64,000 nt of DNA from Hymenobacter edaphi (GTDB lineage: Bacteria; Bacteroidota; Bacteroidia; Cytophagales; Hymenobacteraceae), in the NCBI RefSeq assembly GCF_003258365.1, contig NZ_QHKM01000001.1, positions 1,550,001 to 1,614,000 of the forward strand, read 5' to 3'. The position numbers and the translations under genes were made by a program. Of this stretch, positions 1 to 64,000 are shown one piece after another. The first letter of the stretch is position 1, and each line of letters opens with the position of its first letter. The notes under the pieces were generated by a model that saw nothing but the letters and a program-made list of their open reading frames with translations, made no database searches and was not told the DNA's origin.

Positions 1-31
1 CGCTGCGCTCAAGTCGTGGTACCTCACCGGG

Positions 32-1189
32 TCAGCCACCCGCCAGTTCCTGCTGCGCCGCTTCGCGCTCCGTCGGGGTATTCACGTTGCGCAGCTCCTG
101 AGGCGCGGGGGCAGGCAGCAGCTCGATGTCGGAGTTGATGAGGACCTTGCGGGGGCAGGAGTAGCCCAGGGCCAGAAACTGCAGCAGCACCGGGTAGCTG
201 CGCGGCTCCCAGATGGTGATGAGCGGCTCGGGAAACGCGTTGTCGGGGCTCTGGAAGGCGGTGGCGACGCGGCCAGGGTGGCGGTGCTGCACCAGGTGCT
301 GCAGCGTAGCTTCGGTCAGGAACGGCAGGTCGCAGGCCACCACCAGCCAGGCGGCGTTGGGGTCGTGGCGGAAGGCGGTGAGCAGGCCGCTCATGGGCCC
401 CAGGTCGAGGAACTGGTCGGGCAGGGCGGTGAGGCCGGCGGGCACCTCGGGGGCCTGGTCGGGGCGGCAGCTGATGAGCACGTCCTGGCAGAGCGGGGCC
501 AGCAGGGCGGCGGCGTGCTCCTGCTGCTCCTGCTGGTGGTAGCGCAGGCGGCTTTTATCCTGCTGCATCCGCTGACTGCGGCCGCCGGTCAGCACCAGGC
601 CGCGCAGCGGGGGCTGCTGCTCGCGCAGCCACTGCTGCGTCCAGGCGGCAATAGCGGCGGTAGCGGCCAGGGGCAGCACGGGCACGGCTTTTTCGCCCAG
701 GTGCGCCTGCAGCACCGCGGGCAGCTCCGTCTGGCCTTCCGAGAGCAGCACCAGCCGCACGTCGGTCAGGCGGTCCAGCTTTTTGTCGAGCGGCTTGCGC
801 GGGTCGATGATGACGATTTGCTGCCGGGCCGGGAAGTGGTTGCCGTTGACGAGCACCAGGCTCTGCTCGTTCAGCCACTGGGGCTGGATGAACTTGTCCA
901 TCCCCCGGCGCACATCGAGGCGGCGGAAGTGAATTTTATCGGTCAGCTCGGCCGCGGCGCCGGCCTGCAGGATGGCATCGGCCCCGCCCGCGCCCCCGTC
1001 GGCCGCCTCGTCGCCGGCGGCGTGGTCGGCGTCGACGTAGGCCACGCGCAGTGCGGGCGTGAGCAGGGGCAGCAGGCGGGCCGCCAGGTCCTTGATGACG
1101 CCGCAGGGCGCGCCGAGGATGCCCAGCTCGTGGCGGCCGAATTCGCCGAGGGCGGGGCGGGCCAGGGCGGCGTGTTTCTGGTGAGTCAT
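32..1189 (-). CDS. mobA: Molybdenum cofactor guanylyltransferase-like protein with N-terminal MobB-like region
   Basis: The C-terminal half (about residues 197-385) is a MobA-type nucleotidyltransferase. It has the nucleotide-binding motif TGGRSQRMQQDK (201-212), a DLGPMSGL segment and VVACDLPF. MobA attaches GMP to molybdopterin in the cytoplasm. The first ~190 residues begin with a strand-loop-helix like a P-loop protein (GILGAPCGVIKDL) but without the GKT/S of a working Walker A, and continue with a YVDADH strand. This suggests a degenerate MobB-like domain fused to MobA. The ATG at 1189 is chosen because the upstream in-frame sequence is low-complexity and runs through an inverted repeat. 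It lies downstream of moaC on the same strand, and the cluster may continue past the left edge of the window. MobA function is well supported; the N-terminal role is inferred. Confidence 0.85.
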   Translation of the reverse strand: MTHQKHAALARPALGEFGRHELGILGAPCGVIKDLAARLLPLLTPALRVAYVDADHAAGDEAADGGAGGADAILQAGAAAELTDKIHFRRLDVRRGMDKFIQPQWLNEQSLVLVNGNHFPARQQIVIIDPRKPLDKKLDRLTDVRLVLLSEGQTELPAVLQAHLGEKAVPVLPLAATAAIAAWTQQWLREQQPPLRGLVLTGGRSQRMQQDKSRLRYHQQEQQEHAAALLAPLCQDVLISCRPDQAPEVPAGLTALPDQFLDLGPMSGLLTAFRHDPNAAWLVVACDLPFLTEATLQHLVQHRHPGRVATAFQSPDNAFPEPLITIWEPRSYPVLLQFLALGYSCPRKVLINSDIELLPAPAPQELRNVNTPTEREAAQQELAGG

Positions 1190-1203
1190 GGGGGGTCTTA
1201 AAT

Positions 1204-1352
1204 GTAGCGCGGAGCGGTGCCCGGCGCGGGCGGCGAAGACGCCAAAGGAAAATTGGGTTGGCTGCAGAACGGCGGGCATGGCGGATGCGGCCGGACGGCC
1301 CGGTTCCGCCTTGGCGCGTTCCGCGCCAGCACCGAGCACCGCTCCGCGCTAC
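1204..1352. repeat. TA-flanked inverted-repeat element between moaC and mobA
   Basis: Perfect 17-bp terminal inverted repeats occur at 1204-1220 (GTAGCGCGGAGCGGTGC) and 1336-1352, enclosing ~115 bp. Each end reads TA then GCGCGG, like the ends of the elements at 1893-2010 and 18547-18654. The right end overlaps the last bases of moaC, and the moaC stop codon TAG (1349-1351 on the minus strand) is part of the repeat. No transposase is encoded. Best read as a MITE-like element. Confidence 0.65.
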
Positions 1353-1843
1353 TCCACGTGCTGAAAGTCGCTTTTGCCGCCGGTTTTCGACAGCAGCCGC
1401 GTTTCCTGAATGACAATGTCGTGCGAGAGGGCCTTGCACATGTCATAGATGGTGAGGGCGGCCACGCTGGCGCCGGTCAGGGCTTCCATTTCCACCCCGG
1501 TTTTGCCCGTCACAGTGGCCGTGCACTCGATGACCACCGCGGCGGGCGGGGCCACGGTCACGGTCACCTGGCAGTCGTCGAGGCCCAGGGGGTGGCAGAG
1601 CGGGATGAGGTCGGCGGTTTTCTTGGCGGCCATGATGCCGGCCAGGATGGCCGTCTGGAACACCGGCCCCTTGCGGGTGGGCAGGTCGCCCTGCTGCACC
1701 AGGGCCAGGATATCGGCCCCGAGCACGACGCGGCTGCGGGCCCGGGCCACGCGGCGCGTCACGGCTTTCAGGCCGACGTCGACCATGGCCGGCTGCCCGG
1801 CGGCGTTCAGGTGGGTGAGTTTCTGGGAATCGGTATCAGGCAT
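1349..1843 (-). CDS. moaC: Cyclic pyranopterin monophosphate synthase
   Basis: MoaC converts the MoaA product (3',8-cH2GTP) to cyclic pyranopterin monophosphate in the first stage of molybdenum cofactor synthesis. The 164-residue length is normal for the family. Conserved segments are visible: VDVGLK near the N-terminus, KGPVFQTA, the LCHPL motif, TGKTGVEMEALTG, and IYDMCK followed by LLSKTGGKS. The ATG at 1843 is the natural start. It is divergent from moeA across a repeat element and upstream of the mobA-like gene on the same strand. Its stop codon lies inside an inverted-repeat element. Confidence 0.95.
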   Translation of the reverse strand: MPDTDSQKLTHLNAAGQPAMVDVGLKAVTRRVARARSRVVLGADILALVQQGDLPTRKGPVFQTAILAGIMAAKKTADLIPLCHPLGLDDCQVTVTVAPPAAVVIECTATVTGKTGVEMEALTGASVAALTIYDMCKALSHDIVIQETRLLSKTGGKSDFQHVE

Positions 1844-1892
1844 GAGTCAGGTCAGTAAAGGGGGCGTCCGCGCTGTTAGCGTCGCCAGCGTC

Positions 1893-2010
1893 GTAGCGCG
1901 AAGCCCTGCTTGGCGTATCCCGGACGGTTATCGTTGACGGGTAAACAACGATTATCGTTCAGGATACGCGAACTACAACCGAAGGTCGGCGCAGCCAAAG
2001 TTCGCGCTAC
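1893..2010. repeat. MITE-like nested inverted repeat, copy in moaC-moeA intergenic region
   Basis: The 118-bp element starts GTAGCGCGAA and ends TTCGCGCTAC. A second, inner inverted pair (GCGTATC / GATACGC) lies inside. It closely resembles the 108-bp element at 18547-18654, sharing the segments GATACGCGAACT, AGGTCG and AAAGTTCGCGCTAC. The TA at each end fits a TA target duplication. It fills most of the divergent intergenic region. Confidence 0.7.
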
Positions 2011-2069
2011 GATGCTTACGGCGCTAATAACGCCACGACTCCTACAACAGCAACGACGCCGCAGCCGGT

Positions 2070-2077
2070 TACCTTCG
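2070..2077 (+). promoter_or_regulatory. Probable -7 promoter element of moeA
   Basis: TACCTTCG is one base from the Bacteroidota -7 consensus TAnnTTTG and ends only 4 nt before the moeA ATG at 2082, so the transcript would be leaderless or nearly so. Confidence 0.45.
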
Positions 2078-2081
2078 CCGC

Positions 2082-3305
2082 ATGATTTCCGTCGAAGAAG
2101 CTACCCGCCTCGTCCGGGCCACCGCCGCGCCCCTGCCCGCCGAGCGCGTGCTGCTCACCGAAGCCCCCGGCCGCGTGCTGCGCGAAGCCGTGCACGCCGA
2201 CCGCCCCTTTCCGCCCTTCGACCGGGTCACGATGGACGGTATTGCCCTGCGCTTCGCCGCCGTGGCCACCGGGCAGCGGCAGTTTATAATCGAACAGACG
2301 CAGTTTGCCGGCCAGCCCCCTACCCCGCTCCGCGACGCTACGGCCGCCATCGAAATCATGACCGGGGCGGTGCTGCCGCCCGGCACCGATGCGGTGGTGC
2401 GCTACGAAGACCTGCTGATCGAGCAGCAGCCCGACGGCCGCCGCGTAGCCACGCTGCAGGTGCCGCCGCCCGCCGCGGGCCACAACGTGCACCGCCGGGG
2501 CTCCGACCACCCGGCGGAGGCGCTGCTGCTGCCCGCCGGCACCGTGCTCGGGCCGGCCGAAATTGCCGTGGCGGCCACCGTGGGCGCCACGACCTTAAGC
2601 GTGGCGCGGCGCCCCCGCGTGGCCGTGGTGAGCACCGGCGACGAGCTGGTGGACATCAGCGAGGTGCCCGCCGCGCACCAGATTCGCCGCTCCAATGCCT
2701 ACATGCTGCTGGCGGCCGTGCAGCAGGCCGGGGCCGCGGGCAGCCTCTTCCACTTCGACGACGACCCGGCCGCGCTGGCCGCCGGCCTGCCCCCGCTGAT
2801 GCGGGAGTACGACGTGGTGCTGCTCAGCGGGGGCGTGTCGATGGGCAAGGCCGACTACCTGCCCCAGGCCCTGCGCGGGGCCGGGGCCGAGCAGCTGTTT
2901 CACCAGGTGCAGCAGCGGCCGGGCAAGCCGTTCTGGTTTGGCCGTCACCCCGCCGGCGCGGTGGTTTTCGCCCTGCCCGGCAACCCCGTCTCGACGTTCA
3001 TCAACTACTACCGCTACGCCGCGCCCTGGCTGCGAGCCGTGCAGCTGCCCGCGCCGCAGTTTGCCGCGCCGGAGCCCGCCGTGCTGGCCGCCGACGTCAC
3101 GTTTAAGCCGAATCTGACGCACTTTCTGCTGGTGAGCCTGCGGCGCAGCCCCGACGGCCGCCTGCTGGCCCGCCCCGAGCGCGCCCACGGTTCCGGCGAC
3201 CTGGCCAGCCTGCTGCCCTCCGACGGATTTGTGGAGCTGCCCGCCGAACGGCAGGCGTTTCAAGCCGGCGAGGTGCTGCCGGTTTGGCGGTTCCGGGGGC
3301 AGTAG
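2082..3305 (+). CDS. moeA: Molybdopterin molybdotransferase
   Basis: MoeA inserts molybdate into adenylylated molybdopterin, the last general step of cofactor synthesis. The 407 residues match the family length. Visible motifs are FDRVTMDGIA (46-55), TGAVLPPGTDAVVRYED (94-110), NVHRRGSD, the MoeA signature STGDELVD (184-191), SGGVSMGKADYL (249-260) and PGNPVSTF (299-306). The ATG at 2082 directly precedes the conserved N-terminal helix. It is transcribed divergently from moaC and is followed by a palindromic array. Confidence 0.95.
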   Translation: MISVEEATRLVRATAAPLPAERVLLTEAPGRVLREAVHADRPFPPFDRVTMDGIALRFAAVATGQRQFIIEQTQFAGQPPTPLRDATAAIEIMTGAVLPPGTDAVVRYEDLLIEQQPDGRRVATLQVPPPAAGHNVHRRGSDHPAEALLLPAGTVLGPAEIAVAATVGATTLSVARRPRVAVVSTGDELVDISEVPAAHQIRRSNAYMLLAAVQQAGAAGSLFHFDDDPAALAAGLPPLMREYDVVLLSGGVSMGKADYLPQALRGAGAEQLFHQVQQRPGKPFWFGRHPAGAVVFALPGNPVSTFINYYRYAAPWLRAVQLPAPQFAAPEPAVLAADVTFKPNLTHFLLVSLRRSPDGRLLARPERAHGSGDLASLLPSDGFVELPAERQAFQAGEVLPVWRFRGQ

Positions 3306-3328
3306 CAGCAACCGGTCCTGCTGAGTTG

Positions 3329-3533
3329 GGCCGGTCTTTCCGAATTTCGGAAAGAGAGAAAAAACGTTTTGGCGGCCGTTCCAGATTCTGGAATGAGCGA
3401 AAAGTTGTTTCGGAGGTCATTCCGCAATGCGGAATGGGCAAAAAGTTGTTTCGGAGGCCGGTCCGGATTTCGGAATGACCAAAAAAACGTTTCGGCGGCC
3501 ATTCTGAAATGCAGAATGGCCGCCGAAACACTC
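3329..3533. repeat. Five-unit tandem array of palindromes with exact 41-bp period
   Basis: Five palindromes are centred at 3345, 3386, 3427, 3468 and 3509, each exactly 41 bp apart. They are TCTTTCCGAATTTCGGAAAGA, TTCCAGATTCTGGAA, ATTCCGCAATGCGGAAT, TCCGGATTTCGGA and ATTCTGAAATGCAGAAT (the first given as two 10-bp arms around 3345). The connecting stretch is conserved (A-rich, then GTTT, then CGGnGGCC). The last unit closes as a larger hairpin with 18-bp arms (3489-3506 and 3512-3529). 41 is not a multiple of three and no gene runs through it. Function unknown. Confidence 0.8.
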
Positions 3534-3705
3534 CAGCTGTTTGGGAAGTCAGCCTATTGGACGTTATCTATCATCCCTATCACGCTCGAACCACCTGTGC
3601 GGACGGGACAAGGTCCTTCGCGTTGCGGACGCCAGATAAAGGATAACAGATGCTTGCTTGGTGGTTCATTGTACCGGAGCGGAGCTTCTGCGGCAGTTCC
3701 GGCCT
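3534..3705. other. Intergenic remainder with no recognised feature
   Basis: Between the palindromic array and the end of the dioxygenase gene I see no open frame with coding character, no RNA gene and no clear terminator. Confidence 0.5.
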
Positions 3706-4596
3706 CTACCCAATGGCCACCGTGCGCATGCTCAGCCCGCCGAAGCTGACTTCCTCAAAGGCGTGGCTGATGGGCTCGTCCCGGTCGGCCAGGGCCAGGG
3801 AGTAGAGCAGCGGCCAGTAGTGGTCGGGGGTGGGCACGGCGAGCGGGCCGCTGGCGCCGGCCTGCTGCACGTCCAGCAGGGCCCGGAAGTCGCGCTGGTC
3901 GATGCGCGTTTTCACCCACTCGTCGAATTCCACGGCCCAGTCGTAGGCCGAGGCGTCGCCGGCCATCAGCTTCTGCATGCTCAGGCGCAGGTTGTGCACC
4001 ACGTTGCCCGAGCCGATGATGAGCACGCCGCGGCGGCGCAGCTCCTGCAGCTGGGCGGCCAGGGCGAAGTGCTGGGCGGGCGTTTTCTGCACGTCGAGGC
4101 TGAGCTGGAACACGGGCACGTCGGCGGCGGGAAAGAGGTGGTGCAGCACCGTCCAGGTGCCGTGGTCGAGGCCCCACTCGTCGGAGCCGTGCAGGTCGGG
4201 CACCAGGGCCAGGGCCTGCCGGGCGTACTCCGGCGCGCCGGGCGCGGGGTACTGCATGGCGAACAGCTCCTGCGGAAAGCCGCCGAAGTCGTGGATGGTT
4301 TCGGGCCGCTCGTTCAGCGTCACGAAGGAGCCGCGCGTGAGCCAGTGCGCCGACACCACCAGGATGGCGTTGGGCTTCTGGCGCTGGCGCACCTCCTCGC
4401 CCATTTTCCTCAGGGCGCGGGTGAATTTATTGTCTTCCAGCGCGTTCATCGGCGAGCCGTGCCCGATGAAGAGCACCGGCATTTTGGCGCTGGTCTGGAA
4501 GGCGGAGGATACGTTGTGCAGGTCTTGCAGATTCATGGCAGCAACGGAGGCGAAGGGCAGCAGGGCCAGGGTTTTGAGGAAGGCTAGGCGGTCCAT
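3706..4596 (-). CDS. ygiD: Extradiol ring-cleavage dioxygenase, 4,5-DOPA dioxygenase family
   Basis: This belongs to the LigB-like/DODA family of metal-dependent extradiol dioxygenases, represented by E. coli YgiD. Of the 296 residues, HGSPMNAL (46-53), SAHW (82-85), DFGGFPQELF (103-112), the DHGTWTVL segment and a GSGNVVHN motif carry the expected metal-ligand histidines and substrate-pocket residues. The first ~20 residues form a hydrophobic segment (FLKTLALLPFASVAA) preceded by basic residues, which looks like an export or anchor signal. The natural substrate in this organism is unknown. A consensus -7 box lies 24 nt upstream. It is divergent from a small exported protein gene. Confidence 0.88.
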   Translation of the reverse strand: MDRLAFLKTLALLPFASVAAMNLQDLHNVSSAFQTSAKMPVLFIGHGSPMNALEDNKFTRALRKMGEEVRQRQKPNAILVVSAHWLTRGSFVTLNERPETIHDFGGFPQELFAMQYPAPGAPEYARQALALVPDLHGSDEWGLDHGTWTVLHHLFPAADVPVFQLSLDVQKTPAQHFALAAQLQELRRRGVLIIGSGNVVHNLRLSMQKLMAGDASAYDWAVEFDEWVKTRIDQRDFRALLDVQQAGASGPLAVPTPDHYWPLLYSLALADRDEPISHAFEEVSFGGLSMRTVAIG

Positions 4597-4620
4597 CGGG
4601 GCCTCCGGTTAAGTACAGGG

Positions 4621-4628
4621 CAAAGGTA
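4621..4628 (-). promoter_or_regulatory. -7 promoter element of the dioxygenase gene
   Basis: On the minus strand this reads TACCTTTG, an exact match to the Bacteroidota -7 consensus TAnnTTTG, 24 nt before the ATG at 4596. Confidence 0.6.
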
Positions 4629-4790
4629 CCGCCGCGGGCCGGGGCCGGGCATTGATGTATGGTAAGAAATGGGGACCCGACCGGACGCAACCAAGGCCGG
4701 GCGGCGGCGGTCGGCAGAGGAAATCGGGCCGTTCGCACAGGCCGGGCCGCCCGTGGGCAAATAAGCCGGGCCGGGGGCCGGCGGCCGGCG

Positions 4791-4798
4791 TAGGTTTG
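4791..4798 (+). promoter_or_regulatory. -7 promoter element of the small carboxypeptidase-regulatory-domain gene
   Basis: TAGGTTTG matches TAnnTTTG and lies 74 nt upstream of the ATG at 4873, giving a short untranslated leader. Confidence 0.45.
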
Positions 4799-4872
4799 CC
4801 TCAGATCCAACGCTCAAGCCGGGTTGCCGCCCGCTGGCCCAGGTCTTCACTGCTAACCCACACCTACCCACC

Positions 4873-5328
4873 ATGCGCCACTTCCACACCTTCTTCGCCG
4901 CGCTGCTCTTCACCGTTGCTTCGTTTGCCTCGGCCTCGGCCGCCACCGGGGTACCGGCCCGCCGCGCCGGCACGGTGAAGCCCGCCGCCAAGGGCGCCGC
5001 CCGGCCCGCCGCCGCCGCCCCCACGCGCATCAAAACCCAGCTGGTGGCCCCCAGCACCGACGTTCTGCACGCCCACTTCCCCGTGCGTGTGGCCGGCACC
5101 ATCACCGCCCCCGACGGCCAGCCGCTGCCCGGCGCCACCGTCTGGAAAACCAACACCCGCGAAATCCTGGCCGTGACCAACTCGCAGGGCGAGTTTACCC
5201 TCACCCTGCCCACCAACGCCCGCCTGACGCTGACCTGCGGCTACGCCGGCTTCGAGGACCAGTTGCTGCTGCTGAGCCAGCCCGAGCGCACCAACCTGTT
5301 CGTCATCAGCCTGGAGCACCAGAAGTAA
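4873..5328 (+). CDS. Small exported protein with carboxypeptidase-like regulatory domain
   Basis: The 151-residue protein starts with a signal peptide (RHFHTFFAALLFTVASFASASA). An Ala/Pro/Arg-rich linker follows, and then a single CarboxypepD_reg-like beta-sandwich (about residues 76-145) with the typical VAGTITAPDGQPLPGATV and SQGEFTLTLP segments. This domain is common at the N-terminus of TonB receptors, but here it stands alone, so the protein is probably periplasmic or surface-exposed. No enzymatic role can be assigned. A very stable hairpin follows the gene. Confidence 0.8.
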   Translation: MRHFHTFFAALLFTVASFASASAATGVPARRAGTVKPAAKGAARPAAAAPTRIKTQLVAPSTDVLHAHFPVRVAGTITAPDGQPLPGATVWKTNTREILAVTNSQGEFTLTLPTNARLTLTCGYAGFEDQLLLLSQPERTNLFVISLEHQK

Positions 5329-5349
5329 TTTCTACGCCACATTCTGGCC

Positions 5350-5401
5350 CCGCTCGGCCCCCAGCGGCGCTGCTCCGGCAGCGCCGCTGGGGGCCGAGCG
5401 G
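5350..5401 (+). terminator. Long perfect hairpin after the small exported protein
   Basis: Perfect 24-bp arms (5350-5373 and 5378-5401) around a TCCG tetraloop. No T-tract follows, so it could be a terminator or an mRNA-stabilising stem. Confidence 0.55.
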
Positions 5402-5515
5402 CGTTGGGCGGGGTGCGTTGGGCGGGTTTGTTTGATATCTTCCGCGGCCCGCCGCGGCCGCGCGGGCGTTGTTGCCCGACACCCGGGCGCCCTTCCGCCC
5501 AATCCGCCCTTGCCC

Positions 5516-6901
5516 GTGAGCTACCGGCACACCATCCGCCAGCGCGTCTACGCCTTTGCAGACCTGAAAACCCTGCTGGCCCGGGCCTCGCCCCGGCGCT
5601 CCGGCGACGAGCTGGCCGGCCTGGCCGCGGGCACCTACGAGGAGCGCGTGGCCGCCCAGTACGCCCTGGCCGACGTGCCGCTGCGCCGGTTTCTGCAGGA
5701 GGCCCTGGTGCCCTACGAGCAGGACGAAGTCACCCGCCTGATCATCGACTCGCACGACGCGGCGGCCTTCGCCCCGGTGGCGCACTTCACCGTGGGCCAG
5801 CTGCGCGACTGGCTGCTCTCGGATGCGGCCGACCCGGCGGCCCTGCGGGCCCTGGCCCCCGGCCTGACGCCCGAAATGGTGGCGGCCGTGTCCAAGCTCC
5901 TGCGCAACCAGGAGCTGATCAGCGTGGCCCGCAAGTGCGTGGTCGTCACCCGCTTTCGGAACACGCTGGGGCTGCCGGGCCGCCTGAGCACCCGCCTGCA
6001 GCCCAACCACCCCACCGACGACGCCCGCGGCATTGCCGCCAGCCTGGTCGACGGGCTGCTCTACGGCAGCGGCGACGCGGTGCTCGGCATCAACCCCGCC
6101 ACCGACTCGCCCGCCGCCGCCGCCGCGCTGCTGCGCCTGCTCGACGAGGTACGCGCGCAGTTTCAGATTCCGACCCAGACCTGCGTGCTCGGCCACGTCA
6201 CGACCACGCTGGAGCTGATCCGCCGCGGTGCTCCCGTCGACCTTACCTTCCAGAGCATTGCCGGCACCGAGGCGGCCAACCGCAGCTTCGGCGTGAGCCT
6301 GCGCCTGCTGCAGGAAGCCCACGAAGCCACCCTCGGCCTGGGCCGCGGCACGCTGGGCGACAACGTGATGTACTTCGAAACCGGCCAGGGCAGCGCCCTT
6401 TCGGCCCGGGCCCACCACGGCCTCGACCAACAAACCTGCGAGGCCCGCGCCTACGCCGTGGCCCGGCGCTTCCGCCCGCTGCTGGTCAATTCCGTCGTCG
6501 GCTTCATCGGCCCCGAGTACCTGTACGACGGCAAGCAGATCATCCGGGCGGCGCTGGAGGACCATTGCTGCGGCAAGCTGCTGGGTTTGCCCATGGGCGT
6601 GGACGCGTGCTACACCAACCACGCCGAGGCCGACGAGGACGACATGGACGCGCTGCTCACCTTGCTCGGGGTGGCCGGCTGCACCTACATCATGGGCGTG
6701 CCCGGCGCCGACGACATCATGCTCGGCTACCAGTCCAGCTCCTTCCACGACGCGCTGTATTTGCGCCGGGTGCTGGGCCTGCGCCCGGCGCCCGAGTTCG
6801 AGGCCTGGCTGCAGCAGCAGGGCCTGTTCGACGCGGCGGGCCGGCAGCTGCCGGCCCCCGCCACGCACCGGCTGCTGGGGGCCGCCCCGCCGCCCGCGTA
6901 G
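5516..6901 (+). CDS. eutB: Ethanolamine ammonia-lyase large subunit
   Basis: EutB is the catalytic TIM-barrel subunit of the adenosylcobalamin-dependent lyase that splits ethanolamine into acetaldehyde and ammonia. The 461 residues align along their whole length with enterobacterial EutB by eye. Visible matches are SGDELAGLAAGTYEERVAA, SARLQPN-like RLQPNHPTDD, GSGDAVLGINPATD, CVLGHVTTTLELIRRGAP, YFETGQGSALSA, SVVGFIGPEYLYDGKQIIRA, YTNHAEAD and GVPGADDIMLGYQ. A GTG at 5516 is the best start, because residues just after it (YRHTIRQRVYAFADLKTLLA) match the family N-terminus and no ATG is nearby. First gene of an operon with a cupin gene and eutC. No microcompartment genes are present. Confidence 0.93.
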   Translation: MSYRHTIRQRVYAFADLKTLLARASPRRSGDELAGLAAGTYEERVAAQYALADVPLRRFLQEALVPYEQDEVTRLIIDSHDAAAFAPVAHFTVGQLRDWLLSDAADPAALRALAPGLTPEMVAAVSKLLRNQELISVARKCVVVTRFRNTLGLPGRLSTRLQPNHPTDDARGIAASLVDGLLYGSGDAVLGINPATDSPAAAAALLRLLDEVRAQFQIPTQTCVLGHVTTTLELIRRGAPVDLTFQSIAGTEAANRSFGVSLRLLQEAHEATLGLGRGTLGDNVMYFETGQGSALSARAHHGLDQQTCEARAYAVARRFRPLLVNSVVGFIGPEYLYDGKQIIRAALEDHCCGKLLGLPMGVDACYTNHAEADEDDMDALLTLLGVAGCTYIMGVPGADDIMLGYQSSSFHDALYLRRVLGLRPAPEFEAWLQQQGLFDAAGRQLPAPATHRLLGAAPPPA

Positions 6902-6908
6902 CCCGGCC

Positions 6909-6916
6909 GTATCTTC
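6909..6916 (+). promoter_or_regulatory. Possible internal -7 element before the cupin gene
   Basis: TATCTTCC, two bases from TAnnTTTG, in the 46-bp gap between eutB and the cupin gene. It could give the cupin and eutC a second promoter. Weak evidence. Confidence 0.25.
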
Positions 6917-6947
6917 CCCGCTTCCTTCAGCTCCGCCTTTTTCTCCC

Positions 6948-7430
6948 ATGACTGCCCAGGACATCATCCGCCACCTCCAGCTGCTGCCCCACCCGGAGGG
7001 CGGCTACTACCGCGAAACGTACCGCGCGGCGCAGGCCCTCTCGACCGACGCGGGCCACCGCCGCAGCGTGAGCACGGCCATTTATTACCTGCTCGAAAAC
7101 CAGGACAAATCCCACTTCCACCGCATCCAGTCCGACGAGCTGTGGTTTTTCCACCAGGGCCAGGCGCTGGAAATCGTCGTATTGAGCGACGGCCAGGCCC
7201 GCAGCATCGTCCTGGGCCCGGATTTCGCGGCCGGCGAAGTGCCCCAGGCCGTGGTGCCGGCCGGCGCCTGGTTTGGGGCCCGCCTCCAGGAGGGTGCGGG
7301 CTTCGCCCTGGTCAGCTGCACCGTGGCGCCGGGCTTCGATTTTGCCGATTTCGAGCTGGCCCAACGGGCGGAGCTGACGGCGGAATTCCCGCAGCTGCGG
7401 GAGCTGATTGCGCAGTTTACAATGGCCTGA
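6948..7430 (+). CDS. Cupin-fold protein of the DUF985 (Cupin_5) family
   Basis: The 160-residue protein has the family signature LPHPEGGYYRETYRA near the N-terminus, then SAIYYLL-like STAIYYLLE, SHFHRIQSDELWFFHQG with its histidine and glutamate candidates for metal binding, and GAWFGARL and SCTVAPGFDFADFEL. The biochemical function of DUF985 is not established. It lies between eutB (46-bp gap) and eutC (one base between its stop and the eutC ATG), so it is almost certainly co-translated with eutC. EutQ, a classical ethanolamine-pathway protein, is also a cupin but of a different family. A link to ethanolamine breakdown is inferred only from position. Confidence 0.88.
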   Translation: MTAQDIIRHLQLLPHPEGGYYRETYRAAQALSTDAGHRRSVSTAIYYLLENQDKSHFHRIQSDELWFFHQGQALEIVVLSDGQARSIVLGPDFAAGEVPQAVVPAGAWFGARLQEGAGFALVSCTVAPGFDFADFELAQRAELTAEFPQLRELIAQFTMA

Positions 7431-7431
7431 C

Positions 7432-8193
7432 ATGACTGAGCTACCCGCCGAGCCAGCTGCCCCCGACCCCTGGGCCGGCCTGCGCGCCTTCACCGCCGCC
7501 CGCATTGCCCTGGGCCGCACCGGCAGCAGCGTGCCTCTGCGCGAGGCCTTGGCCTTCCGGCTGGCTCACGCCCACGCCCGCGACGCGGTGTACTCGGCGC
7601 TGGATCTGGAGCCGCTGCTCACCGCCCTGCAGCCGCTGCAGCTACCCGTGTGCCGGGTGCGCAGCCAGGCCCCCGACCGCTCCCAGTACCTGCACCGCCC
7701 CGACCTGGGCCGCCGCCTCGGGGTAGCAAGCGGGCCGGAGCTGGCCACCCACGCCACTGAAGCCCCCGACATCGTGCTGATCCTGGCCGACGGGCTTTCG
7801 GCCGAAGCCGTAAACCGGCACGCCGCGCCGGTACTGGCCTTGCTGGTGCCGCCCTTGCAACGGGCCGGCTTCCGGCTGGCGCCCATCGTGGTAGCCGAGC
7901 AGGCCCGCGTGGCGCTCAGCGACGAAATCGGGGCGGCGCTGGGGGCCCGGCTGGCTCTGATGCTTATCGGGGAGCGGCCCGGGCTGAGCGCCCCGGACAG
8001 CCTGGGCGCCTACCTGACCTTCGGCCCGCGCCCCGGCCTGACCGACGAGGCCCGCAACTGCGTGTCGAACATTCGGCCCGAGGGCCTGCCCTACCCGGCC
8101 GCCGCCGACAAGCTGCAGTGGCTGGTGCAGGAGGCCCTGCGGCGGCAGCTCTCGGGCGTGCCGCTCAAGGACGAAATGGATTTGCTGGGGTGA
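7432..8193 (+). CDS. eutC: Ethanolamine ammonia-lyase small subunit
   Basis: EutC is the small subunit that, together with EutB, binds adenosylcobalamin. The 253 residues carry the conserved VLILADGLSAEA segment, LMLIGERPGLSAPDSLGAYLTF and RNCVSNIRPEGLPYPAAADKL. The family is usually somewhat longer at the N-terminus, where this protein has only a short Pro-rich lead. The ATG at 7432 starts one base after the stop of the cupin gene, so translation is probably coupled. No reactivase (EutA) or microcompartment gene is nearby. Confidence 0.92.
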   Translation: MTELPAEPAAPDPWAGLRAFTAARIALGRTGSSVPLREALAFRLAHAHARDAVYSALDLEPLLTALQPLQLPVCRVRSQAPDRSQYLHRPDLGRRLGVASGPELATHATEAPDIVLILADGLSAEAVNRHAAPVLALLVPPLQRAGFRLAPIVVAEQARVALSDEIGAALGARLALMLIGERPGLSAPDSLGAYLTFGPRPGLTDEARNCVSNIRPEGLPYPAAADKLQWLVQEALRRQLSGVPLKDEMDLLG

Positions 8194-8232
8194 AACGAGC
8201 GGCCAAGCGTCGTCGCGCGAATCGTCTGCGCC

Positions 8233-8256
8233 GTAGCGCGAACCGAAGGTCGGCGC
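8233..8256. repeat. Fragment of the TA-flanked MITE-like family
   Basis: GTAGCGCGAACCGAAGGTCG and the following bases combine the terminal motif GTAGCGCGAAC with the internal AACCGAAGGTCGGCGC found at 1977-1992. It is a truncated copy between the convergent eutC and regulator genes. Confidence 0.5.
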
Positions 8257-8281
8257 GGACGATGCGGGCGGTTCTTCGGCC

Positions 8282-8881
8282 TCAGTGCCCGGCCAACTCG
8301 CGGCGGATGCGGCTCAACGACTCCGGAGTGACGCCCAGGTAGCTGGCAATCATGCGCTGGGGCAGGCGGCGGGCCAGCGTGGGGTAAGTCTGCAGAAAAT
8401 CCACGTAGCGCTGCTCGGCCGAGGCGCTGAGCGTGAGCACCAGCCGGCGCTGCAGGGTGCGCACGTTGTTCTGGAGCAGGCGGTGGAAGAACTCCGTGAA
8501 GGCCGGCGTGATCTGGCTGAGCTTGCGAAAAAACGTGGCGTCGAAGAGCAGCACCTCGGACGCCTCTACCGCGTCGATGGTGAACTGGGCGGGCTCGTGG
8601 CGGTTGAGGCTGTTCTGGTCGCTGATCCACCAATTCTCGGGCGCAAACTGCACGATGTGCTCCTTGCCCCGGGCGTCGACCACGAAGGAACGCAGGCACC
8701 CGCGCGCCACGAAGGCGCCCACGCGCGCGACTTCGCTGGCGCGCAGCAGCACCTCGTGCCGGGCCAGCTGGCGCCCCTCGAACAGGCTGCCGATGGCCGC
8801 CAGCTCCGCGGCACTGGCCCCGGGCAGGTGGCGGCGAAAGTACTCGAGCAGGACGGTCTGGGCGTCGGCGGGCGGGTTCAT
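8282..8881 (-). CDS. Crp/Fnr-family transcriptional regulator
   Basis: The 199 residues comprise an N-terminal cyclic-nucleotide-binding-like beta-barrel (about 25-115, with the VARVGAFVARGCLRSFVV and EHIVQFAPENWW strands) and a long dimer helix. A short C-terminal helix-turn-helix follows, LPQRMIASYLGVTPESLSRIRRE (174-196), where the recognition helix ends the protein. There are no clustered cysteines, so it is not an FNR-type iron-sulfur sensor, and the effector is unknown. It is divergent from the flavin-dependent oxidoreductase gene, which it probably controls (inferred from arrangement). Confidence 0.87.
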   Translation of the reverse strand: MNPPADAQTVLLEYFRRHLPGASAAELAAIGSLFEGRQLARHEVLLRASEVARVGAFVARGCLRSFVVDARGKEHIVQFAPENWWISDQNSLNRHEPAQFTIDAVEASEVLLFDATFFRKLSQITPAFTEFFHRLLQNNVRTLQRRLVLTLSASAEQRYVDFLQTYPTLARRLPQRMIASYLGVTPESLSRIRRELAGH

Positions 8882-9014
8882 GGGCGCAATATCGGCGGTA
8901 GACTGGCCCGCTGGCGGGTATGGGAGGTGGCCGGCGGGTATCGGCGAAGGTACCGCACGGGCCGAACCGCCGCCCCGGGCGGCCGGTTATACGGGCCACA
9001 TCCACCCCACCTCC

Positions 9015-10046
9015 ATGGAAACCACCCCGCAAATTCGCCTGAGCATGCTCGACCAGTCGCCGGTGCGGCCCGGCGCCACGCCCCGGCAGGCCGTGCTCGA
9101 AACCGTGCAGCTGGCCCAGCTGGCCGACCGCCTTGGCTACTCGCGCTTCTGGGTATCGGAGCACCACAACACGCCGTTTCTGGCCGGTACCACCCCGGAG
9201 GTGCTCATGGCCCACCTCGCGGGCCAGACGCAACGCATCCGCGTGGGCTCGGGCGGGGTGATGCTGCCGCACTACTCGGCCCTGAAGGTGGCCGAAAACT
9301 TCCGCATGCTCGAAACGCTCTTCCCCGGCCGCATCGACCTGGGCATCGGCCGCGCCCCGGGCTCCGACCGCTTCACCGCCCACGTGCTCAACCCCGGCAA
9401 CCAGTTCAGCGACGAGGAATTTGCCGAGCAGCTCATGGATCTGAAGGCTTTCCTCTTCGACGAGGAAGTACCCGACACCATTCACGCCAAGGTGAAGGCC
9501 ATGCCCCAGGCGCCCACGGTGCCCGAGCCCTGGCTGCTGAGCTCCAGCGGGCAGAGCGGGCTGTACGCGGCCCACCTGGGCATGGCGTTTTCCTTTGCCC
9601 AGTTCATCAACCCCAACGGCGGCCCCAAGCTCATGCAGCTCTACCGGGACCGGTTCCAGCCCTCCGCTTTCTTCCAGCAGCCCACCGCCAACGTGGCCGT
9701 GTTTGTGCTCTGCGCCGGTACCGAGGACAAGGCCCACCAGCTGCGCGCCGCCATGGAGCTGCAGATGCTGCGCATCGAGCAGAACCGGCGCGGGCCCTTC
9801 CCTACTTATGAGGAAGCCCGCGACTACCCCTACACCGCCGAGGAGCGCGGCCGCCTGGCTTACAACCGCGGCCGCATCCTGAGCGGCACGCCCGCCCAAT
9901 TACGCGAGCAGCTTACCGACGTGGCCCGCAGCTACCAAGTTGATGAAATTGTGGCCGTCACCATCACGGCGGAGTTTGAGGACCGCCTCCGCTCCTACGA
10001 GCTGCTGGCCGAAGCCTTCGAGCTGACGCCCGCGGCCACCGTATAA
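9015..10046 (+). CDS. LLM-class (luciferase-like) flavin-dependent oxidoreductase
   Basis: The 343-residue protein has the bacterial luciferase-like TIM-barrel organisation: SMLDQSPV at the N-terminus, ADRLGYSRFWVSEHHN, VGSGGVMLPHYSALKVAENFRMLE, and PGRIDLGIGRAPGSD, with LSGTPAQLREQL near the C-terminus. The pattern fits the MsnO8/YhbW-like branch, which uses reduced flavin from a separate reductase. The substrate is unknown. The ATG at 9015 precedes the first conserved strand. It is divergent from a Crp-like regulator. Confidence 0.85.
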   Translation: METTPQIRLSMLDQSPVRPGATPRQAVLETVQLAQLADRLGYSRFWVSEHHNTPFLAGTTPEVLMAHLAGQTQRIRVGSGGVMLPHYSALKVAENFRMLETLFPGRIDLGIGRAPGSDRFTAHVLNPGNQFSDEEFAEQLMDLKAFLFDEEVPDTIHAKVKAMPQAPTVPEPWLLSSSGQSGLYAAHLGMAFSFAQFINPNGGPKLMQLYRDRFQPSAFFQQPTANVAVFVLCAGTEDKAHQLRAAMELQMLRIEQNRRGPFPTYEEARDYPYTAEERGRLAYNRGRILSGTPAQLREQLTDVARSYQVDEIVAVTITAEFEDRLRSYELLAEAFELTPAATV

Positions 10047-10072
10047 CCTGCGCAACCTTTTCGGTTAAGCCT

Positions 10073-10112
10073 AAACCGCGCCGAGCCAGCTGGTTCCAGC
10101 GCGGTTTCTTGT
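10073..10112 (+). terminator. Terminator after the LLM oxidoreductase
   Basis: Nine-bp arms AAACCGCGC (10073-10081) and GCGCGGTTT (10099-10107), followed by a T-rich stretch. Confidence 0.6.
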
Positions 10113-10180
10113 TACGCCCGGCCGCCGACGGGCACCTTTCGGCGGCTTATTTAGAAAAGTTTCATTTTGTTTTAATGTTT

Positions 10181-10213
10181 GTTTGGACGGAATCTAAACA
10201 GTGCGTTGCTTTG
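10181..10213 (+). promoter_or_regulatory. Promoter of the TonB receptor with overlapping palindromic operator
   Basis: TTTG at 10182-10185 and TTGCTTTG at 10206-10213 (one base off TAnnTTTG) are 20 bp apart, the spacing expected for Bacteroidota -33/-7 boxes. The palindrome GTTTGGA-N5-TCTAAAC (10181-10199) covers the -33 box and could bind a dimeric repressor such as Fur. The repressor identity is inferred. Confidence 0.45.
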
Positions 10214-10243
10214 CACCACTTTTGAATCAGTCTAAATAGCTGA

Positions 10244-12784
10244 ATGACCCGCTCCCTACCTTTCCTGCTCCTTGCCGTGGCTCCCCTGACCGCCTCGGCG
10301 TACGCCAATCTGAGCTATGCCCCCCTTCACTCCGGCGACGAGCCGACCAACCCCCAGCCGGCCCACGGGCAGGTAGTCGGCCGCGTAGTGCTGGCCGACG
10401 GGCAGTCGGCCGAACAGGTGTCGGTGATGGTGAAGGGCACGACCATCGGCACGAGCACGGAAGCGGACGGGTCGTTCCGCCTGCGCCTGCCGGCCGGCAA
10501 GCAGACGCTGGCCGTGGCCTACCTGGGCTACGTGACGCAGGAAATCGAGGTAGAAGTGGCGAACCGCAGCACCACCAGCGTGCCGACGGTAACGCTGATC
10601 AAGAGCACCAGCCAGCTGTCGGAGGTGAAAATCACCGAGACGCGCACCATCAACCAGCGGCCCACCGGCGTGAGCAAGATGCCCATTCGCCCGCTGGACC
10701 TGCCCCAGGCGGTGGTGACGGTGAACCAGCAGACGCTGGAGCAGCAGCAGGTGCTGCGCCTGAGCGACGCGCTGGCGAATACGCCCGGCTTATACGTGAC
10801 CAGCACTACCGGCGGCACCCAGGAGGAACTGGGCAGCCGCGGCTTCGCCTACGGTTCGAACAACACCTTTAAGAACGGGGTGCGCTTCAACAACGGCGTG
10901 ATGCCCGAGACTTCCTCGCTGGAGAGCATGGAAGTGCTGAAGGGCAGCGCGGCTATCCTGTACGGCAACGTGGCCGCCGGCGGGGTGCTGAACCTGGTAA
11001 CCAAGAAGCCCAAATTTGAGCAGGGCGGCTCGGTGGGCCTGCGCGTGGGCTCGTTCGGCTTCTGGAAGCCGATGGTGGACGTGTACGGCGCCGTGGGCAA
11101 GAGCGACAAAGTAGCGTTCCGCCTGAACGGCACCTACGAGCAGGGGAACAGCTTCCGCGACCAAGTGGAGTCGGACCGCTTCTACGTCAACCCCTCGCTG
11201 CTCTTCAAGCTCAGCCCCAAGACCGACCTGCTGGTGGAGGGCGACTACCTGCGCGACAACCGCACGCCGGACTACGGCATCGGCGCGGTCGACTACGTGT
11301 TTCAGCCCTCGCGCAGCCGGTTCCTGAACGTGCCCGACGCGCTGAACGCCACCTCGCAAACCAGCGCCACCGCCACGCTGACCAGCCGCCTCAACGATAC
11401 CTGGCAGGTGCGCGCGGTAACGGGATTCCAGCGCTACGACAACGAGCTGCGCACGGCTGGCCGCCCGACCGGCAGCACCGTCCAGGGCGCCAACTACGGC
11501 AACTGGAACCGCACCCTGCAACGCAGTGAAACCGGTGAGAACTACTTCCTGGCGCAGCTGGATCTGACCGGCAACTTCCACACCGGCTTCCTGGGCCACA
11601 CCCTGCTGGTGGGCGCCGACGCTGACCAGTACCTGACCAACACGCTGCAGTACACCAACCCGGCCAATCCGACCAACGCCAACCAGGCGGTTTCGACCTA
11701 CGACGCCCTCAACCTGCTGGACCCGAGCCGCGAGGTAGCCGTAACCGGGCCGCGCCTGACTGGCTTCAACGATTTGGTGCGCAACACCATCACCGACGCG
11801 GGCACCCGCCGCGCGGGCATCTACGTGCAAGACCTGCTGAGCTTCAGCGAAAAGATCAAGGCGCTGGTGGGCCTGCGCTGGAGCTACCAGGAGACGCCCA
11901 GCGACATTTATTACTATAAAACGGTGGCCAACCGCAACGCCAATCCGCCAGTGGACGGCAACTTGGAACAACGCCGCCGCTACGACGACGCCTTCTCGCC
12001 CCGCCTGGGCCTGGTGTACCAGCCTATCAAGACCATGTCGGTCTTTGCCTCGTACTCGAACTCCTTCTCGCCCCAGGCCAACACCGCTACCGACCTCGAC
12101 GGCCAACCGCTGCCCCCGTCCATCATCGACCAGTACGAAGTGGGCGTGAAGAACGACCTGTTTAACGGCGCGCTGTCGGCCAACCTGACGGCCTACCGCA
12201 TCGTCAACAGCAACCAGATTCAGAGCGTGCTGCTCAACGACCCGCGCATCCAGACGGCCGTCAACAAGACGAACCCGCAGGAACTGGCCGGGGAAGTAAC
12301 CAGCAAGGGCGTGGAAGTGGACGTGCAGAGCAAGCCTTACCTGGGCTGGTCGCTCATCGCCGGCTACAGCTACAACAACACGGCCTACACCAACAGCAAC
12401 ATCTACAAGAACGGCAGCCGCCTGCGCTATAACCCCGCCCACACGGCCAACATGAGCCTGTTCTACACCGTGGAAGCCGGCGCCCTGAAAGGCATTAGCG
12501 CCGGCGTGACCGGCTACTACGTGGGCGACAAGCTGGCCGGCCGCAACCCGCGCGAACTGCAAGGCAGCGGGCAGCCCTTCCCCAACGGCGACACCAACAA
12601 GTTCATCTCCATCCCCGACTACCTGCTGTTCGACGCCTCCCTGGGCTACGTTCACAACCGGTTTGCGCTGCGGGTGAAAATGGCCAACCTGCTGAACGAG
12701 TTGAGCTACAACATGCACGACGACAACAGCATCAACCCCATTGCCCCGCGCAACTTCTCGGCCACCGTCAGCTACAAGCTCTAA
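10244..12784 (+). CDS. TonB-dependent siderophore receptor
   Basis: An 846-residue outer-membrane receptor. It has a signal peptide (1-19), then a carboxypeptidase-like regulatory domain (about 43-108: GRVVLADGQSAEQVSV, GSFRLRLPAG). The plug follows (about 140-260: RPLDLPQAVVTVNQQTLEQQ, LSDALANTPGLYV, GFAYGSNNTFKNGVR, LESMEVLKGSAAILYGN, AGGVLNLVTKKP) and then a 22-strand-type barrel ending in SATVSYKL. The plug pattern matches the FpvA/FhuA-like siderophore receptor class, which imports ferric siderophores with TonB energy. A PepSY membrane protein gene follows, as in iron-siderophore systems. The upstream region has a possible iron-regulated operator. The cognate siderophore cannot be told from sequence. 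Confidence 0.93.
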   Translation: MTRSLPFLLLAVAPLTASAYANLSYAPLHSGDEPTNPQPAHGQVVGRVVLADGQSAEQVSVMVKGTTIGTSTEADGSFRLRLPAGKQTLAVAYLGYVTQEIEVEVANRSTTSVPTVTLIKSTSQLSEVKITETRTINQRPTGVSKMPIRPLDLPQAVVTVNQQTLEQQQVLRLSDALANTPGLYVTSTTGGTQEELGSRGFAYGSNNTFKNGVRFNNGVMPETSSLESMEVLKGSAAILYGNVAAGGVLNLVTKKPKFEQGGSVGLRVGSFGFWKPMVDVYGAVGKSDKVAFRLNGTYEQGNSFRDQVESDRFYVNPSLLFKLSPKTDLLVEGDYLRDNRTPDYGIGAVDYVFQPSRSRFLNVPDALNATSQTSATATLTSRLNDTWQVRAVTGFQRYDNELRTAGRPTGSTVQGANYGNWNRTLQRSETGENYFLAQLDLTGNFHTGFLGHTLLVGADADQYLTNTLQYTNPANPTNANQAVSTYDALNLLDPSREVAVTGPRLTGFNDLVRNTITDAGTRRAGIYVQDLLSFSEKIKALVGLRWSYQETPSDIYYYKTVANRNANPPVDGNLEQRRRYDDAFSPRLGLVYQPIKTMSVFASYSNSFSPQANTATDLDGQPLPPSIIDQYEVGVKNDLFNGALSANLTAYRIVNSNQIQSVLLNDPRIQTAVNKTNPQELAGEVTSKGVEVDVQSKPYLGWSLIAGYSYNNTAYTNSNIYKNGSRLRYNPAHTANMSLFYTVEAGALKGISAGVTGYYVGDKLAGRNPRELQGSGQPFPNGDTNKFISIPDYLLFDASLGYVHNRFALRVKMANLLNELSYNMHDDNSINPIAPRNFSATVSYKL

Positions 12785-12866
12785 CCACCCCCAATTTTCC
12801 TTGCCGCCAACCCATCGGGCCACCTGGTCCGGTGGGTTCGGCGTACCTAGCCCCCGCTCACCGGTC

Positions 12867-14165
12867 ATGAAGATTTTCTTCCGCAACATTCACCTCTACC
12901 TCAGCCTCGTCGCCGGGCTGATCATTGCCGTCGTGTGCTTTACCGGCGCCGTGCTCGTGTTCGAAAAAGAGCTGGAGCAGGGCCTGCACCCCGAACGGTA
13001 CTACGTGACGCCCCCCGCCGCCGCCCAGCGCCTGAGCGTGGAGCAGCTGGTAGCCGCCGTCAAGGCAAAGGCGGGTCCCAAGGCCAAGGTAGCCGGTGTG
13101 AAAATCTACGCCGACCCGGCCCGCACCGTTGAAGTCAGCCTGGCCGGTGGCCCGGGCGGCCCCGGCGGCAAGGAAGGCGGCCGCGAGGGGAGCGTGCGCG
13201 GCGAAGGTGGCCAGCAGCGCGAAGGCCGGCCCGAGCAAGGCGGCCCGGGCGCCCGCGGCGGCCGCGGCGAAGGCCAGGGTGCCAAGGAAGGTAAAGGAGA
13301 AAAAGGCGGCAAAGGCGGCGGCGAAGGCGGCCGCGGCCCGCAATACTTCGTGAACCCCTACACCGGCGCCGTGGTGGGCCCCTACGTGTACCGCGACACG
13401 TTCTTCTTCACCATGATGGCCCTGCACCGCGGCATGGTGGGCGGGCCGGTGGGCAAGCTGGTGGTGGGCGTGAGCACGCTCATGTTCCTCTTCATCATTG
13501 CCACCGGCCTCGTGCTGTGGTGGCCGGCCTCGAACAAGATTCTGAAGCAGCGGCTGACGGTGAAGTGGGACGCGAGCTTCAAGCGCCTCAACCACGATTT
13601 GCACATCGTGCTCGGCTTCTACTCGGCCCTGTTCCTGTTCGTGTTTGCCTTCACCGGCCTGGCCTGGTCGTTTGAGTGGTTCAACAACGGCATCTTCGCC
13701 GTCACCAGCTCCGACCCGAAAGGCCCCGAAGCGCCCAAGTCCGAGCTGGTAGCCTCCGGCCAGAAGCTCGGCTTCGACCAGGCGCTGGCCGTGGCCCGGC
13801 AGCAGGTGCCCGGCGCCCTCTCCTACGCCGTGTCGCTGCCCAAGGACTCCGCCGAGGCCGTGCGCGTGATGACCACCACGGCCCACGCCGCCTACGAGGG
13901 CGCCACCGACGAGCTGTACCTCGACCAGTACACCGGCCGGCCGCTGGGCAAGCTGGCTTTCGAGGACCGCAACCTCGGCCAGCGCGTGCGCCGCACCTTC
14001 AAGCCGGTGCACACCGGCGCCATCTTCGGCACGCCCTCCAAAATCATTGCCCTCATCGTGTGCGTGCTCGGCGTGACCTTCCCGGTGACGGGCGTGATTA
14101 TGTGGCTGAACCGCCTGAAGAAAGAGAAAAAGAAGGCGCGCAAGCTCAGCTACGCCACGCGCTAG
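12867..14165 (+). CDS. PepSY-domain transmembrane protein with Gly/Lys/Glu-rich insertion
   Basis: The 432-residue inner-membrane protein has four transmembrane segments (about 12-32, 195-218, 246-268 and near 393-415), with PepSY modules between them. Conserved histidines lie in NIHLYLSL, ALHRG, NHDLHIVLGFYSALFLF and PVHTGAIFG. Proteins of this PepSY_TM family reduce or release iron from ferric siderophores (FoxB/FpvG-like) using haem bound by such histidines. Its place 82 bp after a siderophore receptor supports that role. Residues 94-158 are an unusual low-complexity run of Gly, Arg, Lys and Glu inside the first periplasmic domain. The ATG at 12867 directly precedes the first membrane helix. 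Confidence 0.88.
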   Translation: MKIFFRNIHLYLSLVAGLIIAVVCFTGAVLVFEKELEQGLHPERYYVTPPAAAQRLSVEQLVAAVKAKAGPKAKVAGVKIYADPARTVEVSLAGGPGGPGGKEGGREGSVRGEGGQQREGRPEQGGPGARGGRGEGQGAKEGKGEKGGKGGGEGGRGPQYFVNPYTGAVVGPYVYRDTFFFTMMALHRGMVGGPVGKLVVGVSTLMFLFIIATGLVLWWPASNKILKQRLTVKWDASFKRLNHDLHIVLGFYSALFLFVFAFTGLAWSFEWFNNGIFAVTSSDPKGPEAPKSELVASGQKLGFDQALAVARQQVPGALSYAVSLPKDSAEAVRVMTTTAHAAYEGATDELYLDQYTGRPLGKLAFEDRNLGQRVRRTFKPVHTGAIFGTPSKIIALIVCVLGVTFPVTGVIMWLNRLKKEKKKARKLSYATR

Positions 14166-14175
14166 CCCCCCGCCA

Positions 14176-14212
14176 ACGGCCGCCGGAGCAAGCTCCGGCG
14201 GCCGTTTTTCTT
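14176..14212 (+). terminator. Rho-independent terminator of the receptor/PepSY operon
   Basis: Thirteen-bp perfect arms (14176-14188, 14193-14205) around CAAG, followed by TTTTCTT. Confidence 0.85.
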
Positions 14213-14222
14213 CGGCAGGGCT

Positions 14223-14879
14223 TCAGGGCCGCGCCGCGCCCAGGCTGTAGCCAACGCCTACCGCCAGCAGACCCGTGGGCAGCAGCTCGTAGTACTGCGT
14301 CCGCTCGCCGCCCAGCCGGGGGTTGAGGGTCACGTCGGCCAGGGCGGCCCAGCGCGGCGTTGCCTGGTAACGCAGCCCCGCCCCCACCGCCAAAAACACG
14401 TCCAGGCGGTTTTCCAGCTGGTTGCTTTGAAACGTGCCGCCCGCCGCCCCCGGGTAGTAATAGGTTTCCTGATCCACCAGGTCGGAGTGCCGGAACGCGA
14501 GGCCCCCCAGCAGCGCAACCTGCACTTTGTGCCGCGGCTGGCCCAGCGCCACCCGCAGCAGCACCGGCACCACCGTCGACCGGAGCACCTTGTGCTGCAC
14601 GTAGCGCTGGGCCGTGCTGCTCTCGTCGCGGTCCGTGGTTTTCTTCTGGTAGGCCACCCCGCTCTGCAGCGCCAGGCGGCTGCTCAGCGCAAGCCGGGCG
14701 TGCAGGCCCGGAGCCAGCCGCACCCCGTCCAGCGACTCGTTGGTGCCGATGTAGTAGCCCGACATGGACGTCAGCCCGAGCCCGATCAGCCAGGGCCGGT
14801 CCGCCGGGGGCGCGGCGGTCTGCGCCCGGGCGGCTCCGGTCAGCAGCAGGCCCGCGGCGAGCAGTAGGTTTGCCTTCAT
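14223..14879 (-). CDS. Outer-membrane beta-barrel-like protein
   Basis: The 218-residue protein has a signal peptide (MKANLLLAAGLLLTGAARAQ, cleavage after residue 19 or 20). Alternating amphipathic strands such as WLIGLGLTSMSGYYIG, LALQSGVAYQKK, HKVQVALLGGLAFRH and TGLLAVGVGYSLG are typical of the 8-10-stranded outer-membrane barrels widespread in Bacteroidota. It is a porin-family-like protein of unknown function. It is convergent with the PepSY gene across a terminator. Confidence 0.8.
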   Translation of the reverse strand: MKANLLLAAGLLLTGAARAQTAAPPADRPWLIGLGLTSMSGYYIGTNESLDGVRLAPGLHARLALSSRLALQSGVAYQKKTTDRDESSTAQRYVQHKVLRSTVVPVLLRVALGQPRHKVQVALLGGLAFRHSDLVDQETYYYPGAAGGTFQSNQLENRLDVFLAVGAGLRYQATPRWAALADVTLNPRLGGERTQYYELLPTGLLAVGVGYSLGAARP

Positions 14880-14946
14880 GGCACTGGAAACACCTCTGAG
14901 TGGATAAATACCGGAGCAAGCTAGGCTATTTCGGCGGCCTTACCGC

Positions 14947-14986
14947 CTAAAACGCCGCGAGGCCCGGCAGTTGCCGGGCCTCGCGG
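14947..14986 (-). terminator. Terminator of dnaB
   Basis: Fifteen-bp arms (14955-14969 and 14972-14986) with a 2-nt loop. On the minus strand the stem is followed by GCGTTTTAGG. Confidence 0.65.
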
Positions 14987-15008
14987 TAATAACGGGCTGC
15001 GCCAGGGC

Positions 15009-16619
15009 CTAAAACGGCGGGTCGTCGTTGCCGAAAGTGCTCTTGGGGAAGGGCTGGGGCGAGGGCGCGGCGTCGTTCATGCGCGAGCCCAGCCGGATGG
15101 TGTTCGGCGCGAAGCCCGGGTCGGGCTCGTCGAAGGTGCTGGCCGGCAGCTGGCCGGTGTTGTAGCTGGCCTCGGGCGCGAAGCCGCCCTGCCCGTCGAG
15201 GTCCATGAACTTGGTGAAGCGCCCGATAAACTTCAGCGGCACGTTGTCGAGGCCGCCGTTGCGGTGCTTGGCAATGATAACCTCGCCCACGCCCTGGGTG
15301 GGGTTGCCCATTTCGTCCTCCGTAATGCCGTAGTACTCGGGGCGGTAGAGGAACATTACCATGTCGGCGTCCTGCTCGATGGAGCCGGATTCGCGCAGGT
15401 CACTGAGCTGCGGGCGCTTGTCGCCGCCGCGGGTTTCCACCGAGCGCGAAAGCTGCGAGAGGGCAATGACGGGAATGTTCAGCTCCTTGGCAATGCCTTT
15501 CAGGGCCCGCGAAATCGAGGCAATTTCCTGCTCGCGGTTGCCACCGGGCTTCCCGTCGCCGTTGCCGGTCATCAGCTGCAGGTAGTCGATGATAATCATC
15601 TGAATGTCGTGGTGCGACTTCAGACGGCGGGCCTTGGTGCGCAGCTCGCGGATGCTCAGGCCGGGCGTGTCGTCGATGAAGATGGGCGCGTTCGAGAGCG
15701 TGGCAATCTTGTGGTTGAGCTGCTGCCACTCGTAGTCGGCCAGGTTGCCCTTCTTGATTTTCTCGGAATCCAGCTCGGCCTCGGCCGAAATCAGGCGGTT
15801 CACCAGCTGAATCGAGGACATTTCCAGCGAGAAGAAGGCCACGGCTTTGTTGTCCATCACCGCCGCGTTGCGCATGCACGAGAGTACGAAGGCCGTTTTG
15901 CCCATGGCCGGGCGGGCGGCAATAATCACCAGATCCGACTTCTGCCAGCCCGAGGTGACGCGGTCCAGCGCCATCATGCCGGAGGTGACGCCGGTCAGGC
16001 CGCCGGTCTGCTTGCTTTTCTCTTCCAGCTCCTTGATGGCCTTGCCCATCAGGCTGCGCATGTCGTCGAAGTTCTTGCGAATGTTCGATTCCGACACTTC
16101 AAACAACGCCTGCTCGGTCTGATCGAGCAGGTTGAACACGTCCTGGGTGTCCTCGTAGGCGTCGCGGTGGACGTTGGAGGCAATGGCAATCAGCTCGCGC
16201 TTGATGGCGTGCTCGGTAATGATGCGGGCGTGCGTCTCGATGTTGGCCGCCGACTGAATGCGGTAAGTCAGCTGGGCCACGTACTGCGGGCCGCCGGCCA
16301 TTTCCAGCGTGCCCATGCTGCGCAGCTCCTGCGTCACCGTCAGAATGTCGATGGGCTCGGTTTTGTCGAACAGACTCAGGATGGCCTGAAAAATCTGCTG
16401 GTGGGCTTCCTTGTAGAAGCTCTTGGGCTTGAGAATGTCGATAACGCTGGTCAGCGCGTCTTTTTCCAGCATGAGTGCCCCGAGCACGGCCGCCTCCAGG
16501 TCGAGGGCCTGCGGGGGCAGCTTGCCGGTAGGCGCGGCGGGCATCACCGGACGGTTCCAGGCCTTGTGGGCTCTGGCGGCCAGTTGTTTAACGCGGCTGT
16601 TGCTATCTTCCGTCGACAT
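15009..16619 (-). CDS. dnaB: Replicative DNA helicase
   Basis: DnaB is the hexameric 5'-3' helicase that unwinds DNA at the replication fork. Of 536 residues, the N-terminal domain (about 30-140) starts PPQALDLEAAVLGALMLE. The RecA-like C-terminal domain carries the Walker A motif ARPAMGKTAF, FSLEMSS, the SxAEAEL segment, Walker B MIIIDYLQLM, SQLSRSVE and the arginine-finger region SDLRESGSIEQDADMV. A non-conserved Pro/Asp-rich tail ends the protein. The ATG at 16619 has an unusually good purine-rich ribosome site (GGAGAGGAG) for this genome. No intein is present. Confidence 0.97.
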   Translation of the reverse strand: MSTEDSNSRVKQLAARAHKAWNRPVMPAAPTGKLPPQALDLEAAVLGALMLEKDALTSVIDILKPKSFYKEAHQQIFQAILSLFDKTEPIDILTVTQELRSMGTLEMAGGPQYVAQLTYRIQSAANIETHARIITEHAIKRELIAIASNVHRDAYEDTQDVFNLLDQTEQALFEVSESNIRKNFDDMRSLMGKAIKELEEKSKQTGGLTGVTSGMMALDRVTSGWQKSDLVIIAARPAMGKTAFVLSCMRNAAVMDNKAVAFFSLEMSSIQLVNRLISAEAELDSEKIKKGNLADYEWQQLNHKIATLSNAPIFIDDTPGLSIRELRTKARRLKSHHDIQMIIIDYLQLMTGNGDGKPGGNREQEIASISRALKGIAKELNIPVIALSQLSRSVETRGGDKRPQLSDLRESGSIEQDADMVMFLYRPEYYGITEDEMGNPTQGVGEVIIAKHRNGGLDNVPLKFIGRFTKFMDLDGQGGFAPEASYNTGQLPASTFDEPDPGFAPNTIRLGSRMNDAAPSPQPFPKSTFGNDDPPF

Positions 16620-16784
16620 TTGCTGCTCCTCTCCGTTCCGAAAATACGGAATGGGGTGTCAAAAATACGGCTGAGCCGCTGATTTATTGGCGTTGATTGC
16701 GGACGTTGTTTTCGCTACCTTGACCGACCACTGATTGCGGTGATGGGTCGGGGATGAGAATAGCGCAGCGGTAAGCGGTAACGC

Positions 16785-17018
16785 TGGCCGTCATTGCGAA
16801 GGAAGCGCGGCAACCGTAGGAAGGCGTAGCCAATCCTTTCTCCAGCAGCCCCGCCGTTACAATCCTTTACTACCCGAAAAGCTACCTGAACGAAATTTCA
16901 GGACCGACACCTGGCGTCTGAAGGTTTTGGGGAATACTAGCTTTACCCAGTCTACCACGAGGGGAACGATTGGCTGCGCCTTCCTACGGTTGCCGCGCTT
17001 CCTTCGCAATGACGGCCA
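16785..17018. repeat. MITE-like element with 51-bp inverted repeats
   Basis: The left arm 16785-16835 and right arm 16968-17018 are inverted copies matching at 50 of 51 positions. The arms read TGGCCGTCATTGCGAAGG from the outside and end GCCAATC. The 132-bp interior has no coding capacity. TCATTGCGA...CAATC repeats are widespread in bacterial intergenic regions, so this is probably a REP/MITE-type element. Confidence 0.75.
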
Positions 17019-17078
17019 GTGGCTACCCGAGCCGTTTGCATCAGTGCACTCAGCGCGGCATCACTGCCATCTGCGGTC

Positions 17079-17086
17079 TATCTTTG
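17079..17086 (+). promoter_or_regulatory. -7 promoter element of mpl
   Basis: TATCTTTG matches TAnnTTTG exactly, 81 nt upstream of the mpl ATG. Confidence 0.55.
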
Positions 17087-17167
17087 CCGCCCGGCTGTTT
17101 ACGGCCGGCCCGGCTTTTCGGCCGGGTCTTTCCTGATAAAGTAGCGTCCCCCCCCCCGACTGCCCGC

Positions 17168-18550
17168 ATGGCTTACCCCCCGTACCGGCGCGTCCACCTG
17201 ATTGCGGTGGGCGGCAGCATCATGCACAACCTGGCCCTGGCCCTGCACCAGCAGGGCGTGCACGTCACCGGCTCCGACGACGAAATCTTCGACCCGGCCC
17301 GCACCCGCCTGCACCACGCCGGCCTGCTGCCCGCGCAGCTGGGCTGGGACGCGGCCCGCATCACCCCCGACCTCGACGCGGTCATCGTGGGCATGCACGC
17401 CCGCCCCGACAACCCCGAGCTGCACCGCGCCCAGGAGCTGGGGCTGCGCATCTTCTCCTTCCCGGAGTTTATCTACGAGGCTTCGAAGGACAAGCAGCGC
17501 ATCGTCATCGGTGGTTCGCACGGCAAAACCAGCATTACCTCGCTGATTCTGCACGTGCTGCGCTACCACGGGCTGAAGTTCGACTACGCCGTGGGCGCCC
17601 AGCTCGAGGGCTTCGACCTGATGGTGAAGCTCACCGACGACGCGCCGATTATCATCATCGAAGGCGACGAGTACCTCTCCTCGCCGGTGGACCGCCGCCC
17701 CAAGTTTCACCTCTACCAGCACCACATCGGGGTGATTTCCGGCATCAGCTGGGACCACATCAACGTGTTTCCGACCGAGGAAATCTACCGCGAGCAGTTC
17801 GCCATTTTTGCCCGCATGACGCCCAAGGCCGGCGTGCTCATCTTCGATCAGGACGACGAACAGGCCCAGCTGGTGAGCGTGCCCTCCAACCCCGACGTGA
17901 AGTACGTGGGCTACGGCCCGCACGAAAACGTTATCCGCAACGGGCAGACTTTCCTCATCACCAAGAAGGACGAGCTGGTGCCCATTCAGGTGTTTGGCGA
18001 ACATAACCTGCGCAACATCTCGGCCGCTCGCGAGGTGTGCAAGCAGCTCGGTATCAAGGGCAAGGACTTCTACGAGGCCATTGCCTCCTTCAAAGGCGCC
18101 GCCCGCCGACTGGAGCTGGTGCAGCAGGGCCCTACCTCGGTGGTCTACAAGGACTTCGCTCACGCGCCCAGCAAGCTCAAGGCCACCTCGGCCGCGCTGA
18201 AGCGGCAGTTTCCGGACCGCCGGCTGGTGGCCTGCCTGGAGCTGCACACCTTCAGCTCGCTCAACCCCGAGTTTCTGCCCCAGTACGCCGGCACCTTCGA
18301 CGCGCCCGACGTGGCCGTGGTATACTTCAACCCGCAGGTGCTGGCCCACAAGCGTCTGCCCCCGCTGAGTGAGGTGCAGGTGGCCGAAGCCTTCCACCGC
18401 CCCGACCTGCGCGTGTTTACCGACAGCCGGCAGCTGGCTGAGTATCTGCACGAGCAGGACTGGCAGCACGCCAATCTGCTGATGATGACCAGCGGCACCT
18501 TCGACGGGCTGGACCTGGTGCACCTGGCCGCGGAGGTAGTGGGTAAGTAG
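17168..18550 (+). CDS. mpl: UDP-N-acetylmuramate:L-alanyl-gamma-D-glutamyl-meso-diaminopimelate ligase
   Basis: Mpl re-attaches the recycled murein tripeptide to UDP-MurNAc in cell-wall recycling. It is a Mur-ligase relative of MurC. The 460 residues show HLIAVGGSIMHNLALALHQQG (10-30, Rossmann), GSDDEIFDP, the ATP-binding GGSHGKTS (115-122), IIIEGDEYLSSP (163-174), SWDHINVFPT, FGEHNLRNISAA, and the DFAHAPSKLKAT and ELHTFSSLN segments. The latter two separate Mpl from MurC. The ATG at 17168 precedes the first strand. The stop codon TAG belongs to a repeat element (18547-18654). Confidence 0.93.
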   Translation: MAYPPYRRVHLIAVGGSIMHNLALALHQQGVHVTGSDDEIFDPARTRLHHAGLLPAQLGWDAARITPDLDAVIVGMHARPDNPELHRAQELGLRIFSFPEFIYEASKDKQRIVIGGSHGKTSITSLILHVLRYHGLKFDYAVGAQLEGFDLMVKLTDDAPIIIIEGDEYLSSPVDRRPKFHLYQHHIGVISGISWDHINVFPTEEIYREQFAIFARMTPKAGVLIFDQDDEQAQLVSVPSNPDVKYVGYGPHENVIRNGQTFLITKKDELVPIQVFGEHNLRNISAAREVCKQLGIKGKDFYEAIASFKGAARRLELVQQGPTSVVYKDFAHAPSKLKATSAALKRQFPDRRLVACLELHTFSSLNPEFLPQYAGTFDAPDVAVVYFNPQVLAHKRLPPLSEVQVAEAFHRPDLRVFTDSRQLAEYLHEQDWQHANLLMMTSGTFDGLDLVHLAAEVVGK

Positions 18551-18654
18551 CGCGAACGTTTGGTTCGCGTATCGTTGCACGCCTTTATTGAACGATTGTC
18601 GTTCTGAGATACGCGAACTGAACCGCAGGTCGACATAGTCAAAGTTCGCGCTAC
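18547..18654. repeat. MITE-like nested inverted repeat between mpl and hydrolase gene
   Basis: A 108-bp element beginning GTAGCGCGAAC and ending GTTCGCGCTAC, with an inner pair GCGTATC / GATACGC. It is homologous to 1893-2010. Its first TAG (18548-18550) is the stop codon of mpl, and its right end lies 8 nt from the next ATG. Confidence 0.75.
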
Positions 18655-18662
18655 ATTCCGCT

Positions 18663-19379
18663 ATGAAACCTACCCTGCTTCTTCTGCACGGCGCGCTGGG
18701 CTCGGCCCGGCAGCTGCAGCCGCTGGCCGAGCGCCTCGCGGCGGATTTTGAGGTGCACACGTTTTCCTTCGGCGGGCACGGCGGGCAGCCGCTCGACGCG
18801 GCGCGCTTCACCATGACGCACTTCGCGGCCGAAATCAGCTACTTCCTGGCCGAGCACCGGCTGGACCAGGTACACGTGTTCGGCTACAGCATGGGCGGCT
18901 ACGCGGCCGTGCTCAGCGCCGCCTCCGACCCGGGCCGCATCCGCAGCATCACCACCCTGGGCACCAAGTTCGACTGGTCGCCGGAAACGGCAGAGGCCGA
19001 AACCCGGTTGCTCGACGCGGCGAAGATGCAGGCCAAGGTGCCGCAGTTCGTGGAGCAGTTGCAGCACACCCACGCCCCCACCGAGTGGACGGCCGTGGTG
19101 GACGCCACCGCCGCCATGATGCGCGAGCTGGGCAGCACGCCGGTGCTCAACGAGCTGAACCTCTCGCAGCTCACCATTCCGGTGCAGGTGCTGGTGGGCG
19201 CGCTGGACAAAACGGCCGGCGTGGAAGCTTCGCGGCAGTTTGCCGCCTACCTGCCCAACGCCACCTTCGAAGTGCTGCCCGATACGCCGCACCCGCTGGA
19301 GCGCGTCGACGCGGCGGCGCTGGCCCTGCGGATTCGGGAATTTGTCGGGGCTACTGATTTCGCCTCGCCCACCCGCTAG
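18663..19379 (+). CDS. Alpha/beta-fold hydrolase
   Basis: The 238-residue protein has LLLLHGALGS (5-14, oxyanion region), the nucleophile elbow GYSMGGY with Ser76, a candidate acid in VGALDKTAG, and the catalytic His in DTPHPLERV near residue 218. A cap region lies between about 100 and 170. Substrate unknown; the family includes esterases and MenH-like enzymes. The ATG at 18663 starts directly on the first strand. The 3' end overlaps the convergent small membrane protein gene by 29 bp. Confidence 0.87.
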   Translation: MKPTLLLLHGALGSARQLQPLAERLAADFEVHTFSFGGHGGQPLDAARFTMTHFAAEISYFLAEHRLDQVHVFGYSMGGYAAVLSAASDPGRIRSITTLGTKFDWSPETAEAETRLLDAAKMQAKVPQFVEQLQHTHAPTEWTAVVDATAAMMRELGSTPVLNELNLSQLTIPVQVLVGALDKTAGVEASRQFAAYLPNATFEVLPDTPHPLERVDAAALALRIREFVGATDFASPTR

Positions 19380-19632
19380 TCAACCGGCGCTTCAGCGCGT
19401 AGCTTAGCACATACAGCCCGCTGGCCCAAATGGCCCCGTTCAGGGCCGCCGCCCAGAAAAAATAACGCCCAAATGCGTCCAGGTCGTAAGGCAAGCCGAC
19501 CAGCAATGCTGCCCCGGCTAGCCACGCGGGTTTGGGGGCACCCCACGTGACGCCGAACAGCGAAACGACGAGCAGCAGCCCGCAGTTGAAGAAGCCAGCC
19601 AGAAGGGCAATCAGCAGGAGTTTGCGCAGCAT
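19351..19632 (-). CDS. Small membrane protein of unknown function
   Basis: A 93-residue protein with three hydrophobic stretches (about 4-27, 36-48 and 60-80), beginning RKLLLIALLAGFFNCGLLLVV and ending in a basic tail (KRRLTSGWARRNQ). I do not recognise a family. It overlaps the end of the convergent hydrolase gene. Hydrophobic periodicity and base composition favour a real gene, but support is moderate. Confidence 0.6.
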   Translation of the reverse strand: MLRKLLLIALLAGFFNCGLLLVVSLFGVTWGAPKPAWLAGAALLVGLPYDLDAFGRYFFWAAALNGAIWASGLYVLSYALKRRLTSGWARRNQ

Positions 19633-19664
19633 GAGCAGCAGTGGAGTGCGCAGTAATAACCAAC

Positions 19665-19697
19665 AACGGCCCGCTTCGGTTGAAGCGGGCCGTTTTC
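19665..19697 (-). terminator. Terminator of the M48/lipoprotein operon
   Basis: Perfect 13-bp arms (19665-19677, 19682-19694) with a 4-nt loop, adjacent to the stop of the 41-codon gene. T-rich flanks on both strands make it potentially bidirectional. Confidence 0.75.
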
Positions 19698-19821
19698 ATT
19701 TGGCGTCCGGCTGGTCATCCGCCGGCCGGGGCGGCGCGGGGGCGGACCGGCGGCGCCGGTCGGTGGTCACGAGCAGGGCCAGGGCCGTCAGGCCAAGGCG
19801 CAGCAGCCATTTGCGGCTCAT
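19696..19821 (-). CDS. Small single-pass membrane protein, 41 aa
   Basis: The ATG at 19821 overlaps the stop of the preceding lipoprotein gene in an ATGA arrangement, typical of translational coupling. The product has a basic start (MSRKW), one hydrophobic segment (LLRLGLTALALLV), and an Arg/Pro/Asp-rich tail. It ends right at a terminator. No family recognised. The coupling and terminator position support it, but it could be chance. Confidence 0.4.
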   Translation of the reverse strand: MSRKWLLRLGLTALALLVTTDRRRRSAPAPPRPADDQPDAK

Positions 19822-20444
19822 TGTTTGGGGGGAAAGAAGGTGTTGCTGTCGACCACGGTCAGGGTGCAGGTGCCGCCGCCGGAGTTGTCGTCGCAGAGCG
19901 TGCCGGTGATTTTGTCGCCCTCGAAATTGAAGTAGCACATCTGGCAGCCGCGGCCTTCGAGCACGTACCGCTCGGCGGTGGTGCTCAGGTACAGCTCGTT
20001 GTCGGTGCTCAGCTGCAGCGGCAGGGCCATGGCCCGAAACATGCCGTTGCGCAGGCCCATGCCCACCAGGTAGTACACGGGCTTCTCCTTGGTTTTGGCC
20101 TTGCCCTGAATGGGGCGCACCAGGGCTTTGTCGACCACGGTGCCGTCGTCGAACTGCCGGTTGAACTGCTGCATCAGGATTTCGCGCGGCACCTTGTACT
20201 GCACCTTGCTCTCCACCACGCTGGCCACCAGGCGGTTGGGCGAGTCCACGATGCGCAGCTCGGCGGTTTCCTTTTGCTCTTTGCGCTCAATGCGGGTGCT
20301 GCGGCGCGTTGGCTCGGAGGTGCCGGTGCCGTCGTCGGGGTTGGCGGTTTCGCGGGTGCGCCGGGAGGTTTCGCAGGCGCTCAGCAGAATGGCCCCCAGC
20401 AACAGCGCCGGGGCCAGGAATCGGGTTGAGAGAAGTCGGAGCAC
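19818..20444 (-). CDS. Hypothetical lipoprotein
   Basis: The 208-residue protein has a lipoprotein signal ending in the lipobox LLSAC, with Cys24 followed by ETSRR. A Thr/Arg/Glu-rich linker follows, then a globular part beginning near residue 63. The C-terminal half has three cysteines (GCQMCYF and TLCDD) plus GGGTCTL, possibly disulfides. Not a family I recognise. It lies 18 bp after the M48 peptidase gene and is likely co-transcribed with it. Confidence 0.78.
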   Translation of the reverse strand: MLRLLSTRFLAPALLLGAILLSACETSRRTRETANPDDGTGTSEPTRRSTRIERKEQKETAELRIVDSPNRLVASVVESKVQYKVPREILMQQFNRQFDDGTVVDKALVRPIQGKAKTKEKPVYYLVGMGLRNGMFRAMALPLQLSTDNELYLSTTAERYVLEGRGCQMCYFNFEGDKITGTLCDDNSGGGTCTLTVVDSNTFFPPKQ

Positions 20445-20462
20445 GGGCAGGGGGGCCGCTGA

Positions 20463-21254
20463 TTAGCGGGCAGTATAGTATTTACGCGCCTCGGGCAGCT
20501 CCTTCTGGATGTTGGCAATGCGCGTGGCGTCGGAGGGGTGAGTCGAGAGCAGCTCGATGTTGCCGCCCTGGTTTTTGGCCGCCATCCGCTCCCAGAACGG
20601 CACGGCCGCATCGGGGTTGTAGCCGGCCATGGCCATGAAAATCAGCCCCAGGTGGTCGGCCTCCGACTCCTGGGTGCGGCTGAACTTGAGCAGCCCTACC
20701 TGCGAGCCGACGCCCACGGCCTGCAGGAAAATGTTCTGGGTGGCCGAGGGATTCTGCCCCACTGCCGCCGACAGCACCCCGCCCAGGCCCTGGGCGGCCA
20801 TCTGCTGGCTGATCCGCTCGTTGCTGTGGCGGGCCACGGCGTGGGCAATTTCGTGGCCCATTACCACGGCCAGGCCGCTTTCGTCCGCCGTGATGGGCAG
20901 AATACCGGTGTACACGGCCACCTTGCCGCCGGGCATGCACCAGGCATTTTCCTGCGGGTCGTCAATCAGGTTGAACTCCCACTGGTAGCCCTCCAGCTGG
21001 CTGGACTGATTTTGCTGGCGGAAGTAGGTTTCGACGGCCTGCTGAATCCGCTGGCCCACCCGGCGCACCATGGCCGTTTGGCTGGCATCGGTGGATAGCT
21101 TGCTGGTTTGCAGCACTTTCTGGTATTCCTGCGCCGCCATGGTATTGATTTCCTGGTCCGACACGAGGCTGATCTGGTTGCGGCCGGTTATCGGCACCGA
21201 GGCGCAGCCGGCGCTGGCCGAGAGGGCTACGGCCAAGAGGAATTTTTTGAACAT
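20463..21254 (-). CDS. M48-family periplasmic metallopeptidase lipoprotein
   Basis: The 263-residue protein starts MFKKFLLAVALSASAGC, with lipobox SAGC and lipidated Cys17. The zinc site is HEIAH (134-138), with the third ligand in ESEADHLG (196-203). This matches the LoiP/BepA-like branch of M48 proteases, which handle outer-membrane protein quality control. WCMPGGKVAVYTGIL is also typical of the family. The start at 21254 is chosen because the lipoprotein signal begins there. First gene of a probable three-gene operon. Confidence 0.92.
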   Translation of the reverse strand: MFKKFLLAVALSASAGCASVPITGRNQISLVSDQEINTMAAQEYQKVLQTSKLSTDASQTAMVRRVGQRIQQAVETYFRQQNQSSQLEGYQWEFNLIDDPQENAWCMPGGKVAVYTGILPITADESGLAVVMGHEIAHAVARHSNERISQQMAAQGLGGVLSAAVGQNPSATQNIFLQAVGVGSQVGLLKFSRTQESEADHLGLIFMAMAGYNPDAAVPFWERMAAKNQGGNIELLSTHPSDATRIANIQKELPEARKYYTAR

Positions 21255-21451
21255 GAGCGGGAAGTGGCTAGGTGAACGAACGGGCCCAGGGCCGCCTGGC
21301 AGCGCGAGAATACGCCATTTGGGGCGACTGGGCCGGGTGCGTGCTATACGACGCAGGGCGGGCAAAATGTTGTGCCGCCGCTAACGCCCTCGGCCGCTGC
21401 GCCGTAAGGCAGGGCGGCCGGGGCCCGGTTTTTCGGCCTGAGCCAATCCCT

Positions 21452-21459
21452 TACTTTTG
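21452..21459 (+). promoter_or_regulatory. -7 promoter element of the fumarylacetoacetase-family gene
   Basis: TACTTTTG matches TAnnTTTG. A T-rich -33 candidate (TTTC, 21431-21434) lies 17 bp upstream. The ATG is at 21510. Confidence 0.55.
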
Positions 21460-21509
21460 CTCAGGGCCGCTACCGCCCCGATTTTTGTTCTTCCCTGATT
21501 CCGCCTTCC

Positions 21510-22124
21510 ATGAAAATACTTTGCATCGGTCGCAACTACGCCGAGCACATTGCCGAGCTCCAGAACGAAGTCCCCGACGCGCCGGTCATCTTCGCCAAGC
21601 CCGATACGGCGCTGCTGCAGCGCAACCAGCCCTTCTTCTACCCCGATTTCACCCAGGACATTCACCACGAGGTGGAACTGGTGCTGCGCATCAGCAAGAA
21701 CGGCCGCCACATCGAGGAGCAGTTCGCCCACACTTACTTCGACGCCATCGGCCTGGGCCTGGACCTGACGGCCCGCGACCTGCAGAGCAAGCTCAAAAGC
21801 AAGGGCCTGCCCTGGGAGCTGGCCAAGGGCTTCGACGGCTCGGCCCCGCTGGGCGCCACCTTTAAGCCGGTTTCAGAATTCCCGGACCTGAAAAACATCA
21901 ACTTTCGCCTGGAAGTCAACGGTGAGCTGCGCCAGCGGGGCAACTCCGCCATGATGCTGCACGACTTCAGCAAAATCATCAGCTACATCTCGCAGTTTAT
22001 CACCCTGAAGATGGGCGACCTGATTTTCACCGGCACGCCCAGCGGCGTGGGGCCCATCAAGGTGGGCGACCGGCTGGTGGGCTACATCGAAGACGAGCCG
22101 TTCTTCGACGTGAGCGTGAAGTAA
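21510..22124 (+). CDS. Fumarylacetoacetate hydrolase family protein
   Basis: The 204-residue protein has the FAH fold core: KILCIGRNYAEHIAEL, PVIFAKPDTALL, DIHHEVELVLRI with the metal-ligand Glu pair, FTGTPSGVGPIKVGD at the C-terminus, and DLTARDLQSKLK. The short form groups with acylpyruvase (FAHD1) and oxaloacetate tautomerase-like enzymes rather than the long tyrosine-pathway enzyme. The exact substrate is not determined. The last codons lie inside a perfect 33-bp inverted repeat. Confidence 0.9.
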   Translation: MKILCIGRNYAEHIAELQNEVPDAPVIFAKPDTALLQRNQPFFYPDFTQDIHHEVELVLRISKNGRHIEEQFAHTYFDAIGLGLDLTARDLQSKLKSKGLPWELAKGFDGSAPLGATFKPVSEFPDLKNINFRLEVNGELRQRGNSAMMLHDFSKIISYISQFITLKMGDLIFTGTPSGVGPIKVGDRLVGYIEDEPFFDVSVK

Positions 22125-22190
22125 AAGTCAATAGAACGTCCTGTCTCGGCTGCGCTCGACAGGACGTTCTATTGACTTTTACTTCACGCT
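22113..22190. repeat. Perfect 33-bp inverted repeat overlapping the end of the FAH-family gene
   Basis: The arms 22113-22145 and 22158-22190 are perfect inverted copies around the 12-nt loop TCGGCTGCGCTC. The left arm contains the last four codons including the TAA stop (22122-22124). The loop resembles the TCGGCTCCGCTCGACA segment of the repeat at 29535-29642. No T-tract follows. It may act as a terminator or be a REP-type insertion. Confidence 0.8.
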
Positions 22191-22253
22191 GTTTCTGCTT
22201 TTTCTTTCCGGCGGCGCCACCCCTGCGGCCGCCCCAAGCCCGTTGTTGTCCCT

Positions 22254-24227
22254 GTGTTGTTGAACCACCTCCTTGTCAAGCTGCTGCTGCTGGCCGCGCC
22301 GGCCCTGCCCTTCTCCTGCTCTGCCGACCCCGACGCGCAGACCGACCCGCCGAAAGCGACCAAGCCGGCCGCGGCCGCCCAGGATACCACCGCCGGCGCG
22401 CTGAAGGGCTACTTTCTGTTCCCGATTCAGCCCGGCCGGCCCAACCTACTGGCCGCCAGCATGGGCGAGCTGCGTCCCAACCACTTCCACGGCGGGCTCG
22501 ACATCAAGACCAACGGCGGGGTGGACTTGCCGGTGTACGCCGCCGCCGACGGCTACATCTCGCGCATGAAGCAGAGCAGCTTCGGCTACGGCAACGTGCT
22601 CTACATCACCCACCCCAACGGGCTAGTGACGGTGTACGGGCACCTGAACCACTTCCGCGGGCCGGTGGCCCAGGAGATGCTGCGCCGCCAGTACGAGAAG
22701 CGCAGCTACGAGCTGGAGCTGTTCTTCGAGCCCAACCAGTTTCCGGTGAAGCGCGGCGAAGTGGTGGCCCTGTCGGGCAACACCGGCGGCTCGGCGGGCC
22801 CGCACCTGCACTGGGAAGTGCGCGACGCCAAAGACCGGCAGCTCAACCCCTTGCAGTGGGGCGGCTTCCCGGAAATTCAGGACCACGTGGCCCCCACCGT
22901 GGTGGGCGCGGCCGTGGAGCCGCTCAGCATCGACGGGCGGGTGCAGGGCCGCTTCGAGAAGCGCCTGTTTACGCCCGTGGGCGCGCCCGGCGCCGGCTTC
23001 AGCGTGCCCGATACCATTGCGGCCTACGGCACCGTGGGGCTGCTGCTGCAGGCCTTCGACCGCTTCGACAATGCCTGGAACAAAAACGGGCTGTACCGGG
23101 TGGAGGTGCGCGTGAACGGGCAGCCGCTGTATTCGCACGTCATCAACGGCATCGGCTTTCCGGAGGAGACGCGCGTGGTCAACCAGCACATCGACTACGA
23201 GTACCTGATGACCTCGCGCCGCACCTTCGAGAAGCTGTGGGTGGACGACGGCAACGACCTCTCGATTTCCCGCACCGGCCCCACGAAGGGCAAGCTGCGC
23301 GTGGAAGCCGGCCAGGTGTACGACGTGGAAATGCGTCTCTTCGACGCCTACGGCAACCTCACGCCCCTGCGCATGGTGCTGCGCGGCGAGCAGCCCGCCT
23401 ACTGGCAGACGCGCGCGGCCGCGGTGCGCAAGCCCGCCCTGCGCTACGACGTGCTGCGCAACATCCTGCGCGTGACCGTGGACGACTCGGCCCGCCAGGC
23501 TCCCAACCTGACCCTGCTGCGCAACGGCCGCCAGCTGCAGCTGCGCCCCAGCTACACCGATCAGGGCCGCACGGTGTACCTCTTCGACCTGCGCGCCGGC
23601 CTGCCGGAGTTTCTGCGCTTCCCGGGCCTGGCCGCCGACCAGCGCTTCGACCGGGTGGCGGCCATTCCGGCCGGCCAGGAGCAGCTGTTTGCCAACAACC
23701 TGGTGAACCTGGTGTTTGCCCCGCGCACCAACTACGACACGCTCTACCTGCAAACGAGCTTCAAGGACAAGACCTGGACCATCCAGAACCCGCGTACGCC
23801 CATTCAGCAGGCCATGCGCGTGACCCTGAAGCCCGCCGGGCCCGTGGCCGACAAAGCCCACGCGGCGGCCTACCTCATCCGGGGCGCCACGGCCAGCTGG
23901 GCCGGCGGCACCTGGGACGGGGAGCTGCTGACCTTCAGCACCCGCAACTACGGGCAGTTCCGCATCCTCACCGACACGATTCCGCCCTCGGCCCGCCTCA
24001 TCAGCCGCGCCGGCGGGCTGGTGTTCAAGGTCAGCGACAACCTCTCGGGCCTGAACCGCTACGAGCTGGAAATCAACGGGCGCTTCCGCCTGCTGCGCTT
24101 CGAAAACAAAAACGCCACGCTCTTCACCGAGCGCACCGACACGCTGGGTCCGGCGCTGCGCGGCCCCGCCACCCTGCGCCTCACCGATCAGGCCGGGAAT
24201 GAGAAGGTGATTAAGCTGCAGCTGTAA
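22254..24227 (+). CDS. M23-family peptidase (LytM-like), probable lipoprotein
   Basis: Of the 657 residues, the first ~22 form a signal (LLVKLLLLAAPALPFSC), with a plausible lipobox ending at Cys22. The peptidase M23 domain (about 65-200) has NHFHGGLDIK (His79, Asp83), YGHLNHF and GPHLHWEVRD (His184, His186), the full LytM zinc site. The long C-terminal part (200-657) is predicted beta-rich and ends with SGLNRYELEI and DQAGNEKVIKLQL, like an immunoglobulin-like domain. Probable role: cell-wall endopeptidase or LytM factor. There is no ATG near the signal, so GTG at 22254 (or the following TTG codons) is the likely start. Confidence 0.9.
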   Translation: MLLNHLLVKLLLLAAPALPFSCSADPDAQTDPPKATKPAAAAQDTTAGALKGYFLFPIQPGRPNLLAASMGELRPNHFHGGLDIKTNGGVDLPVYAAADGYISRMKQSSFGYGNVLYITHPNGLVTVYGHLNHFRGPVAQEMLRRQYEKRSYELELFFEPNQFPVKRGEVVALSGNTGGSAGPHLHWEVRDAKDRQLNPLQWGGFPEIQDHVAPTVVGAAVEPLSIDGRVQGRFEKRLFTPVGAPGAGFSVPDTIAAYGTVGLLLQAFDRFDNAWNKNGLYRVEVRVNGQPLYSHVINGIGFPEETRVVNQHIDYEYLMTSRRTFEKLWVDDGNDLSISRTGPTKGKLRVEAGQVYDVEMRLFDAYGNLTPLRMVLRGEQPAYWQTRAAAVRKPALRYDVLRNILRVTVDDSARQAPNLTLLRNGRQLQLRPSYTDQGRTVYLFDLRAGLPEFLRFPGLAADQRFDRVAAIPAGQEQLFANNLVNLVFAPRTNYDTLYLQTSFKDKTWTIQNPRTPIQQAMRVTLKPAGPVADKAHAAAYLIRGATASWAGGTWDGELLTFSTRNYGQFRILTDTIPPSARLISRAGGLVFKVSDNLSGLNRYELEINGRFRLLRFENKNATLFTERTDTLGPALRGPATLRLTDQAGNEKVIKLQL

Positions 24228-24616
24228 TGGCCGCTGGCCCGCTCAGGCAAACGCCCTGCTGGCCTTGCGCCGGCAGGGCGTTACGTCTTGGCACTAGGCG
24301 CGGCACCTTCGGCAGACATTGCCCTGCTACTCCCGCACCCTGGCCCCGACGTGTGACCGGCAGGCAATACATAAATAAACAACGCAACTTACCCGCATAA
24401 CCAAGCGGGCAGCTAAAGTAAGCCCCGTGATAATAGGCTTTGGCTGTCAGTATTTTGCCCTGCCTCGAAGCAGCTTTTCCGCGGAAAGTTGCTTTTTCCA
24501 CCCCGCCTTTTCGGAAAGGAGGTGCATTTTTACCGCCGCAGCCGTTCCGACCCGTCCCGGGCCTTGGCGCAGCGGCGGCCCCAAACCTGATTCACTCCAC
24601 ACTACCGCAACCCCCG
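24228..24616. other. 389-bp intergenic region before the PGI gene
   Basis: Holds the hairpin at 24250-24282 and, on the right, A/T-richer sequence with TATTTTGCC (about 24450) that may contribute to the PGI promoter. No gene or riboswitch motif seen. Confidence 0.5.
24250..24292 (+). terminator. Probable terminator after the M23 gene
   Basis: AACGCCCTGCTGG pairs with CCGGCAGGGCGTT (12 of 13 positions); the T-rich tail is weak. Confidence 0.5.
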
Positions 24617-26326
24617 ATGGGAGAAACGCAACAATCCGTGCCCGCCGCCGCGCTGCACCTGGGCCCGTACCAGGCCACCGTCGACGCCAAAATCGCCGAG
24701 TTCAACGCCAAGAACTTCACCGCCGGCTTCTGGCAGAAGCAGGCCGACTTGTGGGTGCAGGACGCCGCGGCCCAGGCCGAGCTGCGCGCCTACATGGGCT
24801 GGCTGCGCGTGGCCGAAACCATGCAGCAGGCCGTACCCGAAATCAACGCCTTCGTGCAGGAAGTGAAAGCCGCCGGCTTCACCCACGTCATCGTGATGGG
24901 CATGGGTGGCTCCTCGATGGCCCCGATTGTGTTCGAGAAGTCCTTCCCCAAGTCGGCCGAGGGGCTGGAAATGCTGGTGCTCGACACCACCGACCCCGGC
25001 ACCGTGCAGCAGATTGAACAGGCCGTACCGCTGGAAACCACGCTGTGCATCGTGGCCAGCAAATCGGGCACCACGGCCGAGCCGCTGGCCTTCGGCGACT
25101 ATTTCTACGACCGGCTCAAGGCCCTGAAGGGCGAGCGGGCCGGCGAGAATTTTGTGGCCATTACCGACCCGGGCTCCAAGTTCATTGCCACCGCCGACAG
25201 CCTGGGCTACCGCCGCGTGTTCCTGAACTTCACCGAGGTGGGCGGCCGCTTCTCGGCCCTCTCCTACTTCGGCCTGGTGCCCGCCGCCCTCTACGGCATC
25301 GACATCGAGGAACTGCTGCGCCGCGCGGTGGGCATGATGGAGGCCAACGGCGCCAGCGGCGACGTGCAGCACAACCCCGGCCTGGAGCTGGGCGTGGCCC
25401 TGGGCGTGCTGGCCCAGCAGGGCCGCGACAAGCTCACGCTCGTCACCCCGCCCTCGCTCAGCGACCTGGGCCTGTGGCTGGAGCAGCTCATTGCCGAAAG
25501 CACCGGCAAGCACGGCGTGGGCATTCTGCCCGTGGCCGGCGAGCCGCTGGCCGACCTCTCGCTCTACGGCCCCGACCGCGTGTTCGTATACGTGGGCTAC
25601 GAGGGCGACGCGGATGCTGACAACCAGCAAAAGCTGCAGGCCCTGCAGGCCGCCGGCCACCCGGTCATCAGCATCCGGATGCACGACGCGCTGGACCTGG
25701 GCCAGGAGTTTTTCCGCTGGGAAGTGGCCACGGCCGTGGCCAGCGCCGTGCTCGAAATCAACCCCTTCGACCAGCCCAACGTGCAGGCGGCCAAAACAGC
25801 TACCGACAAGCTGATGAAGGAAGTGGCCGAGAAAGGCAGCCTGCCCCAGGAAGCGAAAACCCTGGCCGCCGACGGCCTGAGCTACTACGGCGGCGCGGCC
25901 GGCAGCCCCGACGCCCACGCCCTGCTCGACGGCTTCTTCCAGGCCCGGCCCGGCGACTACGTGTCCATCCAGGCTTACCTCACGGAGACGCCCGAGCTGA
26001 ACGCGGCCATCGACGAGCTGCGCGCCACCCTGCAGCAGCGCCTGCACGCGGCCACCACCTTCGGCTACGGACCGCGCTTTTTGCACAGCACCGGCCAGTA
26101 CCACAAGGGCGGGCCCAACACCGGCCTGTTCCTGCAGCTCACCGCCGACAACCAGCCCGACCTGCCGCTGCCCGGCCGCAGCTACACCTTCGGCACGCTG
26201 AAGAACGCCCAGGCCCAGGGCGACCTGGAGGCCCTGCGCAGCTACGACCGCCGCACCCTGCGCGTGGACCTCGGCGCCAACGCGCTGGAAGGCGTGCGGA
26301 AGCTGACCGCCGCGCTGAAAGGCTAG
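24617..26326 (+). CDS. Glucose-6-phosphate isomerase (of the transaldolase/PGI-fusion type)
   Basis: Interconverts glucose-6-phosphate and fructose-6-phosphate. The 569 residues carry the SIS-fold motifs of the PGI family: MGMGGSSMAP (94-103), VLDTTDPGTV, the phosphate-binding VASKSGTTAEP (147-157), FVAITDPGSKF and TEVGGRFSALS. A C-terminal FGYGPRFLHSTGQYHKGGPNTG segment is typical of the PGI half of transaldolase-PGI fusions. No transaldolase domain is attached here. It belongs with the transketolase genes 2-5 kb downstream. The ATG at 24617 follows A/T-richer promoter sequence. Its stop codon is part of an inverted repeat. Confidence 0.87.
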   Translation: MGETQQSVPAAALHLGPYQATVDAKIAEFNAKNFTAGFWQKQADLWVQDAAAQAELRAYMGWLRVAETMQQAVPEINAFVQEVKAAGFTHVIVMGMGGSSMAPIVFEKSFPKSAEGLEMLVLDTTDPGTVQQIEQAVPLETTLCIVASKSGTTAEPLAFGDYFYDRLKALKGERAGENFVAITDPGSKFIATADSLGYRRVFLNFTEVGGRFSALSYFGLVPAALYGIDIEELLRRAVGMMEANGASGDVQHNPGLELGVALGVLAQQGRDKLTLVTPPSLSDLGLWLEQLIAESTGKHGVGILPVAGEPLADLSLYGPDRVFVYVGYEGDADADNQQKLQALQAAGHPVISIRMHDALDLGQEFFRWEVATAVASAVLEINPFDQPNVQAAKTATDKLMKEVAEKGSLPQEAKTLAADGLSYYGGAAGSPDAHALLDGFFQARPGDYVSIQAYLTETPELNAAIDELRATLQQRLHAATTFGYGPRFLHSTGQYHKGGPNTGLFLQLTADNQPDLPLPGRSYTFGTLKNAQAQGDLEALRSYDRRTLRVDLGANALEGVRKLTAALKG

Positions 26327-26516
26327 ACATGGGATAGTGAGACATGAGAAGTGAGACGGACGTCGGCTTTTCGCGTTAGCCCGACCAAAACGAAAAGCCC
26401 CGCCGGATTGCTCCGGCGGGGCTTTCTGCTTCTAGTTAGGCGACAGGTCAGCGTGTAGGCCGACAAAGACCAAGAAGTCGTCTGTCGCACTTCTCATGCC
26501 TCACCATCCCATGTCT
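26325..26516. repeat. Imperfect 33-bp inverted repeat flanking a terminator
   Basis: 26325-26357 (AGACATGGGATAGTGAG...) and 26484-26516 are inverted copies matching at 30 of 33 positions. The left arm overlaps the TAG stop of the PGI gene (26324-26326). The bidirectional terminator sits in the middle. Confidence 0.65.
26394..26425. terminator. Bidirectional terminator between PGI and cupin genes
   Basis: Perfect 14-bp arms AAAGCCCCGCCGGA / TCCGGCGGGGCTTT around TTGC. The A and T ends serve both convergent genes. Confidence 0.85.
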
Positions 26517-26522
26517 AATTCT

Positions 26523-27026
26523 CTACCGCCCGAAGTCGTCCTGCACGCGCACGATGTCGTCCTCGTCGGAGGGCTGCTGGGCGTCGGTGTGCTGCCAGAT
26601 TTCGGCCAGGATGCCCCAGCCGTCGAGGCCCACGAGGCGGTGCCGCTCGCCCTGGCGCAGGGTGATTTGCTCGCCCACCTGGTAGGTTTTCAGCGCGCCT
26701 TCCGCGTCGGTGTCGCTGGTGACGACGCCCACCGGGCCCTGCACCACGCGCCAGATTTCGGCGCGGCGGTGGTGGTACTGCCACGAAAGGCGCTGGCCGG
26801 GGGCCACGATGAGGATTTTGGGGCTGAGCTTGCCCGAAATGCGCAGCTCGTCCACCGAGAGGCCGTCGAAGTAGGTGTCGGCAAACTGCTGGGCCTGGCC
26901 TTCGTCGATGACGAAGAAGCCGCCCCAGGGGCGCGTCTGGTCCTGGCGCTCGATGCCGAAGCCCTGCTGGCGGAGTTGTTGCTCGGTGTGCGCGAAAAGC
27001 TGCTGTTTATCGGGAGGGGTGCTCAT
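26523..27026 (-). CDS. Cupin-domain sugar-phosphate isomerase-like protein (mannose-6-phosphate isomerase type II-like)
   Basis: The 167-residue protein shows TRPWGGFFVIDE, GQRLSWQYHHRRAEIWRVVQG and ITLRQGERHRLVG, which is the cupin pattern of the C-terminal domain of type II mannose-6-phosphate isomerases. The HHRRAEIW histidines and glutamate are the likely metal ligands. Similar stand-alone proteins are often annotated as phosphoheptose isomerase. The activity is unproven. The ATG at 27026 has a consensus -7 element 73 nt upstream. It is convergent with the PGI gene. Confidence 0.75.
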   Translation of the reverse strand: MSTPPDKQQLFAHTEQQLRQQGFGIERQDQTRPWGGFFVIDEGQAQQFADTYFDGLSVDELRISGKLSPKILIVAPGQRLSWQYHHRRAEIWRVVQGPVGVVTSDTDAEGALKTYQVGEQITLRQGERHRLVGLDGWGILAEIWQHTDAQQPSDEDDIVRVQDDFGR

Positions 27027-27098
27027 CAAGGAAGGGCTGGTGAAAAAAATCCGGACCGAGGCGGCGCCGGCAGCGGCGTTTGGGCGGCCCCAGACCGG

Positions 27099-27106
27099 CA
27101 AAGGTA
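27099..27106 (-). promoter_or_regulatory. -7 promoter element of the cupin gene
   Basis: Reads TACCTTTG on the minus strand, exact match to TAnnTTTG, 72 nt before the ATG at 27026. Confidence 0.55.
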
Positions 27107-27200
27107 AGCAGCCCGGCGCATTCCCGAAACGGGGCGGCGGACCGGCCGAACGTGCGCCCCGCGCGCTGCGTACAGGCGTTACGCACCCCACACCTTTCGC

Positions 27201-27764
27201 ATGGCAACTCCTCGCATCCGCAAACCCAGCTTCTGGCCCGCCGCCGCGGCCGTTTTGGCCACCAGCGCCGCCGTGTACGCCCTCACCCGCCGCCGTCGAC
27301 CCAAGCTGACCACCGTTCCCCACGTCGACCTGCACCGCTACGCCGGCCGCTGGTACGAAATTGCCCGCCTGCCCCAGCGTTTCGAGCAGGGCTGCACCCA
27401 CGTCACGGCCGAGTACCGCCCCCTGGCCGACGGCAACATCGAAGTGCACAACACCTGCCACCAGGACTCGGTGAACGGCCCCGCCGAAACCGTGCGCGGC
27501 CTGGCCCGGGTGGTCGACCCCAAAACCAACGCCAAGCTCAAAGTGCAGTTTCAGTGGCCCTTCGAAGGCGACTACTGGATTCTAGCCCTCGATGAGCACT
27601 ACCGCTTTGCCCTCGTCGGCACCCCCGACCGCAAAGGCTTGTGGATTCTGAGCCGGGAGCCGCAGCTCAGCCACCCGGCCCTGGCCAACCTGACGGAAAT
27701 GGCCCGGCAGAAAGGATTTGCGGTGGATAAGCTCATCTACACCCAGCAGCCCGAAGCGGAATAA
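27201..27764 (+). CDS. blc: Bacterial lipocalin
   Basis: The 187-residue protein has one N-terminal hydrophobic segment (about 11-28) that probably anchors or exports it. The lipocalin barrel follows: YAGRWYEIARLPQRFEQGC (47-65, the GxW lipocalin signature), VTAEYRPLADGNIEV, VRGLARVVD, GDYWILALDEHYRFALVGTPDRKGLWILSR. Blc proteins bind lysophospholipids or other lipids at the outer membrane. Unlike E. coli Blc, no lipobox cysteine is seen in the signal. The ATG at 27201 gives a basic N-terminus before the hydrophobic segment. Confidence 0.9.
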   Translation: MATPRIRKPSFWPAAAAVLATSAAVYALTRRRRPKLTTVPHVDLHRYAGRWYEIARLPQRFEQGCTHVTAEYRPLADGNIEVHNTCHQDSVNGPAETVRGLARVVDPKTNAKLKVQFQWPFEGDYWILALDEHYRFALVGTPDRKGLWILSREPQLSHPALANLTEMARQKGFAVDKLIYTQQPEAE

Positions 27765-27773
27765 AAATCAGCA

Positions 27774-27816
27774 CGGGCCCTGGTTACGCCATTTGTAGTA
27801 GCGTAACCAGGGCCCG
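27774..27816 (+). terminator. Strong hairpin after the lipocalin gene
   Basis: Perfect 16-bp arms (27774-27789, 27801-27816) with an 11-nt loop. No T-tract, so it is a probable terminator or 3' stabilising stem. Confidence 0.55.
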
Positions 27817-27977
27817 GCAGCGGGCAGGCTTTCAATCTGCGTGGGTGCTCAGCCATTGCGCCCGCAGCCGTTGGCAACGTTCGACGCCGGGTGAAAACCT
27901 GCTTTACTTCCGGCGCCGGTTACGCCGCTGCGCGGCTAAACCGGCGCCCGCGGGGTAGCACATCCGGGCCAACCGTT

Positions 27978-27985
27978 TACCTTTG
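27978..27985 (+). promoter_or_regulatory. -7 promoter element of bcp
   Basis: TACCTTTG, exact consensus, ends only 6 nt before the ATG at 27992. Transcription would start within a few bases of the start codon. The box also rules out the alternative TTG start at 27983. Confidence 0.6.
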
Positions 27986-27991
27986 GGGCCG

Positions 27992-28444
27992 ATGATTACG
28001 CTCAACCCCGGCGACCAAGCCCCCGACTTCACGGCTCAGGACCAAAGCGGCCAGACCCGCCGCCTCGCGGATTACCGCGGCCAGCGCGTGGCCCTGTACT
28101 TCTACCCCAAGGACGACACGCCCGGCTGCACGGCCCAGGCCTGCTCCCTGCGCGACGGCGAAACCCAGCTGCGCGCCGCCGGCCTGCAGGTGCTCGGCGT
28201 GAGCCCCGACGACGTGGCCTCGCACCAGAAATTCGCCGACAAGTTCGAGTTGCCCTTCCCCCTGCTGGCCGACCCCGAACGCACCCTGGCCGAAGCCTAC
28301 GGCGTGTGGCAGGAAAAGAAAAACTACGGCCGCACCTACTGGGGCGTGGTGCGCACCACCTTCCTCCTCGACGCCGAGGGCCGCGTGGAGCGCATCATTC
28401 GCCGCCCCGACACGAAGAACCACGCCGAGCAACTGCTCAAGTAG
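27992..28444 (+). CDS. bcp: Thioredoxin-dependent thiol peroxidase (Bcp/PrxQ)
   Basis: A 150-residue peroxiredoxin of the PrxQ class that reduces hydroperoxides with thioredoxin. GDQAPDFTAQDQSG leads into YFYPKDDTPGCTAQACSLRD, where Cys46 is the peroxidatic cysteine and Cys51 the resolving cysteine, the typical five-residue PrxQ spacing. LGVSPDDVASHQKFADKFELPFPLLADP and RTTFLLDAEGRV complete the fold. Cytoplasmic, no signal peptide. The ATG at 27992 is preferred because the promoter lies directly before it. Confidence 0.95.
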   Translation: MITLNPGDQAPDFTAQDQSGQTRRLADYRGQRVALYFYPKDDTPGCTAQACSLRDGETQLRAAGLQVLGVSPDDVASHQKFADKFELPFPLLADPERTLAEAYGVWQEKKNYGRTYWGVVRTTFLLDAEGRVERIIRRPDTKNHAEQLLK

Positions 28445-28453
28445 CCCTGGCCG

Positions 28454-28490
28454 CCGGCGGACCCGCATTGAGGGCCCGCCGGTTTCGTTT
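28454..28490 (+). terminator. Terminator of bcp
   Basis: Arms CCGGCGGACCC (28454-28464) and GGGCCCGCCGG (28472-28482) with one G-T pair, followed by TTTCGTTTT. Confidence 0.75.
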
Positions 28491-28616
28491 TCGGTAGGAT
28501 TCACTGCCGCCGGGTTTGGCGCAAGCCACCCCGAGGGCCGAACTTAGCCGGCCGCGCCGCCGCGGGCTACCACGGCCGGCGCCCTCTCTCTTTCGCTCAT
28601 TCACTTCCTTTCCCCT

Positions 28617-29504
28617 ATGTCCGCATCTACTTCTCCCGCCGCCGAAGCCACGGCCACCCGCTCCGTTGCCGAGCTGAAACAGATTGCCGCGCAGGTGCGC
28701 CGCGACATCGTGCGCATGGTGCACGCCGTCAACTCGGGCCACCCCGGCGGCTCGCTGGGCTGCACCGATCTGCTGGTGGCCCTCTACTTCAAGGTGATGA
28801 AGCACCAGCCCGAGCCCTTCGACATGAACGGCGTGGGCCAGGACCTGTTCTTTCTCTCCAACGGCCACATTTCGCCGGTGTTCTACTCGGTGCTGGCCCG
28901 CTCGGGCTACTTCCCGGTGAGCGAGCTGAGCACCTTCCGCAAGCTAAACTCGCGCCTGCAGGGCCACCCCGCCACCCACGAGCACCTGCCCGGCATCCGC
29001 GTAGCCTCCGGCTCGCTCGGCCAGGGCCTGAGCGTGGCCATCGGCGCGGCCCAGGCCAAGAAGCTCAACGGCGACGACCGCAGCGTGTTCGTGCTGATGG
29101 GCGACGGGGAGCTGGAAGAAGGCCAGGTGTGGGAAGCGGCCATGTACGCCCCGCACCACAAAGTCGACAACCTGATTGCGGTGGTGGACCGCAACGGCCA
29201 GCAGATCGACGGCCCGACCGACAAAATCGGCGGCCTGGGTGATTTGCGCGCCAAGTTCGAGGCCTTCAACTGGGAAGTGCTCGAAGCCAACGGCAACGAC
29301 CTGGAGCAGCTGCTGCCCGCCCTGGAAGACGCCCAGGCCCGCCTGGGCAAAGGCCGGCCGGTGATGATCCTGATGGACACCCAGATGGGCTTCGGCGTGG
29401 ATTACATGATGGGCAGCCACAAGTGGCACGGCGTGGCTCCGAACGACGAGCAGCTGGAAAAAGCCCTGCAGCAGCTCAGCGTGGAAAAGGCGTCGGATTA
29501 CTAG
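28617..29504 (+). CDS. Transketolase, N-terminal subunit
   Basis: The thiamine-diphosphate-binding half of a split transketolase, which moves two-carbon units in the pentose phosphate pathway. The 295 residues have VNSGHPGGSLGCTDLLVALYF, SNGHISPVFYSVLA, GSLGQGLSVAIGAA and the ThDP motif GDGELEEGQVWEAA...NLIAVVDRNGQQIDGPT, and they end after MGSHKWHG. The partner C-terminal subunit is 2.4 kb downstream, separated by repeats, a VWA gene and a PhyH-type gene. In split transketolases of other bacteria the two genes usually adjoin. Confidence 0.93.
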   Translation: MSASTSPAAEATATRSVAELKQIAAQVRRDIVRMVHAVNSGHPGGSLGCTDLLVALYFKVMKHQPEPFDMNGVGQDLFFLSNGHISPVFYSVLARSGYFPVSELSTFRKLNSRLQGHPATHEHLPGIRVASGSLGQGLSVAIGAAQAKKLNGDDRSVFVLMGDGELEEGQVWEAAMYAPHHKVDNLIAVVDRNGQQIDGPTDKIGGLGDLRAKFEAFNWEVLEANGNDLEQLLPALEDAQARLGKGRPVMILMDTQMGFGVDYMMGSHKWHGVAPNDEQLEKALQQLSVEKASDY

Positions 29505-29534
29505 ACCGGAAGCAGAACGTCGTTCAGAGCGCGG

Positions 29535-29642
29535 CGAGGCATCTCGCGTGCTGATGCTAGGCAGTATATCCTACTCGTTCAGCGAAGGAATTACGCTTGG
29601 ACGGCAGCACGCGAGATGCCTCGGCTCCGCTCGACATGACAA
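29535..29642. repeat. REP/MITE-like inverted repeat downstream of transketolase N
   Basis: Perfect 19-bp arms (29535-29553 CGAGGCATCTCGCGTGCTG, 29605-29623), continued outward by an imperfect pair into TCGGCTCCGCTCGACATGAC. The same CTCGCGTGCTGA / CAGCACGCGAGAT core is found at 39227-39315. Confidence 0.75.
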
Positions 29643-29723
29643 CCAATCAAACACATTGCCTCCTCGCCTGCTGACGCCAGGCTCCCCTCTTCTTTTCGGA
29701 GAGGGGTCGGGGGCGAGGCGCCC

Positions 29724-31130
29724 ATGGCACGACTCGCACGCACGTTCTGGCTGTTGCTGCTGACCAGCTTGGTGGTCAGCCAGCCGCTGCGTGCCCAGCA
29801 GGGGACGCCGTCGAGCCAGCCCAAGACCACGCGCATCCTCTTCGTGCTCGACGCCTCGGGCTCGATGAACGCGCCCTGGGAAGGCCAGCCGCGCTGGAAC
29901 GTGGCCAAGGCGCTGCTGGCCAAGATGGCCGACTCGCTCAACGCCTACCCCAACCTGGAACTGGCCCTGCGCGCCTACGGTCATCAGCACCCCAACACCG
30001 AGAACAACTGCGAGGACTCGCGCCTGGAAGTGCCCTTTGCCCGCAAAAACGCCGCCGCCATCAAGCAGAAGCTGCAGGACCTGCGGCCCCAGGGCAACAC
30101 GCCCATTACCTACTCGCTGGGCCAATCGGCCAACGACTTCCCGGCCGACCGCAACGCCCGCAACGTGCTTATCCTGATAACGGACGGGCTGGAATCGTGC
30201 AAGGGCGACCCCTGCGCCACGGCCCTGGCGCTGCAGCGCAAGCGGGTGTTTCTCAAGCCATTTGTTATCGGGATTGGGGCGGAGCGGGAGTTTGGCGAGC
30301 AGCTCAAGTGCCTGGGCCAGTACTACAACGCCGCCGACGTGAAGACCTTCCGCACCATCCTGAGCGACGTCATTGCCCAGACCCTGGCCAAGACCACGGT
30401 GGCGGTGAATTTGACCGACGAGGCGGGCCGGCCGGTGGAGTCGAACGTGAACCTGACCTTCATCAACAACGTGACCGAGCAGCCGGAGTACAACTACGTG
30501 CACTGGCGCGACGCCAAGGGCCAGGCCGACGTGCTCGACATCGACGCGCTGCAGAGCTACGACCTGGTTATCAACACGGTGCCGCCGGTGCGCCAGGCCA
30601 ACCTGGTGATTAAGCCCGGCAAGGCCAACGTGCTGACCTACAAAACCCCGCAGGGCACGTTGAATCTGCAGAGTCCGCCCATCACCACCAACCCCTACGG
30701 CACGGTGCAGGCGGTGGTGCGCGCCCAGGCTTCGCCCGCCACGGTGCTGGCCCGGGCTTTCGGCTCGAAGCAGAAATTGCTGGCCGGCAACTACGAGGTG
30801 GAAATCCTGACGCTGCCGCGCCTCGTCCGGCGCGTCACGGTGAAGCAGGGCCAGGAAACCACCGTCACTTACGATGCGCCCGGCACCCTGAACATCATCA
30901 GCGACCTGAAAGGCTACGGCAGCATCTACCGCCTCAACCAAGACGACTCGCAGACCTGGGTGTACGATTTGCCGCCCGGCGGCTCCTCGAAAATCAACCT
31001 GCCCATGCAGCCCGGCCCCTACCGCCTGGTGTACCGCACCGCCACGGCCACCGGCAGCAAGTTCACCGACGTGCGCACGTTCACCATCCGCAGCGGGCAA
31101 ACCTCTTCGGTCAGCATCTTCGGCAAATGA
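29724..31130 (+). CDS. Exported von Willebrand factor A-domain protein
   Basis: The 468-residue protein has a signal peptide (LARTFWLLLLTSLVVSQPLRAQ), then a VWA domain (about 36-215). Its metal-ion-dependent adhesion site is DASGSM (43-48), a TPITYSL threonine, and ITDGLESC with the acidic residue. The C-terminal half (215-468) is made of repeated beta-rich modules (TVAVNLTDEAGRPVES, TLNLQSPPITTN, TLNIISDLKGYGSIYRL), like carboxypeptidase-regulatory/invasin-type folds. Probably periplasmic or surface; ligand unknown. Its stop overlaps the start of the PhyH-type gene (ATGA), so the two are coupled. It sits between the transketolase subunit genes. Confidence 0.87.
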   Translation: MARLARTFWLLLLTSLVVSQPLRAQQGTPSSQPKTTRILFVLDASGSMNAPWEGQPRWNVAKALLAKMADSLNAYPNLELALRAYGHQHPNTENNCEDSRLEVPFARKNAAAIKQKLQDLRPQGNTPITYSLGQSANDFPADRNARNVLILITDGLESCKGDPCATALALQRKRVFLKPFVIGIGAEREFGEQLKCLGQYYNAADVKTFRTILSDVIAQTLAKTTVAVNLTDEAGRPVESNVNLTFINNVTEQPEYNYVHWRDAKGQADVLDIDALQSYDLVINTVPPVRQANLVIKPGKANVLTYKTPQGTLNLQSPPITTNPYGTVQAVVRAQASPATVLARAFGSKQKLLAGNYEVEILTLPRLVRRVTVKQGQETTVTYDAPGTLNIISDLKGYGSIYRLNQDDSQTWVYDLPPGGSSKINLPMQPGPYRLVYRTATATGSKFTDVRTFTIRSGQTSSVSIFGK

Positions 31131-31855
31131 TCCAGACCGCGCAACATACCTTGCTGGATTACCAGCGCGACGGATTTGCCGTGGTGGAGCAGGTGTACGC
31201 CCCGGCCGAAATCCGGGCCCTGCTGGCCGTTATCGAACAAGCCGGCGCACAGGGCGGCAGCTTCCGCCGCACCGCTGACGTGTTTGCCATCCGCAACCTG
31301 CTCGCGGAGCTGCCCGCGTTGCGCCCGCTGATCTGGAACGAGCGGTTTAAGGAGCTGCTGCACGAGCTGCTGCCCGCGCCGCAACACCTCGTCAAGGCCA
31401 TTTACTTCGACAAGCCCGCCGGCTCGAACTGGGTAGTGGCCTGGCACCAGGACCTGATGGTGGCTGTGGACCGCCGCGCCGAGCTGCCGGGCTTCGGCCC
31501 GTGGAACGTGCGGCCCGAGGGCGTGAACGTGCAGCCCCCCCGCCAGTACCTCGACGGCATCTGCACGCTGCGCATCCACCTCGACGCCTGCGACGCTGGT
31601 AATGGGGCCCTGCGCGTGGTGCCCGGCTCGCACCGGCACGGCGTAATTCCGGCCGCCGACATTGCCGATTTCACCCCGCACGCGCAGGTTTGCCCGGTGC
31701 CGGCCGGCGCGGTGATGCTGATGAAGCCCCTGACCCTGCACGCCTCGCACCGCAGCCTCGACGAGCGGCCGCGGCGCGTGATTCACCTCGAATTTTCTTC
31801 TCAGCGGCTGCCCGCCGGCCTGCGCTGGCGCGAAGACGCCGCCCCGGCGTCATAG
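31127..31855 (+). CDS. Phytanoyl-CoA dioxygenase-family (PhyH) Fe(II)/2-oxoglutarate oxygenase
   Basis: The 242-residue protein has the PhyH double-stranded beta-helix: DYQRDGFAVVEQVYAP, AIYFDKPAGSNWVVAWHQDL with the HxD iron ligands His107 and Asp109, LRIHLDACDAGNGALRVVPGSH, and MLMKPLTLHASHRS with the distal His and the Arg for 2-oxoglutarate. It hydroxylates an unknown small substrate. The ATG at 31127 overlaps the VWA gene stop, and the transketolase C-subunit gene follows after 33 bp, so the three are probably co-transcribed. Confidence 0.9.
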   Translation: MIQTAQHTLLDYQRDGFAVVEQVYAPAEIRALLAVIEQAGAQGGSFRRTADVFAIRNLLAELPALRPLIWNERFKELLHELLPAPQHLVKAIYFDKPAGSNWVVAWHQDLMVAVDRRAELPGFGPWNVRPEGVNVQPPRQYLDGICTLRIHLDACDAGNGALRVVPGSHRHGVIPAADIADFTPHAQVCPVPAGAVMLMKPLTLHASHRSLDERPRRVIHLEFSSQRLPAGLRWREDAAPAS

Positions 31856-31888
31856 CTGCTTTTTTCACTGAAACCTCTCCCTTTTCCT

Positions 31889-32845
31889 ATGAAAGACTTC
31901 CCCTACACCGAGAAAAAAGACACCCGCAGCGGCTTCGGCGCCGGCCTGCACCAGCTGGGCCAGACCAACCCGAACGTGGTGGCCCTCTGCGCCGACCTCA
32001 TCGGCTCCCTGAAGATGGACGCCTTCGTGAAGGACTTCCCGGAGCGCTTCTTCCAGGTGGGCATTGCCGAAGCCAACATGATGGGTTTGGCCGCGGGCCT
32101 GACCATCGGCGGCAAAATTCCCTTCACCGGCACCTTCGCCAACTTCTCGACCGGCCGCGTCTACGACCAGATCCGGCAGAGCATTGCCTACTCGGGCAAG
32201 AACGTGAAGATCTGCGCCTCGCACGCCGGCGTGACCCTGGGCGAAGACGGCGCCACTCACCAGATTCTGGAGGACATCGGCCTGATGAAGATGCTGCCGC
32301 ACATGTGCGTCATCAACCCCTGCGACTACAACCAGACCAAAGCCGCCACCATTGCCATTGCCGACTACGAGGGCCCGGTGTACCTGCGCTTCGGCCGCCC
32401 GGTGGTGCCCGTCTTCACCCCCGCCGACCAGAAGTTCGAAATCGGCAAGGCTGTGATGCTGAACGAGGGCACCGACGTGAGCATCTTCGCCACCGGCCAC
32501 CTGGTCTGGAAAGCCATCCTGGCTGGCAAGCTGCTGGCTGAGAAAGGCATCAACGCCGAAATCATCAACATCCACACCATCAAGCCCCTGGACGTGGAAG
32601 CCGTGCTGACCTCGGCCCGCAAAACCCGCTGCGTGGTGACGGCCGAAGAGCACCAGATGAACGGCGGCCTCGGTGACAGCATTGCCCAGCTGCTGGCCCG
32701 CGAGGAGCCGCTGCCCCTGGAAATGGTGGCCGTCGACGACTCCTTTGGCGAATCGGGCACGCCCGACGAGCTGATGGAAAAGTACGGCCTCAACGAGCAG
32801 GCCATTGTGGCCGCCGTGGAGAAAGTAATGGCCCGCCGGAAGTAG
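31889..32845 (+). CDS. Transketolase, C-terminal subunit
   Basis: The 318 residues cover the pyrimidine-binding and C-terminal domains of split transketolase (DXS-like arrangement). They include RSGFGAGLHQLGQTNPNVVALCADL, FFQVGIAEANMMGLAAGL with the catalytic glutamate, PFTGTFANFSTGRVYDQIRQSIAY, ASHAGVTLGEDGATHQ, YLRFGRPVVPV, and the C-terminal domain VSIFATGHLVWKAI, TIKPLDVEAV, EEHQMNGGLGDSIAQLL. It works with the N-terminal subunit at 28617-29504. A strong terminator follows. Confidence 0.93.
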   Translation: MKDFPYTEKKDTRSGFGAGLHQLGQTNPNVVALCADLIGSLKMDAFVKDFPERFFQVGIAEANMMGLAAGLTIGGKIPFTGTFANFSTGRVYDQIRQSIAYSGKNVKICASHAGVTLGEDGATHQILEDIGLMKMLPHMCVINPCDYNQTKAATIAIADYEGPVYLRFGRPVVPVFTPADQKFEIGKAVMLNEGTDVSIFATGHLVWKAILAGKLLAEKGINAEIINIHTIKPLDVEAVLTSARKTRCVVTAEEHQMNGGLGDSIAQLLAREEPLPLEMVAVDDSFGESGTPDELMEKYGLNEQAIVAAVEKVMARRK

Positions 32846-32864
32846 TTTCTGCGCTAGGCTCGTA

Positions 32865-32916
32865 ACACGACACCGCCCCGGTTGCCAGCTGGCAGCCGGG
32901 GCGGTGTCGTGTTTTA
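32865..32916. terminator. Terminator after transketolase C
   Basis: Seventeen-bp perfect outer arms (32865-32881, 32896-32912) with a small inner palindrome (TGCCAGCTGGCA), followed by TTTT. It also serves the convergent AhpD-like gene. Confidence 0.85.
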
Positions 32917-32960
32917 GTGGGTATCGGGATGGTCGTTTCAGATGCGCTGCGCTGCCCCGC

Positions 32961-33407
32961 TTACGCGGCCTTCGCCACGGGCAGCTGGGTGCTGACGGCA
33001 ATGCGGTTCCAGGTGTTAATCAGCACAGCCGCTACAATGATCTGAGCCACGACTTCGGGGCCGAACAGCTGCGCCGCTTGCTGGTACGTGGCATCCGAAA
33101 CCCCGTGCTGGTGAATCAGCGTCACTTCCTCGGCCACGGCCAGGATGGCTTTTTCCTCGGCCGTAAACAGATCAGTTTCCCGCCAGGCATTCAGCAGCAG
33201 GAGCCGCTGCGGCGTTTCCCCGATTCTCAGGGCCTCTTTGCTGTGCATGTCGAGGCAGAAGGCACAGCCGTTGATCTGCGACACCCGAACTTTAATTAAT
33301 TCCTGCTGCACGGGCGTCAGGCTGGTCTTGGCCATGCTGATGGACAGGTTGTACATGGCTTTCCAGACGGTGGGCAGGGCGGCCTCGATGTTCACGCGCT
33401 TTTCCAT
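32961..33407 (-). CDS. Carboxymuconolactone decarboxylase/AhpD-family protein
   Basis: A 148-residue all-helical protein of the AhpD-like family. The redox motif GCAFCLDMHSKEA has Cys48, Cys51 and His55, typical of the family's alkylhydroperoxidase-like members. RLLLLNAWRETDLFTAEEKAILAVAEEVTLI and YQQAAQLFGPEVVAQIIVAA complete the domain. The ATG at 33407 is preferred over an in-frame GTG at 33446. It lies 79 bp downstream of a Crp-like regulator on the same strand, a common arrangement in Bacteroidota in which the regulator probably controls the peroxidase-like gene. Confidence 0.88.
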   Translation of the reverse strand: MEKRVNIEAALPTVWKAMYNLSISMAKTSLTPVQQELIKVRVSQINGCAFCLDMHSKEALRIGETPQRLLLLNAWRETDLFTAEEKAILAVAEEVTLIHQHGVSDATYQQAAQLFGPEVVAQIIVAAVLINTWNRIAVSTQLPVAKAA

Positions 33408-33486
33408 GGGGTTTATTGCTCTGTGATTGAATGAGTTGATGCTCACAAAGCTCGGGCGCCACCGCGGCCAGAATCCTTAAACTGGT

Positions 33487-34062
33487 TTAAGAATGCCGCC
33501 GCCCGCGGATTTCGCTCAGGTACTCGGGCGTGATACCCAGGTACGAAGCCAGCAGGTACTGCGGCACCCGCTGCACAAACGCAGGTTGGCGCTGATGGAA
33601 CTGCCAGTACCGCTCCTCCCCCGACAGGGTGTAGAGACTCTTGATGCGGAACTGGGCCGCGGCGTGGGCCCGCTGGTGAATCAGCCGGAAGTAGCGTTCC
33701 AGACGCGGAAACCCATGCAGCAGCTGCTCCTGCCCGGCAAAGGAAATGGCCAGTACTGTCGATTTCTCCACGGCCTGAATGCCGAAGGCGGCGGGCGCGG
33801 GCGTGCCGAAGGCGGCGTAGTCGGTCAGCCACCAGCCTTCCAGGGCAAACTGCGTGGTTTGCTCCGTGCCTTTGTCGTTCACGAAAAACAGCCGTAGGCA
33901 GCCTTGGGCCACGAAGTAGTGCGCCTGGCACAGCTCGCCCTGCACCAACAGGTTGGCTTTCTTGCCGACGTCCAGCGGCTGAAAGAAGCGGCGGATGCCC
34001 CGCCATTCTTCCTCCGGCAACTCAATAAACCGGGCAATGTGCGCCCGCAGCATTTCCATCAT
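33487..34062 (-). CDS. Crp/Fnr-family transcriptional regulator
   Basis: The 191-residue protein has a cyclic-nucleotide-like sensor barrel (about 20-110: KANLLVQGELCQAHYFVAQGCLRLFFVNDKGTEQTTQF, EGWWLTDYAAF) and a short C-terminal helix-turn-helix, VPQYLLASYLGITPEYLSEIRG (167-188). It resembles the regulator at 8282-8881 in length and organisation. It lacks iron-sulfur cysteines. It is likely to regulate the AhpD-like gene downstream. Confidence 0.87.
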   Translation of the reverse strand: MMEMLRAHIARFIELPEEEWRGIRRFFQPLDVGKKANLLVQGELCQAHYFVAQGCLRLFFVNDKGTEQTTQFALEGWWLTDYAAFGTPAPAAFGIQAVEKSTVLAISFAGQEQLLHGFPRLERYFRLIHQRAHAAAQFRIKSLYTLSGEERYWQFHQRQPAFVQRVPQYLLASYLGITPEYLSEIRGRRHS

Positions 34063-34225
34063 AGCCAGTAGTAGCCCAGGCCCCGGCGGGCCGCAGCCTA
34101 CCGACCAGCCGTCCGGGTCGGGCCGAACCTAAGCAATTGCGACTACACGACCACGATGAGGTGGTGGTGGCCGCGCACCGGGTGGAAGCTGCCACTCCGG
34201 TTTCTGCGGTTGCGGGCCGGGCCGG

Positions 34226-34233
34226 TACCTTTG
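34226..34233 (+). promoter_or_regulatory. -7 promoter element of the DUF481-like gene
   Basis: TACCTTTG, exact consensus. Transcription should begin near 34237-34240, which makes the ATG at 34277 a better start than the GTG at 34241. Confidence 0.55.
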
Positions 34234-34276
34234 CCGGGCCGTGTTGCCGTCCTTTGTGCCACCCCTACCGCTGTTG

Positions 34277-35014
34277 ATGCTGACGATTTGCCACCGCTTT
34301 TTCCTGTTTAGCCTCCTGCTGCTGGCCGGCCACAGCGCCCAGGCCCAGCGCCCCGACACCACCATCATTCACTACGCCGGCACGCTCACCGGCGCGCTGT
34401 CGGCCGGCGGGGTGTACCGCACGCTGCTCACCACCACGCACTCGGTGAGCTTCAGCCGCGGCCTGCACTTCGGCCTCCCGCTGACGGGCACCTTCACCTA
34501 CGGCAAGCAGGACCGGCAGCTCAAGGAGCGCGAGGCGCTGCTCAACGCCACGCCCTACTACTGGAAGGGCCGCTTCCGCGCCTACGGCCTCGGCGGCTAC
34601 GAGCGCAGCAACCTGCGCGGCATTGCGGACCGCTGGCAGGTGGGCGCGGGCCCCGGCTGGTCGTTCTACCGCGACTCGCTGGGCACGCGCGAGGTGGCGC
34701 TGAGCAACCTCGTCATTCGCGAAGCCACGTACTACATCGACGGCAGCTGGCGCCTGGTCACGCGCAACTCGCTGCGGCTGAAGCTACTCTACACCCTGCG
34801 GCAGTTCACCGTGTCCACCTTCACCTATTACCAGCCTTCTATCCCAACGGTATCAGATTTCCGGGTAAGCCAGCTGGCGACGGTAACCTTCAAAGTGACC
34901 AAGCGCCTGGCCGTGAATGCCACCAGCAACTACACCCACGAAAGCCGGGTGCTGGCCGGCAAAAACCCCGACAACTACAACATGACGGTGGGCTTCAGCT
35001 ACGCCACGCCGTAG
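34277..35014 (+). CDS. DUF481-like outer-membrane beta-barrel protein
   Basis: The 245-residue protein has a signal peptide (FFLFSLLLLAGHSAQAQ) followed by alternating strands: FSRGLHFGLPLTGTFTYGKQDRQLKEREALLNATPYYW, FRAYGLGGYERSNLRG, WQVGAGPGWSFYRDS, LRLKLLYTLRQF, LAVNATSNYTHESRVL and YNMTVGFSYATP at the end. The spacing and the ELL..Y-type strands resemble the DUF481/YdiY family of salt-induced outer-membrane proteins. Function unknown. An in-frame GTG at 34241 would add 12 residues, but the promoter position argues against it. Confidence 0.78.
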   Translation: MLTICHRFFLFSLLLLAGHSAQAQRPDTTIIHYAGTLTGALSAGGVYRTLLTTTHSVSFSRGLHFGLPLTGTFTYGKQDRQLKEREALLNATPYYWKGRFRAYGLGGYERSNLRGIADRWQVGAGPGWSFYRDSLGTREVALSNLVIREATYYIDGSWRLVTRNSLRLKLLYTLRQFTVSTFTYYQPSIPTVSDFRVSQLATVTFKVTKRLAVNATSNYTHESRVLAGKNPDNYNMTVGFSYATP

Positions 35015-35022
35015 GCTATTCG

Positions 35023-35066
35023 CAACCGCGCCCGGCCGCCGTATTGGCAGCCGGGCGCGGTTGTTG
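35023..35066 (+). terminator. Terminator between DUF481-like and zinc-ribbon genes
   Basis: Perfect 13-bp arms CAACCGCGCCCGG / CCGGGCGCGGTTG, followed by TTG and then AAAAA. Shared by the convergent gene. Confidence 0.65.
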
Positions 35067-35082
35067 AAAAATGGGAAGGGAG

Positions 35083-35739
35083 CTACTGCTTCGAGCCGCA
35101 CTCGGCGCAGAATTTCTGCTCGGGCTTCATGCCGGCGCCGCAGTTGCCGCAGAACCGGTCCTTGGCCTGGGCCTGCGCGCCGGGGTTGGCGGTGCCGCAG
35201 CTGGGGCAGAACTTCTGGCCGGCGGCCAGCTTGGTCTGGCAGCTGGGGCACTGCTGCAGGCCACCCTTGTTCAGAAAGTCGAGGCCCTGGGTGTAGTCCT
35301 GCTCACGGGTTTTGGTGTAAATCTGGTCGCGGGCGGCCAGGCGCTGCTGGGCGGCCAGCTCCTCCTGCTCGTCGGGGGCGCAGTCTTCGCAGAGGCCGGC
35401 CTGGTGGTTCCAGCACACGTCGGGGCACACCCAGTGGCCGCAGCGGGTGCACTGCTTGAAGTAAGTTTTGCCCTCCTGCACAGCTTTTTCCAGGGCGTCG
35501 TCGTGGGCCTTGCCGCCCACGGCGCGCTGCACGTGGTAGGCGGCGCTGCCGGCATCGGAGAAGTAGCCGCCGAACAGGCTGCCGGCGGCGCGCATCAGCT
35601 CCCCGGCAATGCCCACGGCGTTGGGCTGGAAGCGCGACATGTGGCCGTTGCGGCACTTGTCGCAGTGGAACTTGAACTGGAAGCCTTTATCGGTGCTCAG
35701 GTCGTCGTAGTTGGCGACGAATTGGATCAGGTTGCTCAC
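35083..35739 (-). CDS. Multi-zinc-ribbon protein
   Basis: The 218-residue protein starts VSNLIQFVANYDDLSTDKGF and contains four or five zinc-binding cysteine groups: FHCDKCRNG, QCTRCGHWVCPDVCWNHQAGLCEDC, QQCPSCQTKL with FCPSCGTA, and FCGNCGAGM with FCAECGSK. The last two pairs are rubredoxin-knuckle zinc ribbons; the middle one resembles a B-box or RING-like double knuckle. A predicted helix (ELAAQQRLAARDQIYTKT) joins them. No enzymatic domain is visible, and a cytoplasmic protein- or nucleic-acid-binding adaptor is a guess. The GTG at 35739 is chosen because conserved-looking sequence begins there and no ATG is near. Confidence 0.8.
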   Translation of the reverse strand: MSNLIQFVANYDDLSTDKGFQFKFHCDKCRNGHMSRFQPNAVGIAGELMRAAGSLFGGYFSDAGSAAYHVQRAVGGKAHDDALEKAVQEGKTYFKQCTRCGHWVCPDVCWNHQAGLCEDCAPDEQEELAAQQRLAARDQIYTKTREQDYTQGLDFLNKGGLQQCPSCQTKLAAGQKFCPSCGTANPGAQAQAKDRFCGNCGAGMKPEQKFCAECGSKQ

Positions 35740-35900
35740 GGGGTTCTGGCGGATGGTTGGGGTCTGGCGGTAAAAATACGGTTCTGCCCGACCCGGGCGC
35801 CACTGCCCGCCGGCGGGGTTGCCTTTTCCCAAGCCGAATCCGCTGCCGCGCGGTATTTTTCCGGTCGCAATAGCATGTATATGTGAGGCGCCAACGTCTC

Positions 35901-36527
35901 TTACTCCGCCGCAGCGGTCATAATCAGCTGCAGCAGCCCGTGGCGCACTGCGCTGAGCAGGGCTTGCTGGTAGAGCTCCTCCAACACGCTCTGGCGGGCG
36001 TCCAGGCTGCGGCGGGTTAGCCGCTGCTGGCCAGTGGCGGTCCGCAACAGTTCGCCCTGGGCGTCGAGTAGCTCCAGTGTCACCCGCGCGCCCGCTCCCA
36101 CGTTTTCGTCTTCGGTCGTGGCGAAAAACGTCTGGTAGGCATCATCGAGCTGGCAGCGCAGCGTCACGGCGGGCTTGGTAGAATCGGCCGAAAACGGCGC
36201 CCGCAACACCCGCTGAATGCCGGCGCGCTGCTCGGGCGTGAGCATCGGCCACACCTTGTCCATTTGCCCGGGTCGCGAAAACGCCGGCAGCTTGATAGCC
36301 CGGCTCGACGTCAGCGGCCGGGCGTCGTCGATGGTTATGGCCGCGAGGCGGTACTGCGCGGCCGCGGGCACGCTGGTCAGCTTGGGCAGCGGCGCGCCCG
36401 GAGGCGGCGCAGGCGCCGGGGCCACCGGCAGGCTGTTCAGCTCGAATTGCTGCGCGGCGGCGGGCCGGGCCAGCAGCCCTACGCCCAGCACGGCCAGCCA
36501 CCGGAAGCGGAAGAAAGTAGTAGACAT
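35901..36527 (-). CDS. Hypothetical exported protein
   Basis: The 208-residue protein has a signal peptide (FFRFRWLAVLGVGLLARPAAAQ) and a Pro/Ala-rich linker (APAPAPPPGAPLP). A soluble domain of about 145 residues follows with a mixed alpha/beta look (YRLAAITIDDARPL, LTPEQRAGIQRVLRAPFS, ARVTLELLDAQGELLRTATG, a C-terminal helix ARQSVLEELYQQALLSAVRHGLLQLI). Family not recognised. It follows another exported hypothetical gene on the same strand by 107 bp. Confidence 0.7.
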   Translation of the reverse strand: MSTTFFRFRWLAVLGVGLLARPAAAQQFELNSLPVAPAPAPPPGAPLPKLTSVPAAAQYRLAAITIDDARPLTSSRAIKLPAFSRPGQMDKVWPMLTPEQRAGIQRVLRAPFSADSTKPAVTLRCQLDDAYQTFFATTEDENVGAGARVTLELLDAQGELLRTATGQQRLTRRSLDARQSVLEELYQQALLSAVRHGLLQLIMTAAAE

Positions 36528-36634
36528 AAGCAGGAGTGCGGCGCCGCCACGGCCGGGGAGCAAGCCAAAGGCCCGGCCGGAAGCCCGAAAAAGGGTTATA
36601 AAGAAAAAGCAGAAGCGGCGCAGCTGCGCGGCCG

Positions 36635-37411
36635 TTACCGCCACCACGCCGCTTGTTCCAGCCGCTGCGCGGCCGGGTCCTGCCCGGTCCAGGCCTGCCG
36701 GTATTGCTGCCAGCCGTAGGCCAGGTACTTGTCAGTCGGGCTGAACTCGCCCGCGCCCTGGTCCAGGTCGCCGCTGTTCGGGATGCGGTGGCGGCCCCAG
36801 TTGCAGCGCTTCACCTGCTTGCTGCGGTAGGAGGTCCAGGTGCCCACGCCCTGGTTGTTGGCGTAGCTGTCGGCAAAGCTCAGCAGGTCGTCGTAGTAAA
36901 TCCGGCCCCGGGCGTCCTTGTACCATTTGGCGTGCAGCACGCCCCGAAATACGCCGGTGCCGGGCTGCGCTTCCCGCTCCCGCAGTTCGTATTCGGCCAG
37001 CACGATGCCCGATTTTACGGCAATGGCAGGCTCGTTGTCGAGGGTGCGGGGCCGGCCGCGGTTGACGCGCACGTGCAGCACCCGCAGCGTGCCCTGAAAG
37101 GCCGCCACGTTGGTTTTCACCCTGGATTTACCCGTCACGGCGTACTGCCCGGGCTGCCCGGCGGTGGGCGTCACGGTCAGCAGCTTCAGGTCCAGGCGCT
37201 GGTAATTCGGGCCGATAAAGCCCAGGGCGGCGTCCTTGGGAGGCAGCCACACGGGCGCGAAGGAGCGGCCAGCGTACTGTGGCAGTAGTTCCGTGGGCAG
37301 CAGGGCCGGATCGGCCAGCACGCGGCGGCGGTAGGTTTCGCTTTCGGGCGGCAGCGCGGCGGCGCTCAGGGCCAGCCAGCAGGTAGCTATAAGTGGAAAT
37401 ACGGATATCAT
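36635..37411 (-). CDS. Hypothetical exported protein
   Basis: The 258-residue protein begins with a short signal (ISVFPLIATCWLALSAAA) and continues as a soluble domain with no motif I recognise. Features are DAALGFIGPNYQRLDLKLLTVTP, LRVLHVRVNRGRPRTLDNEPAIAVKSGIVLAEYELRE, and FRGVLHAKWYKDARGRIYYDDLLSFADSYANNQGVGTWTSYRSK. The latter ends in a WGRHRIPNSGDLDQGAGEF segment. It is Trp- and Tyr-rich at the C-terminus. It is divergent from the ECF sigma operon. Confidence 0.72.
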   Translation of the reverse strand: MISVFPLIATCWLALSAAALPPESETYRRRVLADPALLPTELLPQYAGRSFAPVWLPPKDAALGFIGPNYQRLDLKLLTVTPTAGQPGQYAVTGKSRVKTNVAAFQGTLRVLHVRVNRGRPRTLDNEPAIAVKSGIVLAEYELREREAQPGTGVFRGVLHAKWYKDARGRIYYDDLLSFADSYANNQGVGTWTSYRSKQVKRCNWGRHRIPNSGDLDQGAGEFSPTDKYLAYGWQQYRQAWTGQDPAAQRLEQAAWWR

Positions 37412-37552
37412 TGGGCAATAATAGGATAGGCTTGGAATACTAACTACTCTGGCCCAGGATGAAAAGGTTTTTCGGCAAGCTCGTTAAACTCGGCCCCGCC
37501 CGGGCGCTCTAACCCCCACGCACCCCGCTCCACCTCACCTCCTCCCCGCTGC

Positions 37553-38098
37553 TTGGAAGATCAGGACATCCTCCTCAAGTTCCGCGACCCGGCCAGCCGC
37601 AACCTGGCCTTCAACCAGCTGGTGCGCAAGTACCAGAGCAAGGTGTACTGGCACGTGCGCAAGATGGTAGTGGACCACGCCGACGCCGACGACCTCACCC
37701 AGGACGTGTTCATCAAGGTGTGGAGCCACCTGGACAACTTTCGCCAGGACGCCTCGCTCTACACCTGGATCTACCGCATTGCCACCAACGAGTGCCTGAA
37801 CTTCCTCTCCAGCAAGCGGCGCAAGTTCTTTTTGCCCCTCAACGACGTGGGCGCCGAGCTGGCCCAGAAGCTGGAGGCCGACGAGCAGCTGGCCGGCGAC
37901 ACGGTGGAGCTGAAGCTGCAGAAAGCCATTCTGCGCCTGCCCGACAAGCAGCGCCTGGTGTTCAACCTGCGCTACTACGACGAGATGCCCTACGAGCAGA
38001 TGGCCGAAGTGACGGGCACCAGCGTGGGCGCCCTCAAGGCCTCGTACCACCACGCCGTCAAGAAAATCGAGCAGTACGTAAACCAGGAAACCGATTAA
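37553..38098 (+). CDS. ECF-family RNA polymerase sigma factor
   Basis: The 181-residue protein has region 2 (about 22-90: FNQLVRKYQSKVYWHVRKMV, DADDLTQDVFIKVWSHLDNF, TWIYRIATNECLNFL) and region 4 (about 120-175: AILRLPDKQRLVFNLRYYDEMPYEQMAEVTGTSVGALKASYHHAVKKIEQYV). It directs RNA polymerase to stress or envelope regulon promoters. The start is TTG at 37553, since EDQDILLKFRD follows directly and there is no in-frame ATG before the conserved part. It is followed by a one-membrane-span protein and an LTxxQ periplasmic protein, suggesting a sigma/anti-sigma/sensor operon. Confidence 0.9.
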   Translation: MEDQDILLKFRDPASRNLAFNQLVRKYQSKVYWHVRKMVVDHADADDLTQDVFIKVWSHLDNFRQDASLYTWIYRIATNECLNFLSSKRRKFFLPLNDVGAELAQKLEADEQLAGDTVELKLQKAILRLPDKQRLVFNLRYYDEMPYEQMAEVTGTSVGALKASYHHAVKKIEQYVNQETD

Positions 38099-38128
38099 AC
38101 CTGCGGCCCCTGCGGCCCTCCAACCGAT

Positions 38129-38608
38129 ATGAAAACGCCCTTCCGCCTCGATGAGCACCCACGGCGGCCCCAGCCGCCGCTGGCCCCGCCCGCCGCGGAG
38201 TACTTCGATCAGCTGCCGCGGCGCGTGATGCAGCGCGTGCGCCCCGCCGCCGAACCGGCTCCGTTGTGGGGCTGGCTCGCCCGCCTGAGCGCCCCGGCGC
38301 GCACGGCCCTGGCTTCTGTGGTGCTGCTGCTCACTTTCGTGGGCAGCTTCTGGCTGACGTCGCGCCCCAGCGGCCGGCCCGCGGCCGGCATCACCCGCCG
38401 CACCAACGCCGCCCGGGCCCTGGCCGCCGTGCCCCGCGCCGAGGCCGTGCAGTACCTGCTTTCCGACGCCGCCCCGCGCGTGACCCTGGCCGACCTGGCC
38501 GACACCCACGTGGCCGAGCGCGCCCTGCCCACCGAGTTTCTGCCCGGCACCGACGCCGAAATCCAGGCCGCCCTCGACGAGCAGCCAAGCCTGGATGTGT
38601 ATTTGTAG
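38129..38608 (+). CDS. Single-pass membrane protein, candidate anti-sigma factor
   Basis: The 159-residue protein has an N-terminal cytoplasmic part of ~50 residues (HPRRPQPPLAPPAAEYFDQLPRRVMQRV), one transmembrane helix (about 61-77: ALASVVLLLTFVGSFWL) and an 80-residue outer domain. Thirty bp after the ECF sigma gene, the size and topology fit an anti-sigma factor. The EYFDQLPRRVMQRV helix is typical of Bacteroidota proteins encoded next to ECF sigma genes. No zinc-binding HxxxCxxC motif is present. The anti-sigma role is inferred from context. Confidence 0.75.
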   Translation: MKTPFRLDEHPRRPQPPLAPPAAEYFDQLPRRVMQRVRPAAEPAPLWGWLARLSAPARTALASVVLLLTFVGSFWLTSRPSGRPAAGITRRTNAARALAAVPRAEAVQYLLSDAAPRVTLADLADTHVAERALPTEFLPGTDAEIQAALDEQPSLDVYL

Positions 38609-38642
38609 TGTTACTTCGCCCCCGATGTTTGTTTTTCCCCGC

Positions 38643-39122
38643 ATGACTCGCTTCCTCGCCCGCCCCGTGTTGCTGGTGGCGCTGTTGCTGCTCGGCAGCC
38701 TGGGCGCCCGGGCCCAGTCCGGCGTCCGGCAGCGCCCCAGCCAGCGCCTCGAAAACGCGCGCATTGCCTACATCACCGACAAAATTGCGCTGACGCCCGA
38801 GCAGGCCCAGCGCTTCTGGCCGCTCTTCAACGAGTTTACCGACAAGCGCCGCGACCTGCGCAAGCAAACCAAGATGGGTTTGCGCGGCCAGGACTTCAGC
38901 GCCATGAGCGACAAGGACATCCGCGCCGCCCTCGACGAGCAGTTCAAGCTCCGCCAGGGCGAAATCAACCTGGAAAAAGAGTACGTCGACAAGTTCGCCA
39001 AGGTCATCAGCCTGCGCCAGGTGGCCCAGCTCATGCAGGCCGAGCGCGACTTCACCCGGGAGCTGATTCAGCGCCTCGACAACCGCCGCGCCGCCAGCGG
39101 TGCCCTGAGCGGCCAAGAATAG
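38643..39122 (+). CDS. Periplasmic LTxxQ (Spy/CpxP/CnrX-like) protein
   Basis: The 159-residue protein has a signal peptide (FLARPVLLVALLLLGSLGARAQ) and an all-helical mature part with the signature ALTPEQAQRFWPLFNEFTDKRRDL, the LTxxQ motif of Spy/CpxP chaperones and CnrX metal sensors. A second conserved helix pair is REINLEKEY-like QGEINLEKEYVDKFAKVISLRQVAQLMQAERDFTREL. Third gene of the sigma operon, 34 bp after the candidate anti-sigma gene. An alternative ATG at 38625 would add six residues. Confidence 0.83.
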   Translation: MTRFLARPVLLVALLLLGSLGARAQSGVRQRPSQRLENARIAYITDKIALTPEQAQRFWPLFNEFTDKRRDLRKQTKMGLRGQDFSAMSDKDIRAALDEQFKLRQGEINLEKEYVDKFAKVISLRQVAQLMQAERDFTRELIQRLDNRRAASGALSGQE

Positions 39123-39143
39123 GCCGCGTTGCCCCTGAACGAC

Positions 39144-39182
39144 CCGAGGCGGCCCCGCAAAGGCCGCCTCGGTTGTTTTTTG
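39144..39182 (+). terminator. Terminator of the ECF sigma operon
   Basis: Arms CCGAGGCGGCC (39144-39154) and GGCCGCCTCGG (39162-39172), followed by TTGTTTTTT. Confidence 0.85.
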
Positions 39183-39206
39183 GCCAGGTTCTCCGGTGCT
39201 AATTGG

Positions 39207-39330
39207 CCGTCCTGTCGCGCTTGCCGAGACCTCTCGCGTGCTGATGTCCAATAGTAAAATCTTCGTTGAACGAAAATAATGCTAGCCAGCGTCAGCACGC
39301 GAGATGTCTCGACAAGCTTCGACAGGACGG
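39207..39330. repeat. REP/MITE-like inverted repeat
   Basis: Outer arms CCGTCCTGTCG / CGACAGGACGG and inner arms CGAGACCTCTCGCGTGCTGA / TCAGCACGCGAGATGTCTCG (19 of 20) enclose an A/T-rich centre. Same family as 29535-29642. Confidence 0.75.
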
Positions 39331-39386
39331 GCTGTAGCCTTTTTATTTCGACTTTAGCCACAGCCCCGGTTTCGTCCCCGGCGCGG

Positions 39387-39394
39387 TACTTTTG
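39387..39394 (+). promoter_or_regulatory. -7 promoter element of the aminotransferase gene
   Basis: TACTTTTG, exact TAnnTTTG match, 28 nt before the ATG at 39423. Confidence 0.55.
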
Positions 39395-39422
39395 CGGCTG
39401 ATTTCAGCCTACTGCAGTACCC

Positions 39423-40628
39423 ATGCTCACGCCCCGCCAGCTCTTTTTGCGCCACCAGGCCCAGACATCCGACTTTCCCCTGCTGCTCGAAATCGAGCGG
39501 GCCGAGGGCGTGTGGATGTACGGCCCCGACGGCCGCCGCTACCTCGATTTGATTTCGGGCATTGGCGTCAGCAACGTGGGGCACCGCCACCCGCGGGTGC
39601 TGCAGGCCATTCAGCATCAGCTCGATAAGTACCTGCACCTGATGGTGTACGGCGAGCTGGTGCAGGCCCCGCCGGCCGAGCTGGCCCAGGCCCTGCACCA
39701 CACGCTGCCGCCCGAGCTGGACAACGTGTACTTCACCAACTCCGGCACCGAGGCAGTGGAGGGCGCCCTCAAGCTGGCCAAGCGCCACACCGGCCGCACC
39801 GAGCTGATCGGCGCCCACAACGCCTACCACGGCTCCACCCAGGGCGCCCTGTCCGTTACCGGCTCCGAGAGCTTCAAGCGCAGCTTCCGCCCCCTGCTGC
39901 CCGACGTGCGCCACCTGCGCTACAACCACGTCGAGGACCTCGCGCTGATTACCGGGCGCACGGCCGCCGTCATCGTGGAGACGGTGCAGGGCGAGGCCGG
40001 CGTGCGCGTGCCCGCCGGCGACTACCTGCGCCAGCTGCGCCGCCGCTGCCACGACGTGGGGGCGCTGCTGATTCTGGACGAAATCCAGTGCGGCTTCGGG
40101 CGCACCGGCACGTTCTGGGCCTTCGAGCAGTTCGGCGTGGTGCCCGACATCCTGCTCACGGCCAAGGGCATGGGCGGCGGTATGCCCATCGGCGCGTTCA
40201 TTGCGCGCCAGGACATCATGCAGGATTTCAAGTCCGACCCGATTCTGGGCCACCTGACCACCTTCGGCGGGCACCCGGTGTCGTGCGCGGCGGCGCTGGC
40301 CACGCTGCGCGTGATTCAGGAGGAAAACCTGCTGGCCGGCGTGGCAGAGAAGGCCGCACGGTTTCGGCGGCAGCTGCGCCACCCGGCCATCCGCGGGGTG
40401 CGCGGGCTGGGGCTGCTGCTGGCCGTGGAGTTCGAGTCGTTTGCGGTGCTCAAGCCCATTATCGACCACGCTCTGGCGCACGAGGGCGTGCTCACCGACT
40501 GGTTTCTGTTCTGCGACAACTCCCTGCGCCTGGCCCCGCCGCTGACCATCACCGACGCGGAAATCGACTGGGCCTGCGCGGCGCTGCTGCGGGCCGTGGC
40601 CCACGTGACCGGGACGCCGGCCGGCTAG
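39423..40628 (+). CDS. Class III PLP-dependent aminotransferase (acetylornithine/ornithine type)
   Basis: The 401-residue protein has the class III fold: DLISGIGVSNVGHRHPRV, YFTNSGTEAVEGALKLAKRHTG (103-124), AYHGSTQGALSVTG, VIVETVQGEAGVRVP, LLILDEIQCGFGRTG (215-229, Asp219 contacts the PLP pyridine) and LTAKGMGGGMPIGA with the PLP lysine at 248. The closest classes are acetylornithine and ornithine aminotransferases. Substrate is not decided by sequence, and no arginine-biosynthesis genes are adjacent. The ATG at 39423 follows the promoter closely. Confidence 0.92.
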   Translation: MLTPRQLFLRHQAQTSDFPLLLEIERAEGVWMYGPDGRRYLDLISGIGVSNVGHRHPRVLQAIQHQLDKYLHLMVYGELVQAPPAELAQALHHTLPPELDNVYFTNSGTEAVEGALKLAKRHTGRTELIGAHNAYHGSTQGALSVTGSESFKRSFRPLLPDVRHLRYNHVEDLALITGRTAAVIVETVQGEAGVRVPAGDYLRQLRRRCHDVGALLILDEIQCGFGRTGTFWAFEQFGVVPDILLTAKGMGGGMPIGAFIARQDIMQDFKSDPILGHLTTFGGHPVSCAAALATLRVIQEENLLAGVAEKAARFRRQLRHPAIRGVRGLGLLLAVEFESFAVLKPIIDHALAHEGVLTDWFLFCDNSLRLAPPLTITDAEIDWACAALLRAVAHVTGTPAG

Positions 40629-40980
40629 GGTCCACCGGCCGGGCCGCGCGGAATGCCGCCCGCAGAGGTGGCCGGCTCCGCGCGGAGCCGCTGCGCGGAA
40701 ATGCTGCCCCTGGTGCCAGCGCGGAGCAAGCCAGGGCGCCGGCGTCGGCCAATCACTGCAACCAGAAGTAGACCGACCGGCCGCACGCGGGGTGGGGCGC
40801 TGTGCCCTTGCGCGGGCTCTTGGAGGCGCACGGCCCGGCAGCCGGGGCACCGCTTCCGCAAGCCCCGGCGAGGCGCGCTGGTTGATTTAAAAACCAACTA
40901 CCCCAGCAGAGTGAAAGAAATAGCCCCGGAATTGTGGTATATTGTACCACTTATTTTGCCTGTACTCTGTCCTTTCCTCA
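40629..40980. other. 352-bp intergenic region before the TPR histidine kinase
   Basis: The left two thirds are GC-rich with several short hairpins and no credible gene. The right end is A/T-rich and holds an operator-like palindrome and promoter. Confidence 0.5.
40934..40950 (+). promoter_or_regulatory. Operator-like palindrome upstream of the sensor kinase
   Basis: GTGGTA-TATTG-TACCAC, a perfect 6-bp dyad with 5-bp spacer, 30 bp before the kinase ATG and just before TTATTTTG, a possible -7 box. Confidence 0.4.
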
Positions 40981-42975
40981 ATGCGCTGGTTTTTGTTTGC
41001 TTCCGCTGCCTTCTTCAGCCTTTGGCTGCTCGTGGTATCCGGAGCGGAAGCAACGCCGCGTAACGCCCACCCAACGGCCCCGCCCCCGCCTTCCGGGCCG
41101 ACGACGCTGGCGGCCGGCCGGGTGCAGCGCACCAGTCAGCACCGTCTCGACAGCATTCAGGCCCTGATCCGGGCCCGGCCGCGGCTGGATACCGTCAAGA
41201 TTGCGCTGACCACCCACCTGGCCTGGGAAATCCAGCAGCGCGACACCCGCGCCAGCCTGCCGGTGCTCCTGGAAGCGCTGCGGCTGGCCCGGCAGCTGGG
41301 CTACAAGGACTACGAAGCCGAAGCCCTGCTCGACGTGGCCGACTGCTACATTCTGCTCGGCGAGTACGACGCGGCCAAGCGCTGGATGAGCAAAACCAAC
41401 ACGGAATTCACGCGCCTGCACAACGTCGGCGGGCAGATCCGCTGCCTGGGCCGCCTGGCCAGGATTGCCGCCCAGCAGGGCCAGTACGCCACGGCCCTCG
41501 CCTACTGCCTCCGGGTGCCGGCCTCCTACGACGCCGGCGACACCCGCCGCTTTTATACCAGCCTGCAGATTCAGATCGGCAACGTGTACCGCCAACTCGG
41601 CGAGCTGGACCACGCCGAGCGGTACCTGCGCCACGCCCTGCAGGTGTCGCAGCGCTACGACTACCCTGACCGGCTCAACCTGATCTACGGGGAGCTGGGC
41701 GAAATCCGCCGGGCGCAGGGGCGCTGGCCGCAGGCCCGCCGCTACTACGCCCGGAGCATGGCCATCAGCCAGCGGCTGCACCTGGCCCCCGAAATCCTGC
41801 GCATGGAAATCAACCTGGCCGAAATGGACGAGCAGCTCGGCCACCCGGCCGCCGCCATGACGCGCGCCCACGTGGTGCTGGGCCCCACGCGCCAGGTGCT
41901 GCCGCTGGCCGTGCCGCGGGTGCTGGGGCTGCTGGGCCGCAGCAGCCTGACGCGCGGCTGGACCGACAGCGCGGTGGCTTATGCCCACCAAAGCCTGCGG
42001 GAAAGCCGGCTGCTGCGCGCGCCCGAAGGCATCCGGGACGCCCACGAGGTGCTGGCCCGCGCCTACGCCCACCGCCGCGACTTCGCCCGCGCCTACCAGG
42101 CTCAGCAGCAGTTCATGGCCGCCCGCGACAGCCTGACCGGGGCCGAGGTAAGCCGCCGCACCGGGGCCCTGCAGTACCGCCACGAGCTGGGCCGGCAGCA
42201 GGCCCAGATTCAGCTGCTCACCCAGAAAACGCGCCTGCAGCAGCAGCAGCAGGAGCTGAACCGCCTGCGGCAGCGCTGGCAGGCCCTGCTGCTGCTGGGC
42301 CTGATTGGCGTGGTAGCCGGGCTGAGCGGCCTGGCTTTCTGGCAGTACCGCCGCCGCCAGGCCGCCCGCGAAGCCGCCCTGCGCACCAGCCTGGCCGCCG
42401 ACCTGCACGACGACGTGGGTTCGCTGCTCACGCAGATATCCATGCAGAGCACCATGCTGCGCGAGGGCCTGTACCCGCCTGAGCAGCAGCGCCAGCACCT
42501 CGACCACATGGCCGAAACCAGCCGGCAGGCCGCCCGCCAGATGAGCGACGTGGTGTGGGGTATTGACGCGCGCAACGACTCGCTCTCCAGCGTGCTCGAC
42601 CGCATGCGCGACCATGCCTACCTGGTGCTGCCCCCGGCCGGGGTGGAGCTGGACTTTGCGGCCGACCCGGACCTGACGGCCACCGCCGTGCCGCTGGCCT
42701 CGCGCCAGGCCCTGTACCTGATCTACAAGGAAGCCCTGCACAACGCCGTCAAGCACGCCGGGGCCCGGCAGGTGACGGTGCGCCTGCGCCTGCACGGCCG
42801 GCAGCTGGAGCTGGATGTGCACGACGACGGCCGCGGCGCCCCCGTACCCGCCCGGACCAGCGCCGGGCAGGGCCTGCGCAACATGCAGGCCCGGGCCGCC
42901 GCCGCCGCCGGCACCGTCAGCTACGACGCCAGCGGCCCGGGCTTTCGGGTGGTGGCGCGGCTCCCGCTGAGCTAG
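40981..42975 (+). CDS. TPR-containing sensor histidine kinase (HisKA_3 type)
   Basis: The 664-residue protein has an N-terminal membrane/signal segment (3-20). A periplasmic-type TPR region of about six repeats (about 75-385) follows, then a coiled coil (400-432), a transmembrane helix (434-455), and a LiaS/NarX-type kinase core. The phospho-accepting His476 is in LAADLHDDVGSLLTQIS. The HATPase domain (about 575-664) has EALHNAVKHAGA, DVHDDGRGAP and GQGLRNMQARA. Such TPR kinases are common in Bacteroidota. It pairs with the NarL-type regulator encoded 315 bp downstream. The ATG at 40981 starts the signal segment. Confidence 0.92.
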   Translation: MRWFLFASAAFFSLWLLVVSGAEATPRNAHPTAPPPPSGPTTLAAGRVQRTSQHRLDSIQALIRARPRLDTVKIALTTHLAWEIQQRDTRASLPVLLEALRLARQLGYKDYEAEALLDVADCYILLGEYDAAKRWMSKTNTEFTRLHNVGGQIRCLGRLARIAAQQGQYATALAYCLRVPASYDAGDTRRFYTSLQIQIGNVYRQLGELDHAERYLRHALQVSQRYDYPDRLNLIYGELGEIRRAQGRWPQARRYYARSMAISQRLHLAPEILRMEINLAEMDEQLGHPAAAMTRAHVVLGPTRQVLPLAVPRVLGLLGRSSLTRGWTDSAVAYAHQSLRESRLLRAPEGIRDAHEVLARAYAHRRDFARAYQAQQQFMAARDSLTGAEVSRRTGALQYRHELGRQQAQIQLLTQKTRLQQQQQELNRLRQRWQALLLLGLIGVVAGLSGLAFWQYRRRQAAREAALRTSLAADLHDDVGSLLTQISMQSTMLREGLYPPEQQRQHLDHMAETSRQAARQMSDVVWGIDARNDSLSSVLDRMRDHAYLVLPPAGVELDFAADPDLTATAVPLASRQALYLIYKEALHNAVKHAGARQVTVRLRLHGRQLELDVHDDGRGAPVPARTSAGQGLRNMQARAAAAAGTVSYDASGPGFRVVARLPLS

Positions 42976-43016
42976 GGTGCGTGGATAGCGAGCGAAAAAA
43001 ACGTTATGCGCAGCCC

Positions 43017-43042
43017 CGCGAACCGCAGGTCGACGCAGTCAA
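43017..43042. repeat. Fragment of the TA-flanked MITE-like family
   Basis: GCGAACCGCAGGTCGACGCA and the following AGTCAA match the inner right part of the element at 18547-18654 (GAACCGCAGGTCGACATAGTCAAA). Ends are missing. Confidence 0.5.
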
Positions 43043-43277
43043 GCCTCTCTACCGAACAACGAAGCCCTAGAGGAGCTTTGACAAGCGGATACCAGTTCAA
43101 GCATAACGGCCTGGAAAGCAGCCGAACCCCGTTTTCAGCTACTGTCCACACACCTTAGCGGGTCCCGGCGGGCTTTTGCCGGCCGGGCTTTCCCGCCGGC
43201 CGTACACGCGCGCCGACCTTCATTGGCTCCGGCGCGTTTCACATCTTTATGCGATACTTTCGGCCCGGCCCACTTCC

Positions 43278-43285
43278 GACCTTTG
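43278..43285 (+). promoter_or_regulatory. -7-like element of the response regulator gene
   Basis: GACCTTTG differs from TAnnTTTG at the first base and ends 4 nt before the GTG start at 43290. Confidence 0.35.
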
Positions 43286-43289
43286 CCCC

Positions 43290-43913
43290 GTGATTTACCT
43301 CGGCATCATTGAAGACCAGCCCACGATTCGGGAAGCGCTGACGGGCTACCTCTGCGCCCAGCCCGAGTTCAGCTGCGTGCTCAGCGCGGCGTCGGTGGAG
43401 GAGTTTCTGGCGGCGGTGCCCACCATGATTCACCGCCCCACGCTTATCCTCTCCGACATCGGGCTGCCCGGGCTGTCGGGCATCGAGGGCCTGGTGCCGC
43501 TGCGCCAGCTGCTGCCCACGGCCGAGGTGGTCATGCTCAGCGTGTACTCCGACGCCCAGCGCGTGTTCGATTCGCTGCGCGCCGGGGCGGTGGGCTACCT
43601 GGAGAAGGATACGCCCCTACCCGTCATCAAGGAAAACCTGCTGCAGGTAGCCGCCGGCGGCTCGCCCATGTCGCCGGGCATTGCGCGCCACGTCATCCGT
43701 TACTTTCAGCCCGCTCCGCGCCTAGCCCTGGAGCCGCTCACCGCCCGCGAGCAGGACATCGTGCGCGGCATCGAGGACGGGCTGAGCTACCAGCGCATTG
43801 CCGACCGCCTGTTCCTGAGCATCGACACGGTGCGCAGCCACATCCGGCAAGTGTACCGCAAGCTGCAGGTCAACTCCAAGGCCGAGCTGCTGGCCCGCGG
43901 CTACCGCCGCTAA
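43290..43913 (+). CDS. NarL/FixJ-family response regulator
   Basis: The 207-residue protein has a receiver domain (1-120) with the phospho-acceptor Asp56 in LILSDIGLPGLSG, acidic pair Glu8-Asp9 in IIEDQ, and the lysine in YLEKDTP. The LuxR-type helix-turn-helix is at 145-207 (PLTAREQDIVRGIEDGLSYQRIADRLFLSIDTVRSHIRQVYRKL). It is the DNA-binding partner of the TPR kinase upstream. No ATG occurs near the domain start, so GTG at 43290 is taken; it lies right after a -7-like box. Confidence 0.9.
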   Translation: MIYLGIIEDQPTIREALTGYLCAQPEFSCVLSAASVEEFLAAVPTMIHRPTLILSDIGLPGLSGIEGLVPLRQLLPTAEVVMLSVYSDAQRVFDSLRAGAVGYLEKDTPLPVIKENLLQVAAGGSPMSPGIARHVIRYFQPAPRLALEPLTAREQDIVRGIEDGLSYQRIADRLFLSIDTVRSHIRQVYRKLQVNSKAELLARGYRR

Positions 43914-44055
43914 CGCCCCGCCTGGCCCGGCTCCCGGGCGGCTAGCGGGGCGTCTTGCCCCGCGCCCGCCGGTACGCCCCCCGTTCCGGCTGGGGGCCTG
44001 GCGCCGTTTTCGGGCCGCGCCCGCCCGGGCCGATTTTACGCAGGCCCAACGACGC

Positions 44056-44094
44056 AAACAGGCGTTCCTGCGCGCAGGAACGCCTGTTTTAATA
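44056..44094. terminator. Terminator between response regulator and TerB-like gene
   Basis: Perfect 15-bp arms AAACAGGCGTTCCTG / CAGGAACGCCTGTTT around CGCG, followed by TAATAA. The A and T ends serve both strands. Confidence 0.85.
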
Positions 44095-44121
44095 ACTGTT
44101 AGGGGTGCGGCGCCGGCGCGG

Positions 44122-44586
44122 TTACAGCCCGTTGCCGTGGGCCGGCTCGCCCTTACCCTGGAAATTCAGGAAGGCCTGCGACTCTTCCTTGATTTGCTCG
44201 CGGGGCAGCCCGTCGCGCACGCCCATCGAGATTTTGCGCACCAGCACGCCCACAATGGCCTTGCGGAAACCCAGCTTCTCGGCCATGTCGATGCAGAAAT
44301 CCATTTCGTTGTCGTCCACCACGCCGTCGGCCAGCATCATATCCACCAGGTCGAAGATCTGGTCGAAGCGCTCGGAGTCGTTGTCGGGGATGTGCAGCAC
44401 GTGGGAGCTGGCATTCGACACGGCGCTGCGCACATCGTTGGCGTTCAGGCCATTTTTCTTGCCCACGGCCACCAGGAAATTCATTTCCCGTTCGTCGATG
44501 TGCCCGTCGACGCGGGCCAGGGCGGCCAGGTTGTGAATGTGGCTGCGGACTTTCTTATTCTGTTCGCTTTCGAAGAAACCAAACAT
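44122..44586 (-). CDS. TerB-family-like protein
   Basis: A 154-residue all-helical protein beginning MFGFFESEQNKK. NLAALARVDGHIDEREMNFLVAVGKKNGL and DLVDMMLADGVVDDNEMDFCIDMAEKLGF are two acidic helix-loop-helix motifs in the pattern of TerB/DjlA domains, which bind divalent metal. It may act in stress or membrane-associated signalling. Despite the TerB name, nothing here points to tellurite resistance. The start at 44586 is chosen for the MFGFFE motif that opens this family. Confidence 0.8.
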   Translation of the reverse strand: MFGFFESEQNKKVRSHIHNLAALARVDGHIDEREMNFLVAVGKKNGLNANDVRSAVSNASSHVLHIPDNDSERFDQIFDLVDMMLADGVVDDNEMDFCIDMAEKLGFRKAIVGVLVRKISMGVRDGLPREQIKEESQAFLNFQGKGEPAHGNGL

Positions 44587-44804
44587 AGGTCGGGCAGGGT
44601 AAAACGGTGAAGAGGGAGCGGCCGCGGAGTAGGCTGGGAGTTTTGCCACCGGCCCGGCGACCATGGCGGGCAGTAGCGGGTGCGAGGTTAAGGTAGGGTT
44701 TCGCCCGCAACCGTTCAATACGGCAAAGCGAAAAAAACTGCCATTTTGCCGGTCATATTTGCGTACAAATTTTAGCTCAAGCGGCGGCGGTTGGCCGGTT
44801 CTTG

Positions 44805-44812
44805 TACCTTTG
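44805..44812 (+). promoter_or_regulatory. -7 promoter element of pfkA
   Basis: TACCTTTG, exact consensus, 54 nt before the pfkA ATG. Confidence 0.6.
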
Positions 44813-44866
44813 CCATTTCATGGACGGCCCATCTGCGGATGCATTGTCCTTCTGACCCACGAAAGA

Positions 44867-45838
44867 ATGAAGCGAATTGGAGTGTTTACCAGCGGCGGTG
44901 ACGCGCCCGGTATGAACGCCGCCGTGCGCGCCGTGGTGCGCACGGCCCTGTACCACGGCATCGAAGTCTACGGCATCATGCGCGGCTATTCGGGCATGAT
45001 TAAGGGGGAAATCGTCAAGCTCGATTCCACCTCCGTGGCCAACATCGTGCAGCGCGGCGGCACCATTTTGAAGTCGGCGCGCAGCCAGAAGTTCCTCACC
45101 AAGGAAGGCCGCCAGGAAGCTTTCGACCAGTTGGTGAACCACCGCATCGAGGGCCTGGTGGCCATTGGCGGCAACGGCACGTTCACCGGCGCCGAGCTGT
45201 TTGAGCGCGAGTTCGGCATTCCGACGGTGGGCGCCCCCGGCACCATCGACAACGACCTTTACGGCACCGACTACACCATCGGCTACGACACGGCCGTGAA
45301 CACGGCCCTCGACGCCATCGACAAAATCCGCGACACGGCCGACTCGCACGACCGCGCCTTCTTCGTGGAGGTGATGGGCCGCGACTCGGGCTACATCGCC
45401 ATTCCCTGCGCCATCGGCGGCGGGGCCGAAATCGTGCTGGTGCCCGAGCAGGTGCAGAGCATCGACACGGTTATCGAAACCCTGCAGGTGGCCCGCAAGC
45501 GCCAGAAATCCTCGTTCCTGATCATCGTGGCCGAGGGCGACGAGGAGGGCAACGCCACCACCATTGCCAGCAAGGTGAAGGAAGCCATTCCGGAAATGGA
45601 CGCCCGCGTGACCGTCATCGGCCACATCCAGCGCGGCGGCGCCCCGTCGGCCGCCGACCGCCTGCTGGCCTCGCAGATCGGCATTGCCGCCGTGGAGGGC
45701 CTGCTCAACGGCATGCGCAACGTGATGGCCGGCATTGTGGACCGCAAGCTGGTGTACACGCCCTTCCAGGAGTGCATTTCGCGCAAGAAGATGATCAACC
45801 AGGGCTTCATGCGCATGGTGGAAATCCTGAGCGTGTAA
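44867..45838 (+). CDS. pfkA: ATP-dependent 6-phosphofructokinase
   Basis: Phosphorylates fructose-6-phosphate in glycolysis. The 323 residues match the bacterial PfkA length. Motifs are IGVFTSGGDAPGMNAAVRAVVR (ATP site; Gly11-type loop), RGYSGM, IGGNGTFTGA, PGTIDNDLYGTDYTIGYDTA with catalytic Asp in TIDND, VEVMGRDSGYIA, and GHIQRGGAPSAADR. The TIDND glycine/aspartate context (GGNGT rather than GGDGS) is an unusual variant at the ATP-binding loop. The GGDGS position is one of the residues that distinguish ATP- from pyrophosphate-using enzymes, so the phosphate donor deserves testing. The ATG at 44867 follows GAAAGA, a fair ribosome site. Confidence 0.93.
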   Translation: MKRIGVFTSGGDAPGMNAAVRAVVRTALYHGIEVYGIMRGYSGMIKGEIVKLDSTSVANIVQRGGTILKSARSQKFLTKEGRQEAFDQLVNHRIEGLVAIGGNGTFTGAELFEREFGIPTVGAPGTIDNDLYGTDYTIGYDTAVNTALDAIDKIRDTADSHDRAFFVEVMGRDSGYIAIPCAIGGGAEIVLVPEQVQSIDTVIETLQVARKRQKSSFLIIVAEGDEEGNATTIASKVKEAIPEMDARVTVIGHIQRGGAPSAADRLLASQIGIAAVEGLLNGMRNVMAGIVDRKLVYTPFQECISRKKMINQGFMRMVEILSV

Positions 45839-45858
45839 GCCGCCCTTCGGCCGGGCAG

Positions 45859-45890
45859 CAGGGCGGGCCGTAGCAGTACGGCCCGCCCTG
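45859..45890 (+). terminator. Hairpin after pfkA
   Basis: Perfect 14-bp arms (45859-45872, 45877-45890) with a GCAG loop. No clear T-tract. Confidence 0.55.
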
Positions 45891-46020
45891 CCGGCGTTGG
45901 CGGGCGGCGGGGCGCCGGAAAATAATTCGGCTTGCGGGAGCGGGCAGGCCAACCTTTCGGGTTCCGGGCCTCCCCTTGGGGTAACTGTCCCGCTTATCTA
46001 CCCCTTTCCACCGTTTCCGC

Positions 46021-46629
46021 ATGCAGCTTCTTTACCCGCTCGCTCTGGCCGTTTCGCTCAGCCTGCCCGCCCTGGCCCAAACCGCGCCATCCACCCGCCC
46101 GGCACCCCGCAACCTTGTCGAGTTCGGCGCGGGCCGGAGCCTGAACGGCTCGGGCGACTATTTCTGCCAGAAATTCCACGTGGGCTACGCCCGCACCCTG
46201 GGCCGCCACTTCAGCGTGGGGCCGCGCCTGGCCCTGATCAACGGCTCCACGGACATCTACTTCGGGCAGGGCGCCACGCTGCCCATCACTTACCGCGCCA
46301 TCAACCTGGAGGGCGAAGCCTACTACGCTCCCTTCGGCTACGAGCGGCGCTTTGTCTTCGCCTTCGGGGCCGGGGCTTACGTGGGCCACACCCGGCAGCA
46401 CGACTTTTACTACGCCGGCTGGGGCCGCAACGCCAACAACGAGTGGGTGTTCGACTCCCGGCCCCGCAACACCCAAGGCTTCCACGTGGGCTACCTGGCT
46501 TCGCTGAATGCCGACTACGTGGTGGACGACGAGCAGCGCTGGCTGCTGGGCGCCAAGCTGGCCCTGCAAAACGACACCTACGGCAACATACTGCCCGGGG
46601 CCCAGCTGCGCCTGGCCAGACGGTTCTAG
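46021..46629 (+). CDS. Outer-membrane beta-barrel-like protein
   Basis: The 202-residue protein has a signal peptide (LLYPLALAVSLSLPALAQ) and then strand-turn repeats: NLVEFGAGRSLNGSGDYFCQKFHVGYARTL (given in part), FSVGPRLALINGSTDIYFG, FVFAFGAGAYVGHTRQHDFY, GFHVGYLASLNADYVVDD, WLLGAKLALQNDTY and a final PGAQLRLARRF. This matches a small porin-like barrel ending in an aromatic residue. Function unknown. Convergent with miaA. Confidence 0.8.
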   Translation: MQLLYPLALAVSLSLPALAQTAPSTRPAPRNLVEFGAGRSLNGSGDYFCQKFHVGYARTLGRHFSVGPRLALINGSTDIYFGQGATLPITYRAINLEGEAYYAPFGYERRFVFAFGAGAYVGHTRQHDFYYAGWGRNANNEWVFDSRPRNTQGFHVGYLASLNADYVVDDEQRWLLGAKLALQNDTYGNILPGAQLRLARRF

Positions 46630-46639
46630 CGCAAATGTG

Positions 46640-46698
46640 GTTACGTTAGTGAGTTGGTGAAGTGCCGCTCGGACATTCACTAACTTACTAACGCACCA
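46640..46698. repeat. Imperfect inverted repeat overlapping the miaA stop
   Basis: TTACGTTAGTGAGTTGGTGAA pairs with TTCACTAACTTACTAACGCA in about 17 of 20 positions around an 18-nt loop. The right arm contains the last codons and TAG stop of miaA. It may serve as terminator for the convergent pair. Confidence 0.5.
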
Positions 46699-47582
46699 AT
46701 GGCCTCAAAGGCCGCGTCCGGGTGCAGCCACTGGTAGGCTTCGTCGCGGCGCAGCCAGGTGAGCTGGCGCTTGGCATAGCGGCGGGTGTTGCGCTTGAGC
46801 AGGCGCACGGCTTCGGGCCAGTCGTAAGCCCCGTCGAGGTAGCCGAAGATTTCCTGGTAGCCCACCGTTTGCAGCGCCTGCGCGTGGCGGTGCGGCAGCA
46901 GTGCCGTTACTTCTTCCAGCAGGCCCTGGGCCAACATCTGGTCCACGCGCTGATCGATGCGCTCATACAGCTCGTCCCGTTCGCGCGTCAGGGCGACTTT
47001 CTGGGTGCGCCAGGGCCGCTCGGCTTTCGGGCCGGCCTGGTGGAAGCTGCTGAAGGGCCGGCCGCTGCTGCGGCACACCTCCAGCGCCCGCAGCACGCGC
47101 ACCGGGTTCTGCCGGTCGATGCGCTGGTGGCAGAGCGGGTCCAGCGCGGCTAATTCTTCGACCAAGGCGGGCAGCCCCTTTTCGGCCAGCTCCGCCTGCA
47201 GCTGCCCGCGGATTGCCGCGTCAGCGGGCGGCAGCTCGTCCAGCCCGTCGGTGACGGCCTGCAGGTACAGCCCCGAGCCGCCGGTGAGGATGACGACTTC
47301 GTGCTTTTGGAACAGCTCGTGGAGCAGCTGCAGGCAGTCGGCTTCGTAACGGCCGGCGCTGTAGTCCTCGGTGATGCTGTGCGAATCGACGAAGTGGTGG
47401 GGCACGCCCTGCATTTCGTCCGCAGTAGGCTTGGCCGTGCCGATGTGCATCTCGCGAAAAAACTGCCGGGCGTCGGCCGATACCACCTCGGTGCCGAAAT
47501 GCTGGGCCAGGCGCACGCACAGGGCCGTTTTGCCCACGGCCGTGGGGCCGGCTACCACCAGCAGAGTGGGTTGCTTGCTCAT
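46680..47582 (-). CDS. miaA: tRNA dimethylallyltransferase
   Basis: MiaA adds a dimethylallyl group to A37 of tRNAs that read codons starting with U. The 300 residues include the P-loop AGPTAVGKTAL (11-21), VVSADARQFFREMHIGTAKP, the GVPHHFVDSHSITEDYSAGRYEAD segment, GGSGLYLQAVTDGLDELP, NPVRVLRALEVCRSSGRP, and the tRNA-contacting QTVGYQEIFGYLDG and KRNTRRYAKRQLTWLRRD. The ATG at 47582 overlaps the stop of the glycosyltransferase gene by four bases, so the pair is translationally coupled. The gene is nested downstream of an unrelated function. Confidence 0.96.
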   Translation of the reverse strand: MSKQPTLLVVAGPTAVGKTALCVRLAQHFGTEVVSADARQFFREMHIGTAKPTADEMQGVPHHFVDSHSITEDYSAGRYEADCLQLLHELFQKHEVVILTGGSGLYLQAVTDGLDELPPADAAIRGQLQAELAEKGLPALVEELAALDPLCHQRIDRQNPVRVLRALEVCRSSGRPFSSFHQAGPKAERPWRTQKVALTRERDELYERIDQRVDQMLAQGLLEEVTALLPHRHAQALQTVGYQEIFGYLDGAYDWPEAVRLLKRNTRRYAKRQLTWLRRDEAYQWLHPDAAFEAIGALVS

Positions 47583-48700
47583 GCGGATACGGGGGATGGG
47601 GCGGCGGGCCAGAGCGCGGCAAACAGGCGCTGCAGCTCCTGCTCCTCGTGCTGCCAGTTCAGCTCCAGGCGGGCGCGCTGGCAGTTGTGGGCCAGCTGCT
47701 GATAATGCGTGGCGTCGCCGAGCAGGCGGTTCAGAGCGGCGGCCAGGGCGGCGGGCGTCAGCTCGGGCACCACTTCGGCCACCTGGTACTGTTCGTTCAG
47801 AGCCAGGTACTCGGGGAAGGGCGAAATCAACTGGGGCACGCCGGCGTGCAGGTAGTCGAAGAACTTGTTGGCTAGGGAGTAGTAGTAGCTCAGCCCCAGG
47901 TTTTCCAGTACGCTGATGCCCACGGCGGCCCGCGCCGTCACCTCGCGCAGCTCGGCCGGCAGCACGTAGCCGCGAAACTCCACCCGCCCGTTCTGCAGCA
48001 GCCCCAGGTCCTGGGCCCGCCGCCGCAGGCCGTCCGACAGGTCGCCTTCGCCGCAGACGACCAGGCGGGCGGACACCGCGGGCATGGCTTCGAGCAGGGC
48101 TTCCAGGCCGCGGCCGGCGTTGAGGGCGCCCTGGTAGAGAATGTAGCCCTCGTTGGGCGTCGCCGGGGCGTTTTCCGCCAGCCGGCTGATGTTGCGCACC
48201 GTGCCGAAGGCGCGGCCGTAGCGCTGCTCGAACAGCCGCGCCAGCGCCGGGCCCACGGTGTAGGCCAGCGTGGCCCGGGGCACCACAAACCGTTCCACGG
48301 CCAGCCACAGGCGGCGCACGGCCGGGCGGCCGACCACCTCGGGCACTTCGGTGAACAGCTCGTGCGCGTCGTACACGAACGGGACGCGGCCCAGGCGCGC
48401 GCGCAGCCAGGTGGGCAGCGCCGCGTCGAGGTCGGCGCAGCCGTAGGCCGCAAAGCCGCGCTGCCCGAGCAGGTACAGGAGCAGGCGCAGGTTGTATTCG
48501 AGGTAGAACAGCTTGCCCCGGCTAAACCAGCAGCGCAGCCGGTGCTGCTCGTAGGGCTGGGCCGTGAGCGGCTGGGAATTCGGCCACTGGCGGCCCACGA
48601 GGCGCACCTGGTAGCCCGCCCCGGCCAGCGAGGCGCAGATGCGCTGCATCCGCTGGTCGTAATTCAGGTCGGTGGTGACGGCGAAGAGCAGGCGGCGCAC
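47579..48700 (-). CDS. GT-B glycosyltransferase (family 4-like)
   Basis: The 373-residue protein starts VRRLLFAVTTDLNYDQRMQRICASL, the N-terminal Rossmann strand and loop of GT4-like enzymes. It has FVYDAHELFTEVPEVVGRP and a C-terminal nucleotide-sugar domain with GYILYQGALNAGRGLEALLEAM, LVVCGEGDLSD, VEFRGYVLP and the ISVLENLGLSYYYSLANKFFDYLHAGVPQL region, where the E(x7)E-like motif is diverged. It probably builds a cell-surface polysaccharide. A GTG at 48700 is used because upstream in-frame sequence is non-conserved and crosses the promoter. Its stop overlaps the miaA ATG. Confidence 0.87.
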   Translation of the reverse strand: MRRLLFAVTTDLNYDQRMQRICASLAGAGYQVRLVGRQWPNSQPLTAQPYEQHRLRCWFSRGKLFYLEYNLRLLLYLLGQRGFAAYGCADLDAALPTWLRARLGRVPFVYDAHELFTEVPEVVGRPAVRRLWLAVERFVVPRATLAYTVGPALARLFEQRYGRAFGTVRNISRLAENAPATPNEGYILYQGALNAGRGLEALLEAMPAVSARLVVCGEGDLSDGLRRRAQDLGLLQNGRVEFRGYVLPAELREVTARAAVGISVLENLGLSYYYSLANKFFDYLHAGVPQLISPFPEYLALNEQYQVAEVVPELTPAALAAALNRLLGDATHYQQLAHNCQRARLELNWQHEEQELQRLFAALWPAAPSPVSA

Positions 48701-48756
48701 GGGAGAAAAGGAAAAAACCAAGCCGGCCGGGCAACGAATGCGCACCGGGGTTCGGA

Positions 48757-48764
48757 TATATTTG
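48757..48764 (+). promoter_or_regulatory. -7 promoter element of the hybrid kinase gene
   Basis: TATATTTG, exact TAnnTTTG match, 78 nt before the kinase ATG at 48843. It nearly overlaps the divergent box at 48766-48773. Confidence 0.5.
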
Positions 48765-48765
48765 A

Positions 48766-48773
48766 CAAATTTA
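48766..48773 (-). promoter_or_regulatory. -7 promoter element of the glycosyltransferase-miaA pair
   Basis: Reads TAAATTTG on the minus strand, exact TAnnTTTG match, 65 nt before the GTG at 48700. Divergent promoters here are one base apart, so they may exclude each other. Confidence 0.5.
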
Positions 48774-48842
48774 AGAAGTAAACCCTGCTCCCCGCCTGCG
48801 CCCCGCCCCCACGGCGGCGCGGCCGGCCGCTCGTTCTCCCGC

Positions 48843-51800
48843 ATGGCGCTGCTTTCCGATACCACCCACTCCCAGGCCGCAACCGACGCCGCCACGTACC
48901 GCGCCCTCTTCGACGGCGCCTACGACGGCATTTTGCTCTATGACGAGCACGGCCGGCTTTTCGACTGCAACCAGCGGGCCCTCGACCTGCTGGGCACCAC
49001 CCGCGCCGTGCTGCTCTCGGCCGGGCTGATGGCTTTTCTGCGCCCCGAGCAGACCACCGAGCAGCACTGGGACGGCGAAGAAACCTTGCAGGAAGCCCTG
49101 CTGCAGACGGCCCGTACCGGCCAGCCCGCGGCCCGCATTTGGTACGGCCGCCGGCAAGACGATACCCTGCTCGACGGCTGGGCCACGCTGCACCGCCTGG
49201 AGCTGCCCCCCGACCAGCGCATCGTGGTGGAGCTCAGCCTGCGCGACGTGACGCAGACGCGCCGGCAGTTTGAGGCCCTGCAGCACGAGCAAGCCGCCAC
49301 CCGCTCGCGCGAGCAGCTGCGCGAGGTGCTCAGCCGCGCCGACCTGGGCTTCCTGCAGCTCGACCGCGAGGGGCGCATCGTCGACGTGAACGAGTTCTTC
49401 CTGGTGATGACGGGCTACTCGCGCGAGCAGGTGGTGGGCCAGGAGTACTTCAGCCTGTTTGCCGCCGAGGTGGAGCGCGAGCCGCGCCGCTACGCCTACC
49501 GCCGGGCCCTGGAGCACGAGGAGCTGCAGGATTTCTTCGAACGCTCCCTGCTGGCCCACGACCGGCACCGGCGCACGGTGTACTGGTACGCCGAGTTCGT
49601 GCGCGACGCCGACGGGCAGGTCAACGGCGTGATGTTCGTGGGGCGCGACGTGACCAAGGGACAGTTTACGGCCCGGGCCCTGGGCGAAAGTCAGTCGCGG
49701 CTGCAGGACTTTCTGGACAACGCCCACGACCTGATCCAGAACCTGAGCATCGACAACCGCTTCCTGTTCGTCAACAAGGCGTGGAAGGAAAAGCTGGGCT
49801 ACGCGGCCGAGGAGCTGCCCGGCCTCTCGCTCACCGACGTGGTGCACCCCTACTACAAGGCCAAGCTGCTCTACCAGCTGCGCAACCTCTACAAGGGCGA
49901 GAAAGTCAACAAGCTCGAAACCGTCTTTCTGACCAAGACGGGCAAGCCGGTGCACCTGATCGGCTCCATCACCTGCTCCTGGGACGACGGCGAGCCGGTG
50001 AGCACCCGCGCCATCCTGCACGACATCACCGACCGCATCAAGGCCGAGCGGCTGCAGAAGGTCTACTACAGCATTGCCAACCTGGCCATCAGCTCCAAGG
50101 ACTTGCACTCGTTGTACGGGGCCATTCACCGGGAGCTGAGCAAGATTATCGAAACCAACAACTTCTACATTGCCCTCTGCGACGAGGCCCGCACGCAATT
50201 GCAGTTCGCCTACTTCGTCGACCAGAATTCCCAGGGCGAGAAGGCGATGGTGATGCGGCCCTTCTCCTCGGGCGTGTCGGAGTACATCATCCGCACCGGC
50301 AAGCCGCAGATTCTGCTCAAGCCCGACCTGCAGGGTCTTATTGCCGACGGCACCATCACGGCCTACGGGCTGATGCCGGAGGTGATGCTCTGCTCCCCGC
50401 TCAGCATCGGCGACCGGATCATCGGCGTCATCACGGTGCAGGACTACACCAAGCCCGACGCCTACGCCCCTTCTGACCTTGAAATCCTGCACTTCATCTC
50501 CAACCAGGTGGCGCTGGCCATCGAGCGGAAGCGCAACGAGGTGCAGATCAACAAGCAGAACGCGCGCCTGAACGCCATCTTCGAGAGTGGGACGCACCTG
50601 ATGTGGTCGGTGGATTTGAAGTCGCGCCTGACCTCGTTCAACCGCAACTACGCCGCCTACTTCCTGCGGCGCAACGGCGTGCACCCGGCCCTGAACATCA
50701 ACCTCTGGCACGCCGACCTGGCCATGATGGAGGAAGACGCCCGGCAGCTGTTCATCGAGCACTACACCCGGGCCTTCGAGGGCGTGCCCCAGCGCTTCGA
50801 GGTGCGCCTGCGCGACGTGCGCGGCCACGACACCTGGCGCGAAATCTACCTCAACCCCATTTACCTCGACGACGGCACCTTCGAGGAAATTTCGGGCATT
50901 GCGCACGACATCACCGACAAGAAACGCTCGTTGCTGGAAATGGCGGCGCAGGAAGAGAAATTCCGCGCCATCTTCGAGTCGTTCCAGGATATCTACTACC
51001 GCACCGACGAGAAGGGCGTCATCACCATTATTTCGCCCTCGGTGGTCGACATCGTGGGCTACCTGCCCGAGGAAGTGGTGGGCCACCGCGTGGCCGACTA
51101 CTACGAATTTCCCGACCACCGTGCCGATTTGATCAGCGAGCTGGAAATCGGCGGCGGCGTGGTGCGCAACTTCGAAACCGCGCTCATCCACAAGGAGGGC
51201 CACCCCATCAAGGTGCTGGTGAATGCCCGCGCCCTCTACGACGAGCAGGGCCGCATGGCCGGCATCGAGGGCATTGCCCGCGACGTGACGGACTTCAAGC
51301 AGATGCAGGACGATTTGCGCCGCGCCAAGGACGAGGCCGAAACCGCCCTGCACGCCAAAACGCAGTTTCTGGCCAACATGAGCCACGAGCTGCGCACCCC
51401 GATGAACGGCATCATCGGCATGATTGACCTCTTGCACCAGACGGTGGCCTCGGAAGAACAGGAGGAGTACATCGACACGCTGCGCAAGTCTTCGGACGCG
51501 CTGCTGGCCATCCTGAACGACATCCTGGACCTCTCCAAGATTCAGGCGGGCAAGATGGAGCTCAACGAGGAGGGCATGGACCTGCACTACACGCTGGAGA
51601 AAATCCACTCGCTCTTCGCCAACCGCGCCCAGCAGAAACAGCTCGACTTCACCTACGAAATCACCCCGCACACCCCGCGCTTCATCATCACCGACGAGAC
51701 GCGCCTGCTGCAGGTCCTTTCGAACCTGACCTCGAACGCCATCAAGTTCACCCAGCAGGGCCGCGTGACGGTGCGCGCCACCTCCGTCTTCACCGACGGG

Positions 51801-52964
51801 GTGGAGCACACCCTGCGCTTCGAGGTGAAGGACTCGGGCATCGGCATCTCGCCCGAAAACGCCAAGCTGCTCTTCACCAACTTCACCCAGCTCGACACCA
51901 CGCCCACCAAATCGTTTGGCGGCACCGGCCTCGGGCTGGCCATCAGCAAGCAGCTCACCGAGCTGATGGGCGGCCAGATTGGCGTCGACTCGGTGGTGGG
52001 CGAAGGGGCCACGTTCTGGTTTACCATTCGCTGCCGGGTGGCCGAAAACGAGGAAGCCATCCTGCAGGAGCGGCAGGCCTCGCGCGACCGGTCGCAGGTG
52101 GGCGTGCTGCGCTTCGAGCAGAGCCCGCGGGTGCTGCTGGTCGACGACAACCCCATCAACCAGAAAGTGGCCGTGCGCCTGCTCGACAAGCTCGGCTGCC
52201 AGACCGACGTGGCCGGCGACGGGTTCGAGGCCATCGGCCTGGCCACCAGCGGGGTGCGCTACGACGTGATTTTTATGGACATCCAGATGCCGGAAATGGA
52301 CGGCGTGACGGCCATGCGCGAAATCCGCCGCCGCCTCGGGCCCGGCTGCCCCCCGGTGGTGGCCATGACGGCCTACTCCATGAAGGAGGATGCGGAGCGC
52401 TTCGTGCAGGAAGGCATGGACGACTACGTGCCCAAGCCGGTGAAAAGCCAGGACCTCTACGAGGTGCTGCACCGCTGGCGCCCGCAGCTAGCCGTAGCCC
52501 TGGCCCCGGTAGCCGATAACGAGGACGGCGCCCAGACCGCGCCCGCGGCTTCGCAAGCTGCTGAAACGACCGCGCCGCCCGTGGCCGAAGAACCCGCGCC
52601 CACCTACGCGGCGGACCCGCGCCCCGTTATCGACCTGGACACGGTGGAGCAGCTGCGCCAGCTGGGCGGGGCCGATTTTGCCGCCAGCCTCTTCAGCGAC
52701 TTTGAGCAGGAAGCCGGCCCGCTTTTGGACGAAGCCAAGGCGCTGGTGGAGGCCGGCCGGCCCGCCGATATCCTGCCTCACCTGCACCAGCTCAAGGGCA
52801 CGGGCTTCACCCTGGGCCTGACGCGGCTGGCCGAACAGGCCAAGCACCTCGAACACGAGCTCAAACAAGGCCGTACAGAACACGCGGTGCGGGATTTTCA
52901 GGCGCTTTTGCATTACTTCGCAGAGTTCATCCGGGAGTACCCGGCCCGCACCAGTGCCCCCTGA
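48843..52964 (+). CDS. Multi-PAS/GAF hybrid histidine kinase with receiver and Hpt domains
   Basis: A 1373-residue soluble phosphorelay protein. In order: three PAS domains (about 15-130, 155-275, 280-400), a GAF domain (412-553), two more PAS domains (572-696, 702-822), HisKA with His848 in ANMSHELRTPMNG, HATPase (949-1066: NLTSNAIKF, DSGIGI, GGTGLGLAIS), a receiver (1094-1212) with Asp1146 in IFMDIQMPEMDG, and a C-terminal Hpt with His1315 in HLHQLKGTGF. No transmembrane helix is seen, so sensing is cytoplasmic. The internal His-Asp-His chain should pass phosphate to a separate regulator, most likely the CheY-like protein encoded 59 bp downstream. Confidence 0.94.
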   Translation: MALLSDTTHSQAATDAATYRALFDGAYDGILLYDEHGRLFDCNQRALDLLGTTRAVLLSAGLMAFLRPEQTTEQHWDGEETLQEALLQTARTGQPAARIWYGRRQDDTLLDGWATLHRLELPPDQRIVVELSLRDVTQTRRQFEALQHEQAATRSREQLREVLSRADLGFLQLDREGRIVDVNEFFLVMTGYSREQVVGQEYFSLFAAEVEREPRRYAYRRALEHEELQDFFERSLLAHDRHRRTVYWYAEFVRDADGQVNGVMFVGRDVTKGQFTARALGESQSRLQDFLDNAHDLIQNLSIDNRFLFVNKAWKEKLGYAAEELPGLSLTDVVHPYYKAKLLYQLRNLYKGEKVNKLETVFLTKTGKPVHLIGSITCSWDDGEPVSTRAILHDITDRIKAERLQKVYYSIANLAISSKDLHSLYGAIHRELSKIIETNNFYIALCDEARTQLQFAYFVDQNSQGEKAMVMRPFSSGVSEYIIRTGKPQILLKPDLQGLIADGTITAYGLMPEVMLCSPLSIGDRIIGVITVQDYTKPDAYAPSDLEILHFISNQVALAIERKRNEVQINKQNARLNAIFESGTHLMWSVDLKSRLTSFNRNYAAYFLRRNGVHPALNINLWHADLAMMEEDARQLFIEHYTRAFEGVPQRFEVRLRDVRGHDTWREIYLNPIYLDDGTFEEISGIAHDITDKKRSLLEMAAQEEKFRAIFESFQDIYYRTDEKGVITIISPSVVDIVGYLPEEVVGHRVADYYEFPDHRADLISELEIGGGVVRNFETALIHKEGHPIKVLVNARALYDEQGRMAGIEGIARDVTDFKQMQDDLRRAKDEAETALHAKTQFLANMSHELRTPMNGIIGMIDLLHQTVASEEQEEYIDTLRKSSDALLAILNDILDLSKIQAGKMELNEEGMDLHYTLEKIHSLFANRAQQKQLDFTYEITPHTPRFIITDETRLLQVLSNLTSNAIKFTQQGRVTVRATSVFTDGVEHTLRFEVKDSGIGISPENAKLLFTNFTQLDTTPTKSFGGTGLGLAISKQLTELMGGQIGVDSVVGEGATFWFTIRCRVAENEEAILQERQASRDRSQVGVLRFEQSPRVLLVDDNPINQKVAVRLLDKLGCQTDVAGDGFEAIGLATSGVRYDVIFMDIQMPEMDGVTAMREIRRRLGPGCPPVVAMTAYSMKEDAERFVQEGMDDYVPKPVKSQDLYEVLHRWRPQLAVALAPVADNEDGAQTAPAASQAAETTAPPVAEEPAPTYAADPRPVIDLDTVEQLRQLGGADFAASLFSDFEQEAGPLLDEAKALVEAGRPADILPHLHQLKGTGFTLGLTRLAEQAKHLEHELKQGRTEHAVRDFQALLHYFAEFIREYPARTSAP

Positions 52965-53023
52965 CGGGCCTTTTTGGCAGTACCGCTCCACACCACCTTC
53001 CCCCAAACCCTTAGCTAGCAGTC

Positions 53024-53401
53024 ATGTCCGACTCGAAAACCATTCTGATTGCGGAGGACAGCTCCGTGATTCTGAACCTGACCAAGAAGATCCTGGAGCT
53101 GCAGAAGTACCGCATCGTGTCGGCCAAAAACGGCGGCGAGGTGATGAAACAGCTCGAAGCCCAGCCCATCGACTGCATTTTGCTGGATATAAATATTCCG
53201 GTAAAAGACGGCATGACCGTGGCCCGCGAAATTCGCCAGAGCACCAACGACAAAATCCGCCAGGTGCCCATCATTGCCATTACCGGCAACGCCAACAACT
53301 ACTCCATGGACGACTTCCGCGAAGCCGGCGTGACGGACTACCTGCCCAAGCCCCTGGACTTCGACGCGCTGGTGCGCACCGTAAAGCAGCACATTGGGTA
53401 A
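53024..53401 (+). CDS. Single-domain CheY-like response regulator
   Basis: A 125-residue stand-alone receiver domain. Acidic pair in LIAEDSS, phospho-acceptor Asp in CILLDINIPVKDG (about 53), the Thr in AITGNAN and the Lys in YLPKPLD are all present, so it should be phosphorylatable. There is no output domain, so it must act by protein contact. It is likely the terminal acceptor from the Hpt domain of the hybrid kinase upstream. Confidence 0.92.
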   Translation: MSDSKTILIAEDSSVILNLTKKILELQKYRIVSAKNGGEVMKQLEAQPIDCILLDINIPVKDGMTVAREIRQSTNDKIRQVPIIAITGNANNYSMDDFREAGVTDYLPKPLDFDALVRTVKQHIG

Positions 53402-53407
53402 GTAGAT

Positions 53408-53488
53408 AGGAGTTAGGAGCTAGGAGTTAGAATGGCTGTTTGATCCATTTTCGAACTCCTGGCTCCCAGCTTCTAACTCCTAGCTCCT
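53408..53488. repeat. Inverted repeat between regulator and MBL-fold genes
   Basis: AGGAGCTAGGAGTTAGAA (53415-53432) is perfectly inverted at 53471-53488. The AGGAGTTAGGAG flank is a degenerate tandem copy of the same 7-mer. Possible terminator or repeat element. Confidence 0.6.
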
Positions 53489-53493
53489 TTCCT

Positions 53494-54261
53494 ATGCAAG
53501 TTACTTTCCTCGGCACGGGCACTTCGCAGGGCGTACCGGTTATCGGCTGCCACTGCGACGTGTGCCGTTCGGTGGACTTCCGCGACAAGCGCCTGCGCGT
53601 GTCGGTGCACCTGCAGGTGCAGGGGCGCAGCATCGTCATCGACTCGGGGCCCGACTTCCGGCAGCAGGTGCTGCGCGAGCGGGTCGACCGGCTCGATGCG
53701 CTGGTGTTCACGCACGAGCACAAAGACCACACGGCAGGCATGGACGACATCCGCGCCTACAACTTCAAGCAGCAGCAGGACATGCCCGTGTACGCCGAGC
53801 CGCGGGTGCTGGAGCAGCTCAAGCGTGAGTACGCCTACATCTTCGCCGAGCACAAGTACCCCGGCGTGCCGCGGGTGCAGACGGTACCCATCCTGAGCGA
53901 CACGGCGGCTTTCGAGGTCGAGGGCATCGAGTTCCAGCCCATCCGCGCCCTGCATTACAAGCTGCCGGTGCTCGGCTTCCGCGTGGGCCGTTTCAGCTAC
54001 GTGACCGACGCCAACCACCTCTCGCCCGAAGCCCGCGCGCAGCTGCGCGGCTCCGACGTGCTGGTGCTCAACGCCCTGCGCCACGAGCCCCACATTTCGC
54101 ACTTCAGCCTGACGGAGGCCCTGGAAGTCATTGAGGACGTGCAGCCCAAGCGCGCCTACCTCACACACATCAGCCACCTGCTGGGCAAGCACCGCGAGGT
54201 GGAAGCCGCCCTGCCCGCCCACGTGCGCCTGGCCTACGACGGGCTGCGGCTGGAGCTGTGA
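53494..54261 (+). CDS. MBL-fold metallo-hydrolase, PhnP-like
   Basis: The 255-residue protein has a metallo-beta-lactamase fold with TFLGTGTSQGVPVIGCHCDVC, where the GC-x-C-x2-C zinc-structural cysteines resemble PhnP. Also present are IDSGPDFRQQ, the catalytic THEHKDHTAGMDD (His74, His76, Asp78, His79), and YVTDANHLSPEA with Asp and His ligands. A late HISH motif supplies the last ligand. PhnP-like enzymes cleave phosphodiesters such as 2',3'-cyclic nucleotides. No phosphonate (phn) genes are nearby, so the substrate is uncertain. Confidence 0.9.
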   Translation: MQVTFLGTGTSQGVPVIGCHCDVCRSVDFRDKRLRVSVHLQVQGRSIVIDSGPDFRQQVLRERVDRLDALVFTHEHKDHTAGMDDIRAYNFKQQQDMPVYAEPRVLEQLKREYAYIFAEHKYPGVPRVQTVPILSDTAAFEVEGIEFQPIRALHYKLPVLGFRVGRFSYVTDANHLSPEARAQLRGSDVLVLNALRHEPHISHFSLTEALEVIEDVQPKRAYLTHISHLLGKHREVEAALPAHVRLAYDGLRLEL

Positions 54262-54324
54262 GCACGGCCAAGTTTCTGGGCGAATAGATGGCCAGTACGC
54301 TGCGCGGTCCTACGGCTTCACCGG

Positions 54325-54332
54325 TATCTTCG
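54325..54332 (+). promoter_or_regulatory. -7-like element of the esterase gene
   Basis: TATCTTCG, one base off TAnnTTTG, ends 6 nt before the ATG at 54339. Confidence 0.35.
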
Positions 54333-54338
54333 CCGCCG

Positions 54339-55391
54339 ATGAAATACCTCCTGCTGGCGCTGCTGCTACTGACCGGGCTGCCGCACGCCTTCGCGCAGAC
54401 CGCCCCCACCGGCCGCGTCGTCACCACCTACCTCGACTCCCGGCTGCTGCGCGGCAACGCGGGCGGCGAAAACCCGCGCCGGCGGGTGAGCGTGTACCTG
54501 CCGCCGGGCTACGAGGCCAGCCCGGCGAAGCGCTACCCGGTGCTCTACTACCTGCACGGCTTCAGCTGGAACGACAGCCTGATTTTCCACGCCGACGGCA
54601 TGGCCCGCCTGCTCGACGCGGCCATTGCCGCCGGGCAGATCCGCCCGCTGCTCGTGGTGGTGCCCAACGAGTCGACGCTGTATCTGGGCAGCTTCTACGC
54701 CAACTCGGCCACCAACGGCCCCTGGGCCGACTTCACCGCCCGCGAGCTGGTGAGCTTCATCGATAAGCAGTACCGCACGCTGGCCCGGCCCGGCAGCCGC
54801 GGGCTGGCCGGCCACTCCATGGGCGGCAACGGCGTGCTGCGGCTGGCCCTGCTCTACCCCGGCACCTGGGCCGCCGCCTACGCCCTCAGCCCCGGCCTGG
54901 TGGCGCCCCACGCCGAATGGATGGCCGACCGCCCCAGCCAGGCCGTGGCCGCCCGCGCCGCTACCCGGGCCGAGGTGCTGAAGGATTTCAACGCCGTGCG
55001 CCTGCTTTCCGTGGCCCGCGCCTTTTCGCCCATGCCGGCCCAAAAGCCCTTCGGCGCGGCCTTGCTCCGCTACCCTGGCCCCGACAGCCTCGCCCGCCGC
55101 GACGCGGTGCTGCGACAGTGGGCCGCCGCGACGCCGCTGGCGCTGCTGCCCGCGCACCTGGCGGCGCTGCGCCAGCTGCGCGGTCTGGCCTTCGACTGGG
55201 GCGCCCAGGACCAGCTGCGGCACATCCCCATCACCTGCCGGCAGCTGAGCACCGCGCTGACGGCCTTCGGCGTGGCGCACTCGGCCGAGGAGTACCAGGG
55301 CGACCACGGCAACCGCGTGATGGGCCCCGACGGGCGCATGTACCAGCAGCTGTTGCCCTTTTTCAATCACCACCTGGATTTTGCTCCGTAA
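54339..55391 (+). CDS. Exported esterase (alpha/beta hydrolase-fold, esterase D-like)
   Basis: The 350-residue protein has a signal peptide (MKYLLLALLLLTGLPHAFAQ). The hydrolase domain has RRRVSVYLPPGYEA, RYPVLYYLHGFSWND, LLVVVPNEST, the nucleophile GHSMGGNGVLRLALLYP, and a late His in EYQGDHGNRV. The pattern resembles esterase D / putative tributyrin esterases and feruloyl-esterase-like enzymes. Substrate unknown. The ATG at 54339 begins the signal peptide, with a -7-like box directly before it. Confidence 0.9.
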   Translation: MKYLLLALLLLTGLPHAFAQTAPTGRVVTTYLDSRLLRGNAGGENPRRRVSVYLPPGYEASPAKRYPVLYYLHGFSWNDSLIFHADGMARLLDAAIAAGQIRPLLVVVPNESTLYLGSFYANSATNGPWADFTARELVSFIDKQYRTLARPGSRGLAGHSMGGNGVLRLALLYPGTWAAAYALSPGLVAPHAEWMADRPSQAVAARAATRAEVLKDFNAVRLLSVARAFSPMPAQKPFGAALLRYPGPDSLARRDAVLRQWAAATPLALLPAHLAALRQLRGLAFDWGAQDQLRHIPITCRQLSTALTAFGVAHSAEEYQGDHGNRVMGPDGRMYQQLLPFFNHHLDFAP

Positions 55392-55401
55392 CGTCCGCGC
55401 C

Positions 55402-55794
55402 ATGCTTCACCTCCAACACCTGCACCACGTCGCCATCATCTGCACCGACTACGCCGCGTCCAAGCGCTTTTACACCGAAGTGCTGGGCCTGAGCATCGTG
55501 CGGGAAGTATACCGCGCCGAGCGCGACTCCTGGAAGCTGGACCTGGCGCTGCAAGGGCAGTACCTGATCGAGCTGTTTTCCTTCCCCGGTCCGCCGCCGC
55601 GCCCCAGTCGCCCCGAGGCCGCCGGCCTGCGCCACCTGGCCTTCGCCGTGGCCGATGTGGAGGCGGCCGTGCAGCACCTGGCCCGGCACGGCGTGACGTG
55701 CGAGCCGGTGCGCACCGACGAGTACACCGGTCGCCGCTTCACCTTCTTCTTCGACCCCGACCAGCTGCCGCTGGAGTTCTACGAAATCGGGTGA
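55402..55794 (+). CDS. VOC-family (glyoxalase/bleomycin resistance-like) protein
   Basis: The 130-residue protein has two beta-alpha-beta-beta-beta modules: HLHHVAIICTDYAASKRFYTEVLGL, with a conserved His, and LRHLAFAVADVEAAVQHLARHGV, with TFFFDPDQLPLEFYEIG. The metal-binding residues of the SMU1112c/YaeR-like group appear kept (His10-type, His74-type, Glu127-type). Activity unknown. It starts 10 bp after the esterase stop, so both are probably on one mRNA. Confidence 0.88.
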   Translation: MLHLQHLHHVAIICTDYAASKRFYTEVLGLSIVREVYRAERDSWKLDLALQGQYLIELFSFPGPPPRPSRPEAAGLRHLAFAVADVEAAVQHLARHGVTCEPVRTDEYTGRRFTFFFDPDQLPLEFYEIG

Positions 55795-55956
55795 CGAGTG
55801 CGCCGCCTGGCGCAACGGCCAGCCGGTGAGGCGCAGCTGGCACCGGGGGCCCAAACCAGTCCCGGCCAGCCGCTGCCCTTGCCCCCTGGCGGCACCGCGG
55901 GGCGTAGGCGGCGCGGCAAAATTCCCAACTTGCGTTGCACGCCCGCGCCTTTCGCT

Positions 55957-57531
55957 ATGCACAACAACTATTACTTCCTGCGCCTGCTGGCGCCGGCGCT
56001 AACCCAACAGCTGGCCGGCTACCGCGTGGCCGCGTGTTTTTCGCAGGAAAAGGACGAGCTGGTCATCGGGCTGACCAACGGCGCGGCGGAGTTCTGGCTG
56101 AAGGCCCGGCTGGCCGGCACCCAGCCCCTGCTGAGTTTGTCCACCGAGTTCCACCGCGCCCGCCAGAACTCGGTGGACTTGCTGCCCGCCCTGCTGGGCC
56201 AGCAGGTGCAGCGGGTGGCCGTAACGCCCAACGACCGGGTGCTGCACCTGCAGTTTGGCAGCGGCGCCGAGCTGCTGCTGAAGCTATTCGGTCCGCACGC
56301 CAATGCCGTGTTCTACCCCGCCGACGCCACCGCACCGGCCCAGCTGTTTCAGCAGCGCTTCACCGCCGATGCGGCCCTGCGCGCAGTGCCCCCACGGCCC
56401 GACCCCTCACCCGCCGAAGTGGCCGCCCACCCCGACCCGGCCCGCCTCTACCCCACCCTGGGCGAGGTGCCGCGCCACTGGCTGCGGCAGCGCGGCTACG
56501 ACGCGACCCCGCCGCCCGGGCGCGTGGCGCTGCTGCACGAGCTGCTGGCCCTGCTGGAGCAGCCCCCGGCCCTCTACATCGTCAGCCTCGAGGGGCGCAC
56601 GCGCCTGAGTTTGCTGCCGGTGGGTGAGGTGGAGCAGACCTTGCCGCCCGACCCGGTGGCCGCCCTGCGCGCCTTTGTGCCGCTGCTGCTGGGCCGCGGC
56701 GTCTACGAGGGTGAGCTGCGCCTGCTGCGCCAAACCCTGGAAAAGCGCGCCGACGAGGCCACCACCAGCGCCGGCATGGCCCGCAAGCGCCTGCACGCGC
56801 TGGAGCACGAAGCCAGCTACCGCCAGACGGCCGACCTGATCATGGCCAACCTGCACCAGATTCCGGCCGGAGCCGCCGCGGTGGAGGTGCTCGACTTTTA
56901 CCAGAACGACCAGCCGCGCCTGATCAAGCTCAAGCCCACCGAAACACCCCAGCGCACGGCCCAGAACCTCTACCGCAAGGCCAAAAACCAGCAGATCGAG
57001 CAGCGGCAGCTGCAGGAGCGCGCCGACCGCCGCGAAACCGAGGCGCTGTGGTGCCTGGAGCGGCTGGAGGAGCTGCCCACCCTGCCCGACCTGCGCCAGC
57101 TGCGCGCCTGGCGCAAGCAGCACGGCCTCGACCCGGCCGTGCAGGCCAAGGCGGCGGCCGCGGAGCTGCCGTTCAAGGTGTTCGAGGACTCGGGCTTCAC
57201 CATCCTGGTCGGGCGCAACGCGCAGAACAACGACCTGCTCACCCAGCGCTACGCCCACAAGGACGACCTGTGGCTGCACGCCAAGGACGTGAGCGGCTCG
57301 CACGTGGTCATCCGGCAGCGGCCGGGCCACGCGGTGCCCGCGCCGGTGGTGGAGCGCGCCGCCCAGCTGGCCGCCTGGTACTCGCGCCGCCAGAACGACT
57401 CGCTCTGCCCGGTCACCGTCACGCCCAAGAAGTTCGTGCGCAAGCCCAAAGGCGCCCTGCCCGGGCAGGTGGTGGTGGAGCGCGAGAAAGTGGTGCTGGT
57501 GGTGCCGGCCAACCCCTTCGAGCGGACGTAG
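55957..57531 (+). CDS. NFACT/RqcH-like ribosome-associated protein
   Basis: The 524-residue protein starts NNYYFLRLLAPALTQQLAGYRV, the NFACT-N entry region. A coiled-coil middle follows (about 260-400: LRLLRQTLEKRADEATT, LHALEHEASYRQTADLIM, EQRQLQERADRRETEA), then the NFACT-R (DUF814) domain at about 405-520 with GFTILVGRNAQNNDLLTQRYAHKDDLWLHAKDVSGSHVVIR (given in part) and GALPGQVVVEREKV. In other bacteria RqcH-type proteins add C-terminal alanine tails on stalled ribosomes. Bacteroidota proteins of this kind are also annotated as fibronectin-binding-like. The ATG at 55957 is used. Confidence 0.85.
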   Translation: MHNNYYFLRLLAPALTQQLAGYRVAACFSQEKDELVIGLTNGAAEFWLKARLAGTQPLLSLSTEFHRARQNSVDLLPALLGQQVQRVAVTPNDRVLHLQFGSGAELLLKLFGPHANAVFYPADATAPAQLFQQRFTADAALRAVPPRPDPSPAEVAAHPDPARLYPTLGEVPRHWLRQRGYDATPPPGRVALLHELLALLEQPPALYIVSLEGRTRLSLLPVGEVEQTLPPDPVAALRAFVPLLLGRGVYEGELRLLRQTLEKRADEATTSAGMARKRLHALEHEASYRQTADLIMANLHQIPAGAAAVEVLDFYQNDQPRLIKLKPTETPQRTAQNLYRKAKNQQIEQRQLQERADRRETEALWCLERLEELPTLPDLRQLRAWRKQHGLDPAVQAKAAAAELPFKVFEDSGFTILVGRNAQNNDLLTQRYAHKDDLWLHAKDVSGSHVVIRQRPGHAVPAPVVERAAQLAAWYSRRQNDSLCPVTVTPKKFVRKPKGALPGQVVVEREKVVLVVPANPFERT

Positions 57532-57795
57532 GCCCCTGCGTGCCGGCGCCGGGCAGCCGGGGCGGGTTTCCCGGCTCCAGGAGCCGCTCGGCTACCCCTG
57601 CTGCAGCCAGGCAGTACACCGGTGAATAGCCGTAGCAAAGCCTGGAGCCGGTCCCGATGCCACCAGCGGCTACTGATCCTGCAGCGGCGTTTCGGGGCGG
57701 CTGCCTTCGCTAGGGCCCTCGAAGCCGCGGCCGGATCCGCACGGGCCGCCAAAACAACAGCGGCCGGCTCCTGAATAAGGAACCGGCCGCTGGGC
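57532..57795. other. 264-bp region without a gene
   Basis: GC-rich sequence between the NFACT gene and the tRNA, containing the tRNA terminator at its right end; otherwise nothing recognised. Confidence 0.5.
57751..57791 (-). terminator. Terminator of tRNA-Leu
   Basis: Arms AGCGGCCGGCTCC (57759-57771) and GGAACCGGCCGCT (57779-57791), 12 of 13 paired. Read on the minus strand the stem is followed by GTTGTTTTGG. Confidence 0.75.
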
Positions 57796-57800
57796 TGGTG

Positions 57801-57882
57801 TGCGCACAGGGAGAGTCGAACTCCCACACCCGAAGGCACCACCCCCTCAAGATGGCGTGTCTACCAATTTCACCATGTGCGC
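57801..57882 (-). tRNA. tRNA-Leu (anticodon GAG)
   Basis: On the minus strand the 82-nt gene has acceptor stem GCGCACA / TGTGCGC with discriminator A. It has a D-arm with GGTAGAC, an anticodon stem CCATC-TTGAGGG-GGTGG with GAG at positions 34-36, a class II variable arm, and the T-loop GTTCGACTC. The 3' CCA is not encoded. It reads CTC/CTT codons. A terminator lies just downstream. Confidence 0.95.
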
Positions 57883-58121
57883 AGAACACGATAACGACGC
57901 TGTTGAGGGCGTCCGCTCCGCCGTCGAGGGCGGCGAAGTGGCGACAAAAGTAGTAGAAGCTTTTGGGCAGTGCAAGCCGGCGGAGTGCTTTTCTGCGTTT
58001 CAATGCGTAGCAGCAAGGGTATCAGGCATAAAAAATACCACCATGGGCACTTTCACCGGACTGTCATGCCTTGTGACGAAGTTGCCGAGCATTCCTCACC
58101 GCGTTTTCTCTCCCTCTCGTC

Positions 58122-58604
58122 ATGACCCGCAACGAAGCATTTCTGGAAATCGGCCAGCAGCGCCGGGGTTCCTTTTTTCAGCGCGTCGCCCAGGCCATTA
58201 CCCAGTGGTCGGGCTCAACCAGCGCCTTTCTGCTGGCGCTGGGCACGGTGCTGGTCTGGGCCATTACCGGCCCGATCTTCAAGTACTCCGAGGACTGGCA
58301 GCTGGTCATCAACACCGGCACCACCATCGTCACGTTTCTGATGGTGTTCCTGATTCAGCGCGGCCAGAACAAGGACTCCCTGGTGCTGCACCTGAAGCTC
58401 AACGAGCTGATTGCGGCCACCAAGGGCGCCAGCAACCGCCTCATCAACGCGCAGGACTTCACCGAGGAGGAAATTGTGCTGCTGCACCAGTTCTACTGCC
58501 TGCTGGCCGAAAAAGCCAAGAAGGACAATGACCTGGGCCTGACCCACACCGTGGAGGAAGCCGAGGAAAACCACGCCGAAAAGCTGGAGCACCAGCGCAC
58601 CTAG
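58122..58604 (+). CDS. Low-affinity iron permease-family membrane protein
   Basis: The 160-residue protein has two transmembrane helices (about 35-52 SAFLLALGTVLVWAITGP and 66-83 NTGTTIVTFLMVFLIQRG) and conserved FKYSEDWQLVINTGTTI, and RGQNKDSLVLHLKLNELI after the second helix. It is the bacterial short form of the Fet4-like low-affinity iron permease family. Transport in bacteria is unproven. The neighbouring Dps and VIT1-like genes strengthen an iron link. Confidence 0.85.
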   Translation: MTRNEAFLEIGQQRRGSFFQRVAQAITQWSGSTSAFLLALGTVLVWAITGPIFKYSEDWQLVINTGTTIVTFLMVFLIQRGQNKDSLVLHLKLNELIAATKGASNRLINAQDFTEEEIVLLHQFYCLLAEKAKKDNDLGLTHTVEEAEENHAEKLEHQRT

Positions 58605-58629
58605 CCGCGCCGGCGCCCTCTGCACACAA

Positions 58630-58665
58630 CGCGGCGGCTCTTCCCGGAAAGGAAAAGCCGCCGCG
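58630..58665. terminator. Terminator between iron permease and Dps genes
   Basis: Ten-bp arms CGCGGCGGCT / AGCCGCCGCG with an inner TTCC/GGAA stem, lying between two convergent genes. Confidence 0.7.
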
Positions 58666-58693
58666 CTGGTGTTTGGAATAAGATGGGCGGGGC

Positions 58694-59425
58694 TTAGTCG
58701 GCCTTGGCCAGCGGGGTGTTCACCACGTGCTCCGACACAAACCACACCTGCATTTCGTTGGCGCGCATCACGTCGCTCACCACCAGGTCGTTGGTGCCGT
58801 CGTCGCCCGAGTCATCGGCGCGCTTGGCGAAGTCGTGGCAGTTCTTGAGCATGATCTGGTGGGCTTCCAGCAGGCGCGACACCTGCACCGGGGCCTCTTC
58901 GCGGTCCTTGGGCGGGCGCGGAATGCTGGTCAGCTCGGCCACGTCGGCGGCCATGGCAATGGCCACGCCGCCCAGGATCTGAATGCGCTCGGCAATGGTG
59001 TCGACCAGCTCGCTTTGCTCCTCGTAGTGCTTGTCGTAGAGCAGGTGCAGCTGGTAAAAGGTGGGGCCCACCACTTGCCAGTGGTGCTTTTTGTACATGT
59101 CGCGCAGCGTGATGGTGTCGGCCAGCAGCTGGTTGAGCATGGTCACGCTTTCCTGGCGCACCTGCTCGCTCAGGCCGATGGGCAGGCGCTGGGCCACGGT
59201 GCCGTATTTCTGCAGGGGGGCGGGGGCGTTTTTCTGCTGGTTCAGGATGGGCTGCACCAGCGGCTGGTTGCGGTCGACGGGGCGCACCGGGGCGTCGATG
59301 TCGGCGGCCTGCGCGGCTTTGGCCGTGTCGGCTTTGCCGTTGGAGCTGGCGGCTTTTTTGGCGGCGGCGACGCGCGGAGCCGGGGCGGCGGGGGCCTTTT
59401 TGGCGGGGGTGGCTTTGGTTGCCAT
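58694..59425 (-). CDS. dps: Dps-family ferritin with long Lys/Ala-rich N-terminal tail
   Basis: Dps forms a 12-subunit shell that oxidises and stores iron and protects DNA. The ferritin domain (about 75-243) has the dinuclear iron site in KKHHWQVVGPTFYQLHLLYDKHYEE (given in part; His115, His127, Asp131 region) and QSELVDTIAERI. The first ~70 residues are an Ala/Lys/Pro-rich tail (ATKATPAKKAPAAPAPRVAA), much longer than E. coli Dps's 20-residue DNA-binding tail and similar to histone-like tails. It probably increases DNA binding. The ATG at 59425 is the only reasonable start. Confidence 0.93.
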   Translation of the reverse strand: MATKATPAKKAPAAPAPRVAAAKKAASSNGKADTAKAAQAADIDAPVRPVDRNQPLVQPILNQQKNAPAPLQKYGTVAQRLPIGLSEQVRQESVTMLNQLLADTITLRDMYKKHHWQVVGPTFYQLHLLYDKHYEEQSELVDTIAERIQILGGVAIAMAADVAELTSIPRPPKDREEAPVQVSRLLEAHQIMLKNCHDFAKRADDSGDDGTNDLVVSDVMRANEMQVWFVSEHVVNTPLAKAD

Positions 59426-59598
59426 GGAGGTAATGAGAGGAAAGAAGTGCGGATGATGCGGGAAGCCGGCCGGGGCCGGGGCGGGAGCCCCGAATTCAGG
59501 GCCTCGCCTGACGGCAGTACGCCAAGCAACCGGCCCAGGTTAGGGCCAGCGCGTATATTTAGCCGCATTCCCGGTTGCGGCCGGGTGCTTTGCTCCCT

Positions 59599-60306
59599 AT
59601 GTCGGCCCACCACCAGCACCCCCACCCCGAAGAGCACCTGGGCAGCTCCGCCCTGCTGCAGGACATTGTCATCGGTCTTTCCGACGGCCTGACGGTGCCC
59701 TTTGCGCTGGCGGCGGGCCTGAGCGGGGCGGTGCAGTCGTCGGAGCTGGTGATTACGGCGGGGCTGGCCGAAATCGTGGCCGGCTCCATTGCCATGGGCC
59801 TGGGCGGCTACCTCTCGGGCCGCACCGAGCTGGACCACTACGCGGCCGAGCAGCGCCGCGAGTACCGCGAAGTGGACGAAGTGCCCGAGGTGGAGCGGGC
59901 CGAGGTGCGGGAGCTGCTGGCCGACATGGGCCTCTCGGCCGCCACCCAGGAGCTGGCCATGCGCGAGCTGACCGCCGACCGCGACCAGTGGGTGAAGTTC
60001 ATGATGAAGTACGAGCTGGGCCTGGAGGAGCCCGACCCGCGCCGCGCCCGCCACAGCGCCCTCACCATCGGGCTGGCCTACGCCGCGGGCGGCCTGATTC
60101 CGCTCAGTGCCTACTTCGTTACGGCCACGCCCGCCGAGGGCCTGCTCTGGTCGGCCGTCATCACGCTGCTGTGCCTGCTGGTGTTCGGCTTCTTTAAAAG
60201 CCGCCTGACGGGCCAGCCGCCGGTAGCCGGGGCGCTGAAGATGGCCGCCATCGGGGCGCTGGCGGCGGCGGCGGCCTTCGGGGTGGCCCGGCTGGTGGGG
60301 GGCTGA
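59599..60306 (+). CDS. VIT1/CCC1-family iron/manganese transporter
   Basis: The 235-residue membrane protein has five predicted helices. The first holds DIVIGLSDGLTVPFALAAGLSGA (the VIT1 entry motif with Asp/Gly); the second is VITAGLAEIVAGSIAMGLGGYLSG. A cytoplasmic acidic loop (EYREVDEVPEVERAEVRELL) follows with metal-binding glutamates, then three C-terminal helices. The family moves Fe2+ or Mn2+ out of the cytosol. It is divergent from dps, giving a three-gene iron group with the permease gene. Confidence 0.9.
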   Translation: MSAHHQHPHPEEHLGSSALLQDIVIGLSDGLTVPFALAAGLSGAVQSSELVITAGLAEIVAGSIAMGLGGYLSGRTELDHYAAEQRREYREVDEVPEVERAEVRELLADMGLSAATQELAMRELTADRDQWVKFMMKYELGLEEPDPRRARHSALTIGLAYAAGGLIPLSAYFVTATPAEGLLWSAVITLLCLLVFGFFKSRLTGQPPVAGALKMAAIGALAAAAAFGVARLVGG

Positions 60307-60658
60307 TTTCTACGTTTTTCGTTGCTCGTTATTCGTTTTTCGTACTGCGTGTGCACGATCAGCCGCCGGGGCTGATCCGGACCAGGGCTGACCGCTGCAA
60401 CCCCACAGCCAGGGGCTGCGGACAGCAACCCCAAAATTGAGTTTTGATGTTTTTTGGCCGCATGCCTGATCTGGCCTCCGCTTGTCGAAGCATCCCTACT
60501 GCGTTGGTCGCCCGAAATCGTTCGGTAGAGATGCTTGACTGCTTCGGCCTTTAGTTCGCGGGGCGCCGCATGACGTTCTTTTGGCGTCTGCACAGCCTAG
60601 CAGCAACAAAACCAGTACCGGCCCGAACAACGAACAACCAAATAACGAAAAACGAGCT
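60307..60658. other. 352-bp region with imperfect inverted repeats
   Basis: An outer imperfect pair (60314-60342 and 60625-60656, both rich in TTTTTCG/CGAAAAA) encloses an inner pair AAGCATCCCTAC (60488-60499) / GTAGAGATGCTT (60525-60536). It resembles REP/MITE-like intergenic elements. No gene recognised. Confidence 0.5.
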
Positions 60659-61192
60659 ATGCCTTTTCCCAACTTCGGCGACGACAAATCGGTGGTGGCG
60701 CGCCTGCTCTCCACCCTCCCCCAGACCGGCCGCGTGGAGTGGATCGGCGTACGGCCCAGGCGGCGGGAGCCGCTGCTGGCCCTGCCCGCAGTGGAGGTGC
60801 TCACCGACGCCCACCTGGCCGGCGACCATGCCCGCATCAAGCCCGGCGGCAAACGGCAGGTCACCTTGATTCAGCACGAGCACCTGGCGGCAGTGGCGGG
60901 CTTTCTGGGGCTCACCGAACCCCTCGAGCCCGGCCGGCTGCGGCGCAACCTGGTCGTCGGGGGACTGAACCTGCTGGCGCTGAAGAACCGCCGCATCCGC
61001 ATCGGGGACGAGGTGCTGCTCGACATCACCGGCGAGTGTCACCCCTGCTCGCGCATGGAGGAAGAGCTGGGTCCCGGCGGCTACAACGCCATGCGCGGCC
61101 ACGGCGGCCTCACCGCCCGCATCGTGCAGGGTGGCCGCATCCGCCTGGGCGACGCGGTGCGGGTGGAACCGGATGCCCCCGCACCGAGCTGA
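60659..61192 (+). CDS. MOSC-domain protein
   Basis: A 177-residue beta-rich protein. RVEWIGVRPRRREPLLAL begins the MOSC barrel; VEVLTDAHLAGDHARIKPGGKRQVTLIQ and LRRNLVVGGLNLLALKNRRIRIGDEVLLDITGECHPCSRME (given in part) carry the conserved Cys of the GECHPC motif expected to bind the molybdenum cofactor. The fold is the sulfur-carrier or MOCS3/YiiM type. There is no FeS ferredoxin domain. It fits with the molybdopterin genes at the left end, but it is 57 kb away. Confidence 0.87.
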   Translation: MPFPNFGDDKSVVARLLSTLPQTGRVEWIGVRPRRREPLLALPAVEVLTDAHLAGDHARIKPGGKRQVTLIQHEHLAAVAGFLGLTEPLEPGRLRRNLVVGGLNLLALKNRRIRIGDEVLLDITGECHPCSRMEEELGPGGYNAMRGHGGLTARIVQGGRIRLGDAVRVEPDAPAPS

Positions 61193-61222
61193 CGCATCCC
61201 GGCTACGCTCCCCGGCAAACGG

Positions 61223-61268
61223 CAACGCCGCCCCGGCAACCTACAGGCTACCGGGGCGGCGTTGATTC
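61223..61268 (+). terminator. Terminator after the MOSC gene
   Basis: Perfect 14-bp arms CAACGCCGCCCCGG / CCGGGGCGGCGTTG with a 14-nt loop, followed by ATT. Confidence 0.7.
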
Positions 61269-61363
61269 AGGCTTTGTGGAGAGTTAGCCGGCTAAAAGCT
61301 TGCCCAAGCTGCCATCGTTTACTCACTTCCGCTCAGACGCGCAAGTCGGCTTACCGCAGAAAC

Positions 61364-63022
61364 TTACTGCTTGACGATGCGCGTGGTCTGGTGCCACTGC
61401 CCGGCTTCCAACGACACCGAGTAGCTGCCGGCGGCCAGGTGCTGCACGTCCAGCGCCAGCTGCTGCGCCCCGGCGGCCTGCTGCCCGGCCCGCGCCGTAG
61501 CCACTACGCGGCCCAGCACGTCGCGCACGGTGGCCTGGGGCGCCGCCGCGGCGGGCAGCACGTAGCGCAGTTGCAGCTCGCCGGCAGTGGGCACCGGCGC
61601 GGGCTGCAGCTGGAGCACCGCCTCCTGGCGCGGGCGCAGGCCGGTTACGCGGCCGGCGGTGTAGCGCGTCAGGCGCATGCCCGGGTTGGTAGCGCCGGCG
61701 GTAAACACGGCCTCCCAGGCCAGCAGCTGGTCGTTGGGCAGGGCCGTAAGCGTGCGTACCAGGCCGCCATCGGCTACGGGCATCCCGTGCGCGCCGGCGG
61801 GCAGGCCCGGGGTGCTGCCAAACGAGGCATCGAGCACGCCCGCGGCGGAATAGCGCGCCAGCAGCAGCGCGGGCACCTGGGCCGCCGGCGGGTAGTACGA
61901 GCCGCCCACCACAATGCTGCCGTCGCTCTGCACGGCCACGGCGGCCAGCCCGCCCACGGTGGTGCCAAAGCTGCGGGAGGCGGCGGTATTGAAGGCCGCA
62001 TCGGCGCTGCCGTTGGCGTTGAGGCGGAACAGAATCGGCGACTCCCAGGAGCCGCTGACGCTGCCCACCAGCAGAATTCGGCCGTCGGGCTGCACGGCCA
62101 CGCCGTGAATGGCGGTGGGCCGCTCGAGGGGCGGCTGGCCGTTTGCGGCGGTGCTGTAGCCCACCACGCTGGTTTCGCCGTTGGTGCCGAAGCCGGTGTC
62201 GGGCGTGCCGTTGGCGTTCAGGCGGGCAATGCGGGTACTGTTGAGCGACAGGGGGCTGCCCGGCGCTGCGTGCGTCACCAGCAGAATCTTGCCATCGGGC
62301 TGCACCGTCATGTCTTTGAACATGGCGTAGTACATCGGGCCGACGGGGGAGCCGGCCCCGCTGCCCGCGGCCGTGCCGAAGCTGTTGTCGGGCTGCCCGT
62401 TGGCCAGCAGGCGCACCATGCGGGTGGGGCTGAGGTGGTCGAAGCTGGCGGCGGCCAGCAGCTTGCCGTCGGGCAGGATTACCACCCGGGCCAACTCGGT
62501 GGGCCCGGTCGGCAGCTGCGGGTCGGGGTAAGCCAGCCCGGCGGTGCCGAAGCCCGGGTCGGGCTGGCCCTGGGCGGTGTAGCGGGCGGCGGCCCACACG
62601 TTGCCCGCGTCGCCCCGAATGCCGCCGACGACGACCAGCTTGCCGTCGGGCTGCCGCGCCAGGCCGCTGGCAACGGAGCGGTTGCCGGGGAAGGCGCTGG
62701 TCACGCTGCCGTTGGCGCCGAAGCCGGCGTCGGGGGTGCCATCGGCGTGGTAGCGGCGCACGGTCCAGGTGTTGGCGTTGGCCGCGCACACCACGATTTT
62801 GCCGTCGGGCTGCACCAGCGTCTGGCCCATCACCGACCACGCGGCGCCGCCCGGGGCGACGGGCGAAAAATTAAACCGCTCGGCCAGCAGGCCGGTGGCC
62901 ACGGAGCCCGCCGTGCCAAACGCCGCGTCGCGGGAGACGCTCTGCGCCCGGGCGCCCAGCGTGCCAAGGGTGAGTAAACCGGCCGCCACGCAGGCGCGCC
63001 CCAGAGTAAATGATTGCAGCAT
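61364..63022 (-). CDS. Delta-60 repeat protein with type IX secretion sorting domain
   Basis: The 552-residue secreted protein has a signal peptide (LQSFTLGRACVAAGLLTLGTLGARAQ), then at least seven delta-60 repeats (about 30-440) of the form QPDGKILLVG...RLNANGTPDTGFG. A C-terminal type A sorting domain follows (about 480-552: YVLPAAAAPQATVRDVLGRVVATA...LAAGSYSVSLEAG...RIVKQ) that directs type IX secretion to the surface. Delta-60 repeats form propeller-like surface modules. The first ATG at 63022 fits the signal peptide. Confidence 0.9.
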   Translation of the reverse strand: MLQSFTLGRACVAAGLLTLGTLGARAQSVSRDAAFGTAGSVATGLLAERFNFSPVAPGGAAWSVMGQTLVQPDGKIVVCAANANTWTVRRYHADGTPDAGFGANGSVTSAFPGNRSVASGLARQPDGKLVVVGGIRGDAGNVWAAARYTAQGQPDPGFGTAGLAYPDPQLPTGPTELARVVILPDGKLLAAASFDHLSPTRMVRLLANGQPDNSFGTAAGSGAGSPVGPMYYAMFKDMTVQPDGKILLVTHAAPGSPLSLNSTRIARLNANGTPDTGFGTNGETSVVGYSTAANGQPPLERPTAIHGVAVQPDGRILLVGSVSGSWESPILFRLNANGSADAAFNTAASRSFGTTVGGLAAVAVQSDGSIVVGGSYYPPAAQVPALLLARYSAAGVLDASFGSTPGLPAGAHGMPVADGGLVRTLTALPNDQLLAWEAVFTAGATNPGMRLTRYTAGRVTGLRPRQEAVLQLQPAPVPTAGELQLRYVLPAAAAPQATVRDVLGRVVATARAGQQAAGAQQLALDVQHLAAGSYSVSLEAGQWHQTTRIVKQ

Positions 63023-63152
63023 AAATGAACTGATTAAGAAGAAAAATACCACGCGGCCCGGCCCGCCGAAGCACCGAAAAAGTGTCCGCCGGGCCGGGCC
63101 GACAAATTAAACGACGCGCCCAAAAATTGGTATAGTTTTATTCCAAAATATA

Positions 63153-63953
63153 TTAATCCTGCTGCGAGGGCAGGCGCTCGGGCGCGGGGGCGGTGGCATT
63201 GCGGCGGGCCAGGCGGTAGCTCAGGGCCAGCACCACGTTGTTTTTGGCCGAGGTATTCTGCGGCACGAACTGCCCTTGCTTGATGGTGGGCAGGTTGTAA
63301 TTGGCCTGCAGCACCCAGCCGGCCTGCAGGGTCAGGCCCCGGGTCAGCTGGTAGCCCGCGCCGGCGTACACGCGGTTGCGCTCAAACACCGGCCCCCGGG
63401 GGTTGAGAAATATCTCGTCGTACACCGACAGAAACACCGTTTTGGGGCCCAGGGCGCTGTGGTTCAGCGGCAGAAAGGCGTTGATGCGGTAACGCAGGCG
63501 GTTGCGCTGGCCGGTGCTGTCGGCGCGGTAGCTGAACCAGCGCTGCTCCACGCGGTAGCGGTGCTCCAGCTTCAGGCGGCTGGCGTACTGGGTCAGCGTG
63601 AGCTGGCCCCAGAGGCGCTTCTCCACGTTCAGCGGCCCGGCGCCCCAGTCCTGGTAGTCGCGGGTGGCGTAGCGGCCGCCGCCCAGCAGCACCACGAAGT
63701 TCTTGTTGATGTCGTAGCTCAGCCCGCCCTTCAGCTCGTTGTAGAAGTACTGGCGGAACACGGCATTGGTGCGGGCCTGAAACTCAAAGAAACCGCCCCA
63801 GCGGTGCTCCTCGCTGCCCGGCAGCTGCAGCGTACCGATAAACCAGCTGCCCCAGGGCTGGGTGGGGTTGGCCGCTCGTTGGGCCCGGGCGGGCAGCGGG
63901 GCAGCCAGCAACCCCGAAAGGCTGGCGGCCGCGAAAAGAAAAGAATAGCGCAT
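63153..63953 (-). CDS. DUF2490-family outer-membrane protein
   Basis: The 266-residue protein has a signal peptide (RYSFLFAAASLSGLLAAPLPARAQ) and a beta-barrel of DUF2490 type: WGSWFIGTLQLPG, WGGFFEFQARTNAVFRQYFYNELKGGLSYDIN (given in part), NFVVLLGGGRYATRDYQ, LWGQLTLTQYASRLKLEHRYRVEQRW, FLSVYDEIFLN, NRVYAGAGYQLTRGLTLQAGWV and NNVVLALSYRL. Function unknown. The ATG at 63953 lies only 9 nt from a consensus -7 box. Confidence 0.88.
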   Translation of the reverse strand: MRYSFLFAAASLSGLLAAPLPARAQRAANPTQPWGSWFIGTLQLPGSEEHRWGGFFEFQARTNAVFRQYFYNELKGGLSYDINKNFVVLLGGGRYATRDYQDWGAGPLNVEKRLWGQLTLTQYASRLKLEHRYRVEQRWFSYRADSTGQRNRLRYRINAFLPLNHSALGPKTVFLSVYDEIFLNPRGPVFERNRVYAGAGYQLTRGLTLQAGWVLQANYNLPTIKQGQFVPQNTSAKNNVVLALSYRLARRNATAPAPERLPSQQD

Positions 63954-63962
63954 TGCAGAAGC

Positions 63963-63970
63963 CAAAGGTA
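63963..63970 (-). promoter_or_regulatory. -7 promoter element of the DUF2490 gene
   Basis: Reads TACCTTTG on the minus strand, exact TAnnTTTG match, 9 nt before the ATG at 63953, giving a near-leaderless mRNA. Confidence 0.55.
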
Positions 63971-64000
63971 GGGAGCGGGGGCACACGGACCTGCACTGCC

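Follow-up and report, generated by a model that had tools for sequence, protein, structure and literature searches.

Extragenic palindromes are common, and their geometry and sequence are usually inherited together and hence inseparable. In other bacteria the arrays known as REP/BIME are bound by gyrase, IHF and DNA polymerase I. Operator-like and centromere-like site arrays are another relevant class, with regularly spaced dyad sites and degenerate half-sites. REP/BIME elements are described as short extragenic palindromes that are sometimes tandem, that often lie between convergent genes and that are binding sites for DNA-handling proteins (PMC1525189, PMC3733652).

Here we describe a palindromic array in Hymenobacter edaphi (genome G000). 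The whole 64,000-nt stretch of this genome that was analysed is called the window, and all array coordinates are window positions. The array and its relatives are closest to REP/BIME elements, yet they fail the tag, copy-number and transposase tests. Like REPs they are palindromic and extragenic, and they have a 41-bp unit with a 15-17-bp palindrome, in agreement with the REP criterion of 20-40 bp. Unlike REPs, they carry the edge tag GTAG in 0 of 56 units and CGTC in 4 of 56 (within 8 nt). They are not high-copy, with 16 units in three arrays in H. edaphi, and the units of an array point one way except at the hairpin, with a step of 41 bp. No transposase is linked to the arrays, and a relative carries another palindrome at the same loci.

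Operator-like and centromere-like arrays share with the window-type arrays an even spacing of dyads with degenerate half-sites. However, no regulator or partition gene was recognised beside our arrays, and there are several per genome, at gene ends. CRISPR loci also have palindromic repeats at regular spacing, but here the repeat core is only 15 bp, the palindromes vary, and the spacers are alike within the window array (mean identity 0.62) rather than unique. No cas genes were seen by eye among the ORFs flanking arrays. A full-text literature search for Hymenobacter with palindromic and tandem repeats returned no paper, other searches brought up papers on REPs, on template switching and on unrelated subjects, and a description of the arrays was not among what these searches yielded.

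The array between moeA and a LigB-family gene

The window array consists of five 15-nt dyads spaced exactly 41 bp from centre to centre. It occupies the spacer that separates the 3' ends of moeA and of a LigB-family dioxygenase gene, with 32 bp from the end of moeA to palindrome 1. The features are listed below; G003 is a related genome, apparently H. jeollabukensis.

2082-3305, plus strand: moeA, molybdopterin biosynthesis (Pfam MoeA_N, MoCF_biosynth, MoeA_C)
3338-3352: palindrome 1, TTCCGAATTTCGGAA, centre 3345, on the moeA side; a longer dyad with 10-bp arms
3353-3378, plus strand: linker between palindromes 1 and 2, A-rich, then GTTTTGGCGGCC
3379-3393: palindrome 2, TTCCAGATTCTGGAA, centre 3386; paired change relative to the G003 orthologue, A/T for G/C
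3394-3419, 3435-3460 and 3476-3501: remaining linkers of the array
3420-3434: palindrome 3, TTCCGCAATGCGGAA, centre 3427; arms of 9 bp
3461-3475: palindrome 4, GTCCGGATTTCGGAA, centre 3468; imperfect
3502-3516: palindrome 5, TTCTGAAATGCAGAA, centre 3509; paired change relative to the G003 orthologue, T/A for C/G
3489-3529, minus strand: end unit, with the linker in both orientations flanking palindrome 5; a hairpin with 18-bp arms
3706-4596, minus strand: LigB-family aromatic ring-opening dioxygenase gene (Pfam LigB), convergent with moeA

The first-pass annotation of this DNA had reported five palindromes at an exact 41-bp period, and a dyad comb scan confirms this. The five-unit comb scores 7.5 at period 41 and position 3345, a value never reached in 60 mononucleotide shuffles of the whole 64-kb window with all periods of 18-70 allowed (mean 5.75, maximum 6.00). 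In a four-unit comb scan of the window this array was the sole place reported. Tandem Repeats Finder gave a period of 41, 4.1 copies, 73% matches and 0% indels. Unit 4 alone is weak, scoring 5.5, and an adjacent centre scores 6.0.

The last unit had been described as a hairpin with 18-bp arms, and it is one: the arms at 3489-3506 and 3512-3529 are 100% complementary. On the minus strand this hairpin is followed by a G and then by T7 (3487-3481). Two other parts of that description held less well. The linkers, called conserved, are only moderately alike, with a mean pairwise identity of 0.62 that takes in the end unit, whose downstream side is an inverted arm. The innermost letters of the palindrome (positions 6 and 10 of 15) do belong to the dyad in units 1-3, but not across the family, where they pair in 12 of 56 units against 16.8 expected.

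Related arrays in the same genome and in relatives

A BLAST search with the window array found two further arrays in H. edaphi, one of six units on contig C28 (the ppx locus) and one of five on C21 (the cdaA locus), both with other linkers. What the arrays of different loci have in common is the core TTCCG-n5-CGGAA and the 41-bp step; the linkers differ. All 11 exact RTTCCGn5CGGAAY sites in the genome lie inside its three arrays. Sites with at most one mismatch number 45 in the genome, against 39 for a reversed control, so that scattered single sites, and with them an ordinary regulon, are absent.

Orthologous arrays are present in G003 at all three loci, although at the cdaA locus there are two units against the five of H. 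edaphi. G001, which is close to H. edaphi, has no array at the LigB and cdaA loci. At its ppx locus (L339, downstream of a ppx-family gene) we saw by eye an apparent remnant of the last unit, which suggests that the arrays are old and losable. A search of 1,592,803 bases of G001, about a quarter, gave six matches against four in one shuffle, and none of the five listed was array-like. The idea of an array in every Hymenobacter was rejected, given that none lies in the searched G001 bases and that combs occur at few of the loci examined.

The first-pass annotation had called for a search of related genomes for tandem palindromes at 41 bp, and these were indeed found, in few Hymenobacteraceae. 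A palindrome pair at 41 bp with at most two mismatches occurs in 5 of 204 family genomes (G000, G003, G016, G101 and G073), of which G073 is a weak member with a single match at two mismatches. The reversed control of the pair pattern matched in 3 of the 204, once each. A class-level scan at one mismatch gave 2 of 395 genomes, both known already. This rarity, together with the apparent remnant in G001, implies that any function of the arrays is dispensable.

Comb scans were also made of particular loci. Among 51 loci (28 of 28 LigB loci, 22 of 30 cdaA loci and the C33 locus of genome G006) five have a 41-bp comb, and four others score 6.12-6.25 at periods other than 41, just over the null maximum of 6.00 (20 shuffles). 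The C33 array itself was missed by the scan because of its 42-bp step. In a scan of 30 cdaA loci the 41-bp comb turned up once (G016); a second locus reached 7.0 on three units spaced 27 bp apart, the null maximum being 6.67. Two of 30 ppx loci have the 41-bp comb, those of G000 and G003.

Searches of PLSDB and INPHARED with the array found no plasmid or phage match, and cargo of plasmids or phages was rejected as an explanation. In IMG/VR four stretches have palindrome pairs, in layouts differing from the array, and a search there with a second palindrome type (CTAAGCGCTTAG, see below) found none.

As at the moeA/LigB locus, convergent genes flank the arrays of L021 (OmpA / DUF4252), L028 (methyltransferase-like / methylpurine glycosylase), L032 (DEAD helicase / DUF5686) and, in Prevotellaceae, L119 (TonB_C / chorismate synthase). 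They also flank the array at the cdaA locus of H. edaphi, where Pfam gives no match for the plus-strand neighbour. Genes are codirectional at the ppx locus (where the neighbour is, by eye, an ldh-like gene), in H. gummosus and at the C33 locus of G006. The orientation class of L027 and of Chitinophagaceae L116 is uncertain, as one neighbour each lacks an identification.

The 41-bp step

The set of 56 units analysed below was taken in the 41-bp register, and spacing was therefore judged from other scans. A step scan of 84,980 species genomes, with periods of 26-56 allowed, returned 101 stretches; 95 were profiled, the other six having minus-strand matches only. Eight arrays have at least three steps of 41 bp. 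Of their 36 neighbour spacings, 35 measure 41 bp and the remaining one 39, a count that leaves out three longer gaps to outlying matches (287, 82 and 205). One of the eight comes from H. gummosus, two from H. jeollabukensis, one from a Prevotellaceae MAG and four from contigs of one Chitinophagaceae MAG, which may represent a few loci in several strain variants.

At 10.5 bp per turn, 41 bp corresponds to 3.9 turns. TTCCG palindromes in other clades step differently, for example at 21 bp in Prevotella/Bacteroides and in Burkholderiales-type genomes at 33/45 bp, which means that a 41-bp step does not simply come with a TTCCG palindrome. A tandem array keeps its period by descent, which makes the constancy of 41 within a lineage weaker evidence than it appears.

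Some of these other clusters deserve a short description. Those with a 21-bp step are often of four and lie in Prevotella/Bacteroides-type genomes, at L067, L093, L109, L111, L123, L124, L131, L133, L135, L138, L139, L152 and L157; one Bacteroides MAG has five of these loci. Burkholderiales-type genomes (L068, L077, L113, L132, L141 and L150) carry four TTCCG-type palindromes each, spaced 33, 33 and 44-45 bp in one order or the other, within unlike sequences (three of the six were read). These are possibly the end of a mobile element.

Clusters with steps of 21, 23, 33/45 and 38/46 bp look like separate families and were left out of the statistics. Also left out were L070/L120 (Paludibacter, two units), L119 (four units), the four Chitinophagaceae MAG contigs, L088 and L151. 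L070/L120, L119 and the MAG contigs have palindrome and step in common with the array and may be homologous to it.

A different palindrome at two common loci

We surveyed the regions 3' of the LigB-family gene and of cdaA in 38 genomes. G006, a member of the same genus, has arrays at both loci that are built from CTAAGCGCTTAG, a palindrome unrelated to the window type. Its proteins at the LigB and cdaA loci are 92% and 96% identical. Among autocorrelation periods of 15-119, that of 41 bp ranks first at both. A third array, C33, lies between aldo/keto reductase and alpha/beta hydrolase genes, at a locus with no nucleotide match to the three array loci of H. edaphi. Over the three arrays the step is 41 in 10 of 11 cases and 42 in one, a count that kept only units having a neighbour at 41.

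Pairs of CTAAGCGCTTAG at 41 bp with at most three mismatches occur in 1 of 204 family genomes. Arrays of the two types show weak similarity, with a best score of 35 against a null maximum of 28 (60 shuffles); of the 14 array pairs, two others are just over their null maximum, one more is above its own, and the rest fall within it. In G006 the putative recognition sequence differs and the geometry is kept, in keeping with a protein that altered its specificity along with its sites. Two relatives in one genus thus share loci and spacing but not the palindrome, making geometry and sequence experimentally separable.

Constraint on the palindromes

Substitutions were compared over 12 orthologous unit pairs from one species pair, G000 and G003. 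Differences are found at 8 of 120 arm positions, 14 of 60 loop positions, 9 of 24 outer R/Y positions and 48 of 288 linker positions. Arms change less than loops (p = 0.003) and less than all linkers (p = 0.007). Three of the 12 linkers run out of the array, at end units; with these excluded (31/216) the difference between arms and linkers is marginal (p = 0.049). Six of the eight arm changes are in the moeA/LigB array, where, taken alone, arms (6/40) and clean linkers (17/72) do not differ significantly (p = 0.34). The same is true of the ppx array alone (1/60 against 10/120, p = 0.10).

A wider set comprises 56 units from 12 Hymenobacteraceae arrays, with degenerate units and the weak G073 kept and a G003 unit at 39 bp excluded. 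Across the five stem pairs we counted 29 one-sided and 4 both-sided changes (3 of them Watson-Crick), with 1.9 both-sided changes expected. The outer R/Y halves are independent of each other (A-T 20, A-C 12, G-T 12, G-C 7; Fisher p = 1.0).

It had been proposed from the sequence that paired changes keep the symmetry and that compensatory substitutions should be looked for. Units 2 and 5 do differ in this way from G003, but among the 56 units one-sided changes dominate, and the general claim is not upheld. Since the halves vary independently, the counts argue against an RNA stem as the selected unit, and an RNA stem with compensation was rejected for the palindromes. With G-T and A-C equally frequent, nothing points to a single transcribed strand. 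Two half-sites in a dimer-binding site would be expected to look independent in this way.

Long hairpins and transcription ends

Nine of the 12 Hymenobacteraceae arrays have a single unit in which pairing extends over 11-12 of the 12 positions flanking the palindrome, while the other units of those nine pair 2-7. This long-hairpin unit is an end unit in eight arrays and the second of six in one G016 array. The arrays that have no long hairpin are the shortened C21 array of G003, G101_b and G073. Loops are found in both orientations: CATTT 8 and AAATG 7, CATTC 3 and GAATG 5, GATTC 6 and GAATC 3, GATTT 4 and AAATC 2.

In yeast, template switching between inverted repeats yields arm homogenisation and spacer inversion (PMC8604942). 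For one long hairpin per array together with flipped loops, replication template switching at the palindromes is the best explanation, and it could likewise have produced the paired changes in window units 2 and 5. The concerted copying that the first-pass annotation had suggested is partly borne out, in that the long perfect arms in one unit of most arrays and the flipped loops fit template switching.

The fold of the window array is far more stable than that of shuffles on both strands (z -8.2 and -8.5), as would be that of any row of palindromes. By position, the hairpin end faces a gene 3' end at five loci, moeA/LigB, cdaA (G000), ppx, L021 and L028, but H. gummosus has it turned towards the start of the next gene. 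Within the window array a hairpin is directly followed by a T run at one place only, the end unit on the minus strand; at internal units there are, by eye, about 13-15 nt between hairpin and T run. Two end hairpins of G006 are followed by only T3-T4, and at L021 and L032 a separate terminator-like hairpin lies beside the array (both by eye).

The window array resembles tandem intrinsic terminators in having a stable hairpin and a T run on one strand, on the gene-end side. The arrays differ from such terminators in that internal units have no T directly behind the hairpin, compensatory change is nearly absent, and direction is lost in H. gummosus. To judge from its sequence, the end unit with its T7 is terminator-like on the minus strand and may end transcription of the LigB-family gene; termination is unlikely to be the general reason for the arrays.

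Discussion

Related arrays retain the 41-bp step although their linkers, and in G006 the palindrome too, are different. The best reading of this is a phased protein-binding array, one of the options raised in the first-pass annotation. We tentatively regard the arrays as dimer-binding sites set in register, REP/BIME-like, old, extragenic and present in few of the Hymenobacteraceae searched, a reading we hold to be plausible if short of probable. A putative dimeric DNA-binding protein, which we infer solely from the independence of the half-sites and their spacing, would occupy the sites as duplex DNA with one half-site per subunit. A step of about four turns would set the bound dimers on roughly the same face, and dimers so aligned could assemble at gene ends into a regular filament or into a complex that is bent or bridged. 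The proteins bound to REP/BIME arrays, gyrase, IHF and DNA polymerase I, are an analogy for such a complex. Replication template switching at the palindromes would account for the single long hairpin of an array and for loops in flipped orientation.

The arrays may instead have no host function, each being an occasional tandem repeat in a spacer that tolerates insertions, tidied by slippage and template switching and removed by deletion. We regard this as possible, on the doubtful side. It would explain why 9 of 12 arrays have one long perfect hairpin and why loops are flipped, both of which are signatures of template switching (PMC8604942), and it agrees with the patchy presence (5 of 204 family genomes), the apparent G001 remnant, the two units against five at the cdaA locus of G003 and an arm-versus-linker constraint that is marginal once cleaned (p = 0.049). 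It does not lead one to expect that one palindrome recurs across loci and genera with unlike linkers, nor arms that change less than loops (8/120 against 14/60), or a different palindrome at the same step at two common loci in G006. Quite unlikely, in our judgement, is an element acting at the RNA level, in which tandem 3'-end hairpins end transcription or shield mRNA ends and the gene-proximal long hairpin is the main terminator. The very stable fold on both strands suits it, as do the minus-strand hairpin with T7, which lies towards the LigB-family gene, and the orientation of the hairpin end at five loci. It is weakened by the near absence of compensatory change, with 29 one-sided against 3 paired Watson-Crick changes, by the equal G-T and A-C mismatches, by the H. 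gummosus hairpin that points to the start of the next gene, by the short T3-T4 runs in G006, by the separate terminator-like hairpins that adjoin the L021 and L032 arrays and by the 13-15 nt that part internal hairpins from their T runs. An Rfam scan of the window likewise found no family at gathering score, and the structured-RNA option of the first-pass annotation is thus disfavoured.

We consider it highly improbable that the arrays are mobile elements of the REP type, with a REP-associated tyrosine transposase (RAYT) moving them, even though the palindromes are extragenic and at gene ends and Y1 transposase genes were matched in 8 of 12 genomes tried, H. edaphi included. The units lack the GTAG tag (0 of 56, with CGTC in 4), H. 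edaphi has 16 units in three arrays and not many scattered copies, G101 carries arrays but gave no Y1 match, and the phage and plasmid records of INPHARED and PLSDB gave no match. A RAYT/REP origin was rejected, as the one Y1 gene found in H. edaphi bears its own 78-bp inverted repeats.

A stronger form of the phased protein-binding reading is that the array is locked to its period: a dimeric protein would need sites exactly 41 bp apart at few gene-end loci, with protein and palindrome changing together and loci and spacing fixed. This is speculative and rather unlikely. Centromere/satellite co-evolution in eukaryotes is comparable to such a co-changing protein and palindrome, which would here be on a bacterial chromosome. 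Should a protein indeed read the spacing, the arrays would constitute an ordered protein-DNA assembly of a new type, located at gene ends, and an example from bacteria of sites and protein evolving together.

Additional observations

The Y1-type (REP-associated-like) transposase gene of H. edaphi is at positions 1174-1725 of L009, on contig C41. It is flanked by 78-bp inverted repeats, 97% complementary, which are its own rather than the array palindrome. The gene resembles the RAYT relatives flanked by TIRs that are mentioned in PMC3733652. A BLAST match of the array at C41 falls within the coding region of this gene and was dismissed as chance (E = 3.75).

Molybdenum-cofactor genes are grouped at the start of the window (32-3305); moeA is identified by Pfam, and its neighbours are, we assume, MoaC- and MobA-like. 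Between the array and the LigB-family gene, a stretch at 3588-3667 has inverted ends, GAACCACC/GGTGGTTC, seen by eye. It has a single partial second match in the genome (C42, 81%, no inverted ends), and at its place the spacer of G003 is about 145 bp shorter.
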